A DNA stretch of 41,413 nt from a virus, in the IMG/VR virus record IMGVR_UViG_3300036785_001382, positions 1-41,413 of that record; one strand, given 5' to 3'. Each line of letters begins with the position of its first letter. The first letter of the stretch is position 1. Under the pieces are notes generated by a model. The model searched no databases and was not told the origin of the DNA. It was given only the letters and a program-made list of their open reading frames with translations. A program made the position numbers and the translations under genes. Positions 1 through 41,413 of the stretch are shown in pieces.

Positions 1-29
1 GGTGCTCTAACCCTCTTGGTTACTGGTTT

Positions 30-1322
30 TTATGATGTCCCATTCTTGTTATGGGGCATGTATGGGGCATTTTTACTGAGCTTTGAATTCAACAGGGTCA
101 ACTGGTCGCTATTGTGGTCTGGGATCCAGTCGCCGTACACGTTGAACAGCATCTGCGCCGAGGTATGCCCCATCTGCGTCGCAATAAACGCAGGGTTGGC
201 CCCGGCGGACAGTGACCAGCACGCATAAGTATGGCGCGACTGGTACGCATTTCGATGCCGAAGTTTAGCCCGTTTTAATGTTTTATCCCAGCTATCACTG
301 ATCGAAGTGACCGTATAGCGGTCGCCCACCGCGCCGTGGCCATTCACCCCAGGCTTGAAAACGAACGTGCACGGATCCTTCCTCGATTTTCCCACCTCCC
401 TCAGCACCACATTCACCAAAATTTGCGGCATTAGCCGAGTGATGGCCTGTTGCCTTTTCAGGGCGTCGACTGCCGGTTGCATCAAAAAAATAACGCGGTC
501 GGTACCAGCCTGTGTTTTTGGCAGCGTGTATTGCTTTACTGAGGTCCAGTTACGGCGCACAGTAAGTGTTCCGGCATCCAGATCGATATCCTCCCACGCC
601 AGCGCGGCGATCTCCCCATGACGTAACCCGGTGTAAACTGCCACTGTCCACAGGTTGATAGTTTGCTCATTCAGGCAAGCATTGATAAAGCGCGAGAATT
701 CATCCTGCATCAGTGGATCTGGCCGGACCTTCGCCCGCTTCAGCTTGCTGACAGAAATTCCCGGGTCGACATCGATGTAACCATTATCATAGCCAAACTT
801 GATGGCTCCCTTGGTACAGGTCATATAATCGTTAACCGTGGCCACGCTTCGGCCTTTGGTGACGGTTTTCCGGTTACGCCGCGGTCGCTGCAGGCCGGTG
901 AGCAACTCGTTACGCAGTCGCAGTAAATCTTCCTGTGTTAGCGTTCTGGCCAGCCGGCCTTTGCCGAGGATCTGGCTGCAGGTTTCCAGTTTCACTTCGT
1001 ATCGCCGGAGCGTGTTCAGTGATAGCTCTGGGGTCTTCAACGACAGGTAACGCGACAACAGGTCAGCCACCGTCAGATCCTTTGATACCCCTTTGTTTTC
1101 TGCAACTGCAGCAGACTGAGGAAACTGTTTCGCATAATCAAAGGTGCCTGAACGGATTGCAAAACATATCGCCTGGCGCATTTCGCCGGCCGTTTTCCTG
1201 TTTCTGGGGGTATCTGGGAGCCCTAGGGACTCCCGATGACGTTTGCCGTTAAAAATAAACCAGACGCGAAGGTAGCCACCGTGGCTCTCGACCCCGGTGG
1301 GATATGCTCTCTTCTTCTCCAT
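30..1322 (-). CDS. int: Phage tyrosine integrase
   Basis: Site-specific recombinase (430 aa) that would integrate and excise the phage genome. The N-terminal roughly 60 residues look like a compact arm-type DNA-binding domain (aromatic/basic, FNGKRHRESLGLP). A core-binding segment lies at about 80-190 and the catalytic domain at about 205-400. Catalytic residues visible are R234 (TGLRHGE), K269 (LPKT), R363-H364 (SRHTYA), H386 (MGHTS) and the nucleophile Y396 (NVYGDW). The first His of the usual HxxR box is Tyr360, a variant common in phage integrases. The gene lies at the left prophage edge and is followed upstream by an excisionase gene. The ATG at 1322 has AAGG about 8 nt upstream. Assignment is firm; the attachment target is not visible. 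Confidence 0.96.
   Translation of the reverse strand: MEKKRAYPTGVESHGGYLRVWFIFNGKRHRESLGLPDTPRNRKTAGEMRQAICFAIRSGTFDYAKQFPQSAAVAENKGVSKDLTVADLLSRYLSLKTPELSLNTLRRYEVKLETCSQILGKGRLARTLTQEDLLRLRNELLTGLQRPRRNRKTVTKGRSVATVNDYMTCTKGAIKFGYDNGYIDVDPGISVSKLKRAKVRPDPLMQDEFSRFINACLNEQTINLWTVAVYTGLRHGEIAALAWEDIDLDAGTLTVRRNWTSVKQYTLPKTQAGTDRVIFLMQPAVDALKRQQAITRLMPQILVNVVLREVGKSRKDPCTFVFKPGVNGHGAVGDRYTVTSISDSWDKTLKRAKLRHRNAYQSRHTYACWSLSAGANPAFIATQMGHTSAQMLFNVYGDWIPDHNSDQLTLLNSKLSKNAPYMPHNKNGTS
51..70. other. Paired 9-mer, probable integrase arm-type sites (int side)
   Basis: ATGGGGCAT occurs twice here (51-59 and 62-70), 11 bp apart, one helical turn. The same pair with a different 2-bp spacer occurs at the far end of the prophage (41255-41274). 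Repeated short sites at both ends of a prophage next to int are what tyrosine-integrase arm-binding sites look like. The pair overlaps the last codons of int. The function is inferred from position and repetition. Confidence 0.55.
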
Positions 1323-1335
1323 GACATAGCCTTAT

Positions 1336-1632
1336 TCAGTCCGTCGGCTGGCGGCCGCGCTGGGTAGCGAACCAGGCGTTGATTGTGGGGAGGTGATACA
1401 TGGTGTCGCTGTTAGGCTTGTTGTCACCATCAGTAGCAACCAATACCCACTCTTTCCCCTGGCGCCAGGCGCCCTTACGACGGTAAGCACGGATCTTCCC
1501 CTCCGAAATGCCGGTGACCAGAATTAACCACTCTTTGGTCAACCATTCATTCGGTTGGATGATGAATACGCCCATGCCTTCTAAGGCTGGTATCTTGATA
1601 CCTTGCAAAGCAGACAGATCAACAGTAGACAT
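1336..1632 (-). CDS. xis: Putative excisionase (DUF1233-like)
   Basis: A small (98 aa) basic protein directly upstream of int, only 13 bp from its start. It carries the pattern of the DUF1233 putative excisionase family: a winged-helix-like core with W-L-x-K-E-W, a central G-x-I-R-A-Y-R-R-K-G-A-W motif (about residues 45-57) and a C-terminal W-F-A-T-Q-R-G-R. Proteins of this family bend DNA at att sites and direct Int toward excision. The start ATG is preceded by GGAG at good spacing. Position and motifs agree; the function is inferred from the family. Confidence 0.85.
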   Translation of the reverse strand: MSTVDLSALQGIKIPALEGMGVFIIQPNEWLTKEWLILVTGISEGKIRAYRRKGAWRQGKEWVLVATDGDNKPNSDTMYHLPTINAWFATQRGRQPTD

Positions 1633-1677
1633 ATTATTTCTCCACGTTTGGAGCCCGCTGCAACGGGCCGGAATTAA

Positions 1678-2259
1678 TTACAGTTCGGTATGTTGCTGGT
1701 GGGGGTTCAGTAATCGCTGGTGGATTGCTGAAACATACCGCGCCTGGTGAATGGCATCCGCCAAAGCATTATGGCGTTCGCCGTCGAATGGCAGATCACG
1801 TTTCGGGTCAAAGCCTATCTGCCGGCCGAGGCTCACCATGGTGCGCACGTCCAGATCGTTGTACCAGTTCCAGCATGGAGCCACGCCGCAACGCTCATAT
1901 GCTCCACGCAGGATGACATTATCGAAGGCGGCACCGTTGCCCCAGACCTTCAGGTACTTCGTCCGCTTGCAGCTGATAGCAACAAAACTGGAAAGGGCAT
2001 TGAGGGCTTCAGCTATTGGCTTCGCCTGGTCATTGGTGATCGCCGCCCGGGCTTCGCTGCTTTGCATCAACCACCAGTTAATGGTGTCGCCATCGGGAAC
2101 GGCGCCGGCGGCCAGTTCACTGGCAAGATTCACCGCGGTATAGAATTGCAGTTGACCCAGCTCACCGGTAGCAGGGTCGAAGAACACAGCGCCGATCGCC
2201 ACGATTGGCGCGTTGGGCTTTTTACCCATGGTTTCCAGGTCAATCATCAGATCATTCAT
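1678..2259 (-). CDS. 3'-5' exonuclease (DEDD/RNase H-fold, phage type)
   Basis: A 193-aa protein beginning with the exo I motif of DEDD nucleases (MNDLMIDLETMG; D7 and E9). Later acidic residues fit exo II/III: NVILRGAYER around residue 115-125, and a C-terminal HNALADAIHQARYV helix with H and D as in exo III. This arrangement matches the phage 3'-5' exoribonuclease/exonuclease family related to Rv2179c and to the exonuclease part of RecE-like genes. It would degrade nucleic acid from 3' ends; the true substrate (RNA or DNA) cannot be told here. The start overlaps the stop of the upstream gene (ATGA), indicating translational coupling. Confidence 0.85.
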   Translation of the reverse strand: MNDLMIDLETMGKKPNAPIVAIGAVFFDPATGELGQLQFYTAVNLASELAAGAVPDGDTINWWLMQSSEARAAITNDQAKPIAEALNALSSFVAISCKRTKYLKVWGNGAAFDNVILRGAYERCGVAPCWNWYNDLDVRTMVSLGRQIGFDPKRDLPFDGERHNALADAIHQARYVSAIHQRLLNPHQQHTEL

Positions 2260-2522
2260 TGTTTTTCACCTTGCTTTGGCTGATAGAACGCATCCATCAG
2301 GAAGCGCTTGCCAAGTTTGGTTAATTTCCCGTGCAGCTTCTTCGTGAACCCGATTTCCACCATGATGGTAGAGAGGGTGTGGCCAGACCATGAGTCACAC
2401 GCAGCCTTAAGACACCCTTGCTCTAACAGCTTCCGTTTATTGACTGGGCCGAAATTTGTACCCTCGAAGGTCTGTTCGATAAATTGATCAGTGATGTGGT
2501 CACAGTTAACCGGCTTAGCCAT
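2256..2522 (-). CDS. Small early phage protein, unknown
   Basis: An 88-aa protein starting at MAKPVNCDHI (ATG at 2522). A six-residue-longer reading is possible but would extend further into the methyltransferase gene. Basic and Cys-containing, with a central helix-rich stretch (TLSTIMVEIGFTKKLHGKLTKLGKR) that could be a small winged-helix or nucleic-acid binding fold. I do not recognise a named family. It is coupled to the exonuclease by a 4-bp overlap and overlaps the methyltransferase stop by 8 bp, so it is clearly part of the leftward early operon. Confidence 0.7.
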   Translation of the reverse strand: MAKPVNCDHITDQFIEQTFEGTNFGPVNKRKLLEQGCLKAACDSWSGHTLSTIMVEIGFTKKLHGKLTKLGKRFLMDAFYQPKQGEKQ

Positions 2523-3021
2523 CGACGGTCCCCTTAACAAAGATGATCCAGTGCGTTTTATCGTTCTTTCCAGTGCGCTGCCAGATAGCCGGTTTCTCGT
2601 CGGTGAGGGCGATGATGTGGCTTACTGGTATCTGGGTTTCATTCCACTTGAAGATCAGCACGCCGTGTGGCCGCAGCACGCGAAATGCTTCGCTGAACCC
2701 GGCGCGTAGGTCTTCACGCCACGTATCGCGGTCAAGCTTCCCGTACTTCTTACCCTGCCAGCCATTTGGCCCGACGCGCTCCAGGTGGGGCGGATCGAAC
2801 ACGACAACCGGAAAGCAGCCGTCTGCAAACGGCAGTGCGCGAAAGTCGGCGATCAAGTCAGGAGAAATCACCAGCGGTCGACCATCGCACAGAGTAAGGT
2901 TTTCGCTGCGCTTGTCGCTGAATACAGCCCGATCGTCTTGTTTGTCGAACCAGAACATGCGAGGACCACAGCACATGTCGAGAATGCTTTTTCCAGCTAG
3001 GCTCAGTTCATTGGTTGGCAT
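2515..3021 (-). CDS. Class I SAM-dependent methyltransferase (phage)
   Basis: A 168-aa Rossmann-type methyltransferase. Residues 12-20 (KSILDMCCGP) resemble the SAM-binding motif I, with CCGP replacing the usual GxGxG. Around residues 75-80 VVFDPPHL resembles the DPPY-type motif IV of amino-methyltransferases, with His in place of Tyr. The C-terminal part has the GVLIFKWNET beta-strand seen in these enzymes. It is short and lacks an obvious target recognition domain. The substrate may be DNA adenine or another molecule; I infer a role in modifying phage DNA but cannot prove it. The start is preceded by GAGG, and the reading frame overlaps the upstream gene by 14 bp. Confidence 0.8.
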   Translation of the reverse strand: MPTNELSLAGKSILDMCCGPRMFWFDKQDDRAVFSDKRSENLTLCDGRPLVISPDLIADFRALPFADGCFPVVVFDPPHLERVGPNGWQGKKYGKLDRDTWREDLRAGFSEAFRVLRPHGVLIFKWNETQIPVSHIIALTDEKPAIWQRTGKNDKTHWIIFVKGTVDG

Positions 3022-3325
3022 GATGTACCTCGCGATTCTTAGCGAGCCACTCGCGGTTTTTGCGACAGATCTGCGCCAGCGTATTTAACTCGATGAGAAA
3101 ACCGCACATACCCTGGGCAGTTCGACGAATGCCAATCCTGTTAGACTTGCCAACCGAACGCCGGGCCGGGATCACACCATCTACCGGCAGGCATTCATAC
3201 TGTGGTGGTAACTGCTGCTGGTGGATATCTGCCAGGCAGTTGCTTTGATCTGGGTACACCCAACCTTGCGGTACGAACTCGCAGGGCTGGTACGTGTAGC
3301 AGACGAGCAGGAACAGGCCGAACAT
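3008..3325 (-). CDS. DUF1482-like small phage protein with a C-terminal extension
   Basis: A 105-aa protein with a hydrophobic N-terminus (MFGLFLLVCYTYQPCEF) and regularly placed Cys (in VCYTYQPC, SNCLADI, YECLPV), resembling the short DUF1482 family in lambdoid early operons. DUF1482 proteins usually end near residue 60; here the frame continues for about 50 basic residues (RRSVGKSNRIGIRR...), either a fusion or a poorly conserved tail. The start ATG at 3325 overlaps the stop of the HD gene (TGATG). A GTG one codon earlier is also possible. Function unknown. Confidence 0.6.
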   Translation of the reverse strand: MFGLFLLVCYTYQPCEFVPQGWVYPDQSNCLADIHQQQLPPQYECLPVDGVIPARRSVGKSNRIGIRRTAQGMCGFLIELNTLAQICRKNREWLAKNREVHHANQ

Positions 3326-3858
3326 CACACGGTCCTCTCGGCGCTAAGCTGGTGGAAGCGCTGCAGGAACATGGTCCGCGCCTGCACCGGATTTACAGGA
3401 GAGACGAGAAAATCTTCAGAAGGGGTGATCCCTTCGAGCATTGGCCACGGTGTGCCGTCGTCAATATCGAGGTCGCGGCGTTCGGTGGCCAGCATCACCA
3501 GATCCGCATGCTTGACTGCTGGGCTATTTGTCGCTGGCAGATTAAATTTATAACGAATAACAAAATCAATATTATTTTCGATGCCACGATAATCAGGAAT
3601 TAATTGCTTTAGCGGCGAAGGAATATCTTTGCAATAAGCTTCATGAGCATCATGCAATAACGCTTCAAGTGCGTACTCAGGTGGCACTATCTGGCTAGCA
3701 ATAACACAGTGCTGAGCCACGCTATAAAATTCAGGTATATGCCCATTAAAACGGCATTCATGCGATAAAGCTTGAGCGATATCTTCAATACAAATATCGT
3801 CCACGGATGGCGCGGCGTAATCAAAACGCTTGCCAGTAAATGTTAGAACCCAAGACAT
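3325..3858 (-). CDS. HD-domain phosphohydrolase (YfdR/YfbR-like)
   Basis: A 177-aa metal-dependent phosphohydrolase. It shows the HD signature: SVAQHCVIAS with H about residue 49, LLHDAHEAYCKDIPSPLK with the HD pair near residue 69, and a distal acidic residue in KHADLVMLATERRDL. Length and sequence match the YfdR/YfbR type, 5'-deoxynucleotidase-like enzymes acting on deoxynucleoside monophosphates. In a phage this would tune nucleotide pools during replication. It is followed by the DUF2303 and small-gene pair in the same relative order as yfdR-yfdQ-yfdP of the E. coli CPS-53 prophage. Enzyme class is solid; substrate is inferred. Confidence 0.88.
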   Translation of the reverse strand: MSWVLTFTGKRFDYAAPSVDDICIEDIAQALSHECRFNGHIPEFYSVAQHCVIASQIVPPEYALEALLHDAHEAYCKDIPSPLKQLIPDYRGIENNIDFVIRYKFNLPATNSPAVKHADLVMLATERRDLDIDDGTPWPMLEGITPSEDFLVSPVNPVQARTMFLQRFHQLSAERTV

Positions 3859-3894
3859 AATTTATCTCCACACAGTTTTTGGCAACACTTCACC

Positions 3895-3918
3895 AAATAC
3901 CCCATTGCTGGGGTATTT
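3895..3918. other. Perfect 10-bp hairpin between DUF2303 and HD genes
   Basis: AAATACCCCA and TGGGGTATTT form a perfect 10-bp stem with a TTGC tetraloop. Neither strand carries a T tract after the stem, so it is not a standard intrinsic terminator. It sits in the 83-bp gap of the leftward operon and could act as an mRNA stability or processing element, or a protein-binding palindrome. Confidence 0.55.
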
Positions 3919-3941
3919 GAGGCAATGCTATTAAAAATTAA

Positions 3942-4763
3942 TTAGGCTTTAAATTTACCGATGAAAGACTCAACTTCAACGCCATCGAATTTACTGATCA
4001 GCAGGTCACGGAATTCAGCGGCAATTTCTTCTTCCGCCGCTTCCAACTGAACAATTCGCAGCACCAAGATCGGCTTATCGCTGGTGATAATGCTGTAGCG
4101 CAGTTTGAAGCGGCGTTCACCCAGGCCTTCATAAGGTACGCAATTGAATTCGAATGCCGCCGGCATGACGTCTTTGCTCTTGGCTTCAACGCTTTCCATC
4201 AGCGAGCGTTTGCCACTGAAATCGTTCTCTTCATGATCGGAGGTTGAGATTGACTCAATGGTGATGCGGCGAACGGCGCCAACAGCCTGCTTGATATCCA
4301 GCACTGTGCCGTCAGCATCAAAGGCCAACAGGAAATCACGGTTATCTTCCAGCCATTCAGCCAGTTCTTTCTGGCCCTGTTTGCGACCGTTGATATCCAG
4401 CAGCCCAGTGAATGGCGCGGTTTTCTTCAGAGTAATGGCAGCTTTGTTGTCGGCATGGCCTGGGTTTTCCAGAGTGCCCAGGTTGAAGATGGTTTCGGCC
4501 TGCATACGTTCTGCATCGATGAAGCAGCGGACGCCTGCGCCAGCGTAGACTGAAGAGTATTTAACGAAGTCTTCAATACTGGTAGTAGCCATGTTGCCGC
4601 GAAAGCGGAAGCGGTTTTCGTTGAAATGCTCGAGGCTATGCAGGTCAACATCATTCGGCAATACAGCTACAGGGCAATCGGTAACTTCAACTTTGTTAAG
4701 GAAGGAAGCCGCAAGGGTGAGGCTTTTAATTTGCTCGATGGCTGATCCGTCTAATTGAGACAT
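3942..4763 (-). CDS. DUF2303 family protein (YfdQ-like)
   Basis: A 273-aa protein matching the phage DUF2303/YfdQ family in length and character: an acidic, soluble protein with an N-terminal segment ending in LEHFNENRFRFRGNMATTSIEDF and a C-terminal half rich in charged helices (VQLEAAEEEIAAEFRDLL). No catalytic signature is visible and the biochemical role of the family is not known. Members sit in early left operons near recombination or nucleotide-metabolism genes, as here. The ATG has AGGA about 8 nt upstream. Lower GC punctuation (AT-rich gaps on both sides) separates it from its neighbours. Confidence 0.85.
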   Translation of the reverse strand: MSQLDGSAIEQIKSLTLAASFLNKVEVTDCPVAVLPNDVDLHSLEHFNENRFRFRGNMATTSIEDFVKYSSVYAGAGVRCFIDAERMQAETIFNLGTLENPGHADNKAAITLKKTAPFTGLLDINGRKQGQKELAEWLEDNRDFLLAFDADGTVLDIKQAVGAVRRITIESISTSDHEENDFSGKRSLMESVEAKSKDVMPAAFEFNCVPYEGLGERRFKLRYSIITSDKPILVLRIVQLEAAEEEIAAEFRDLLISKFDGVEVESFIGKFKA

Positions 4764-4815
4764 AAATATAATCCTATATATTGGAAATAACTGTGTTGAT
4801 TAATAGGTCGCGGTA

Positions 4816-5187
4816 TTACTTAGCGACGCGTAATTTACCGTCGGTCTCTCCGTTAACAGTAAATAGCTGGCCTTGGTCTTCTTGCAGAATTGTTAACTTT
4901 CCACCTTTACCGACATACATTGGTGTTTCAGTGGTGTCTTCTTCTGAAACTTTTCCGCGTGGGGTAGGGGTTACAAATTTAAGTTGGTGCTTAATAGCAA
5001 CACGTTTTTCTTCAACCGAATTGCTTAAGCGGTCAAGGTCAAAGGTAAGTACAACCTTCCCCTTGCCACCATTATTGAGAACACCCAGAGCCGTAGCGTT
5101 TAAAGCTGCTGAGATTTTGTTTTGAAACACACCGGCATCCAGTTCGCCCAGAAAGTCCGGTACGTTGGTCTTGCGGTCTTCACTCAT
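4816..5187 (-). CDS. Small early phage protein in the yfdP position
   Basis: A 123-aa hydrophilic protein starting at MSEDRKTNVP (ATG at 5187, preceded by GAGGAG at ideal spacing). An in-frame extension to 5382 exists but has unrelated composition and no better start. The middle (GKGKVVLTFDLDRLSNSVEEKRVAIKHQLKFVTPTPRGK) suggests a small beta-rich fold. It lies upstream of DUF2303 as yfdP lies beside yfdQ in CPS-53, and its length is close to YfdP; I claim only positional similarity. Function unknown. It is the first clear gene after the long PL leader, and the 5' region contains a 20-bp inverted repeat. Confidence 0.78.
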   Translation of the reverse strand: MSEDRKTNVPDFLGELDAGVFQNKISAALNATALGVLNNGGKGKVVLTFDLDRLSNSVEEKRVAIKHQLKFVTPTPRGKVSEEDTTETPMYVGKGGKLTILQEDQGQLFTVNGETDGKLRVAK

Positions 5188-5231
5188 TGAATACTCCTCA
5201 CACGAAGCGGCGATCGCCGCGGTTTTCTCCA

Positions 5232-5312
5232 CACACCAGGTAGCGCACCGGTACAGGGTTTTTATACTGTGCAATATGAAAAATTGAACTGCCCAGTGCG
5301 CTACCTGATGTG
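5232..5312 (-). repeat. Inverted repeat just upstream of the first left-operon gene
   Basis: CAGGTAGCGCAC at 5237-5248 is exactly repeated inverted as GTGCGCTACCTG at 5296-5307. The arms extend to about 20 bp with two mismatches (5232-5251 and 5293-5312). In leftward mRNA this would fold into a long hairpin with a 40-nt AT-rich loop, ending about 45 nt before the start codon at 5187. There is no T tract typical of a terminator. A control of translation or RNA stability is inferred from position. Confidence 0.7.
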
Positions 5313-5496
5313 TAAAAAAGGGCGGCCAGCCTACGAACATTATCTTCACCTCCGAGGGGTAGAAGCTCGGCGTGGCCGCCAAAGACTACACACAGCACTT
5401 ACTTGGTTGTGGTGGCCGGGAATTCGCCGACATCGTTTCCCCTACTGGTTGCCACTTGTATCCCGGCACATCGGTGCCTGCTGTCACCACAACGGA

Positions 5497-5558
5497 AAGA
5501 GCATTGGCGCCACACCGGACCCTGGCGCGTGGTGTTTTATGTCCTGTTCAATGCTCTT
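5497..5558. repeat. 10-bp perfect inverted repeat in the PL leader
   Basis: AAGAGCATTG at 5497-5506 pairs with CAATGCTCTT at 5549-5558. The 42-nt interval carries a further weak pairing (CACACC with GGTGTT). No T tract follows. Its role is unknown; it may be a structural element of the leader transcript. Confidence 0.55.
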
Positions 5559-5970
5559 ACCTGTTGTGTGCTCCGTAACGTGGAGCGGACGGGCGATGTT
5601 TAAGCCTCACGGGGCATTCTTTAACCGGGATTACGCCGTCAACCGGTTTCACTGCCGTGACAGGGAGGGTTACTTGCCGTTCGCCTTCTCCAAAACACAC
5701 CGGCTGACGCCGGGCGGCCCGTTTCGAATCAAATTAGGTGCTGGTCTTTCCCAGCAGTCACCGCGCCTACGTCGCGAACACGCCACTTGGTAGACATTTA
5801 TAGGCCGTCTTGAAAGTGGTAAGCCATCCAGCCTTGATAAAAACCCGCACCGGATGCTTATCAAGAATGTGCCGTCTCTTCCGGCTGTCATGCCGGTTGA
5901 ACTCCCCGGCAAGGAGATGCTGACTGGTAAACAACGCCCCCGAAGTTTCCAGCCTTAAACCACATTGGGC

Positions 5971-6032
5971 TGCTCACTCATGAGTTAGGATCCTCCACCG
6001 CTCCCAGAACTGAGGGAAAGGGCGAGTGAGCA
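5971..6032 (-). promoter_or_regulatory. Start-codon-sequestering hairpin in the PL leader
   Basis: TGCTCACTC (5971-5979) and GAGTGAGCA (6024-6032) form a perfect 9-bp inverted repeat. In leftward RNA one arm contains the start codon of the 8-aa mini-ORF and the GGAGG ribosome site lies in the loop. A 19-aa frame that starts at 6033 runs through the whole structure and stops at 5974, so its translation could open the hairpin. The regulatory role is inferred. Confidence 0.5.
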
Positions 6033-6049
6033 TGCCGTTGCGTACACTG

Positions 6050-6093
6050 CGTTCCTGATTGGTACATTATGTATCTACAGGGTACATTGTCAA
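6050..6093 (-). promoter_or_regulatory. PL promoter with two repressor operators
   Basis: On the minus strand TTGACA (6093-6088) and CATAAT (6071-6066) are separated by 16 bp, a strong sigma-70 promoter pointing to the left operon. A 17-bp operator TGTATCTACAGGGTACA (6070-6086) fills the spacer. A weaker copy, CGTTCCTGATTGGTACA (6050-6066), covers the start region. Both match the perfect operator at 6835-6851. Binding by the CI-like protein would block PL. Confidence 0.82.
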
Positions 6094-6095
6094 GC

Positions 6096-6120
6096 GTAAA
6101 AAAACCTGCCGAAGCAGGTT
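6096..6120 (-). terminator. Intrinsic terminator after the repressor gene
   Basis: Leftward, AACCTGC-TTCG-GCAGGTT followed by TTTTTTT (AAAAAAA on the plus strand) is a textbook rho-independent terminator with a stable UUCG loop. It separates the cI transcript from PL. Confidence 0.88.
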
Positions 6121-6138
6121 ATTTGCAATTTGCAATAT

Positions 6139-6816
6139 TTAGGCTCTATATCGCCTTGGTTTTCCAGAGAAAACGACAGTCCCGATAATGGAGCAGTTCC
6201 CGTCAATTTTGATGTACTGCTCTGGCCAATTCTTATTTAGGGCTTTTAAATACTTTTGGCCTGCATCTTCAACTAACCGCTTAAACGTTGTTTCTCCTGA
6301 GTCAATGAGAAGGGCGATTACGTCATCGCCGTGCATTGCGGGAACTTCTGGATCAACAAAAATCATATCACCGGGTCTGTACTCATCGCTCATAGAGTCA
6401 CCGATGACCCTAAGTATGTATGTCATTGGCCCGCATGGTACGGGGCATGGGTATCTTTCGGTAAAACTCAAATCGGCCTCACAATAACCAATTTCTGTCC
6501 AAGCTCCGGCCTGCACCCAGGAAATAACAGGGACCATATGAATTTCTAGATCTGTGTCAGATACATCAGGTGCGGAGGAGGTTGAAGTGACATTGGTTGT
6601 CTGGTGTTCCTTATCCAGCCAGCCTTCCGGTAATGAAAAGCATTTTTCAATATGGCGCGCGAGGTCGTCCCCGATTTTCTTCGTCGGGTTTTTGCCTATA
6701 ACTCTGCTGATCTGAGTTGGTTCACGATCAAGAAGCACTGCAAAGGAGTTGTTCCCACCAGTGCTATCACGCAGCTTTCTGGCGTTCTCACGCCGGATTT
6801 CTTCATTAGTTTTCAT
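6139..6816 (-). CDS. cI: CI-type prophage repressor (HTH plus S24 self-cleaving domain)
   Basis: Lysogeny repressor of 225 aa (228 if the ATG at 6825 is used). The N-terminal helix-turn-helix spans roughly residues 10-65 (NARKLRDSTGGNNSFAVLLDREPTQISRVIGK). A linker rich in Thr/Ser follows, and the LexA/UmuD-like peptidase S24 domain begins near residue 95. Counted from 6825, the cleavage site is A106-G107 (VQAGAW), with the catalytic Ser144 (IGDSMSDE) and Lys182 (TTFKRL). All self-cleavage residues are present, so RecA-dependent induction by DNA damage is expected. The perfect operator at 6835-6851 lies directly before the start. There is little Shine-Dalgarno sequence, as with lambda cI from PRM. 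Confidence 0.94.
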   Translation of the reverse strand: MKTNEEIRRENARKLRDSTGGNNSFAVLLDREPTQISRVIGKNPTKKIGDDLARHIEKCFSLPEGWLDKEHQTTNVTSTSSAPDVSDTDLEIHMVPVISWVQAGAWTEIGYCEADLSFTERYPCPVPCGPMTYILRVIGDSMSDEYRPGDMIFVDPEVPAMHGDDVIALLIDSGETTFKRLVEDAGQKYLKALNKNWPEQYIKIDGNCSIIGTVVFSGKPRRYRA

Positions 6817-6834
6817 ACCCATCATTTAAGGATG

Positions 6835-6901
6835 TGTACCAGCGTGGTACAAGGGCCTTGCGGGTTCATATAAATAATGCATAATGTATCTCGGAGGTAC
6901 A
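6835..6901 (+). promoter_or_regulatory. PR promoter and right operators
   Basis: A perfect 17-bp palindrome TGTACCA-GCG-TGGTACA lies at 6835-6851. A second copy with one mismatch, TGTATCT-CGG-AGGTACA, is at 6885-6901. PR has TTGCGG (6858-6863), a 16-bp spacer and CATAAT (6880-6885), the same spacing and -10 as PL. The second operator covers the transcription start and the Cro ribosome site, so occupancy would block rightward transcription. Operator recognition by the flanking CI and Cro proteins is inferred. Confidence 0.82.
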
Positions 6902-6903
6902 AA

Positions 6904-7125
6904 ATGAAAGAATATTGGGACACCCTTACTAAGGCAGAGCAAAACGCTCTAGCAAAGCGTGTTGGTAGCAGTTCTGGTTATCTGAGACTGGTTTTCAACG
7001 GTTACAAAAAAGCTGGTTTTTCCCTTGCAAAAAAAATCGAAGAGGAAACCAGTGGCGGCGTTACAAAAACTCAACTCCGACCAGATATTTATGCAAATCC
7101 TACCACCAACCTTAAAGCTAGTTAA
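6904..7125 (+). CDS. cro: Cro/YdaS-like transcriptional regulator
   Basis: A 73-aa DNA-binding protein divergent from the repressor. The start is ATG at 6904 (MKEYWDTL) with GGAGG 8 nt upstream; an earlier in-frame ATG at 6877 has no ribosome site and lies upstream of the likely transcription start. The protein has a Cro/YdaS-type helix-turn-helix (LTKAEQNALAKRVGSSSGYLRLVFNGYKKAGFSLAKKIEEET) followed by the V-T-K-T-Q-L-R-P-D tail typical of the YdaS family. It should bind the same operators and favour lytic growth. Confidence 0.85.
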   Translation: MKEYWDTLTKAEQNALAKRVGSSSGYLRLVFNGYKKAGFSLAKKIEEETSGGVTKTQLRPDIYANPTTNLKAS

Positions 7126-7144
7126 CTACCAAAGGAAAAACAAC

Positions 7145-7618
7145 ATGGTAGAGCCAAATTTGAAAGATGTAGTGAAAGGCATGTGTAAGGCGGTAGCTGG
7201 TGGTCGATCGGCGATGGCCGGCGCCCTGGGCATGTCTGAGACGGCTTTTAACAACAACTTGTACGAGAAAAATGGTTGCCGCTTTTTTGAAATCGGTGAA
7301 TTGGAAGCCATGGAGGATATTTCCGGTACCAACCTGTTGACCGAGTATTTCGCCCGGCGCCGCGGGTTGCTGGTAGTAGAACTTCCTGCACTGGAAGAGC
7401 TGGATCAGGTGGAGTTGTTCAGCAAAAGCATCCGCACGGCGGCGCACCGCGGTCATGTGGATCAGATTATTCAGGAGTCGTTGGCTGATGGAGTTATTGA
7501 TGAAAAAGAAGCTGCCGAGATCATGCGTCATCACCGTAAGCACCTGCAGGCGCGTGATGCAGAGGTTAGGGCGGTGCTGGCGCTGTTTGGCAAAAAGGCC
7601 AAGTGCCAGAAAGGGTAA
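7145..7618 (+). CDS. YmfL-family regulatory protein (CII-position)
   Basis: A 157-aa protein in the place occupied by cII in lambda. The start at 7145 has AAGGA upstream; the frame is open further but overlaps cro. Residues 5-60 (KDVVKGMCKAVAGGRSAMAGALGMSETAFNNNLYEKNGCRFFEIGELEAMEDISG) match the YmfL family of e14-like prophages, a helix-turn-helix type putative regulator. The C-terminal half is helical and charged. The target promoter is unknown; by position it might activate cI or int expression. A hairpin (7618-7645) follows the gene. Confidence 0.85.
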   Translation: MVEPNLKDVVKGMCKAVAGGRSAMAGALGMSETAFNNNLYEKNGCRFFEIGELEAMEDISGTNLLTEYFARRRGLLVVELPALEELDQVELFSKSIRTAAHRGHVDQIIQESLADGVIDEKEAAEIMRHHRKHLQARDAEVRAVLALFGKKAKCQKG

Positions 7619-7645
7619 CGCCCAGAGGTTGCAGCCCCTGGGCGT
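7618..7645 (+). other. GC-rich hairpin after the YmfL gene
   Basis: ACGCCCAG and CTGGGCGT form an 8-bp perfect stem with a 12-nt loop. No T tract follows on the plus strand, so termination would be weak or Rho-assisted. Confidence 0.45.
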
Positions 7646-7681
7646 CGGTGCGAGTAAATCAGTGTGTGGAGAAATAATCGC

Positions 7682-7870
7682 ATGAGCAATTTAACCAGAA
7701 ATTCAGTGGTGCCGCAAATTCGTTGCCGAGCAATGACTGGCGGTAAATCTGCGTCGCCGTTCCGCTATGAAGTAAATGTAATGGGTCGTTGGATTGCCAG
7801 CAACTACCAGTTTGCGCGTTGGGTGGTAGATAGCGGTCACTGGCTGTCCCGGAAGCAGGAGGGTGTATGA
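7682..7870 (+). CDS. Small early phage protein, unknown
   Basis: A 62-aa basic protein (MSNLTRNSVVPQIRCRAM...) with start ATG at 7682 and GGAG upstream. It is rich in Arg and Trp (MGRWIASNYQFARWVVDSGHWLSRKQ) and may bind nucleic acid. No family is recognised. Its last four bases overlap the start of the Rha-type gene (ATGA), which supports it being a real, translated gene. Confidence 0.7.
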   Translation: MSNLTRNSVVPQIRCRAMTGGKSASPFRYEVNVMGRWIASNYQFARWVVDSGHWLSRKQEGV

Positions 7871-8538
7871 ACCAGTTAACCAGCTCCGTCATGCCGACCA
7901 TGAGCAGTCGCGAAATCGCTCAGTTGGTTGAGTCCCGGCATTCTGACGTATGCACCACCATTGAACGTTTAGTGAAGCGCGGCGCGATATCGGGGTATAC
8001 GGCAATGCCGTACACCCACCCCCAGAACGGTCGACAATACAGCGAGTACCAGGTGAACAAGCGTGACAGCTACGTTGTGGTTGCCCAGCTATCACCTGAG
8101 TTTACAGCCCGCTTGGTCGACCGGTGGCAAGAACTGGAAAACCAGACATCTGTCCCACAGTCACTTCCTGAGGCATTACGCCTGGCTGCCGACATGGCAG
8201 AGCAGAAAGCGGTACTGGAGCAGAAGGTGCAGGCCGATGCTCCGAAAGTGGCCTTTGTCGATCACTACGTTGACGCCAGCGGCGCCAAGAGCCTGCGTGA
8301 GACAGCCAAAATCCTGAACATGCCAGAGAAGGCGATGATTGATGCGCTTTTGCGGGACAAGGTTTTGTTTCGCCTATCGGGCAATCTTTTACCTCATGCC
8401 CTCCGCCAGCGTGACGGTCTTTTCGCGGTTAAAACCGGCAAATCAGATTTTGGTCATGCCTTCACCCAAACCCGGGTAACGCCGCGCGGTATCCAGTGGA
8501 TCGCTGAGCGTTACGCCTCTGAGCTGATGGTGGGCTGA
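7867..8538 (+). CDS. Phage regulatory protein, Rha N-terminus with KilAC-type C-terminus
   Basis: A 223-aa protein. Residues about 8-95 (PTMSSREIAQLVESRHSDVCTTIERL...YVVVAQLSPEFTARLVDRWQELE) match the Rha (pRha) domain. Residues about 130-220 (KVAFVDHYVDASGAKSLRETAKILNMPEKAMIDALLRDKVLFRLSGNLLPH...VTPRGIQWIAERY) match the KilA-C/ANT domain shared by phage antirepressors. Rha proteins interfere with lysogenic control in some phages. Here it is co-transcribed with early genes, consistent with an antirepressor or modulator of the lytic decision. The target repressor is unknown. Confidence 0.9.
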   Translation: MNQLTSSVMPTMSSREIAQLVESRHSDVCTTIERLVKRGAISGYTAMPYTHPQNGRQYSEYQVNKRDSYVVVAQLSPEFTARLVDRWQELENQTSVPQSLPEALRLAADMAEQKAVLEQKVQADAPKVAFVDHYVDASGAKSLRETAKILNMPEKAMIDALLRDKVLFRLSGNLLPHALRQRDGLFAVKTGKSDFGHAFTQTRVTPRGIQWIAERYASELMVG

Positions 8539-8539
8539 T

Positions 8540-8719
8540 ATGGCGAACTTACTTATTCAGGCTGGCTGCCACTACCGCGATCGCAATCACGCAGTGGTGC
8601 TGGTGCACAGCACAGATCCGGAGCGCGAGACCGTCACCTACAGCCCGGTAGGGCAAGAATGGGCGATCACAACGCCGATGATTATTTTCCGGTCACGATT
8701 TATCAGGTTTGACGTATGA
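8540..8719 (+). CDS. DUF4222-like small phage protein
   Basis: A 59-aa protein that begins MANLLIQAGCHYRDRN one base after the previous stop and ends RSRFIRFDV. It has the pattern of the DUF4222 family: an N-terminal polar Y-R-D-R-N, a central V-x-Y-x-P-x-G and a C-terminal F-R-S-R-F-x-R-F. Its stop overlaps the start of the replication gene (ATGA at 8716-8719), indicating coupling. Function unknown. Confidence 0.72.
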   Translation: MANLLIQAGCHYRDRNHAVVLVHSTDPERETVTYSPVGQEWAITTPMIIFRSRFIRFDV

Positions 8720-9813
8720 GCAGAATATTTGAAGTTGTTCAGGCCATGTCAGGGCAGAAGAACTGCATTGTGATCCCTGGCCCTTACTTGGATTTCTTTT
8801 CCAGTGACCAGCAGTCCTTTGCTTTGGCTGCCGTGCTGAATCAGCTGGTGTTCTGGACAGGGAAGTCATCACAAGACGATGGCTGGTTTTACAAGACGCA
8901 TGAAGAGCTTGCAAGTGAATTGCGCGGGGTCAGTGAAGACCAGGTGCAGCGCGTTGTCAGCAAGCTTCGCAAGAAGTATTTGCCGGGTGTTATTGAAGTA
9001 TCTACCCGTAAGGTAAATGGCACCCCGAAGAACCATTATCGTATCGATGGCGACAAGCTAATTGCCCTGATATTCCCAGCAGTCGTGGATTCCGCAGAAT
9101 CGCGTAATGAAAAACGCGAAGGTACGGAATCCATTACGCAGAATCACGGAATGGAAAACGCAGAAGTGCAGGAACAAAGCCGCGATTCTGCGGAATCCTA
9201 TCTCTATACAGATCATTACTCAGATCAGAACAAACAGATCATAAAACCTGTTGGTCAACTGGCTGAGCCAGCCGACCCGCAAGCGGATGATTCTCTAAAA
9301 ATCGACTACCAAGCCGTGTTGGACGTATTTCACACCACGCTGCCCACTATGCCAAAGGTTCTCAAAATCACTGATGGTCGCCGGAAGGTGCTGCGCAAGC
9401 TCTGGAAGGATTACGACCTGAACCAGGACAAGTGGGGCGCCTACCTCCGTTACATCGCCAAGAAATGCCAGTGGATGCTGGAAAACCGTCCGGACCCGGC
9501 CAGCGGCAAGACGTGGCGCAAGAAGGATTTCGACTACCTGATCACCGAGGCGTGCTACCTCAAGGTCAAGGAGTTCCGTGCTGACGATCTGCCCAAGGTC
9601 CAGAGGTTGGACACTACCGCCCGGGACGACGCGTACACCCGTCTGATCTCCCAGCGCCGTAAACCACAAAACGAGGTAGAACGCCTGGCTAAGGAAATGG
9701 CTGGTTCACTGGGGCGCATGACAGATTACGACGCCCGCCGGGCATGGACAGGTATTTGGGCGAAGGCCGTGGAACAAGCCAGCGAGAACGATTTGGGGAG
9801 ATTGGCAGGATGA
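8716..9813 (+). CDS. Replication initiator, O-like
   Basis: A 365-aa replication protein in the place of lambda O. Residues about 15-115 form a winged-helix DNA-binding domain (DFFSSDQQSFALAAVLNQLVFWTGKS...LRGVSEDQVQRVVSKLRKKYLPGVIEVSTRK). Residues about 125-185 are a low-complexity linker rich in Ser/Glu/Asn encoded by repeated DNA, and a C-terminal helical domain (about 195-360) would recruit host replication proteins. The internal repeats at 9087-9241 look like an origin, as in lambda where ori lies inside O. No DnaC/P-like loader is obvious next to it, so the host or the small downstream gene may supply that step. Confidence 0.83.
   Translation: MSRIFEVVQAMSGQKNCIVIPGPYLDFFSSDQQSFALAAVLNQLVFWTGKSSQDDGWFYKTHEELASELRGVSEDQVQRVVSKLRKKYLPGVIEVSTRKVNGTPKNHYRIDGDKLIALIFPAVVDSAESRNEKREGTESITQNHGMENAEVQEQSRDSAESYLYTDHYSDQNKQIIKPVGQLAEPADPQADDSLKIDYQAVLDVFHTTLPTMPKVLKITDGRRKVLRKLWKDYDLNQDKWGAYLRYIAKKCQWMLENRPDPASGKTWRKKDFDYLITEACYLKVKEFRADDLPKVQRLDTTARDDAYTRLISQRRKPQNEVERLAKEMAGSLGRMTDYDARRAWTGIWAKAVEQASENDLGRLAG
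9087..9241. other. Candidate replication origin inside the O-like gene
   Basis: A perfect 18-bp inverted repeat, GGATTCCGCAGAATCGCG (9087-9104) and CGCGATTCTGCGGAATCC (9181-9198), brackets a further partial copy around 9124-9152. An AT-richer stretch follows with three copies of CAGATCA (9209-9215, 9221-9227, 9235-9241). Iteron-like repeats beside AT-rich DNA within the initiator gene reproduce the plan of lambda ori. Function is inferred. Confidence 0.62.
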
Positions 9814-10052
9814 AACCAGCAACACATCAAATTTTAGGCGTCACCGTATTCCCGCTGGTGGTAGTGCTGCAACAGGTTCGCCGCTGGTGGTCATTGCGGT
9901 ATTTGCGCGGGTATTGGGCTGATGATCAGGATCTGCGCCGTATCGCCCGGGAACGCAACTGGGTGCGCGTACTGACCCAATTCAACATCGAGGCGCGCTA
10001 TCGCTTCATCAAGCTGCTGGCCACCGCTGAACAGCAAAGGGGGATCCTGTGA
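9810..10052 (+). CDS. Small protein between the O-like gene and the adenine methyltransferase
   Basis: An 80-aa basic protein (MKPATHQILGVTVFPLVVVLQQVRRWW...) starting at the ATGA overlap with the O-like gene. The N-terminal part has a short hydrophobic stretch (VTVFPLVVVL). The rest is rich in Arg and aromatic residues (RRIARERNWVRVLTQFNIEARYRFIKLL). Position is where lambda P lies, but the length and sequence do not match P or DnaC. It ends in a GTGA overlap with the next gene. Unrecognised. Confidence 0.68.
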   Translation: MKPATHQILGVTVFPLVVVLQQVRRWWSLRYLRGYWADDQDLRRIARERNWVRVLTQFNIEARYRFIKLLATAEQQRGIL

Positions 10053-10918
10053 GCAAGTATTGTGAAAGTCTCGCGACTTTACGCGAGCAACCGGCCCACC
10101 AGCTGAAAGAAGTTGGCGATCAGTGGTGTACTCCCGACGCCCTGTTTTGGGGGATTAATGCGATGTTCGGCCCGCTAGTGCTGGATCTGTTCACCGACGG
10201 TGATAACAGTAAGTGCCCGGCATTCTACACGGCTGAAGATAATGCCCTCACTCAGGACTGGTCAGCGCGGCTGGTGGAACTGCACGGTGCTGCTTTCGGC
10301 AATCCGCCATATTCCCGCGCCCAGCAGCATGAAGGGCAATACATCACCGGTATGCTGCACATCATGGCACATACGATGGCCATGCGTGAGCTGGGCGGTC
10401 GGTATGTTTTCCTGATTAAGGCTGCAACATCGGAAACCTGGTGGCCTGAGCAGGCAGATCATGTTGCTTTCATCCGCGGGCGTGTTGGATTCGATGTGCC
10501 GAAGTGGTTTGTTCCGGCAGATGAAAAACAAGTGCCCACCGGCGCATTCTTTGCTGGCGCGGTCGTTGTATTCGATAAAACGTGGCATGGCCCGGCCACC
10601 AGCTATGTGAGCCGCACCCAGTTGGAGAATATGGGTGAAGCCTTTTTGGCGCAGATCCGCCGCGAGGCCGAACGCCTGGCACCACAAATCCAACCCCAAA
10701 ATATTCCAGAAAATATTCTGCCGGAAACCGCCAATACCGTGTGGCCTCAGGAAGTAAATTTCCTGTTTGACCAGGTTGTCACAGCCAGCAGCCTGCCGGC
10801 GCACCTGCAGAACAAACTACGCAACCACATCAACCGCCTGAAGTTGGAGGGCGCCCCGGAGGCCGCCATTATCCAGGCAGCAACCACTTTAACCGCCGCA
10901 ATGGGAGCCACAGCATGA
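10049..10918 (+). CDS. Phage DNA N-6-adenine methyltransferase
   Basis: A 289-aa protein of the phage Dam-like family. The N-terminus QWCTPDALFWGINAMFGPLVLDLFTD (about 25-50) is the family's typical opening and SAM site. AAFGNPPYS (about 80-88) is the catalytic NPPY motif IV. A middle segment (YVFLIKAATSETWWPEQADHVAFIRGRVGFD) matches the rest of the family fold. The C-terminal roughly 80 residues (Gln/Pro-rich, then helical) form an extension beyond the core. It would methylate adenine in phage DNA, probably against host restriction. GTG start overlapping the previous stop. Confidence 0.92.
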   Translation: MSKYCESLATLREQPAHQLKEVGDQWCTPDALFWGINAMFGPLVLDLFTDGDNSKCPAFYTAEDNALTQDWSARLVELHGAAFGNPPYSRAQQHEGQYITGMLHIMAHTMAMRELGGRYVFLIKAATSETWWPEQADHVAFIRGRVGFDVPKWFVPADEKQVPTGAFFAGAVVVFDKTWHGPATSYVSRTQLENMGEAFLAQIRREAERLAPQIQPQNIPENILPETANTVWPQEVNFLFDQVVTASSLPAHLQNKLRNHINRLKLEGAPEAAIIQAATTLTAAMGATA

Positions 10919-12768
10919 ACCGTGAACTGATAGTAGATAATTTTGCTGGTGGCGGCGGGGCGAGCACCGGCATTGAGATGGCCACTGGGCGCAGCGTTGA
11001 CATTGCGATCAATCACGATGAAAACGCCATTGCGATGCACGAAACCAATCACCCCGAGACGTTGCACTACTGCGAATCGGTCTTTGATATCGATCCGGTC
11101 GCGGCAACCGCCGGGCAACCTGTTGGCCTGGCATGGTTTAGTCCAGACTGCCGTCATTTCAGCAAGGCCAAAGGCAGTGCGCCGGTTAAGAAAGAAATTC
11201 GCGGCCTTGCCTGGATAGTTATCCGCTGGATATTAAAGGCCCGCCCTCGGGTGATCCCGCTGGAGAACGTGGAGGAATTCAAGACGTGGGGGCCGTTGGT
11301 CACCGACGAGAGTGGTAATGATTATCCCTGCCCGGATCGTGTGGGGGAAACGTTCGCGGGTTTTGTGGCAATGCTGACAACCGGCATTGCAGCAGATCAC
11401 CCGGCGCTGGCTGAATGCTGCGATATTTTGGGCATTGAAGAGGGTAGTGACGATCACCGCCGGCTGATTGCTGGTCTGGGGTATGTTGTCGATTACCGTG
11501 AATTGCGTGCCTGTGACTATGGCGCGCCAACCATCCGCAAACGCTTCTTCATGCTGATGCGCTGTGACGGACGGCCAATTGTCTGGCCAAAGCCAACCCA
11601 CGGTGATCCGAAGTCACTTGAGGTTCAAAGCGGCAAGTTGAAACCATGGCGCACAGCAGCAGAGTGCATCGACTGGTCAATACCGTGTCCGAGCATTTTC
11701 GAGCGCAAGCGCCCGCTGGCGGAAAACACACTGCGCCGCATTGCCCGCGGCATCCAGCGATTTGTTATCGACAGCCCGAACCCGTTTATAGTGAAGTGCA
11801 ACCACACCAGCACCAAGACAACGTATAACTGCTTCCGTGGCCAGTCTTTGGACGAGCCTTTGCAGACGATCACCAAGACCCATGGGTATGCGTTGGTCAC
11901 CCCCATGATTGCTGGTGCCGGCGGCTCAGAATACCAGGCAAAACCACGCAGCGCAGATCAGCCTATGCACACTATCCTGAAGCAATCGCGGGCTGCATTG
12001 GTTTCGCCGATCATCGCGCGTATCGGTCAGACAGGTTTTGGTGGCGATCGCCTGGCGTATGAGGCCGGCAAGCCACTGACGACCGTCACCACGAAAGCAG
12101 AGCATCTTCTGGTGGCTCCAATCATTGCCCGCCAGTTTGGTAATAGCGTAGGTCATCGTGCTGACGAGCCAAATGGCACGATCACTGCGGGCGGCGGTGG
12201 AAAAAGCCAACTGGTGGCAACATTCCTGGCGAAACACTTCGGCGGTAATTACACAGGTCCCGGCGCGGATCTCGCTGAACCGGCGCACACGGTGACGATT
12301 GTCGACCACCATGCCCTGGTTACGTCAAACCTGATCAAATTCCGTGGTACCTGCAAAGATGGCCAGTCCGTGACTGAACCTATGCCAACCATTACCGCCG
12401 GCGGTCTGCATATTGGCGAGGTGAGGGCGTTCCTGCTGAAGTATTACGGCAACGAAAAGGAAGGGGTGAGCCTCACTGACCCACTGCATACCGTCACCAC
12501 GAATGACCGATTCGGCCTTGTCACTGTAGAAGGCATCGATTACCAGATCGTTGATATCGGCATGCGTATGCTGCAGCCACATGAACTGTACGCCGCACAG
12601 GGTTTCCCGTCCTGGTACATCATCGATCAGGACTATCGCGGCAAGAAGTACGCCAAGGATAAGCAGGTAGCACGCTGTGGTAACGCTGTGCCGCCACCGT
12701 TTGCAGAAGCGCTGGTGCGTGCCAACTTGCCGGAGCTGTGCGTTGAGCGCAAGGAGGTGGCTGCGTGA
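10915..12768 (+). CDS. DNA cytosine-5 methyltransferase with internal repeat array
   Basis: A 617-aa C5-methyltransferase, longer than typical single-specificity enzymes of 330-420 aa. Motif I is IVDNFAGGGGASTG (6-19). Motif IV is FSPDCRHFSKAKG with the catalytic Cys79 (PDC in place of the usual PC). Motif VI is PLENVEEF (E117) and motif VIII is around TIRKRFFML. Motifs IX-X are RMLQPHELYAAQGFP and RCGNAVPPP near the C-terminus. Between motifs VIII and IX, residues about 305-545, lie seven copies of a 30-50 aa unit with the core xxPLxTITxxxxxxLVxPxI. It overlaps the adenine methyltransferase by ATGA. The likely role is protecting phage DNA from restriction. Confidence 0.92.
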   Translation: MNRELIVDNFAGGGGASTGIEMATGRSVDIAINHDENAIAMHETNHPETLHYCESVFDIDPVAATAGQPVGLAWFSPDCRHFSKAKGSAPVKKEIRGLAWIVIRWILKARPRVIPLENVEEFKTWGPLVTDESGNDYPCPDRVGETFAGFVAMLTTGIAADHPALAECCDILGIEEGSDDHRRLIAGLGYVVDYRELRACDYGAPTIRKRFFMLMRCDGRPIVWPKPTHGDPKSLEVQSGKLKPWRTAAECIDWSIPCPSIFERKRPLAENTLRRIARGIQRFVIDSPNPFIVKCNHTSTKTTYNCFRGQSLDEPLQTITKTHGYALVTPMIAGAGGSEYQAKPRSADQPMHTILKQSRAALVSPIIARIGQTGFGGDRLAYEAGKPLTTVTTKAEHLLVAPIIARQFGNSVGHRADEPNGTITAGGGGKSQLVATFLAKHFGGNYTGPGADLAEPAHTVTIVDHHALVTSNLIKFRGTCKDGQSVTEPMPTITAGGLHIGEVRAFLLKYYGNEKEGVSLTDPLHTVTTNDRFGLVTVEGIDYQIVDIGMRMLQPHELYAAQGFPSWYIIDQDYRGKKYAKDKQVARCGNAVPPPFAEALVRANLPELCVERKEVAA

Positions 12769-13802
12769 GGATGTTACTTACCTCTTACCTGCAGCGTGAT
12801 CTGGGTGTGGTGCTGCTACGCCCGGGTAGCGACTTGCTGCATTATTTCAGTGGGCGTTGCCGCCTGCTGATCGCCAGTGAGCCGGAAGAGTTAAAGCCGT
12901 TGCCTTCCGGCCTGCTGCCGGCAGTAAATCAGAGCCTGGCGGCGGATCCACGGTTGTCATCTTTCTTCCAACATGAGCGGGTTATTGCTGCGGCTGGTGG
13001 TGATGGAGCGTTGCGTGAATGGGTGAAGCGCGGCACGGAATGTCAGTGGGCCGCCGGCGACGATTACCACCATCATAATATGGACATCCTGGACTATGAC
13101 GGCCGCCCGGTTCGCTTGTGCTGGCACCATGAGCACCGCCTGCGGGAACAGACGTTGCCGGAACTGGATGCCATAGCCGCGCAGAACGTGGCGGACTGGG
13201 TAGTTTACCGCGCTCGCTCTCATTTCATGTTTGGTGAGGACCACCAACTGAGTCTGCCGGAATTGTGCTGGTGGGCTGTACTGCTGCAGGTGTCCGATCT
13301 GTTGCCTGATGCGGTAGCCCGCTTTTCCCTGCGTCTTCCACCAGCCACCATCCCAACGGGAACACGTAAAGAGGCCGATATCGTGTGGGAGAAAGCCCCA
13401 CAGGCGATCATTAACGAGTGCGTGGAGAAGGTGAAACCGGCGCTGGCCATTGATATCGACCCCGAGCCACTAGCAGGTTTTATGCTGCTGCCCAAGCTTA
13501 CCCGCTGGGAGTGCGAGAAATACACCCAATGGGTGAAGTCGCAGCCATGCTGCTGTGGCTGCAAACGCCCGGCAGACGACCCGCACCACATTATCGATCA
13601 CGGGCTTGGCGGCACCGGTACCAAACCACACGACATTTTCACCATCCCCCTGACCCGTGAATGCCATGACAAGCTGCATGAAGATGTGGCCGCATGGGAG
13701 GCCAAGCACGGCAGCCAGTTATTCCACCTGGTGCGCACGTTGAACAAGGCATTTGGTATTGGGGCGATCAGCACGGCAAATAAACGCGGGGCAAAACGAT
13801 GA
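12765..13802 (+). CDS. DUF968 domain protein (putative HNH-type nuclease)
   Basis: A 345-aa protein whose C-terminal third (about 255-335) is a DUF968 domain: CCCGCKRPADDPHHIIDHGLGGTGTK followed by PLTRECHDKLHED. The Cys/His pattern and the H-H-I-I-D-H core suggest a zinc-bound HNH-like fold. The N-terminal 230 residues are not recognised beyond the family. In lambdoid phages DUF968 proteins sit beside ninB/Q and are thought to act on DNA during recombination. GTG at 12765 overlaps the previous stop; an ATG at 12771 is an alternative, both served by GGAGG at about 12752. Confidence 0.82.
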   Translation: MRMLLTSYLQRDLGVVLLRPGSDLLHYFSGRCRLLIASEPEELKPLPSGLLPAVNQSLAADPRLSSFFQHERVIAAAGGDGALREWVKRGTECQWAAGDDYHHHNMDILDYDGRPVRLCWHHEHRLREQTLPELDAIAAQNVADWVVYRARSHFMFGEDHQLSLPELCWWAVLLQVSDLLPDAVARFSLRLPPATIPTGTRKEADIVWEKAPQAIINECVEKVKPALAIDIDPEPLAGFMLLPKLTRWECEKYTQWVKSQPCCCGCKRPADDPHHIIDHGLGGTGTKPHDIFTIPLTRECHDKLHEDVAAWEAKHGSQLFHLVRTLNKAFGIGAISTANKRGAKR

Positions 13803-14620
13803 ATCTCGAATCAGCACTGAAACACTTCAGCCCTAAAAGCCTGAATATTTCCGACTCGTCCAGAGCTACGGCGAGCGAAGCATTAACGGGTACTGACATC
13901 ATGGCAGCACTCGGCATGGTAGAAGCCAAGGCAGTATTTGGCATGGCACTTTGTCTCGGCAAGTATGGTGTCAGTGAAGAGGATCGCCAGCGGTCGGTTG
14001 ATATGCTGACTCAGTTTGCCAGCAAGAAAGCGCCAAGGGCGATAAAGCGAGCCGCCGGGGCTAAGTTTGGTCGTTGCCTGCGTATCATGGCCGCAATGGC
14101 TTACGGTGAGTTTTGTCGTTCGGCATTGTCAGCTGAGCCGTGTTCGTGCTGCCAGGGTAGAGGGTTGGTGCGTAAAACCCAGATTAACCGCAACGAGCTG
14201 GCCATAGAGTGGGAAGAAAACAAATTCAGCATTAATAATGGGTTGTGGATGATAAAAGACAAATTCCAGCCGCCAGCAAAGACAGTGTGGGAAGACGTTA
14301 TGATGGTGGCCTGCCCAGTATGTAAGGGGAAAGGCAATATCAGCGCACGTTGCCGCTGCCAGGGTACGGGGACTGTGCTGGATAAAAAGAACAGCGAGCT
14401 TCAAGGCGTGCCGGTAATGAAGGAGTGCCCGAAATGCAAGGGGAGAGGCTTCAAACGGGTTCAGCCGTCAGTGATCCACCATGCTGTTAAAAAGCTGCTC
14501 CCCGAGCTACCTGAACGGACATGGCGGTATAGCTGGAAGCCATTCTATGAGTCGCTGTTGACAAAATGCTACCAGGAAGAAAGTGAGTTGGAGCGTATTT
14601 TCAGTAAGGTTACTCGGTGA
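13799..14620 (+). CDS. Q: Late-gene antitermination protein Q
   Basis: A 273-aa antiterminator of the phage 82/21-type antiterm family. The N-terminal half is helical. The central and C-terminal parts carry several Cys pairs, CSCCQGRGL, CPVCKGKGN, CRCQGTG and CPKCKGRGF, which form DnaJ-like zinc-binding fingers typical of these Q proteins. It would load onto RNA polymerase paused at the late promoter directly downstream and let it read through the terminator at 14701-14725. The start overlaps the DUF968 stop (ATGA). Confidence 0.93.
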   Translation: MNLESALKHFSPKSLNISDSSRATASEALTGTDIMAALGMVEAKAVFGMALCLGKYGVSEEDRQRSVDMLTQFASKKAPRAIKRAAGAKFGRCLRIMAAMAYGEFCRSALSAEPCSCCQGRGLVRKTQINRNELAIEWEENKFSINNGLWMIKDKFQPPAKTVWEDVMMVACPVCKGKGNISARCRCQGTGTVLDKKNSELQGVPVMKECPKCKGRGFKRVQPSVIHHAVKKLLPELPERTWRYSWKPFYESLLTKCYQEESELERIFSKVTR

Positions 14621-14634
14621 TGGATAACGTGCGC

Positions 14635-14663
14635 TTGCAATAGTTGCCGTTTTTTCCTAATAT
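14635..14663 (+). promoter_or_regulatory. Candidate late promoter PR'
   Basis: TTGCAA (14635-14640) and TAATAT (14658-14663) are separated by 17 bp, starting 15 bp after the Q stop. An intrinsic terminator follows about 35 nt after the expected start, as at lambda PR' and tR'. The promoter would drive all lysis and morphogenesis genes under Q control. Confidence 0.72.
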
Positions 14664-14700
14664 CAGCTCTAACGATGGGGTATATACGCCCGTTACAGAA

Positions 14701-14725
14701 AACCTGCCGATGTGCAGGTTTTTTT
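14701..14725 (+). terminator. Late-leader terminator (tR'-like)
   Basis: AACCTGC and GCAGGTT form a 7-bp stem with a 6-nt loop, followed by TTTTT. It lies between PR' and the holin and would be overridden by Q. Confidence 0.87.
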
Positions 14726-14740
14726 ATGGACGCAACAGAA

Positions 14741-14802
14741 GGGCGCATTTAGTTTTGATACGCACTATCGATCCCTTTGGTGGGGAGTTTCTAAGTGCGC
14801 CC
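14741..14802 (+). ncRNA. Structured element in the late leader
   Basis: GGGCGCATTTAG (14741-14752) pairs with CTAAGTGCGCCC (14791-14802) to give a 12-bp stem with a single G-U pair, enclosing 38 nt with a small inner stem. It resembles no tRNA (no T arm, wrong length). It would appear only in Q-antiterminated late transcripts. Whether it is a stable RNA or a binding site is not known. Confidence 0.4.
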
Positions 14803-14845
14803 CTCGGTGTGAAGTGACAGTCGGGAAAGACCGGCACTCATTTAT

Positions 14846-14874
14846 AGCCCTGGCCTAATCGCTGGGGCTTTTTC
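14846..14874 (+). terminator. Second probable terminator in the late leader
   Basis: AGCCCTGGC and GCTGGGGCT form a 9-bp stem with two wobble pairs and a 6-nt loop, followed by TTTTC. The 374-bp gap between Q and the holin therefore holds a promoter, two terminators and a structured element, and no gene is seen in it. Confidence 0.6.
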
Positions 14875-14994
14875 ATTTCAGCCCCAGCCAACATCCGACA
14901 CACACCTGGCACACCCCGTATCGCCGACTCGTTTACGGCTGGTGGCTGATCCTTTATTTCCCACAGCACAGCCCGATAACCGGGAGGTGGAGTC

Positions 14995-15291
14995 ATGAAA
15001 ATGCACCCAGACAATCCAAACCTGCCGTACTGGTGGTCGGCACTGCTCGGCTTCTTTTCGTTGCTGTCGCTGCAGGATTACATATTCATCATTGGCGCAG
15101 TAATTTCAGCTTTCTTCACGATCAAGACGTACTACGCAAAGCGAAAAGAAGAGCGAGAGCGTTTAGCAGAGGAACGGCGCCGCACTCAAATTATGCAGGA
15201 CTACCTTCACGGCGTTTCAGTTAAGCCAGAGGGTGAGAGGCCTGCAGCGGTGGAAGTGGTAGCGGAAGCAATGCGCAGAGCTGAGGGTTGA
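14995..15291 (+). CDS. Phage holin
   Basis: A 98-aa small membrane protein at the head of the lysis cassette. Residues about 12-28 (YWWSALLGFFSLLSLQD) and 29-48 (YIFIIGAVISAFFTIKTYY) are hydrophobic and can form two membrane spans. They are followed by a long charged cytoplasmic tail (AKRKEERERLAEERRR). This plan matches small class II/HP1-type phage holins. With a SAR endolysin downstream it probably acts as a pinholin or holin to depolarise the membrane. The ATG at 14995 has GGGAGG at good distance; an ATG two codons later is less well placed. Confidence 0.85.
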   Translation: MKMHPDNPNLPYWWSALLGFFSLLSLQDYIFIIGAVISAFFTIKTYYAKRKEERERLAEERRRTQIMQDYLHGVSVKPEGERPAAVEVVAEAMRRAEG

Positions 15292-15292
15292 T

Positions 15293-15823
15293 ATGGCGAT
15301 AAGCAAATCTAAACTCAGCGCCGCGATGATGGCGTTGATAGCTGCAGGTGCCTCTGCTCCAGTGATGATGGCGCAGTTTCAGGAAGAGAAAGAAGGGCAG
15401 CGGAATATAGCGTATCAGGATGCGGGCGGCATCTGGACTATCTGCGGCGGCGTGACCACGGTGGACGGACGGAAGGTGATTAAAGGCCTGCGCTTGAGTG
15501 CCGAGCAATGCAAACGAATTGACGCAACCGAGCAGAAGAAGGCGCTGGACTGGGTAGATCGCAACGTAAAAGTGACGCTGACCGCGCCCCAAAAAGTAGG
15601 CATTGCCTCATTTTGCCCATGGAATATCGGCCCAGCCAAATGTTTCACTTCAACGTTTTACAAAAAGCTGAATGCCGATGACCGTCTGGGTGCCTGTGCA
15701 GAGATGAAACGCTGGATTTTTGACGGTGGTCGGGACTGCCGGATCCGTTCCAACAACTGTTTCGGTCAGGTAGTACGACGCGATCAGGAATCAGAGCTTG
15801 CTTGCTGGGGTCTGGATAAATGA
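15293..15823 (+). CDS. SAR endolysin, glycoside hydrolase family 24 lysozyme
   Basis: A 176-aa lysozyme of the R21/RrrD type. The N-terminal segment (about 8-28, SAAMMALIAAGASAPVMMAQ) is a weakly hydrophobic signal-arrest-release anchor rich in Ala/Gly. The catalytic triad has T4-lysozyme spacing: E34 (KEGQ), D43 (YQDAGG) and T49 (WTICGG). Cys51 follows the Thr, and further Cys (residues about 76, 109, 118, 151, 157, 170) suggest disulfide control of activity. The enzyme would cleave murein glycan strands after release from the membrane. It begins 1 bp after the holin stop. Confidence 0.93.
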   Translation: MAISKSKLSAAMMALIAAGASAPVMMAQFQEEKEGQRNIAYQDAGGIWTICGGVTTVDGRKVIKGLRLSAEQCKRIDATEQKKALDWVDRNVKVTLTAPQKVGIASFCPWNIGPAKCFTSTFYKKLNADDRLGACAEMKRWIFDGGRDCRIRSNNCFGQVVRRDQESELACWGLDK

Positions 15824-16341
15824 ACCGATTAACGGGGGCCATCGTTGCCGTTCTGCTGATCATCTTCATTGCGCTGGCATGGTTGGCGTTTCACTTCCAT
15901 GGTAACGCGGTAGAGGCTGGTGGAAAGGTTAAGCAACTGCAGAGCGATAACAACCTACAGACGGCGACCATTGCTACCCAAGCGCTTCACTTTCAGCGCG
16001 CCAACGAAATCAGCACCGCAGCGACCCAGTACGGCATCAACACTGACGCTGCCACCCAGGGGAAAGAAATTGAATACCGGACGATCCTCAAGAATCAGCC
16101 GACGTGTGATCTGGCTGTGCCTGCCGCTATTGCTGGTGGGTTGCTCGACTATACGCACCGTCTACGTACCCGCGCAATGTCAGCCGATACCGTCGACGCT
16201 GACGCAACCGGTACTGGCGCCACTGCCTCCGGCACCCTGACATATTGCCAGGCGGTGCTATGGATTGATCCACTGCTGGCGGCGCTTGATAAGGCGAATA
16301 ACCAACTGCTGGCGATACGCCAGCTCGACGAAGAGAGATAG
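15820..16341 (+). CDS. Rz-like inner membrane spanin
   Basis: A 173-aa type II membrane protein overlapping the endolysin stop (ATGA). One N-terminal transmembrane span lies at about residues 6-26 (GAIVAVLLIIFIALAWLAFHF), then a periplasmic helical part with the coiled-coil character of i-spanins (QLQSDNNLQTATIATQALHFQRANEI). It would pair with the embedded Rz1 lipoprotein to fuse inner and outer membranes in the last step of lysis. Position, length and topology agree. Confidence 0.85.
   Translation: MNRLTGAIVAVLLIIFIALAWLAFHFHGNAVEAGGKVKQLQSDNNLQTATIATQALHFQRANEISTAATQYGINTDAATQGKEIEYRTILKNQPTCDLAVPAAIAGGLLDYTHRLRTRAMSADTVDADATGTGATASGTLTYCQAVLWIDPLLAALDKANNQLLAIRQLDEER
16070..16240 (+). 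CDS. Rz1-like outer membrane spanin lipoprotein, nested in Rz
   Basis: A 56-aa lipoprotein read in a different frame inside the Rz gene. A TTG at 16070 preceded by AGGGGAAA is the best start and gives an Arg-rich n-region, a hydrophobic stretch and a lipobox LLVG-C with Cys25 as the lipid-bearing residue. Mature residues are few and Pro-rich (PVLAPLPPAP), as in Rz1. A GTG at 16106 is an alternative but leaves almost no n-region. The partner would be the i-spanin encoded around it. Confidence 0.82.
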   Translation: MNTGRSSRISRRVIWLCLPLLLVGCSTIRTVYVPAQCQPIPSTLTQPVLAPLPPAP

Positions 16342-16343
16342 CG

Positions 16344-16541
16344 ATGAGCAAGATTGTACTGACCCAAAAGCAGATTAAAGAACTGGCGCGCTTCGCAGCG
16401 GAAGAGGGCCAGCCGTCCTACAGCATTACCAACGGCATTATTCCAGCATTTGAGGCTGACGATGGCGAGCTGGTACCGGAATACAACGGTTTGATCGCCT
16501 ATTCGGAATCGGAAGAACACGGCGTATTGCAATTGGCCTGA
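16344..16541 (+). CDS. Small conserved phage protein after the lysis genes, unknown
   Basis: A 65-aa soluble acidic protein (MSKIVLTQKQIKELARFAAEEGQPSYSITNG...) 2 bp after the Rz stop. No signal peptide, membrane span or known motif. The regular, well-formed coding sequence and close spacing support a real gene in the late operon. Function unknown. Confidence 0.75.
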   Translation: MSKIVLTQKQIKELARFAAEEGQPSYSITNGIIPAFEADDGELVPEYNGLIAYSESEEHGVLQLA

Positions 16542-16664
16542 CGGCATTCCAGGTGGCCTTTGCGAGGGCCATCGATAATGCACAATAACCAAAGCCATCA
16601 CCCTGCACCTACCGCGCACCCAGCGCATCGGCAGGCTGGTGGCTTTTCTATTTGGAGATTCGGA

Positions 16665-17219
16665 ATGAAACAGCTACCCCTGCGAGAAGCGATGCGCAAC
16701 CTCGGCTTAACCGTCACCGATGACGGCTATGAGTTAAGTAACCCAGCCGGCACTGCGCGTTATGACCTTCATGGCGTGCGCACTATGGTAAACGGTATCC
16801 CTGAATACTTCCCGATCACGCTGTCGGTAAAAGGTGGTTTTGCTCCTGCCTTCGAACTCGACCAGGCTAAGCCAGCCGAGAGCATCGGCACTATGAGCCT
16901 CGGCATCAATGTTGATAGCGCATCCCTGACTGCGCTGGAGAGCCAGCTTACCCGCATTGCCGACCTGTGTGAGCGCATACAGAAGGCTCAGTACCTTGGC
17001 GTGCCTGCCGAGTATGTCGGCCAATCGACCTACACAATAAGTGCAGGTCAGGTGTTCCTCTGTGATGCACAGGTCAAGGATGCCGTCATTAGCCAAGACA
17101 TTCTTAGTTCTGAGCTGGGTAAAGAACGGCAGGATTACATAAAGCGTGAAGTCCAGGCGATCATTGAAAGAGAGCTACAGGCCGGTGGCAAGTTATGGCA
17201 AGTCACCCGTGGCCGTTAA
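16665..17219 (+). CDS. Hypothetical phage protein between lysis and packaging genes
   Basis: A 184-aa protein starting MKQLPLREAMRNLGLTV (ATG 16665, GGAG upstream). An upstream in-frame start at 16560 would add a His/Pro-rich segment unlikely to be coding. The C-terminal third (LGKERQDYIKREVQAIIERELQAGGK) is helical and charged. No family recognised. The last 74 bp overlap the GTG-started HNH frame. Confidence 0.68.
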   Translation: MKQLPLREAMRNLGLTVTDDGYELSNPAGTARYDLHGVRTMVNGIPEYFPITLSVKGGFAPAFELDQAKPAESIGTMSLGINVDSASLTALESQLTRIADLCERIQKAQYLGVPAEYVGQSTYTISAGQVFLCDAQVKDAVISQDILSSELGKERQDYIKREVQAIIERELQAGGKLWQVTRGR

Positions 17220-17538
17220 GAAGCCTTATGGCAGCAAGTGGCAGGCTGAACGCTTGGTATTCTTACGGGCTAATCCTCTGTGTGTCATGTGTCAGCAGAT
17301 GGGGCGCATTGAGGCGGCGACTGTGGTCGATCACATCGTGCCGCACCGCATGAAAGAGGCCAAGACGCCCGAGGAAATGAAGAAGGCGCAGCATCTGTTC
17401 TGGAGCCGTAAGAACTGGCAAGGGCTATGCAAGCCGCACCATGACTCCACAAAGCAGCGCATGGAGAAGACAGGCAAGGTCATAGGCTGCTCGCCTGACG
17501 GCCTCCCCCTGGACCCCTCATCGCATTGGAATAAATGA
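17146..17538 (+). CDS. HNH endonuclease (packaging-associated)
   Basis: A 130-aa HNH nuclease beside the terminase genes. It has a zinc pair CVMC (about residues 46-49), the core VVDHIVPHR (about 60-68) and NWQGLCKPHHDSTKQ (about 90-104). HNH proteins of this kind are a recognised component of cos-type packaging machines with P27/HK97-like terminases, assisting cohesive-end cleavage. The start is uncertain: GTG 17146 (AGGA 11 nt upstream) gives the listed length, while GTG 17185 and 17209 give shorter forms. All overlap the upstream gene. Confidence 0.88.
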   Translation: MKSRRSLKESYRPVASYGKSPVAVKKPYGSKWQAERLVFLRANPLCVMCQQMGRIEAATVVDHIVPHRMKEAKTPEEMKKAQHLFWSRKNWQGLCKPHHDSTKQRMEKTGKVIGCSPDGLPLDPSSHWNK

Positions 17539-17797
17539 TATTGATTGGCATTTGCATATTATTTGATTGCAAATGCAATGATTACCCATCAAATGATAAC
17601 GATTGTCATATGATGGGGGAGGGGCGGGGTAAGAGTTCACCCCTCTTGCTTTTAAAGACCGCCGCTAGTCATTTGTGTGCACAACCGCGAAATGAAAAGT
17701 TTTTTTCTGGGGTGATTTTGTGATTAAAAGCAAATGATTTCACAGGTACTAATTTCATGTGTAATTAATAATTGTTCTTGCCTTATGGGAGGTTTCC
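17539..17797. other. Probable cos region (non-coding, palindromic)
   Basis: A 259-bp AT-rich gap between the HNH gene and terS with no gene. It contains inverted elements: ATTTGCA...TGCAAAT around 17548-17575 and a nearly symmetric block around 17588-17616 (CATCAAATGATA...TGTCATATGATG). Directly afterwards comes a G-run (GGGGGAGGGGCGGGG). Phages with HNH-P27 terS-terL order normally carry cos upstream of terS. The exact cut site cannot be read here. Confidence 0.5.
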
Positions 17798-18265
17798 ATG
17801 GCCGGTCGTCGCCCGAAACCGACCAAATTAAAATTGGTGACGGGTAACCCGGGCAAAAGAAAACTTAATGATAAAGAGCCGATGCCGGCCCGCGAAATTC
17901 CCAGCCCTCCTGCGCATCTCACCGACTGGGGGAAAACCGCCTGGGGCCGGATGACCGTTCTTCTCGACGGCATGGGCGTTTTGACCGTTGCTGATACTTT
18001 TGCGCTTGAGCGCCTCTGCGATATTTATGCCGACATTCTCCAACTGCGAAACACCATCACTGACGAAGGCCGCACCTATACGGTACAAACCGAAGGGGGA
18101 TTTCTGATCAAGGCCAACCCTGCTGTTTCCATGCTGGCGGATGCGGATCGCCGCTTCAAAAGTTATTTGGTGGAATTTGGTCTGACGCCAGCGGCCAGGT
18201 CAAAGGTAAATGTAAATGGTGGAAAAAAAGAAACGGACCCGCTCGACGAATTCTTCGGCACCTGA
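17798..18265 (+). CDS. terS: Terminase small subunit, P27 family
   Basis: A 155-aa DNA-recognition subunit of the packaging motor. It opens with the family pattern MAGRRPKPTKLKLVTGNPGKR, which leads a basic N-terminal arm. A helical core (WGRMTVLLDGMGVLTVADTFALERLCDIYADI) and the C-terminal motif YLVEFGLTPAARSKV follow, as in P27-type small terminases. The start has GGGAGG upstream. It overlaps terL by 50 bp. Confidence 0.93.
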   Translation: MAGRRPKPTKLKLVTGNPGKRKLNDKEPMPAREIPSPPAHLTDWGKTAWGRMTVLLDGMGVLTVADTFALERLCDIYADILQLRNTITDEGRTYTVQTEGGFLIKANPAVSMLADADRRFKSYLVEFGLTPAARSKVNVNGGKKETDPLDEFFGT

Positions 18266-19961
18266 CCCGGCAACACAGTACGCCCTGGATGTTACCGAGG
18301 GCAGGACCCTCGCCGGGCCCGACATACGCAATGCCTGCCAGCGTCACCTTAATGATTTGGTTGAGGGAGAAGGCCGGGGCCTGCATTGGGATGTTGAAGC
18401 TGTGAGCCGCGTGATCGACTTCTTCGCCAAGGTGCTCAAGCTGAATGGCGGCGAGCATGAAGGTGCGCCCTTCATTCTTCTACCATGGCAGGCTTTCGTC
18501 GTCGGCTCAATTTTTGGATGGAAAAGGGCGAACGGCTCACGCCGCTTTCGCACGGCGTATGTAGAGTCGGGTAAAGGGTCGGGAAAATCGCCCCTTTCAG
18601 CGGGGATCGGGCTGTATTGCCTGATGGCTGATAAAGAGCCACGCGCAGAGGTCTATGCGGCAGCGACGAAAAAAGACCAGGCGATGATCTTGTTTCGCGA
18701 TGCGGTAGCGATGGTTAACCAGTCGCCAGCATTGTCGCAGCGCATTGATGCATCTGGCGGGGCAGGTAAAGAATGGAACCTGGCTTTCTTGCAGACCGGT
18801 TCTTTCTTCCGACCCATCAGTTCCGATGATGGCCAGTCAGGCCCCCGGCCACACTGTGCACTGATTGACGAAGTTCACGAACACAAAGACAACAAAGCTG
18901 TCGAGATGATGCGTGCTGGTACCAAAGGTCGCAGGCAGGCACTGATTTTCATGATCACGAACAGTGGCCACGATAAAACCAGCGTCTGTTACGAATATCA
19001 CCAGTACGGCAAGCAGCTGGCCGCCGGCCAGAAAAAAAACGATGCCTTCTTTGCGTTTATCTGTTCGCTGGATGAAGGCGACGATCCTTTCAAGGATGAG
19101 TCATGCTGGGCAAAAGCCAATCCCTCGATGGGGCAGACATTTCAGCCTGAATATTTGCGCGAGCAGGTGGAAGATGCACGGGGTATGCCGTCAAAAGAAA
19201 GCCTGGTGCGGCGCCTAAACTTCTGTGAATGGGTCGATGCCGAGAATCCGTGGATCGGCGGCGATGTTTGGATGGCCTGTGAAAAGACGTTCGATATCGC
19301 CGAGCTGCAGGGCCAGATGTGCTATGGCGGTCTGGATTTGTCCGGCAAGCGAGATTTAACCGCGCTATCACTGTATTTCCCAGAGATAAGAACGGCATTC
19401 GTTGAGTTCTGGACGCCGAAGGATACGTTACTCGACCGGGCCAGAAATGACCGCGTTCCTTATGACGCCTGGGTGCGTGAGGAATACGTTCACGCCCCTG
19501 CCGGCAGTGTTATCGATTATGGCGCAGTGTCAAAACGCATCGCCCAACTGGCGGCGCTGTTTGATATGCAGTCCATCGCATTTGACCGTTATCACATGGA
19601 CTACTTAGAGCCGGAGCTGATAGATGAAGGGATCACCGTTCCTCTTGTGCCGCACGGGCAGGGATTCGGTAAATCCAAAGAGTCTGGGCTCTGGATGCCG
19701 CACTCTATCGAGTTGTTAGAAAAACTCATTATCGATAAGAAAATCACCATTCTGTTTAATCCCTGCCTTCGTTGGAATGCGGCCAACGCCGTGACCGAGT
19801 CCGATAAAAGTGAAAACCGGGTGTTCAGCAAGCGCCGCAGCAATGGGCGTATAGACGGTATTGTTGCGCTGGCAATGTCCGTGGGGGCAGCAGAAGACAT
19901 ACAGGAAGACGACAGCGATTTAGAAGGCTTTTTTGATGATCCGATCATAGTGGGTATCTGA
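18216..19961 (+). CDS. terL: Terminase large subunit
   Basis: A 581-aa packaging ATPase/nuclease of the HK97-like phage terminase family. The Walker A loop is ESGKGSGKS (117-125) and Walker B is HCALIDEVHEH (213-223) with D218/E219. A coupling motif region (ALIFMITNSGHD) comes near 242-253. The RNase H-like nuclease domain begins at GGLDLSGKRDLTALS (371-385, with D374 and D380 as metal ligands) and continues with IAFDRYHMDYL. It would cut the concatemer and drive DNA into the prohead. Starts inside terS with its own ATG. Confidence 0.96.
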   Translation: MVEKKKRTRSTNSSAPDPATQYALDVTEGRTLAGPDIRNACQRHLNDLVEGEGRGLHWDVEAVSRVIDFFAKVLKLNGGEHEGAPFILLPWQAFVVGSIFGWKRANGSRRFRTAYVESGKGSGKSPLSAGIGLYCLMADKEPRAEVYAAATKKDQAMILFRDAVAMVNQSPALSQRIDASGGAGKEWNLAFLQTGSFFRPISSDDGQSGPRPHCALIDEVHEHKDNKAVEMMRAGTKGRRQALIFMITNSGHDKTSVCYEYHQYGKQLAAGQKKNDAFFAFICSLDEGDDPFKDESCWAKANPSMGQTFQPEYLREQVEDARGMPSKESLVRRLNFCEWVDAENPWIGGDVWMACEKTFDIAELQGQMCYGGLDLSGKRDLTALSLYFPEIRTAFVEFWTPKDTLLDRARNDRVPYDAWVREEYVHAPAGSVIDYGAVSKRIAQLAALFDMQSIAFDRYHMDYLEPELIDEGITVPLVPHGQGFGKSKESGLWMPHSIELLEKLIIDKKITILFNPCLRWNAANAVTESDKSENRVFSKRRSNGRIDGIVALAMSVGAAEDIQEDDSDLEGFFDDPIIVGI

Positions 19962-21265
19962 TGGACAAAAACAAACAACCGGGGCGCGTTAAAAGCGCCC
20001 TTTTAAATTGGCTGGGTGTCCCGATCAGTCTCACCACCGGGACATTTTGGCAAGAATGGTTTGGTACCAGCAGCAGCGGCAAGGTGGTCACTGCCGACAA
20101 GGCAATCCAGCTTTCCTCTGTCTGGGCCTGCATTCGCCTGCTCAGTGAGTCGATCTCCACGCTGCCGCTAAAAGTGTATGTGCGTGAGGCGGATGGTTCC
20201 CGCAAACTTGCTCAGGATCATCCTGCTTACCAGGTATTGTGCCGGCGGCCCAATCTGGAAATGACGCCCTCGCGGTTCATGTTGCTGGTGGTGGCCAGTA
20301 TTTGCTTGCGGGGTAATGCGTTCGTTGAAAAGAAAATGATAGGCCGCAAGTTGGTGGCGCTGGACCCGCTCTTGCCACAAAACATGGTGGTTAAACGCCT
20401 ACCGACGGGCAAGCTTGAATATACGTATACCGAGAACGGGACAAAGCGAGTGATCCCCGTTGACCGCATGATGCATATCCGCGGCTTTGGTCTGGATGGT
20501 GTGTGCGGCATGATGCCTTTGAGTTCTGGCCGTGATGTGTTTGGCGCTGCAATGGCCGTGGATGAAGCTGCTGCCAAGATTTTCGAAAACGGCCTTCAAA
20601 GCACCGGTTTTTTATCGTCAAAAACGGCATTGAACAAAGAGCAGCGAGAGCGTCTGCGTAAAAGCCTGCAATCGTTTATCGGCTCAAAAAATGCCGGTAA
20701 GTTGATGGTGCTGGAAAATGAGCTTTCCTACCAGAACGTGACGATGAATCCAGAGGCTGCACAGCTTCTGGAAAGTCGCGCTTTCAGTATCGAAGAGATT
20801 TGCCGCTGGTTTCGGGTGCCACCGTTTATGGTGGGGCACGTGACGAAACAGAGCAGTTGGGCATCAAGCGTTGAAGGGATGAACCTGATATTCCTGACCA
20901 ACACCTTGCGCCCACTGCTGGTGAACATCGAGCAGGAAATTGCTCGCTGTCTGCTGGACGGTGACGAGGACTATTTTGCTGAATTCTCGGTTGAAGGCCT
21001 GCTGCGTGCTGATAGTGTTGGTCGCTCTGCCTATTACACCACCGCGCTGCAAAATGGTTGGATGAGCCGCAACGATGTCCGCAGGCTGGAGAATCTGCCG
21101 CCAATACCGGGTGGAGATATTTACACCGTGCAGCTTAACCTGACCCCGCTGGAAGATTTGAAACAGAATAACCTCGGCGCTCAGGCCAGCAGTATTACCA
21201 AGCTTCATAACTACCTTTTCCCTGACATTCCTGAAGATCAGTCACCGCTGAAAAAAGCGGCGTAG
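19961..21265 (+). CDS. Phage portal protein, HK97 family
   Basis: A 434-aa portal monomer. Conserved segments are SSVWACIRLLSESISTLPLKVY (about 50-72), HPAYQVLCRRPN (about 86-97), a middle P-loop-free helical region ending in FENGLQSTGFLSSK, and the C-terminal EEICRWFRVPPFMVG...SVEGMNLIFLTNTLRPLLVNIEQE, all typical of HK97-type portals. A ring of twelve occupies one prohead vertex for DNA passage and tail attachment. The start overlaps the terL stop by one base. Confidence 0.96.
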   Translation: MDKNKQPGRVKSALLNWLGVPISLTTGTFWQEWFGTSSSGKVVTADKAIQLSSVWACIRLLSESISTLPLKVYVREADGSRKLAQDHPAYQVLCRRPNLEMTPSRFMLLVVASICLRGNAFVEKKMIGRKLVALDPLLPQNMVVKRLPTGKLEYTYTENGTKRVIPVDRMMHIRGFGLDGVCGMMPLSSGRDVFGAAMAVDEAAAKIFENGLQSTGFLSSKTALNKEQRERLRKSLQSFIGSKNAGKLMVLENELSYQNVTMNPEAAQLLESRAFSIEEICRWFRVPPFMVGHVTKQSSWASSVEGMNLIFLTNTLRPLLVNIEQEIARCLLDGDEDYFAEFSVEGLLRADSVGRSAYYTTALQNGWMSRNDVRRLENLPPIPGGDIYTVQLNLTPLEDLKQNNLGAQASSITKLHNYLFPDIPEDQSPLKKAA

Positions 21266-21278
21266 GAGCAACTCCCCC

Positions 21279-22133
21279 ATGACAAAAAAACAACTTCCGG
21301 CAGCGCCGGCGGGGCGCCCCTGCGCGGGTGTCACCTGCGAACCCTTACCCTCAGCGCTCGATCGCTGGAATGGTGGCCTGAAAGCCGCAGCCTCTGACGA
21401 TAATACGATTTCTGTGTTTGATGTTATCGGGCAGGACTACTGGGGGGAAGGGGTTACGGCGAAGCGTATTGCGGGCGTATTGCGGTCAATGAATGGTGCC
21501 GACGTCACCGTAAACATTAATTCGCCTGGCGGCGATATGTTCGAAGGCCTGGCGATTTACAACCTGTTGCGCGAGTACCAGGGAAAGGTGACTGTGAAAG
21601 TGTTGGGACTGGCCGCCAGTGCAGCATCAATTATTGCGATGGCCGGCGACGACATTCAGATCGGTCGCGGGGCCTTCCTGATGATCCACAACTGCTGGGT
21701 AGTGGCGATAGGTAACCGCCATGATTTTGCCGCCATGGTGGATTATCTTGAGCCTTTCGATAACGCGATGGCAGATATTTACTCGGCCCGTTCAGGTCTC
21801 GATAGTGACGCCGTCAAACAGATGATGGACGGCGAAACCTATATTGGTGGCAGTGATGCTATCGAGAAGGGATTGGCTGATGGTCTGCTTTCCTCCGATT
21901 CCGTCACCAGTGACGACGAGTCGCCAGCCGCTGCTCTGCGCAAGCTGGATTCTTTACTGGCCAAGACGAACACCCCACGGTCAGAACGCCGCAAGCTTTT
22001 GAAAGCCCTTACGGGTAACACGCCGGGCGCTGTTACCGATCCAACTGGCACGCCGAGCGCTGCCGAAGCATCCCCTGAAACCTTAGCCAAACTGGACGCC
22101 GCATTAAGTGGGCTGGTTTCGGCATGCCAATAA
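21279..22133 (+). CDS. ClpP-like prohead maturation protease (S14)
   Basis: A 284-aa head protease. Family motifs: VNINSPGGDMFEGLAIYNLL (about 77-97), GLAASAASIIAMAG with catalytic Ser114 (110-123) and FLMIHNCW with His137 (133-140). The first 40 residues and the Ala/Thr/Pro-rich C-terminus look disordered. It would remove the capsid delta domain and itself during maturation of the prohead. Located between portal and capsid as in HK97-like phages. Confidence 0.93.
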   Translation: MTKKQLPAAPAGRPCAGVTCEPLPSALDRWNGGLKAAASDDNTISVFDVIGQDYWGEGVTAKRIAGVLRSMNGADVTVNINSPGGDMFEGLAIYNLLREYQGKVTVKVLGLAASAASIIAMAGDDIQIGRGAFLMIHNCWVVAIGNRHDFAAMVDYLEPFDNAMADIYSARSGLDSDAVKQMMDGETYIGGSDAIEKGLADGLLSSDSVTSDDESPAAALRKLDSLLAKTNTPRSERRKLLKALTGNTPGAVTDPTGTPSAAEASPETLAKLDAALSGLVSACQ

Positions 22134-22145
22134 TCTGGAGAAATT

Positions 22146-23366
22146 ATGTCTGAAGTAAATGAAATCCTGAAAAAAGTCACCGCATCTATCGAAGATGCGA
22201 CCAGTAAATTTAATGCCAAAGCAGAAGACGCGCTGAAAGAGGCCAAAAAGTCCGGCGAGCTTTCAGCAGAAACAAAAGATGCCGTTGATAAAATGGCCAC
22301 CGAGCTGAATGCCATGAAGGCCGCAGAGAAAACGTTGAAGTCCGCGTTAGGTGAGCTGGAGCAGCATGTGGCGCAAATGCCATTAAGCAGTGCTGCTGCA
22401 GTTATTCAGTCAGTTGGTCAACAGGTCATTTCGGCCTCAGCCCTAAAGGACTTCGCTTCCGGTATCCAGGGTAACCAACGCCTGAGCATCCCTGTTAATG
22501 CCGCGCTGATCTCTACCGATGTACCTGGGCAAATTGTGGCACCGCAACGCCTGCCGGGCATTGATACCGCCCCGAAACAACGTCTGTTTATCCGCGACTT
22601 GATCGCACCAGGTAAAACAGGCTCCAGCACTATCTACTGGGTACAGCAAACCGGTTTCACCAACAAGGCCGCAGCAGTGCCTGAAAATACGGCAAAACCG
22701 TACAGTGATATCCAGTTTGCGGAAAAAATCACACCGGTTCGCACCCTGGCGCACATGTTCAAGGCATCCAAGCAAATCCTGGACGACTTTGCGCAGCTGC
22801 AATCGACGGTGGATGCAGAACTGCGCTTTGGCCTGAAATATGTCGAAGAGCAGGAAATTCTGTTCGGTGACGGTACAGGTGCTCACCTGGAGGGCATCAT
22901 GCCCCAGGCGTCGAAGTATAAAGCGGCGTTCGAAGTGGCGATGCAAAACGGCATTGATGATCTGCGTCTGGCGATGTTACAGGCCCAGTTAGCCCGCTTC
23001 CCATCAACGGGCCATGTGCTGCATTTCACTGACTGGGCCAAAATTGAGCTGCTCAAGGACACGCTGGGCCGCTATATCCTTGCTAACCCATCAGCGCTCG
23101 TCGGCCCGACGCTCTGGGGCCTGCCTGTTGTCGCAACTGAAGCCAGTGCGTTCCTGGGCAAATTCCTGACCGGTGCATTCAGCGCAGGTGCTCAACTCTT
23201 CGACCGCGAAGAGGCCAATGTGGTGATCAGTACCGAGAACGCCGACGACTTCGAGAAGAACATGATCTCCATTCGTTGCGAAGAACGTGTGGCGCTGGCC
23301 GTCAAACGCCCGGAAGCCTTCGTTACCGGTGCTTTCACCGTTCCAACTCCACCGACTGGCGGCTAA
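22146..23366 (+). CDS. Major capsid protein, HK97 fold
   Basis: A 406-aa capsid precursor. The N-terminal roughly 100 residues are helical and charged (EILKKVTASIEDATSKFNAKAEDALKEAKK), the delta/scaffold domain removed by the neighbouring protease. The HK97-fold part begins near residue 120 (STDVPGQIVAPQRLPGIDTAP) with the typical SSTIYWVQQTGFTNKAAAVPENTAKP. Typical C-terminal elements are VALAVKRPEAF and LAVKRPEAFVTGAF. A terminator follows. Confidence 0.96.
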   Translation: MSEVNEILKKVTASIEDATSKFNAKAEDALKEAKKSGELSAETKDAVDKMATELNAMKAAEKTLKSALGELEQHVAQMPLSSAAAVIQSVGQQVISASALKDFASGIQGNQRLSIPVNAALISTDVPGQIVAPQRLPGIDTAPKQRLFIRDLIAPGKTGSSTIYWVQQTGFTNKAAAVPENTAKPYSDIQFAEKITPVRTLAHMFKASKQILDDFAQLQSTVDAELRFGLKYVEEQEILFGDGTGAHLEGIMPQASKYKAAFEVAMQNGIDDLRLAMLQAQLARFPSTGHVLHFTDWAKIELLKDTLGRYILANPSALVGPTLWGLPVVATEASAFLGKFLTGAFSAGAQLFDREEANVVISTENADDFEKNMISIRCEERVALAVKRPEAFVTGAFTVPTPPTGG

Positions 23367-23380
23367 TGGCTTCCACATAT

Positions 23381-23403
23381 AGCGGCCTGTGGGCCGCTTT
23401 TTC
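23381..23403 (+). terminator. Terminator after the capsid gene
   Basis: AGCGGCC and GGCCGCT form a 7-bp GC-rich stem with a TGTG loop followed by TTTTT. It may lower expression of downstream head-tail genes relative to capsid. Confidence 0.85.
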
Positions 23404-23414
23404 AGGAGATATTC

Positions 23415-23663
23415 ATGAAAGTTAAAGCACTTGTACCGATTTTGTTCGGTAGCCGGGTGGTCAATGACGGTGAGTTATTCGAGACGCAGGATCTGCACGG
23501 TCGCGAGCTGATCAAAAAAGGTTATGCCGAGCTGGTGGATGAAGATAATCCTGCAGAGCAGCCAGAGCAGCCAGAGCAGCCAGAGCAGCCAGAGCAGCCA
23601 GAGCAGCCAGAGCAGCCAGAGCAGCCAGAGCAGCCAGAAGCAGGCAAGAAAACCAAAAAGTAA
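23415..23663 (+). CDS. Small protein after capsid with a (PEQ)n tail
   Basis: An 82-aa protein. The first 45 residues (MKVKALVPILFGSRVVNDGELFETQDLHGRELIKKGYAELV) form a small beta-rich unit like short proteins found between capsid and connector genes in HK97-type phages. The rest is a low-complexity acidic tail of nine tandem Glu-Gln-Pro units ending in a Lys-rich KKTKK. The unit count is set by a 9-bp DNA repeat. Possibly a head decoration or connector accessory protein; function not known. Confidence 0.75.
   Translation: MKVKALVPILFGSRVVNDGELFETQDLHGRELIKKGYAELVDEDNPAEQPEQPEQPEQPEQPEQPEQPEQPEQPEAGKKTKK
23555..23635 (+). repeat. 9-bp tandem repeat, nine copies
   Basis: GAGCAGCCA is repeated nine times in tandem without error (81 bp), reading Glu-Gln-Pro each time. 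Identical copies suggest recent slippage, which would change the protein length without breaking the frame. Confidence 0.9.
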
Positions 23664-23671
23664 GGTGAGCC

Positions 23672-23998
23672 ATGTTAGAGCTGGAATTGGTGAAAGAGCA
23701 TTGCCGGCTGGAGCTTGATTTCAGTGTGGACGACAAGCTGATTGGCGTATTCATTGGTGCTGCGAAAAAGCATGTTGAGATGTATACCCGTCGCACCCTC
23801 TACGCCAGTAAGTCAGACCCTGGCTATGAGGACGACGAAGATCGGCTTTTGCTGGATGATGACGTTCGTACAGCCATGCTGCTCTGTATCGGGCATTGGT
23901 ATGCCAATCGGGAGGCCGCAGTAGTTGGAGCATCAGCATCCAAACTGCCGTTGGCCGTCGAGTCTCTACTTCAACCTTATCGGATTTACGGGCTATGA
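23672..23998 (+). CDS. Head-tail connector protein, gp6-like
   Basis: A 108-aa protein of the phage gp6-like head-tail connector family. The first 45 residues (MLELELVKEHCRLELDFSVDDKLIGVFIGAAKKHVEMYTRRTL) and the helix DDVRTAMLLCIGHWYANREA are diagnostic. It would form a ring below the portal as an adaptor. A ribosome site AAGGTGAG precedes the ATG. Confidence 0.9.
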   Translation: MLELELVKEHCRLELDFSVDDKLIGVFIGAAKKHVEMYTRRTLYASKSDPGYEDDEDRLLLDDDVRTAMLLCIGHWYANREAAVVGASASKLPLAVESLLQPYRIYGL

Positions 23999-24333
23999 AA
24001 TCATTACGCGCTGGGCAGCTTCGTTTTCGCATCGGGCTTTTTCGCCCTGTCACTATTCGCGATGAGCAAACCGGTTCGCCGGTGAAATCCTTCGAGTTTG
24101 TGAAAGAGGTCTGGGCGGATGCCGAGCCGATTTCTAACCGTAAAATCCGTACCGGGGATCAAGGCCAGGTGGTGGAAACCATGCTGTTCACGCTCCGCCC
24201 GCGTGATGAAATCACCGTTGACTGGCAGGTGGTTTTTCAAAAGCGAATTTTTACCGTGCGAGCCCCTGACCGTTCGCAGGCAGATCGGCTGTTAATTACG
24301 GCGGAGGCTGATATTCGTCATGATCGAGTATGA
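23995..24333 (+). CDS. Phage head closure protein (head-tail joining)
   Basis: A 112-aa beta-barrel head closure protein. It starts MKSLRAGQLRFRIGLFRPVTIRD, with the typical strand pattern LRxRIxLxxPVxxxD, and contains KEVWADAEPIS and RTGDQGQVVETMLFTLRPRDEITVDW. It is coupled to the connector gene by ATGA. An upstream in-frame start at 23896 lies inside the connector gene and is unlikely. Confidence 0.88.
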   Translation: MKSLRAGQLRFRIGLFRPVTIRDEQTGSPVKSFEFVKEVWADAEPISNRKIRTGDQGQVVETMLFTLRPRDEITVDWQVVFQKRIFTVRAPDRSQADRLLITAEADIRHDRV

Positions 24334-24709
24334 AATCAAAGCGGCGCTGGAGGCATTAACCAGCCTGCCGGCGTACCCGCTGTTGCTCCCAGACCCAGAG
24401 CAAGAAGGGGTGACATACCAAAAAATCACCGATCCTAAATTTGATACCGGGCTGGCCAGCACCGCGCTGGTGCAGGGGCGCTTTCAGATTTCGCTGTACG
24501 TAATCAACGATTACGCCCGCCTGATTGAACTGGATAAGGCCATCTGCACAGTCTGGGAAGGTATTCAGCACGGGCATATTGGCCGTTGGCCAGTTCAGGC
24601 GGTGACGCGCGGCACGATGTTGCAAGGCGCAACCACGCTGACCAACAACAGCACCCAATACCGCCTGGTACGCGATTACATCATCTGCTACCCGGAGGAC
24701 GCCGTATGA
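24320..24709 (+). CDS. Tail completion/terminator protein, DUF3168-type
   Basis: A 129-aa protein with the DUF3168 pattern: an N-terminal helix IEYEIKAALEAL, a central PEQEGVTYQKITDPKFDTGLASTALVQGRFQISLYVINDYARL, and a C-terminal LVRDYIICYPED strand. Such proteins cap the tail tube end that joins the head. The gene overlaps the head closure gene by 14 bp. Confidence 0.83.
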   Translation: MIEYEIKAALEALTSLPAYPLLLPDPEQEGVTYQKITDPKFDTGLASTALVQGRFQISLYVINDYARLIELDKAICTVWEGIQHGHIGRWPVQAVTRGTMLQGATTLTNNSTQYRLVRDYIICYPEDAV

Positions 24710-25098
24710 TCGGTATTAACATCACCGGCATGGATGAATTGGCGCGTCAGTTGGAAGAACTGGGGCGGGATGTTTCCACCAAAATTCTGCGGGATGCAGG
24801 CCGCGCCGCCTTGGCACCGGTGCTGGAGGATATGCAACAGCATGCAGGTTATGACGATACAGCCAGCGGACCGCATATGCGCGACAGCATTACTATCCGC
24901 TCGACTACCCGAGGCCGTGCGCAGGTCACACTACGTGTCGGCCCAAGCAAGGCGCACCAGATGAAGGCACTGGCGCAGGAGTTCGGCACGGTGAAACAGG
25001 TCGCTGATCCGTTTATACGTCCCGCCCTGGATTACAACAAAACCCAAGTGTTACGCATCCTGGCGGCAGAACTCCGCTACGGCATCGAAAACCGGTAG
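24706..25098 (+). CDS. HK97 gp10-family tail morphogenesis protein
   Basis: A 130-aa protein starting at ATG 24706, coupled by ATGA. The opening GMDELARQLEELGRDVSTKILRDAGRAALAPVLEDMQQHA and the C-terminal MKALAQEFGTVKQVADPFIRPALDYN match the HK97 gp10 putative morphogenesis family. It is thought to complete the head-tail joint. The product is basic. Confidence 0.9.
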   Translation: MIGINITGMDELARQLEELGRDVSTKILRDAGRAALAPVLEDMQQHAGYDDTASGPHMRDSITIRSTTRGRAQVTLRVGPSKAHQMKALAQEFGTVKQVADPFIRPALDYNKTQVLRILAAELRYGIENR

Positions 25099-25132
25099 CG
25101 ACCGCTGCCACAATCATTAAGAGAGAGACATT

Positions 25133-25588
25133 ATGACTGATAAAACCTCGCCAGAGTACGCCATGCTTCCGGCTGGCACGGTTGTGAAATGGGGCGCAGT
25201 CGGTGCCGCCGCCGCTGCCATGAAAGCGCTGACCAACTGTAAGGCAGTCGGTGAGATGGGGCAAACCGGCAGCTTTGTCGATTGCACTACGCTGATCGAC
25301 ACAACCAAGCAATTTATTTCCGATCTGCCCGAGGGGGCTGAAAAATCCATTGGATTTGTCGATAACCCTGCAGATGAAAATTTTGCAGCATTCCTTACCG
25401 CAGCAGATAACCGCGAAACCGTGCAGTTCTATGTTGAGCTGCCGAACGGACGCACCTCCACTTCCATTTTGTCCCTGTCCGGTTGGAAGATGAACGAAAT
25501 TACCGCACCTGCGAGTGAAGTCATCCAGATCACCGTGCAAGGCAAGCAGAACAACAATACCTGGGGAGCCGTGGCCCCAAAGGTGTGA
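25133..25588 (+). CDS. Major tail tube protein
   Basis: A 151-aa tail tube subunit lying between the joining genes and the tail chaperones. It has an N-terminal PEYAMLPAGTVVKW strand and the typical tube segment ENFAAFLTAADNRETVQFYVELPNGRTSTSILSLSGWKMNEITAPASEVIQITVQGK. The end of the reading frame carries the slippery heptamer C-CCA-AAG, so a fraction of subunits would carry the Ig-like domain encoded by the next frame. RBS AGAGAGA upstream. Confidence 0.88.
   Translation: MTDKTSPEYAMLPAGTVVKWGAVGAAAAAMKALTNCKAVGEMGQTGSFVDCTTLIDTTKQFISDLPEGAEKSIGFVDNPADENFAAFLTAADNRETVQFYVELPNGRTSTSILSLSGWKMNEITAPASEVIQITVQGKQNNNTWGAVAPKV
25576..25582 (+). promoter_or_regulatory. Probable -1 frameshift site (C_CCA_AAG) in the tail tube gene
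   Basis: The heptamer CCCAAAG is in frame as C-CCA-AAG, two codons before the tail tube stop TGA at 25586. It fits the X-XXY-YYZ rule for -1 slippage. After slippage the frame continues through GGT GTG ATC into the Ig-like open frame, joining the two parts without a stop. Confidence 0.7.
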
Positions 25589-25848
25589 TCAGCGTGACTA
25601 CCCAGCCGAAAAACGCTGATTTGGCGGTCGGGGGCAATTTGTCCCTGACTGTTGCGGCTACCTCCAGTAACGGCAAGCCCGTTAAATATCAATGGCAGAA
25701 GAACGGCACCGACATTAGCGGCGCCACCGCTGCCACCTATACCAAAAATTCTGTGGTGGCGGCTGATGCCGGTACGTACCGCGTAGTGCTGTCCGCTGAA
25801 CGGACTGACACCATCAACAGCGCTGCAGCCACTGTAACCGTTAAGTAA
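25585..25848 (+). CDS. Ig-like domain, likely C-terminal extension of the tail tube protein
   Basis: An 87-aa frame that reads as a single bacterial Ig-like fold: ISVTTQPKNADLAVGGNLSLTV, the Trp-bearing strand KYQWQKNGTDISGATAATYT and the closing DAGTYRVVLSAE. The annotated GTG at 25585 overlaps the tail tube stop and no good ribosome site stands before it (GGGGAG is 13 nt away). Together with the slippery site this suggests that the domain is mostly made as a frameshifted tail tube extension. Such Ig domains decorate siphovirus tails and may bind surface glycans. Confidence 0.82.
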   Translation: MISVTTQPKNADLAVGGNLSLTVAATSSNGKPVKYQWQKNGTDISGATAATYTKNSVVAADAGTYRVVLSAERTDTINSAAATVTVK

Positions 25849-25857
25849 GGAACTCTG

Positions 25858-26223
25858 ATGACCGAGAAATACGATCTGAAGGCGCTCAAGGCAGCGCTGT
25901 TGAAATCTGATGACCATGTGCTTGAAGTGCCGATGTTTGGCGCGAAAACCTTTATCCGCCGCCTGAAAGCCTCCGAGCTGCAGGATAATGAAGATGGTAT
26001 GAAAGATGCTATCGAAGCCGGTGATATGAATAAGGCTGCACGCCTCAACGTTGAGTTACTGCTTTCCTGTTTTATGACGCCCGACGGCAAGCGCATTCCA
26101 GCCAGCGCGTTACCCAGTGTTGAAGAACTGTTGAAGGCTCACGACAACCCGACACTGGTCGAAGCGATCAGCACCGTCAAACGTCATGCTGTCGGCACGC
26201 TGGAAGACGCGGAAAAAAACTAA
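25858..26223 (+). CDS. Tail assembly chaperone, G-like
   Basis: A 121-aa acidic helical protein before the tape measure gene (MTEKYDLKALKAALLKSDDHVLEVPMFGAKTFIRRLKASELQDNEDG...). This is the position and style of the lambda gpG chaperone that coats the tape measure protein during tail assembly. The frame ends GCG GAA AAA AAC TAA, so ribosomes can slip into the -1 frame to make the longer GT form. RBS AAGGAA upstream. Confidence 0.87.
   Translation: MTEKYDLKALKAALLKSDDHVLEVPMFGAKTFIRRLKASELQDNEDGMKDAIEAGDMNKAARLNVELLLSCFMTPDGKRIPASALPSVEELLKAHDNPTLVEAISTVKRHAVGTLEDAEKN
26214..26220 (+). promoter_or_regulatory. -1 frameshift site (A_AAA_AAC) in the tail chaperone gene
   Basis: AAAAAAC is in frame as A-AAA-AAC immediately before the TAA of the G-like gene. 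It is one of the most efficient slippery heptamers in bacteria. Slippage directs translation into the GT extension, a mechanism conserved across siphoviruses. Confidence 0.88.
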
Positions 26224-26462
26224 CTGACTCGCCCTGGCTGATGCTGATTTTTCAGTTGGCCGATCGTTGGGGTGAGTCTGATCCTCGCAAAATCGCCGCA
26301 TTACCGGCGCAAGTTCTGAATCACTGGCGGGCGTACTTCAAGCTGCAGGGCATTACTGCCGACGCTGTAGAAGAAGCCCCTGTTCATCAACCCGCTCAGC
26401 CTGTGCAAAGTACCCTTGATGCGCAGTGTGCTGACGTAATGCGAGTGCTTGGAAATGGCTGA
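26214..26462 (+). CDS. Frameshifted T part of the G-T tail chaperone
   Basis: The -1 frame after the slippery heptamer reads LTDSPWLMLIFQLADRWGESDPRKIAALPAQVLNHWRAYFKLQG, which has the conserved pattern W-x5-L-x4-W-G-x-D-P-x-x-I-x-x-L-P and W-R-A-Y found in lambda GT-type C-terminal domains. It has no own start with a good ribosome site (an ATG at 26241 lies inside the domain), so expression by frameshift is expected, giving a fusion of about 201 aa. It ends 8 bp into the tape measure gene. Confidence 0.85.
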   Translation, partial: KKLTDSPWLMLIFQLADRWGESDPRKIAALPAQVLNHWRAYFKLQGITADAVEEAPVHQPAQPVQSTLDAQCADVMRVLGNG

Positions 26463-29400
26463 TGTAGCATCGTTGGCGGTCGGGTTGTACCTGAATGATG
26501 CCAATTTTAGAAACAAGCTGGTGGCTGCTTACCGCACCGCCGGCGATCAATCCGGCAAGTTTAACCGTCAGGCCCAGCAGGATGCGAAAAAGACTGACGA
26601 GGCTTATCAGCGCGTCGGTCAAACAGTCAGTAGCCTGAAAGGGACACTGGCGGGTTTGGCTGGCGTTGCCGGCCTGGGGTTCTCGCTGGGTAGCATCATC
26701 ACAACAACGCGGCAGTATGGTCAGGCACTGTCAGATCTTTCCGCTATTACCGGTGCTACCGGCGCACAGTTGAAACAATTCGATGAAGCTGCCCAACAGA
26801 TGGGACGCACCACCGAGTACAGCGCCAGCCAGGCGGCGGAAGCGTTAAAGCTGATGGCCAGCGCTAAGCCGGAGCTGCTAAAAACGGCAGACGGGCTGAC
26901 TACGGCGACCAACAGTGCGCTGATCCTGGCGCAGGCGGCGGGTACAACGCTGCCGGATGCGACGAAGACGTTGGCCCTTTCGCTTAATCAGTTTGGTGCC
27001 AGCGCCAGCCAGGCTGACCGCTACATTAACGTTTTGGCCGCCGGGGCTAAATACGGCTCGTCTGAAATTGCCGATACGGCAGCCGCGATAAAGAATGGCG
27101 GTGTGGCAGCGGCGCAGGCCGGGATTGGTTTTGAGCAGCTAAACGCAGCCATTCAGGTATTGGCAGAGCGTGAAATAAAAGGGGGTGAGGCTGGCACCGG
27201 GTTGCGTAACGTTATCCTCAACCTTGAAAAAGGCACGGATAAAACGCTCAAGCCCTCGGTCGTGGGGCTGAGCACCGCGCTGGAAAACCTGTCGAAGAAA
27301 AACCTCTCCACGGCGCAGGCGGTCAAGCTGTTCGGCCTGGAGAACATTAACGCCGCTTCTATCCTGGTGAGTAACCGCAGCAAGCTGGACGAACTGACAA
27401 AATCCCTGACCGGTACCCAGACCGCGCACGAACAAGCGGCGATTCGTGTCAACAACCTGAACGGTGACCTGATGGGGCTGACCAGCGCTTTTGAAGGGCT
27501 GATCATCAAAGTCGGGCAAGCCAACGGAGGCCCACTCCGTACCGGCGTACAGAGTGTGACCGAGGCGATTAACGGCCTGGCAGATAACTTCAACATGGTA
27601 GCCAGCGTGGCGCTATATACGCTGATACCAGTGATGTCCACCAAGTTGACTGCCGGGATTCGTGAGAGCATCGGTGCATGGCGTGAGCAGCAGGCCGCTG
27701 TCAAATCCGCCGCGCTGGATCAGGCTCGTATGGCACAGAAGACGATCGACGGTGCCAACGCCACCTTGCTGCAAAACAACGCCGAATTTGGCCGCGTTCG
27801 TGCGATGGAAAAAACGGCCAAGCAATACGGTCTAAACGTCAGTTATACCGCCGATTACAACCGTTTAATCCGAGAAGAAACTGAGGCAACGCGAGCGGCC
27901 ACAATTGGCAAAACCCAACTGGATGCGGCGAATAAACGCCTGTCCGTGTCAGCCCGCGCAGCATCGGTGGCTACCGGGCTTGCCCGTGGCGCACTGGGAT
28001 TAATCGGTGGACCGTTCGGGGCGGCGATGTTGGCCGGTTCTGCGATACTGTATTTCCATGAGCAGAACAAGCTGGCTCGGCAGTCTGCCTTGAGCCTTAA
28101 AGATGCCGTTCAAGAAACAACGCAGGCGCTTGTGGCGATGTCGTCAAAGCAGTTGGATGTTAAAGCGCTCGATTTGGATGACCAGTATAAAAACCAGGTT
28201 ACCCAGGTTAATCAACTGAAAAAGGAAATTATTGACGCAGATAGTCGGCTGAGCAGCCTCAAAGGATTTGACCCTTTCGGGCAAGCGCAAGGCGTTGAAG
28301 GCAATCGTAAGCGTGCGGTTGCTGATTTGGAGAATGCCCAGGCTGGGCTCGTAACACTGACTGACTCTATGGGCCGCGTTAAAGCCGCTCAGGACTATGT
28401 TAAATCTGGGTTCAGCGAGATGATGCTGAGTGGTATTGCTGACACGAATGTGGTTAACAATGCCATTGCCAGAGTAGGGGCTACCGGTTCGCCGGTTGAA
28501 AGCCCCTGGGGTGGTGAAGACCCGGCCAAGGCCGATAAAAAAGGTCAGCAGGCGCTGAAACAATATCAGCAGCTGCGTCAGGAAATTGAGGTTGCCCACT
28601 CGACCAGCCTTGCCAAGATTGACCTGGAGGAACGGAATTCTCAGGCCAAGCTGATCGCCACGGCAAAGGCCGCCGGTGCAAGCCAGGCTGATGTGCAACG
28701 AGTCATGTCTCTGAACGCAGAGAATTACCAGCGCCAGCGGTTAGAACTGGCTGAGCAATATGCGCCAGGTCAGGCAACAGTGCGCAAAGAGCAGGAAACC
28801 AGCAGGGAGCTAAAAGCGTTGTATGACGCGCGTTTGCTGACAGAGCGTGATTACCTGGTCGCCCGCACTACCCTGCAGCAGGATATGGCCCGTGAGAGGT
28901 TAAAGGCAGAGGCTGATGCCATTGCGGCACCACGTCAGAACATCGCCGGGGACGTTGATCCCTCAGTTCAGTTGAGCAACCAGCTGACGCAGCAGCAGGC
29001 CCAATATCAGGCGTACTACCAGCAAGGTTACATCGACAAGCAGCGCTATGAGCAATTGATGCAGGCGGCAACGCAGGAATCAGCTGACGCGCAATATCAG
29101 CAGGCAATGAAACTTTATGCTGGGCAGAGCCAGATCAATAAGCTGCAGCTTGGGCTGGTGGACACGATGCGCGAACGTTCGACCAACATGCTGACCGGGT
29201 TGCTTACGGGCACCCAGACCTTTAAGGACAGCATGGTGGGCTTGTTCTCCTCTCTCACGCAATCCATTGTCCAAAACCTGATAGAGATGGCGGCTCAGGC
29301 CCTGCTGACAAAAACCATTCTGTCCTCGTTTATGAGTTTTGGCGGGGCCGCTGTTGGTGCAGGAAATAATCCCGGCACAGTCCCCATGTTCGCGAACGCC

Positions 29401-29769
29401 AAAGGCGGTGTTTACTCATCGCCGTCCCTGAGTTCCTACAGCGGACAGGTGGTGAGCCAACCCACAACGTTTGCGTTTGCCAAAGGCGCAGGTTTGATGG
29501 GCGAGGCGGGGCCAGAAGCTATCATGCCGCTTAAGCGTGGCGCGGATGGTTCACTGGGTGTGCGTGCTTTACCGTCTGATTCTTCTCGCTCTGGAACGAC
29601 GACCATAGAAGTTAATGCACCGGTAACGATTACACAGGAAGTTTCATCCGGTGACACTAACAACGCCAATACAGGGAACACAGCCAGATTGTTACAGTCA
29701 ATTATCCAAACGACAATTTCAGAACGGCTTAAAAAGGAAATATCGCCCGGTGGGTTACTCTATCGTTAA
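26455..29769 (+). CDS. Tail tape measure protein
   Basis: A 1104-aa protein that sets tail length. The N-terminal part (up to about residue 400) holds the TP901-type tape measure region, with GQALSDLSAITGATGAQLKQFDEAAQQMGRTTEYSASQAAEALKLMA and an AGAKYGSSEIADTAAAIKNGGVAAAQAGI signature. Near residue 500 a glycine-rich hydrophobic span (LGLIGGPFGAAMLAGSAILYF) may act in the membrane. The C-terminal third is Gln-rich and helical and ends in the lambda H-like GLMGEAGPEAIMPLKRG. ATG 26455 is preferred over TTG 26449. Proportional to the length, a tail of about 160 nm would be expected. Confidence 0.95.
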   Translation: MADVASLAVGLYLNDANFRNKLVAAYRTAGDQSGKFNRQAQQDAKKTDEAYQRVGQTVSSLKGTLAGLAGVAGLGFSLGSIITTTRQYGQALSDLSAITGATGAQLKQFDEAAQQMGRTTEYSASQAAEALKLMASAKPELLKTADGLTTATNSALILAQAAGTTLPDATKTLALSLNQFGASASQADRYINVLAAGAKYGSSEIADTAAAIKNGGVAAAQAGIGFEQLNAAIQVLAEREIKGGEAGTGLRNVILNLEKGTDKTLKPSVVGLSTALENLSKKNLSTAQAVKLFGLENINAASILVSNRSKLDELTKSLTGTQTAHEQAAIRVNNLNGDLMGLTSAFEGLIIKVGQANGGPLRTGVQSVTEAINGLADNFNMVASVALYTLIPVMSTKLTAGIRESIGAWREQQAAVKSAALDQARMAQKTIDGANATLLQNNAEFGRVRAMEKTAKQYGLNVSYTADYNRLIREETEATRAATIGKTQLDAANKRLSVSARAASVATGLARGALGLIGGPFGAAMLAGSAILYFHEQNKLARQSALSLKDAVQETTQALVAMSSKQLDVKALDLDDQYKNQVTQVNQLKKEIIDADSRLSSLKGFDPFGQAQGVEGNRKRAVADLENAQAGLVTLTDSMGRVKAAQDYVKSGFSEMMLSGIADTNVVNNAIARVGATGSPVESPWGGEDPAKADKKGQQALKQYQQLRQEIEVAHSTSLAKIDLEERNSQAKLIATAKAAGASQADVQRVMSLNAENYQRQRLELAEQYAPGQATVRKEQETSRELKALYDARLLTERDYLVARTTLQQDMARERLKAEADAIAAPRQNIAGDVDPSVQLSNQLTQQQAQYQAYYQQGYIDKQRYEQLMQAATQESADAQYQQAMKLYAGQSQINKLQLGLVDTMRERSTNMLTGLLTGTQTFKDSMVGLFSSLTQSIVQNLIEMAAQALLTKTILSSFMSFGGAAVGAGNNPGTVPMFANAKGGVYSSPSLSSYSGQVVSQPTTFAFAKGAGLMGEAGPEAIMPLKRGADGSLGVRALPSDSSRSGTTTIEVNAPVTITQEVSSGDTNNANTGNTARLLQSIIQTTISERLKKEISPGGLLYR

Positions 29770-29781
29770 AAATGGTGACAC

Positions 29782-30123
29782 ATGACTATTGATACGTTTA
29801 ATTGGCCTGTGAGGCTTCAAGCCAGTGAAGATATTAATATCTCAATAATTCAGGTTCAGTTTGGTGATGGTTATAAGCAAGTGGCCAGTTCAGGGTTAAA
29901 TGCAGCTGTAGAAACATGGTCATTATCGTGTAATGGTGAAAGTAGCAATATTTCAGTTGTGAGAGATTTTTTAAAATCCCATGCCATTGAGTCTTTTTGG
30001 TGGACGAACCCATGGGGTGAGAAAAAACTTTACCGAGTGAAGTCTGATTCTATTAAACCCAAGTTTCTTAATGGCATGTTCGTTGATATTGCATTTACGT
30101 TTGAACAGGCTTTTGCACCTTAA
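29782..30123 (+). CDS. Minor tail protein M
   Basis: A 113-aa protein homologous in plan to lambda gpM: an opening FNWPVRLQASEDINISIIQVQFGDGYKQV, a central RDFLKSHAIESFWWTNPWGEKKLYRVKSD and a final FEQAF. It joins the tail tip complex with L, K, I and J that follow in the same order as lambda. AT-richer codon use than the preceding genes. Confidence 0.92.
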   Translation: MTIDTFNWPVRLQASEDINISIIQVQFGDGYKQVASSGLNAAVETWSLSCNGESSNISVVRDFLKSHAIESFWWTNPWGEKKLYRVKSDSIKPKFLNGMFVDIAFTFEQAFAP

Positions 30124-30155
30124 ATAGTGCTGTAACTGCATCATGAAAAAATAGA

Positions 30156-30178
30156 AACCACCGAAAGGTGGTTTTTTT
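30156..30178 (+). terminator. Terminator after M
   Basis: AACCACC and GGTGGTT form a 7-bp stem with a GAAA tetraloop followed by TTTTT. A classic intrinsic terminator inside the late operon, presumably passed by Q-modified polymerase. Confidence 0.9.
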
Positions 30179-30189
30179 ATGGGGGGAAT

Positions 30190-30927
30190 ATGAGCTTAAC
30201 GCAAGACTTACAGTCTTTGGAACCCGGTGAATTAATCCAGTTGATTGAAGTAGATGGCACTGCTTTTGGAATGGATCGCGTACTGCGATTCCATGCGCAT
30301 AATATTCCGACTGATGGCTGGGGGGCATTTGCAGCCGAAAATATGCCATCGATTATCTGGCAGGGGAATGAATACGACCCGCACCCCTATGAGTACAAAG
30401 GTGCCGAGTTGACGAGTACCGGTTCACAGCCGACGCCTACGCTGTCGATCGGTAACATCGGAAACTATGTTACATCGCTATGCCTGGCCTACGACGATAT
30501 GGTGCAAGCCAAGGTGCGCATCCGTACAACGATGGCGAAGTATCTCGATGCCGCCAACTGGAAAGCAGGCAACCCAAGCGCAATGCCGACTGAAGAACGG
30601 GTGCAGCTTTACTACATTAACGCCAAAAAGGCTGAGACGCGCGGTCAGGTTGATTTCGAACTGTGTACCCCTTTCGACATTCAGAATTTGCAATTGCCAA
30701 CGCGGCAGATTACCCCGGTTTGTACCTGGTGCATGCGGGGCTGGTACAGAACAGGTACGGGTTGCGATTACAACGGAACGCGATATTTCCTGAAAGACGG
30801 TACCCCGACGGATGATCCTTCAAAGGATGTTTGCGGTGGTCGCATGAGGGACTGTGAAGACCGGCACGGTAAAGAGAACCCTTTGCCTTACGGTGGATTC
30901 CCCGCGGCAAATTTGCAAGGGAAGTAA
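30190..30927 (+). CDS. Minor tail protein L
   Basis: A 245-aa protein homologous to lambda gpL. It has the N-terminal LEPGELIQLIEVDGTAFGMDRVLRFH and a C-terminal Cys set, in CTWCMRGWYRTGTGCDY (about 178-194) and VCGGRMRDCEDR (about 217-228). In lambda gpL such cysteines bind an iron-sulfur cluster. All four-plus Cys are kept here, so the cluster is probably present. It is a structural part of the tail tip between M and the K protease. Confidence 0.93.
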   Translation: MSLTQDLQSLEPGELIQLIEVDGTAFGMDRVLRFHAHNIPTDGWGAFAAENMPSIIWQGNEYDPHPYEYKGAELTSTGSQPTPTLSIGNIGNYVTSLCLAYDDMVQAKVRIRTTMAKYLDAANWKAGNPSAMPTEERVQLYYINAKKAETRGQVDFELCTPFDIQNLQLPTRQITPVCTWCMRGWYRTGTGCDYNGTRYFLKDGTPTDDPSKDVCGGRMRDCEDRHGKENPLPYGGFPAANLQGK

Positions 30928-30929
30928 TC

Positions 30930-31649
30930 ATGCGAAAAAAATTGATGGATGCAATACGACAGCATGTTGGCGCTGAGTATCCCAACGAGGCTTGTGGGGT
31001 CATCATTGATACGGGGCGGAGCCAGCGTTATATCCCTTGCCGCAATATCTCAGAAAACGCTACCGAGAACTTTACACTTTCGCCTGCTGATTATGCTGTG
31101 GCTGAAGAACAAGGCGAAATCATCATGATCGTGCATTCTCACCCGGATGTCGTACAGCTGATCCCGTCAGAATTTGACCGGATACAGTGCGATCATTCGG
31201 GTATTGAGTGGGGGATCATGTCCTGGCCAGACGGTGATTTTTGCACGGTATCACCGAGAGGTGAACGTGAGCTTGTCGGCCGTCGGTGGGTGTTGGGTTA
31301 TGCCGACTGCTGGACGCTCATCATGGATTATTTCCGCCAGCATCACGGCATCACTTTGAAAAATTACTCTGTGCCGCGTGAATGGTGGCTCGACGGCAAA
31401 GAAAAAATCTATGACGACAACTGGCAGGCCGAAGGGTTTATCGAGGTAACGCCCTCGGCTATCCAGCCTGGGGATATGGTCATGATGCAGATTAGTGCGC
31501 CGGTGACTAACCATGCCGCGATCTATCTCGGTGACAATGCCATCTTGCACCACAATTTCGGCAACCTGTCGGCGCGGGTGCCTTATGGCAAATATTATCG
31601 GGATCGGACTGTTCGGGTTGTTCGGCACAAGGAACTTTTCCATGCGTAA
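30930..31649 (+). CDS. Tail tip protein K (JAMM + NlpC/P60)
   Basis: A 239-aa two-domain protein. Residues 1-110 are a Mov34/JAMM metallopeptidase-like domain with E20 (YPNEACGV) and the metal-binding HSHPD (about 70-74) followed by S and D in IPSEFDR. Residues 125-239 are an NlpC/P60 cysteine peptidase with C131 (GYADCWTLIMDYF) and H193 (TNHAAIYLGD). It probably trims cell wall peptides at DNA entry and processes tail components. It begins 2 bp after L, in the lambda order. Confidence 0.94.
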   Translation: MRKKLMDAIRQHVGAEYPNEACGVIIDTGRSQRYIPCRNISENATENFTLSPADYAVAEEQGEIIMIVHSHPDVVQLIPSEFDRIQCDHSGIEWGIMSWPDGDFCTVSPRGERELVGRRWVLGYADCWTLIMDYFRQHHGITLKNYSVPREWWLDGKEKIYDDNWQAEGFIEVTPSAIQPGDMVMMQISAPVTNHAAIYLGDNAILHHNFGNLSARVPYGKYYRDRTVRVVRHKELFHA

Positions 31650-32259
31650 AAAAATCACGCTCAAAGGGGCGATGGGCAAGAAATTTGGCCGGCACCATGA
31701 ATATGCTGTAGCGGATTTGCGAGAGGCGTTGCGGGCCATGTGCGCCACAATTCCCGGTTTTAAAAAATACATGTCAACAGCCCATCTTGACGGTATTCGA
31801 TTCGCCTTTTTCAGCGGTCGCGAAAATATCGGCCTTGAAGAATTTGATATGGCAAAAGGTGCGGGTGAATTCGTGATTATGCCCATAATCGAAGGCGCTA
31901 AGCGTGGTGGGATGCTGCAGGTTGTCATCGGTGCTGTTGCCCTGGTTGCTGCGTTCTTTACCGCAGGTGCATCTTTGGCTGCGTGGGGGGCCGCAATGTC
32001 AGCCGCTACAATTTCAGCAACATCGGTACTAACGGGGATTGGTATCAGCATGATGCTTGGCGGCGTTGTACAACTTCTGACGCCGCAGCCGAGCATGAAT
32101 GTTGGCACATCCTCCAGTACGGACAATAAGCCTAACTATGCTTTTGGCGCGCCAGTAAACACCGTTGCAATGGGATACCCGGTACCACTGCTTTATGGCG
32201 AACGGGAGATCGGCGGCGCCATTGTCAGTGCCGGCATTTTCTCAAGCGATCAACAGTAA
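31642..32259 (+). CDS. Tail assembly protein I
   Basis: A 205-aa protein starting MRKKITLKGAMGKKFGRHHEYAV and overlapping K by 8 bp. It is the lambda gpI type: an N-terminal ubiquitin-like part with EALRAMCATIPGFKKYM, and a glycine/alanine-rich hydrophobic middle (VVIGAVALVAAFFTAGASLAAWGAAMSAA) that may enter the membrane. It closes with NTVAMGYPVPLLYGEREIGGAIVSAGI. Needed for tail tip assembly before J joins. A terminator follows. Confidence 0.93.
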   Translation: MRKKITLKGAMGKKFGRHHEYAVADLREALRAMCATIPGFKKYMSTAHLDGIRFAFFSGRENIGLEEFDMAKGAGEFVIMPIIEGAKRGGMLQVVIGAVALVAAFFTAGASLAAWGAAMSAATISATSVLTGIGISMMLGGVVQLLTPQPSMNVGTSSSTDNKPNYAFGAPVNTVAMGYPVPLLYGEREIGGAIVSAGIFSSDQQ

Positions 32260-32280
32260 CCACGGGTCGAAATGGTCTAT

Positions 32281-32304
32281 GGCTGCCTCCGGGCAGCTTT
32301 TTTT
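32281..32304 (+). terminator. Terminator between I and J
   Basis: GCTGCC-TCCG-GGCAGC forms a 6-bp stem with a tetraloop followed by seven T residues. It lies just upstream of the J ribosome site. Confidence 0.85.
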
Positions 32305-32315
32305 ATGGGTGAAAA

Positions 32316-35300
32316 ATGAGACTACTTGAAAGGCAAACGGTTATCAGCGGCCGTAAAGGTGGCGGTGGAAGCCCACATACTCCGGTAGAACAACCCGATG
32401 ACCTGCTGTCGGTTGCCAAGTTGAAAATGGTTATCGCCCTGTCTGAGGGAGAAATTCAAGGTGACCTCACAGCACAGCAGATCTATCTAAACAATACGCC
32501 ACTTGCTGATGATGCAGGAAATTATAACTTTACCGGTGTTAAATGGGAGTTCCGCAAAGGCACGCAGGATCAAGCGTATATCCAGGGCTTGCCGGAAATA
32601 GACAATGAATCGACGGTAGGCATTGAGGTTAAGGCAAGCGCCCCCTGGGTGAGAAACTTCTCAAATATCAGCCTGGATGCTGTACGCATTAAACTCAGTC
32701 TGCCTATCCAATATCAGTACAAAGATAATGGGGATATGGTCGGCACTGTCACCGAGTACGCGATCGACTTATCAACGGATGGTAGCGCATATCAGAATGT
32801 TGTTAATGGTAAGTTTGATGGTAAAACCACGTCAGAATATCAACGTGATCACCGTATCGATTTGCCAAAATCGACGACGGGTTGGGCCATTCGCGTCCGC
32901 CGCATTACGCCTGATTCAACTTCGACAAAACTCATCAACGCGTTCAAGATATCTTCCTTTGCGGAGGTCATCGACAGCAAGCTGCGTTACCCCAACACCG
33001 CATTGTTGTATGTCGAGCTCGATTCCAGTCAGTTTAACGGCAGCGTGCCGAAAACAACTTGCAAGCCAAAGGGCAAATTAATACGCGTGCCGGACAATTA
33101 TAACCCGAGCACAAGAACATACAGCGGGGTGTGGCTTGGAGATTTCAAGCTAGCCTACAGCAACAATCCGGCCTGGATTTTTTACGATCTGGTGCTGGAT
33201 GAAATTTACGGCATGGGTGGGCGTGTCGATGCCAGCATGATCGACAAATGGCAGTTGTACAGCATCGCCGCATACTGCGATGAAATGGTGTCTAACGGCG
33301 CCGGCGGGAAAGAGCCACGTTTTGTCTGCAATGTTTTTATCCAAAATCAACAGGACGCATACACCGTATTGCGTGACCTCGCGGCTGTATTTCGCGGCAT
33401 AACATTCTGGGGAAATGACCAGATTTATGTGAATGCCGATGTGCCGCAAAGTGATGTTGATTATGTCTACCACGTTTCAAACGTCGTTAATGGTGATTTC
33501 ACCTATGCCGGCGGTTCGTATAAAAACCGGTTTACCTCTTGCAATGTTTCCTACTCTGACCCCATCAATCATTATTCGGATACGATTGAGTCTGTATACG
33601 ATTCGGAGCTTGTGGAACGTTACAACGCGAATCAGATGCAGCTGACAGCGATTGGTTGCACATCGCAGAGCGAAGCGCACCGCCGTGGCCGCTGGGCTAT
33701 TTTGTCCAATGCCAAAGACGGTTCGATTTCATTTGGTGTTGGACTGGATGGTTACATCCCGCTGCCGGCAGAAATCATTGGCGTGGCTGACCCTTTCCGT
33801 GCTGGAAAAGAGAATGGTGGCCGCATTAGCCGGGTTGCTGGACTGAAAATTACCGTTGACCGTCCCGCTGACTATGCCGTTGGCGACCGCCTGGTGGTAA
33901 ACCTTCCCGATGGAACCGCCCAGAGTCGCACAATCAGCGCGATCAGCACGGACAAAAAAACGCTGACCGTCGCAACGGCATACCGGCAAACGCCGGTGGC
34001 GGGCGCGGTGTGGTGTATCGACAGTGACAAGCTGGCTATCCAGTATTTCCGTGTGACGTCGATTTCCGCAAACGACGACGGCACATTCACGATCGCCGGG
34101 GTACAGCATGACCCCAACAAATATCGCTATATTGATGACGGTGTGCGCATTGACCCGCCGCCAATTTCGGTCACACCGCCTAACGTCATGTCAGCGCCTA
34201 AGAGCATCGCTATCACCGAAGTTGACCATCAGGCGCAAGGGCTGACGGTTGCCTCAATGCAGGTGACCTGGGAGCGTGTGGAGGGCGCTATCGATTATCT
34301 GGCCCAGTGGCGTAAGGATAAGGGCGACTGGGTGAACATAGGGCGCACCAGTGCGCAGGGCTTTACTGTTCAGGGGATTTACTCCGGGGTGTACGACGTG
34401 CGAGTACGCGCCGTGAATGCGGTCAATGTCTCTTCTCCCTGGGGTTATGCCGATTCAACCACGCTCAGCGGTAAGGTGGGTAAACCCGGCACGCCCGTTA
34501 ATCTGATGGCCAGTGACAACGTCGTCTGGGCGATTGATGTTACCTGGGGATTCCCCTCTGGCGCTGGCGATACGGCCTACACCGAGATAGAGCAGGCGAC
34601 TACCGCCGATGGTCAGAATCCGCTGCTATTGGCCAACGTTCCCTATCCAGGTGTGAGCTATCAGCATGGCCCAATGCCGGCAGGCGTGCGCCGTTGGTAT
34701 CGTGCTCGGCTGGTGGACCGTATCGGCAATAAAGGCGACTGGACACCCTTTGTTGCGGGTATGTCCAATGTTGATGCCGACGAGCTGATCGGCTCTGTGG
34801 TTGATGACTACCTGAACTCGGAGGACGGAAAGGCGCTGCTGGATCCGTTGAAAACCAGCCCGGAAGCCATTCTGCAGAACGTGCTGGCGGAATACGGTAC
34901 CGCTAACCAGCAGTGGGCCAACTATGGTGAGAACCGGGCCGGGATAATCCAGGCACAGAAGGTGGCCGCCGACGCTGAAAGCTCGGTTGCGCAGTTGGAA
35001 ACTGACGTGACGTCCAAATTTAACGAGCAGGAAGCCGCGATACAGGAAAAAATGACTGCCTATACCGATGCCTCCGGTGGCTCGGCAATCTGGACGTTGA
35101 AGACGGGCATTAAGTACAACGGAACGAACTACGATGCCGGCCTGGCGGTTGCTGTGACGGTCAACGGTACGCAGGTTGATACACGCGTAGCCGTTAACGC
35201 CAACCAGTTCGTGGTGATCAGTGGCAGCAACGGCAGCTATTACTCGCCGTTTATCATCAAAGATGGACAGGTGCTTATCAGCCAGGCGTTTATCGGCAAG

Positions 35301-35501
35301 GGCTGGATACAAAATGCGATGATTGGCGATTACATTCAGTCGAATGATTATGTTGCGGGTCGAATGGGATGGCAACTTAATAAAGCGGGCGTTTTTGAAA
35401 TTAACGGTAGTGGTAGCGGGGGGAGAATGACGATACAAAATAATTCCATTAGGGTTTATGACGGTAATGGAGTGTTACGTGTCGCGATGGGAGAGTATTA
35501 A
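32316..35501 (+). CDS. Host specificity protein J (central tail fibre/tip)
   Basis: A 1061-aa tail tip protein homologous to lambda J (1132 aa). The N-terminal part shows the family opening SGRKGGGGSPHTPVEQPDDLLSVAKLKMVIALSEGEIQG. The central body (about 330-600) includes DYVYHVSNVVNGDFTYAGGSYKNRF and the Trp/Arg-rich RRGRWAIL. One or two FN3-like domains lie around 635-800 (VTWERVEGAIDYLAQWRKDKGDW). The C-terminal 200 residues are likely receptor-binding and least conserved. It follows I, as in lambda. Confidence 0.96.
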   Translation: MRLLERQTVISGRKGGGGSPHTPVEQPDDLLSVAKLKMVIALSEGEIQGDLTAQQIYLNNTPLADDAGNYNFTGVKWEFRKGTQDQAYIQGLPEIDNESTVGIEVKASAPWVRNFSNISLDAVRIKLSLPIQYQYKDNGDMVGTVTEYAIDLSTDGSAYQNVVNGKFDGKTTSEYQRDHRIDLPKSTTGWAIRVRRITPDSTSTKLINAFKISSFAEVIDSKLRYPNTALLYVELDSSQFNGSVPKTTCKPKGKLIRVPDNYNPSTRTYSGVWLGDFKLAYSNNPAWIFYDLVLDEIYGMGGRVDASMIDKWQLYSIAAYCDEMVSNGAGGKEPRFVCNVFIQNQQDAYTVLRDLAAVFRGITFWGNDQIYVNADVPQSDVDYVYHVSNVVNGDFTYAGGSYKNRFTSCNVSYSDPINHYSDTIESVYDSELVERYNANQMQLTAIGCTSQSEAHRRGRWAILSNAKDGSISFGVGLDGYIPLPAEIIGVADPFRAGKENGGRISRVAGLKITVDRPADYAVGDRLVVNLPDGTAQSRTISAISTDKKTLTVATAYRQTPVAGAVWCIDSDKLAIQYFRVTSISANDDGTFTIAGVQHDPNKYRYIDDGVRIDPPPISVTPPNVMSAPKSIAITEVDHQAQGLTVASMQVTWERVEGAIDYLAQWRKDKGDWVNIGRTSAQGFTVQGIYSGVYDVRVRAVNAVNVSSPWGYADSTTLSGKVGKPGTPVNLMASDNVVWAIDVTWGFPSGAGDTAYTEIEQATTADGQNPLLLANVPYPGVSYQHGPMPAGVRRWYRARLVDRIGNKGDWTPFVAGMSNVDADELIGSVVDDYLNSEDGKALLDPLKTSPEAILQNVLAEYGTANQQWANYGENRAGIIQAQKVAADAESSVAQLETDVTSKFNEQEAAIQEKMTAYTDASGGSAIWTLKTGIKYNGTNYDAGLAVAVTVNGTQVDTRVAVNANQFVVISGSNGSYYSPFIIKDGQVLISQAFIGKGWIQNAMIGDYIQSNDYVAGRMGWQLNKAGVFEINGSGSGGRMTIQNNSIRVYDGNGVLRVAMGEY

Positions 35502-35515
35502 TCTAAGGTGAATTT

Positions 35516-35827
35516 ATGGCTTGGGGATTTCAAACCTGGGACGCGAATGGCGTCCCAAATAATACAGGCATAGTTAAGGTTTTTACTATAGGAACTATTA
35601 AGGTTGATTTAAACCAAAAGTCAGGGGCTTGGGGGTTTTCTGTTCCATCTGGATATAAAATAGATTTTATGACCTTACAGGATGGTATAGGGTTTACTCA
35701 AGAAAGAAGAGGGTTGCGAGTGCTAAATAATAATACACTCGAGATGTTCGATGCGGCAGGGCAATGGTTCAATGGAACGGCACCGGCTTATGCTGGCTGG
35801 GTAATAGTCTATTTATTGAGGGTGTAA
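35516..35827 (+). CDS. Small tail-associated protein, DUF6453-like N-terminus
   Basis: A 103-aa protein (MAWGFQTWDANGVPNNTGIVKVFTIGTI...) directly after J. The opening (M-x-W-G-x-x-x-x-D-x-x-G-V-P) is shared with the next protein, which suggests an older duplication. The rest is beta-rich (KSGAWGFSVPSGYKIDF, GWVIVYLLRV). The DNA here is markedly more AT-rich than J. Likely a tail tip accessory or adhesin; unproven. Confidence 0.72.
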   Translation: MAWGFQTWDANGVPNNTGIVKVFTIGTIKVDLNQKSGAWGFSVPSGYKIDFMTLQDGIGFTQERRGLRVLNNNTLEMFDAAGQWFNGTAPAYAGWVIVYLLRV

Positions 35828-35829
35828 TT

Positions 35830-36495
35830 ATGTCATGGGGGGCAATGTTTGTTGATAGTGACGGTGTGCCCTGGGCTACACCGGATAGCACGCCGATGAG
35901 TCTTCTTGAAAAACGGATATTTAACCGAACAGGTGCTGGTGTTGATATTATTCAGCTAAACTATGATAAACCGGTGATTGTAGTAATTCACTCAAATAAC
36001 AATAAAATCATAGGGGCTATCACTCGAAACCCTAATGATGGAGCGACTGCTATACAATCAAAGATGATCACCGGTAACGGATCTTATGACCTGACAGTAT
36101 ATATTTTTTCAACGCAATTACAGCCGACGGTACCATTTGGAATTAATATATTTAACGCCAGCGGACAATGTATTCAGACAAATGAGACGAAGGTTATGCC
36201 TGCACCAGTTAGGCTGGGTACTCCAGGTAGCGATGAATCAGGATATAACGTTAAAACCACTCTTCCTGGCCGATGGGCAGTGATTCCTGCGACAACTGGC
36301 TACGTAACTGCGGTAATACAAACCGGTGGCGGCGGACGACCATTCCAGCAGCCCATTACTAGCTTTGCTTCTTTTGATGGTGCAAATACTCAGATATACA
36401 GTGGTGCCTGGGATACACCAGGGGGCGCGGCGACAAACGTAACTTATACCAACACCCGAGACTCTGTTTATGTTATAGATGTCTCTGGATTTTAA
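35830..36495 (+). CDS. DUF6453-family tail-associated protein
   Basis: A 221-aa protein starting MSWGAMFVDSDGVPWATPDSTPMSL (ATG 35830, 2 bp after the previous stop). Proteins of this kind are found between J and the tail fibre genes of lambdoid phages and are probably virion proteins. Beta-rich with several Asn/Thr-rich repeats. It shares an N-terminal motif with the 103-aa protein before it. Role unknown, perhaps receptor recognition. Confidence 0.8.
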   Translation: MSWGAMFVDSDGVPWATPDSTPMSLLEKRIFNRTGAGVDIIQLNYDKPVIVVIHSNNNKIIGAITRNPNDGATAIQSKMITGNGSYDLTVYIFSTQLQPTVPFGINIFNASGQCIQTNETKVMPAPVRLGTPGSDESGYNVKTTLPGRWAVIPATTGYVTAVIQTGGGGRPFQQPITSFASFDGANTQIYSGAWDTPGGAATNVTYTNTRDSVYVIDVSGF

Positions 36496-36611
36496 ACGCA
36501 TTAACTAATGACCAAATCAATCAATGGAGCGTAATTGATCGGCGCAAACGATCGTTAACTTCGTATGAGGATGCTATGATACAAAAACACAGCAAGGGAG
36601 ATAATAAAGGG

Positions 36612-36848
36612 ATGAAAAGGTTAGCGGCTGTATTATTCGTATCAATAGCAATTACGGGTTGCGCTGGAGTCTTGGAAAAGCAAGAGCCTATTTGCTACGG
36701 GACTGCGCTTATTGCGGGACAAGAGACGTCAGTTCCTATCTACGGCGTTCGCAAGCAGGTTGAACAGACACAATATAGAGCTGGTGGACCGTTCGGTTGG
36801 CGTTGGGTCGGAAAAAACAACTTTACGCGTACGACTTGCGATAAATAG
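36612..36848 (+). CDS. cor: Cor-like superinfection exclusion lipoprotein
   Basis: A 78-aa lipoprotein. A signal peptide (MKRLAAVLFVSIAITGC) ends in a lipobox I-T-G-C with Cys17 as the modified residue. The mature part ICYGTALIAGQETSVPIYGVRKQVEQTQYRAGGPFGWRWVGKNNFTRTTC strongly recalls Cor proteins of phi80 and N15-like phages. Those are lysogen-expressed lipoproteins that protect the host from FhuA-dependent phages. It also sits after J, where cor is usually found. An upstream ATG at 36576 (GAGG RBS) would lengthen the n-region by 12 residues. A terminator follows. Confidence 0.78.
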   Translation: MKRLAAVLFVSIAITGCAGVLEKQEPICYGTALIAGQETSVPIYGVRKQVEQTQYRAGGPFGWRWVGKNNFTRTTCDK

Positions 36849-36867
36849 AAATCAGTCAACGTCAGAT

Positions 36868-36894
36868 AACCCGGCCGCCGTGCCGGGTTTTTTG
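36868..36894 (+). terminator. Terminator after the Cor-like gene
   Basis: AACCCGGC and GCCGGGTT form an 8-bp stem with a 6-nt loop followed by TTTTTT. It makes the cor-like gene a separate unit, consistent with expression in the lysogen. Confidence 0.88.
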
Positions 36895-36917
36895 TTGCCA
36901 AAATTCAGGAGAACACC

Positions 36918-38060
36918 ATGCCAGCAGGCACGATTACCTTAAAAAACAACTCAGCAGCGGTTGCCGGTACCGGTACTGCGTTCACCTCCGAACTCAAGGC
37001 CAACGACTTCATTGTGGTGACAGTCGGCCAGACCGTTTACACCCTTGGGATTAAGTCGGTGGAATCGAATACAGCGCTTACCCTGGTGCGTAACTTCGAT
37101 GGGCCATCTGCTGGCGGGTTGGCATGGACGCCAATCCCCTATGCGACGATGGTATCTATCACTGCGCAGACACATGCATATACTGCCGAAGCGCTGCGGG
37201 GACTGTTGCTGGATAAACGCAACTGGCAGCAAGTTTTCAGTGGTACCGGAAACATTACGGTAACGCTACCCGACGGCAGCACGTTTACCGGCCCGTCATG
37301 GAATAGCTTTACAGCGGCACTAAATTCAAAAGCTGATAAAACAGACCTTGATAAAAAAGTCGATAAAACATCGCTCGGCAACTCTGCAACTCGTGATGTG
37401 GGAACTGGCCCAGGAAACGTTGCGGCGGGAAATGATGGGCGTTTTAGTTCAATCGATGGGAATTACGGCGGAGAGCTTGCACGAAATTCCGGGTTAGGTG
37501 TTGCTGTGAATGGTTCAAATACATCAGGAGTATATAACACAACACCTCGTTTTGAGACGGTTATTCGAGGGCGGGGGCCGACTACAGACCCTCGTGGTGC
37601 AAAATTTTCATTATTGATGCAAGAGCAAGTCGATAATACTGCTAATGGGATACTTGAATTTGATGGTTTTGGAAAGAATTTTACGTGGAGGTTTAACCTT
37701 GAAGGGAATGGAACTGCACCTGGCTCATGGATTGGTAATTCCGACCGTCGGATAAAAACGGATCTTGAAGCAATCGATAATGCACTCTCTAAAGTTGAAA
37801 AACTCACTGGATATACAGGGCTTAAAGATGGCAATCCGTTTACGGGTTTAATCGCCCAAGACGTTCAAGAGGTATTACCTCAGGCGGTTTCTGTAACGGG
37901 TGACTTAAAATTACAAAATGGTGAGATGGTCGAGGATGTACTAGGCGTTAGCTATGGTGAGTTGGCTGGGCTGTTCGTTGAAGCAATTAAAGAGTTGTCG
38001 TTAAAAATCAGCCGTCAGGATGAAGAAATTAAAAATCTAAAAGAGTCCATGAATCGTTAA
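36918..38060 (+). CDS. Tail fibre with S74 intramolecular chaperone
   Basis: A 380-aa side tail fibre/tip protein. The N-terminus (MPAGTITLKNNSAAVAGTGTAFTSELKANDFIVV) is a common virion-attachment domain. A linker with the heptad-like KADKTDLDKKVDKTSL follows at about 135-155, then a beta-rich receptor-binding part. The C-terminal 110 residues form a peptidase S74 autoprocessing chaperone: SDRRIKTDLEAIDNALSKVEKLTGYTG with the cleavage Ser in NSDRR, then GLIAQDVQEVLPQAV, VSYGELAGLFVEAIKEL and a coiled-coil end. The chaperone cuts itself off after trimer folding. Confidence 0.92.
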   Translation: MPAGTITLKNNSAAVAGTGTAFTSELKANDFIVVTVGQTVYTLGIKSVESNTALTLVRNFDGPSAGGLAWTPIPYATMVSITAQTHAYTAEALRGLLLDKRNWQQVFSGTGNITVTLPDGSTFTGPSWNSFTAALNSKADKTDLDKKVDKTSLGNSATRDVGTGPGNVAAGNDGRFSSIDGNYGGELARNSGLGVAVNGSNTSGVYNTTPRFETVIRGRGPTTDPRGAKFSLLMQEQVDNTANGILEFDGFGKNFTWRFNLEGNGTAPGSWIGNSDRRIKTDLEAIDNALSKVEKLTGYTGLKDGNPFTGLIAQDVQEVLPQAVSVTGDLKLQNGEMVEDVLGVSYGELAGLFVEAIKELSLKISRQDEEIKNLKESMNR

Positions 38061-38088
38061 TTTAGACACAATGAAATAATCACCAACT

Positions 38089-38106
38089 CCGCTTCGGCGG
38101 TTTTTT
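38089..38106 (+). terminator. Terminator after the tail fibre gene
   Basis: CCGC-TTCG-GCGG with a very stable UUCG loop and TTTTTT. Short stem but strong context. Confidence 0.8.
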
Positions 38107-38120
38107 AATGGAGAAATAAG

Positions 38121-38355
38121 ATGGTTTTAATCAGCGGTGTATTAAAAGGACCTTAACCGCCTGTGCTTTGTGGAAACCAGCACTGGCAAGGACGGCACAA
38201 TCTATGTGAAGGTCAGCAAACGCCGCTTTGACATCGATACAGCGGCGATTGTAGCCGGTGAGCCTATGGATATTCCAGACGGTCGCTGGATTGACCTGCG
38301 GCTTGAAATACCAGTTATAGAGAAAGTTGAAGATCCACCAGTGGGTGAAGCGTAG
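38121..38355 (+). pseudogene. Tail-fibre-type gene remnant (frameshifted or internally deleted)
   Basis: ATG at 38121 (AGAAATAAG upstream) opens a frame MVLISGVLKGP that stops after 11 codons. It is the typical start of the prophage tail-fibre N-terminal domain (xxISGVLKDxxGxP). In the +1 frame from about 38146 the DNA reads KDLNRLCFVETSTGKDGTIYVKVSKRRFDIDTAAIVAGEPMDIPDGRW..., a well-formed protein part continuing to 38355, with only a weak start (GTG 38170). The two halves look joined by a deletion or frameshift. A functional small protein from GTG 38170 (61 aa) cannot be excluded. Confidence 0.5.
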
Positions 38356-38388
38356 CCTTTAAGATGCCGGGATAACCCGGCTATTAAG

Positions 38389-38628
38389 TCATGGCTGAAA
38401 CCAGTCGTCCGCGCTTTCCCACGTTTCCTGCAGTATCTCCTCGATAGCCTCTCTGTCCGCTGGCGTACCATTGCGCACTGACAGCCCATCCATTCCTGCG
38501 ATCCGGACTGTGGCCTCAATATCTGGAAATTTACGCTGCAGCCGCTTGTTAAGCTCAATGGCCAGTGCCGAGGCTGCACCAGCGGGCAGCTGTTTTTTCT
38601 TGTCGATAGTCACTTCAACGTAAAGCAT
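38389..38628 (-). CDS. DinI-like protein (second copy)
   Basis: A 79-aa DinI-family protein. It has the alpha/beta pattern MLYVEVTIDKKK...LAIELNKRLQRKFPDIEATVRIAGMDGLSV and the conserved acidic C-terminal helix EAIEEILQETWESADDWF. E. coli DinI binds RecA through this acidic helix and modulates the SOS response. It starts 10 bp after the first DinI-like gene with its own GAGGGGG ribosome site, so the two form an operon. Prophage DinI homologues probably tune RecA-driven repressor cleavage. Confidence 0.88.
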   Translation of the reverse strand: MLYVEVTIDKKKQLPAGAASALAIELNKRLQRKFPDIEATVRIAGMDGLSVRNGTPADREAIEEILQETWESADDWFQP

Positions 38629-38638
38629 GATTGCCCCC

Positions 38639-38881
38639 TCAGTTGTCGCTTACCAGCCACTGATCCGATTCTTCAAACATTTCTTCCAGCATCCGGTTCA
38701 GCTTTTCTTTGTCGCTTTTACTTGCGTCGGTGTTCAGGCTGTTTGCCTGCATTGGTTTTACCCGAACGTCAGCGGCAGGAAAAATGCCGTGAACCCGTTT
38801 GGTCAGTTCTGCCTTGATCATTTCAGCAGCACCAGGGAGTTCTGCCACATTGCGTTTATCAAACACAAGTTCTACGAACAT
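38639..38881 (-). CDS. DinI-like protein (first copy, LexA-controlled)
   Basis: An 80-aa DinI-family protein: MFVELVFDKRN...AEMIKAELTKRVHGIFPAADVRVKPMQANSL, then the acidic helix KEKLNRMLEEMFEESDQWL. It differs clearly from the downstream copy (about one third identical by eye), so the duplication is old. A LexA box and a good promoter lie directly upstream, indicating SOS induction. Role as for the neighbouring copy: interaction with RecA filaments. Confidence 0.88.
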   Translation of the reverse strand: MFVELVFDKRNVAELPGAAEMIKAELTKRVHGIFPAADVRVKPMQANSLNTDASKSDKEKLNRMLEEMFEESDQWLVSDN

Positions 38882-38901
38882 TTATGCACCCCTAAATTTA
38901 A

Positions 38902-38943
38902 CTGTGATTTTATACAGTATATTCAGGTGGGTAATTTTTTCAA
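38902..38943 (-). promoter_or_regulatory. LexA-controlled promoter of the DinI-like genes
   Basis: CTGTGATTTTATACAG (38902-38917) matches the LexA consensus CTG-N10-CAG with full CTGT/ACAG ends. Leftward, TTGAAA (about 38943-38938) and TATACT (about 38921-38916) with a 16-bp spacer form the promoter whose -10 and start are covered by the box. This ties the operon to the SOS response. Confidence 0.85.
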
Positions 38944-38975
38944 TGCTGAGCGAGATAATGGGGCAGGAAATCTAC

Positions 38976-39431
38976 TCAGGTGGGCTTTTTGTTGGACATA
39001 TCTTTGGGAATTTCTGCCAAGAACCCACAAGAGTCCCATGAGTTATCCGAAACAACGTACCCCAACTCCTTCAGTCGGCTAAAGGTTAGCTGGAAAACTG
39101 ATTCAAAGTCATCGTCGCTGAGGCCACCAAGGTCCAAATCATTAAGGTCAATGGAGAAGCTTGTGTGCCCGATACGTATCTTTTTGTTTATTTCAGTAAA
39201 TGTTCTTTTGTAGATGACACTAGAGAGTTCTTCTTTCGCTTTATCAACAAGTTGAATTGCATCTTTGGCGGAAATTAATTCATCGGCTGGTATCTCGTTC
39301 AGGAAACTAACGTCCAGTCTCTGGACGATCTCGGCATTCATAGAGCGGCCATTTGCTTTTGCTGAGTCTTCGACTTTTCCCTTTAATTCAATAGGAAGTC
39401 TAATTCGTAATTGCGGGTCTTCTCTGCTCAT
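38976..39431 (-). CDS. Arc-family ribbon-helix-helix repressor
   Basis: A 151-aa protein. Residues 1-45 (MSREDPQLRIRLPIELKGKVEDSAKANGRSMNAEIVQRLDVSF) are an Arc/Mnt ribbon-helix-helix DNA-binding domain with the typical beta strand QLRIRLP and the GRSMNAEIVQRL helix. The C-terminal 100 residues are an acidic effector or oligomerisation part (DLNDLDLGGLSDDDFESVF). It is transcribed away from a second small RHH gene, with two palindromic operators between them, the plan of P22 immI (Arc/Mnt). Probably a lysogenic repressor controlling the antirepressor. Confidence 0.87.
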   Translation of the reverse strand: MSREDPQLRIRLPIELKGKVEDSAKANGRSMNAEIVQRLDVSFLNEIPADELISAKDAIQLVDKAKEELSSVIYKRTFTEINKKIRIGHTSFSIDLNDLDLGGLSDDDFESVFQLTFSRLKELGYVVSDNSWDSCGFLAEIPKDMSNKKPT

Positions 39432-39474
39432 GGGGATCCAAAACTATGTTATAGCAATGATATGCGGAATTATG

Positions 39475-39537
39475 CCCCACCGTGGGGTTGACTTCAATGA
39501 CGCACGGTGTGACAATTATTTTGCCCCACGGTGGGGC
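39475..39537. promoter_or_regulatory. Two palindromic operators between divergent RHH genes
   Basis: CCCCAC-C-GTGGGG (39475-39487) and GCCCCAC-G-GTGGGGC (39523-39537) are perfect palindromes 48 bp apart, centre to centre about 49 bp. They sit between the Arc-like gene and the plus-strand RHH gene, where Arc/Mnt-type operators would lie. A degenerate third element may be at 39501-39513. Binding by the flanking RHH proteins is inferred. Confidence 0.8.
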
Positions 39538-39555
39538 GGGCAAGGGAGGTTAAAA

Positions 39556-39723
39556 GTGCAAAGAGCAAAAGATATGTACCAACGTAAGATTCGATTTCCT
39601 GAGGAGATCTGTTTGGCAATACAAAACAACGGTGATAAGCAGTGTCGGCAGTTTAATACCGAGGTGATTTATCAATTGAGAAAGGCATATGGGCTAATAG
39701 AGAAGAGAAATGACGAATCCTAA
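39556..39723 (+). CDS. Small Arc-like ribbon-helix-helix regulator
   Basis: A 55-aa protein starting with GTG at 39556 behind a strong GGGAGG site. RKIRFPEEICLAIQNNGDKQCRQFNTEVIYQLRKAYGL is a ribbon-helix-helix fold closely resembling Arc (53 aa): a strand KIRFP, then two helices with N-T-E-V-I-Y-Q-L. The operators at 39475-39537 are its likely sites, so it probably represses its own promoter and that of the antirepressor, like P22 Arc. It lies directly before the antirepressor gene, with a hairpin between. Confidence 0.82.
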   Translation: MQRAKDMYQRKIRFPEEICLAIQNNGDKQCRQFNTEVIYQLRKAYGLIEKRNDES

Positions 39724-39730
39724 TAATGGC

Positions 39731-39765
39731 GAAACCCCGAAGTACGCGAACACTTGCGGGGTTTC
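39731..39765 (+). promoter_or_regulatory. Strong hairpin between arc-like gene and antirepressor
   Basis: GAAACCCCG (39731-39739) and CGGGGTTTC (39757-39765) form a 9-bp perfect stem, extended inside by AAGT/ACTT with a one-base bulge. Only a short T run follows, so it may be an attenuator, a weak terminator or a translational control element for the antirepressor. P22 controls its ant gene here by the sar antisense RNA; whether this is similar is open. Confidence 0.6.
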
Positions 39766-39793
39766 TATGTCAGTAACTTTGGAGAAAACCGAC

Positions 39794-40390
39794 ATGAACA
39801 TTATAGCAAAATCAGAATTCAACTTCCAAGGCAATGCTCTTGTACCAGTTACTGGCATCACCGGCGTTTGGTTGACGTCTGCTGACATTGCCAAGGCTCT
39901 GCAATATAAGAGCGGCAAGTCGATCACCAACCTGTTTAACCAGAACAGTGATGAGTTTACCGATGCTATGACAATGGTCATCGAATCAGTGACCAATGGT
40001 ATCAATTGCTCATCTCGCCGCATGAAGGTGCGTATTTTTTCCCTTCGCGGCACCCATCTGATAGCTATGTTCGCCTCAACACCAACGGCCAAAGAGTTCC
40101 GCCGCTGGGTACTGGATATTCTGGATAAACAGAGTGCTGATATGGCGCCAATAAAAAACGAACCAAGCGAAAGAGAAGTCACTGCATACAACGTGGAGGT
40201 ACTCATGAGCCACTACCAGGCAATGTACGAGGCTTGGAAGTTCCAGATTTACCCTGCACTAAAAGCAGTTGAGTCCCCCCTTGCAGGCCGACTTTATGAC
40301 CGTTTTGCTGATGGGAATATGTTCTTGAACGCCGTAAACAGAGCAGCGCAAAAGAAGTTGTTGCCTGGGGAGGCAGCGAGAATTTTTTAG
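39794..40390 (+). CDS. ant: Phage antirepressor, BRO-N domain
   Basis: A 198-aa protein starting at MNIIAKSEFNFQG (ATG 39794, GGAG upstream). A 28-residue longer reading from 39710 would run through the hairpin and lacks a good ribosome site. Residues 5-110 are a BRO-N/Ant domain: GNALVPVTGITGVWLTSADIAKALQYKSGKSITNLFNQNSDEFTDAM...VRIFSLRGTHLIAMFASTPTAKEFRRWVLDILDKQ. The C-terminal part is a helical segment (about 125-198). P22 Ant-type proteins bind and inactivate CI-like repressors. Its repressed position behind an Arc-like gene supports this role. Confidence 0.88.
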   Translation: MNIIAKSEFNFQGNALVPVTGITGVWLTSADIAKALQYKSGKSITNLFNQNSDEFTDAMTMVIESVTNGINCSSRRMKVRIFSLRGTHLIAMFASTPTAKEFRRWVLDILDKQSADMAPIKNEPSEREVTAYNVEVLMSHYQAMYEAWKFQIYPALKAVESPLAGRLYDRFADGNMFLNAVNRAAQKKLLPGEAARIF

Positions 40391-40415
40391 ATTTTTCCCC
40401 GGACATTGGGCAAAT

Positions 40416-40440
40416 AAAAACCGCCAGTTGCTGCTGGCGG
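40416..40440 (-). terminator. Terminator for leftward transcription
   Basis: CCGCCAG-TTGCTG-CTGGCGG is a 7-bp stem flanked by AAAAA on its left, so it is an intrinsic terminator only for leftward RNA. No minus-strand gene lies to its right within the window. Confidence 0.75.
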
Positions 40441-40472
40441 TCGATGTCAAAACCACTTGAAAGGAACTTGTA

Positions 40473-41207
40473 ATGACTAAGTTGACTTTAGCAAAAAACG
40501 TTAGATCTGTCACTGGGAAAAGCATCGATAGCCAGGCGCTATTGGTGATGGTTAATGATGCCCGTAGACAGTGTGGGGAACCACCTGTTCGTAATAACAA
40601 ATTTGTGGAGAAAATAGAGGATGAGCTCGAGGGGGAGTTTTACACTAAAAGTGCAAAACCCTCAGGGGCCAATGGAGGGCGCCCGGTAGAAGTGATAGAG
40701 ATGACATTCAAGCAATCACTCCGTGTGGCCGCCCGGGAGTCAAGGGCTGTTCGTCGCTCTCTGGTTGATAAGTTGGAAGCTATGCACGAGACGCAGATCG
40801 CTAACGGCAAATCCGCCAGCGGGCTCGTAGAGTATCGTCAGGCTCGCACATTGAAGTTGACGGTTGAGGCTGTAACCAGTCTGTTCGACCTGATGCCTCA
40901 ACTTGCAGCTGAGGCGAAACAAACGGCAGCAGCCAGCCTCATCAATCCAATAGCAGGTTTTGAGGCTATCCCTTTACCTGTGATTGAGGAAAAGCACTAT
41001 AGCGCTGGTGAGGTTGGTGAAATGCTGGATGTGTCGGCTAACAAGATTGGCCGTATCGCGAATGCCAACAACCTCAAGACAGAGGAATTCGGCAAGTTCT
41101 TCCTGGACAAATCGGCACATTCGGCGAAACAGGTAGAGGCGTTCCGCTATAACTCTAACGGCGTGGAGGCTTTACGACACCTGATCCACGGTGCGGATGT
41201 AGCATAA
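40473..41207 (+). CDS. Antirepressor-like phage regulatory protein
   Basis: A 244-aa protein at the extreme right. The N-terminal 65 residues (LTLAKNVRSVTGKSIDSQALLVMVNDARRQCGEPPVRNNKFVEKIEDELEGEFYTK) resemble the opening of some prophage antirepressor/regulatory proteins. The middle contains MTFKQSLRVAARESRAVRRSLVDKLEAM. The C-terminal part (HYSAGEVGEMLDVSANKIGRIANANNLKTEEFGKFFLDKSAHSAKQVEAFRYNSNGVEAL) looks like a winged-helix KilA-C/ANT-type domain. Function inferred. It has a GAAAGGAA ribosome site and is followed by a terminator. Confidence 0.75.
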   Translation: MTKLTLAKNVRSVTGKSIDSQALLVMVNDARRQCGEPPVRNNKFVEKIEDELEGEFYTKSAKPSGANGGRPVEVIEMTFKQSLRVAARESRAVRRSLVDKLEAMHETQIANGKSASGLVEYRQARTLKLTVEAVTSLFDLMPQLAAEAKQTAAASLINPIAGFEAIPLPVIEEKHYSAGEVGEMLDVSANKIGRIANANNLKTEEFGKFFLDKSAHSAKQVEAFRYNSNGVEALRHLIHGADVA

Positions 41208-41227
41208 CCGCACTCGATATCGAACCC

Positions 41228-41249
41228 AACCCGCCAAGTGCGGGTTTTT
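41228..41249 (+). terminator. Terminator at the right prophage end
   Basis: AACCCGC and GCGGGTT form a 7-bp stem with a CAAGT loop followed by TTTTTG. It ends the right-end operon before the att region. Confidence 0.85.
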
Positions 41250-41254
41250 GTTTT

Positions 41255-41274
41255 ATGGGGCATAAATGGGGCAT
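41255..41274. other. Paired 9-mer, probable integrase arm-type sites (right side)
   Basis: ATGGGGCAT occurs at 41255-41263 and 41266-41274, the same word, orientation and spacing as next to int at 51-70. The two pairs lie at opposite ends of the prophage, as P and P' arm sites would. The core is probably outside or very near the window edge. Confidence 0.55.
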
Positions 41275-41382
41275 GGATAGGGTAAAAATGGGTGTTTCTG
41301 AGCGGGAGCAGGTTTCTCAAGAAAGATAAAAAACTCAGTAAAAACATAATATAAGCAGTATTGAGCAGGTGTGACAAAAAGA

Positions 41383-41411
41383 GGCTCATTACGGTATAGA
41401 CGTATTGAGCC
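41383..41411. repeat. 11-bp inverted repeat at the window end
   Basis: GGCTCATTACG and CGTATTGAGCC are inverted with one mismatch and a 7-nt loop. It may be a terminator in flanking host DNA or part of the attachment region; the window ends too soon to decide. The stretch 41275-41382 is AT-rich with no gene recognised. Confidence 0.4.
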
Positions 41412-41413
41412 AC

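Follow-up and report, generated by a model that had tools for sequence, protein, structure and literature searches.

A probable programmed -1 frameshift that joins an Ig-like domain to the tail tube protein of a Serratia-type phage

The tail tube gene and the -1 frame at its end

The window, by which we mean the whole stretch of 41,413 nucleotides analyzed here, comes from a Serratia-type phage. The 3′ end of its tail tube gene combines the following features:

25133..25588, + strand: tail tube (major tail) protein gene with a 0-frame product of 151 aa (Phage_TTP_13; phrog_158; fold match to lambda gpV)
25576..25582, + strand: slippery heptamer C CCA AAG (-1 reading CCC AAA), identified by sequence and shift-prone in E. 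coli (PMC5009743)
25582..25848, + strand: -1 frame extension, Gly followed by an 87-aa Ig-like (I-set type) domain and the stop TAA at 25846-25848 (Ig_3 match; structure model)
25585..25587, + strand: GTG overlapping the stop (GTGA), Val in the fusion or a possible start in a rival reading
25586..25588, + strand: 0-frame stop TGA, identified by sequence
25587..25621, + strand: hairpin 1, arms 25587-25595 and 25613-25621, probable stimulator
25623..25653, + strand: hairpin 2, arms 25623-25636 and 25640-25653, probable part of the stimulator

The 0-frame product matches the Pfam profile Phage_TTP_13 (E 1.8e-64), which in its full length spans residues 11-147 of the 151, as well as the major tail protein family phrog_158. 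It is a complete tail tube protein, and the relatives that lack the Ig domain terminate at about the same position. The tail tube and Ig halves were modeled separately; the best fold match of the tail tube model, which is of low confidence (pLDDT 61), is the lambda gpV tube. A sequence search of the tail tube profile against solved structures yielded no match, and the link to gpV comes from the fold search only.

In the 0 frame, the gene ends ...TGG GGA GCC GTG GCC CCA AAG GTG TGA, with CCA at 25577-25579, AAG at 25580-25582 and GTG at 25583-25585. Thus, C CCA AAG lies in the correct frame, with a single sense codon between it and the stop. The heptamer, with its correct frame and open -1 continuation, fits the X XXY YYZ class, and according to PMC5009743 C_CCA_AAG is very prone to shifting in E. 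coli. No stop interrupts the -1 frame between about 25519 and the TAA, and the extension is identified as an Ig-fold domain by a match to Pfam Ig_3 (E 1.8e-8, above its cut-off) together with a confident structure model (pLDDT 97; TM 0.90 to a solved Ig domain); profile matches of this part include phage tail and decoration proteins. The overlapping GTG lacks a well-spaced ribosome site because on its 5′ side the nearest purine-rich stretch, AAAGG, is separated from it by 1 nt and GGGGAG by 16 nt. The original prediction, made from the letters of this DNA, had listed an in-frame heptamer just before the tail tube stop, a stop-free -1 frame entering an Ig-like domain, and a GTG that overlaps the stop without a well-placed ribosome site; direct reading of the sequence and the Ig_3 match bear out all of these.

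The predicted masses are 15.95 kDa for the 0-frame protein and 24.75 kDa for the 238-aa fusion, in agreement with the 16 and 25 kDa expected beforehand. The predicted junction reads ...GAVAPK-GVISVTTQPK..., and a peptide that spans it would be QNNNTWGAVAPKGVISVTTQPK. Frameshifting and reinitiation at the GTG differ by one peptide, GVISVTTQPK if the domain is fused and MISVTTQPK if it is reinitiated; the Gly codon of the former precedes the GTG. The corresponding peptide of a PY54 fusion would begin AVISVTIQPQ.

On the + strand of the whole window, CCCAAAG occurs once, at the heptamer site and in frame. Both strands together hold two copies (the second at 39002-39008 on the - strand) vs 7.3 expected by shuffling, a rarity that perhaps reflects avoidance of the slippery motif. 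An Rfam search of the region gave no matches, and a promoter scan of the region found no promoters and terminator-like sites no more numerous than expected.

Two further features of the surrounding structural genes deserve mention. A second, probable -1 frameshift site, A AAA AAC at 26214-26220, lies just before the stop of the tail chaperone gene (25858-26223); the shift would enter the frame at 26241-26462 and extend the product to 26462, which is the lambda G/GT arrangement, and the Bacillus phage SPP1 likewise has both tail tube and tail chaperone frameshifts. Furthermore, ten near-perfect copies of a 9-base repeat encoding a Pro-Glu-Gln run occupy 23554-23643, near the end of a small ORF (23415-23663) between the capsid and head-tail adaptor genes.

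Coupling of the slippery heptamer and the Ig domain

Searches with the tail tube protein and with the Ig protein, together with whole genomes, supplied the relatives; loci found via the heptamer search itself were left out of the counts, and removal of duplicates left 113 distinct Phage_TTP_13 3′ regions. An Ig domain is present in 44 of these, in every case preceded by an in-frame C CCA AAG and read in the -1 frame; none of the 113 distinct loci has an Ig domain in frame 0 or +1, and the heptamer is found in only 2 of the 69 Ig-less loci. Conservation of the heptamer in relatives that keep the Ig frame had been set as a test beforehand, and its retention throughout the Ig-bearing set, compared with its rarity elsewhere, supports the central claim that a programmed -1 frameshift fuses the Ig domain to the tail tube protein.

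The nominal Fisher probability of the association is 2e-29, a value not corrected for kinship. On the tail tube tree the Ig label changes four times, with at least two changes forced by well supported branches, so that just two to four tree-independent contrasts are available and a sign test cannot reach 0.05. The heptamer and a -1 Ig domain occur together in three distinct parts of the tail tube tree, among them the Yersinia phages PY54 and vB_YenS-P840 (hereafter P840) and the group of locus L104. The tail tube tree does not distinguish gain from loss of the domain, and the Ig tree does not resolve the three Ig groups.

A stronger argument comes from how the Ig-bearing genes themselves vary in sequence. 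Across the 44 distinct genes, the third base is invariant in only 8 of 137 degenerate codon columns, and the sole run of three such columns consists of the last three codons, CCA, AAG and xxG. The codon that precedes CCA is GCC, GTC, ATC, ACC, CCC or TCC: the encoded residue varies among Ala, Val, Ile, Thr, Pro and Ser, and the third base, which is the first base of the heptamer, is always C. These comparisons indicate that the heptamer and the Ig domain are coupled in evolution, the slippery bases being kept at synonymous positions.

The complementary picture comes from 22 Ig-less Serratia loci, which in the tail tube tree form a well supported clade beside the Ig-bearing Serratia loci and have an ordinary spacer ahead of the tail chaperone gene. 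Their proteins still end in Pro/Ala-Lys-Val-stop, and the exact heptamer is lost in 21 of the 22 (L067 is the exception), replaced by CCG AAG, GCG AAG, CCA AAA, CCG AAA or G CCA AAG. Two of these loci have C CCA AAA, which still matches the general X XXY YYZ pattern.

The downstream hairpins

The region that forms the two hairpins begins 4 nt past the heptamer. When the 75-nt fold was compared with 1000 synonymous recodings, none of the recodings was as stable as the window (z -3.7); the corresponding values in relatives are -4.2 for L012, -2.8 for PY54, -2.2 for P840 and -1.7 for L033. Moreover, in comparisons of Serratia with Yersinia phages, the two use the same codon for 79-84% of their shared amino acids over the first 25 codons of the Ig domain vs 39-42% in its remainder, and both hairpins fall in this stretch of low synonymous change. 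The high local identity could instead stem from recombination. Across 12 sequences, 96% of the cells pair, with weak covariation that is no better than in shuffles. Given this fold stability and codon conservation, we take the two hairpins to be a probable stimulator of slippage in the lineages of Serratia and Yersinia phages.

Not every Ig-bearing lineage has these hairpins, since in the L104 group the z value is only -0.5, with no stronger-than-expected structure, and we accordingly rejected the idea of one stimulatory hairpin common to all Ig-bearing phages. L104 (1911-1995) and its relatives L186-L201 have retained C CCA AAG and GTGATCA but not the hairpin pair; folding predicts another stem there, of longer range and no stronger than expected. 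Nor is the upstream Shine-Dalgarno-like GGGGAG supported as a stimulator under selection: among the Ig-bearing loci its Gly is encoded by GGA, GGT, GGG or GGC, and Trp-Gly is found without the Ig domain too.

Alternative explanations

The most serious competitor of frameshifting is the production of the Ig domain as a separate protein, through termination and reinitiation at the overlapping GTG, that would decorate the particle non-covalently in the manner of Hoc, as PY54 gene 13 is annotated. All 44 Ig-bearing loci share the GTGA overlap, which leaves room for some independent initiation, and the database records of PY54 and P840 show two genes. This reading, however, gives no reason for C CCA AAG, including its initial C, to be kept only alongside the Ig domain; the spacing of both candidate ribosome sites is poor, as described above; the codon is always GTG and never ATG or TTG, which better suits a Val within a fusion than a start; and GTG TGA is also retained in many relatives that lack the Ig domain. 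Reinitiation explains the GTGA overlap only, whereas frameshifting explains the heptamer, its coupling to the Ig domain and the local constraint, and we consider a separate Ig protein improbable.

Two other readings have a negligible probability. The one-base offset of the Ig frame is what an indel would leave, be it a sequencing error or a step in the decay of an unexpressed pseudo-domain, but the frame relation is identical in 44 distinct loci of isolate, prophage and metagenome origin, the intact Ig domain is modeled with a confident fold, and the slippery codons are conserved, so the comparative data already contradict this reading. Nor is it credible that the heptamer persists only because the tail tube protein needs Pro-Lys. 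The Ig-less Serratia relatives do mostly end in Pro-Lys-Val, but they encode the same residues with other codons, and constraint on the protein therefore provides no explanation for the heptamer; in the window CCA accounts for 26% of Pro and AAG for 41% of Lys codons, vs invariable CCA AAG at this site in the Ig-bearing loci. Transcriptional slippage was also rejected, because a C3A3 run is too short for it.

Relation to known systems

Ig domains appended by frameshift to phage tail or capsid proteins are an established kind (PMC5009743, PMC9022992), in line with the premise of the original prediction that siphoviruses can add such domains to structural proteins in this way. The window is another, well supported example of this trick known from other phages.

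The closest counterparts are PY54 (gp12/gp13) and P840, which share with the window the tail tube family (about 70% identity), C CCA AAG, the -1 Ig domain and the downstream hairpins, and differ from it in having one residue fewer before the heptamer and CCG rather than GTG as the last codon. Their records show no annotated frameshift: PY54 gene 13 (L002 1929-2213) and P840 ORF14 (L003 1950-2213) are entered there as head-decoration or tail tube genes of their own, and both have the appearance of a -1 extension of the tail tube gene. PY54 gp12, the nearest named relative, is nevertheless included among I-set tail proteins in a 2022 review (PMC9022992). Given that its 0-frame product has only 150 residues, this suggests that the PY54 frameshift had already been recognized there.

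In SPP1, the tail tube protein gp17.1 and its form with a frameshifted C-terminal Ig-fold domain, gp17.1*, are present in virions at a ratio of ~3:1, and the extension is dispensable (PMC6316719, PMC8718954). Unlike in the window, the SPP1 shift is +1, at CCCUAA, the domain is of the FN3 type and the sequences are unrelated. Frameshifts also extend capsid or tail proteins in the Lactobacillus phage A2, in gene 10 of T3 and in the Listeria phages A118, A500 and PSA, although the proteins and slip sites are different and the shift is +1 in the Listeria tail genes; the A2 and T3 gene 10 extensions are described as Ig-like products of -1 slippage (PMC5009743). Lambda gpV resembles the predicted fusion in being a tail tube protein with a C-terminal Ig-fold domain outside the tube, but there the domain is in frame on every subunit and belongs to Big_2 rather than I-set (PMC8718954). 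Members of another tail tube family, Phage_tail_2, carry a related Ig domain as an in-frame fusion (L226 1501-1764, L096 587-853), which is consistent with domain shuffling.

Proposed mechanism

On the strength of the sequence comparisons, we propose that two tail tube proteins are very probably made from one gene by programmed -1 ribosomal frameshifting. Most ribosomes would terminate at the TGA and release the 151-residue subunit. Others, at the point where tRNA-Pro occupies CCA and tRNA-Lys occupies AAG, would slip one base back onto CCC AAA, probably aided by the two hairpins in the window and in the Yersinia lineage, pass the stop and add Gly and the 87-residue Ig-like domain to yield the 238-residue protein. 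We expect the two forms to be built into the tail tube together, its outer surface displaying the Ig domain, which probably acts as a weak, dispensable cell-surface adhesin. Slippage itself, its efficiency, incorporation into the virion and adhesion are steps that we infer. SPP1 and lambda provide the analogies for a majority of short subunits, a location of the Ig domain outside the tube and weak cell binding (PMC6316719, PMC8718954). For the original suggestion of a decorated minority of subunits, with slippage efficiency setting the extent of decoration, the analogy is the SPP1 ratio (PMC6316719).

A more speculative and rather doubtful extension is that the slip site, the hairpins and the Ig coding sequence move between phages as one recoding cassette that is exchangeable for an ordinary intergenic spacer. 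If so, tail decoration would be gained or lost in one step with the tail tube protein unaltered.

Implications

The phages described here provide an unusually clean comparative case of a structural frameshift, namely one tail tube family with and without the Ig domain, in which the slippery codons are kept or lost in step with the domain while the amino acids barely change. The findings also concern annotation: existing records treat PY54 gene 13 and its relatives as head-decoration or tail genes in their own right, and the evidence favors an extension of the tail tube protein. Given the contrast between members with and without the Ig domain, PY54-like phages would be good test systems for the decoration of a fixed fraction of subunits and for its role in adsorption.
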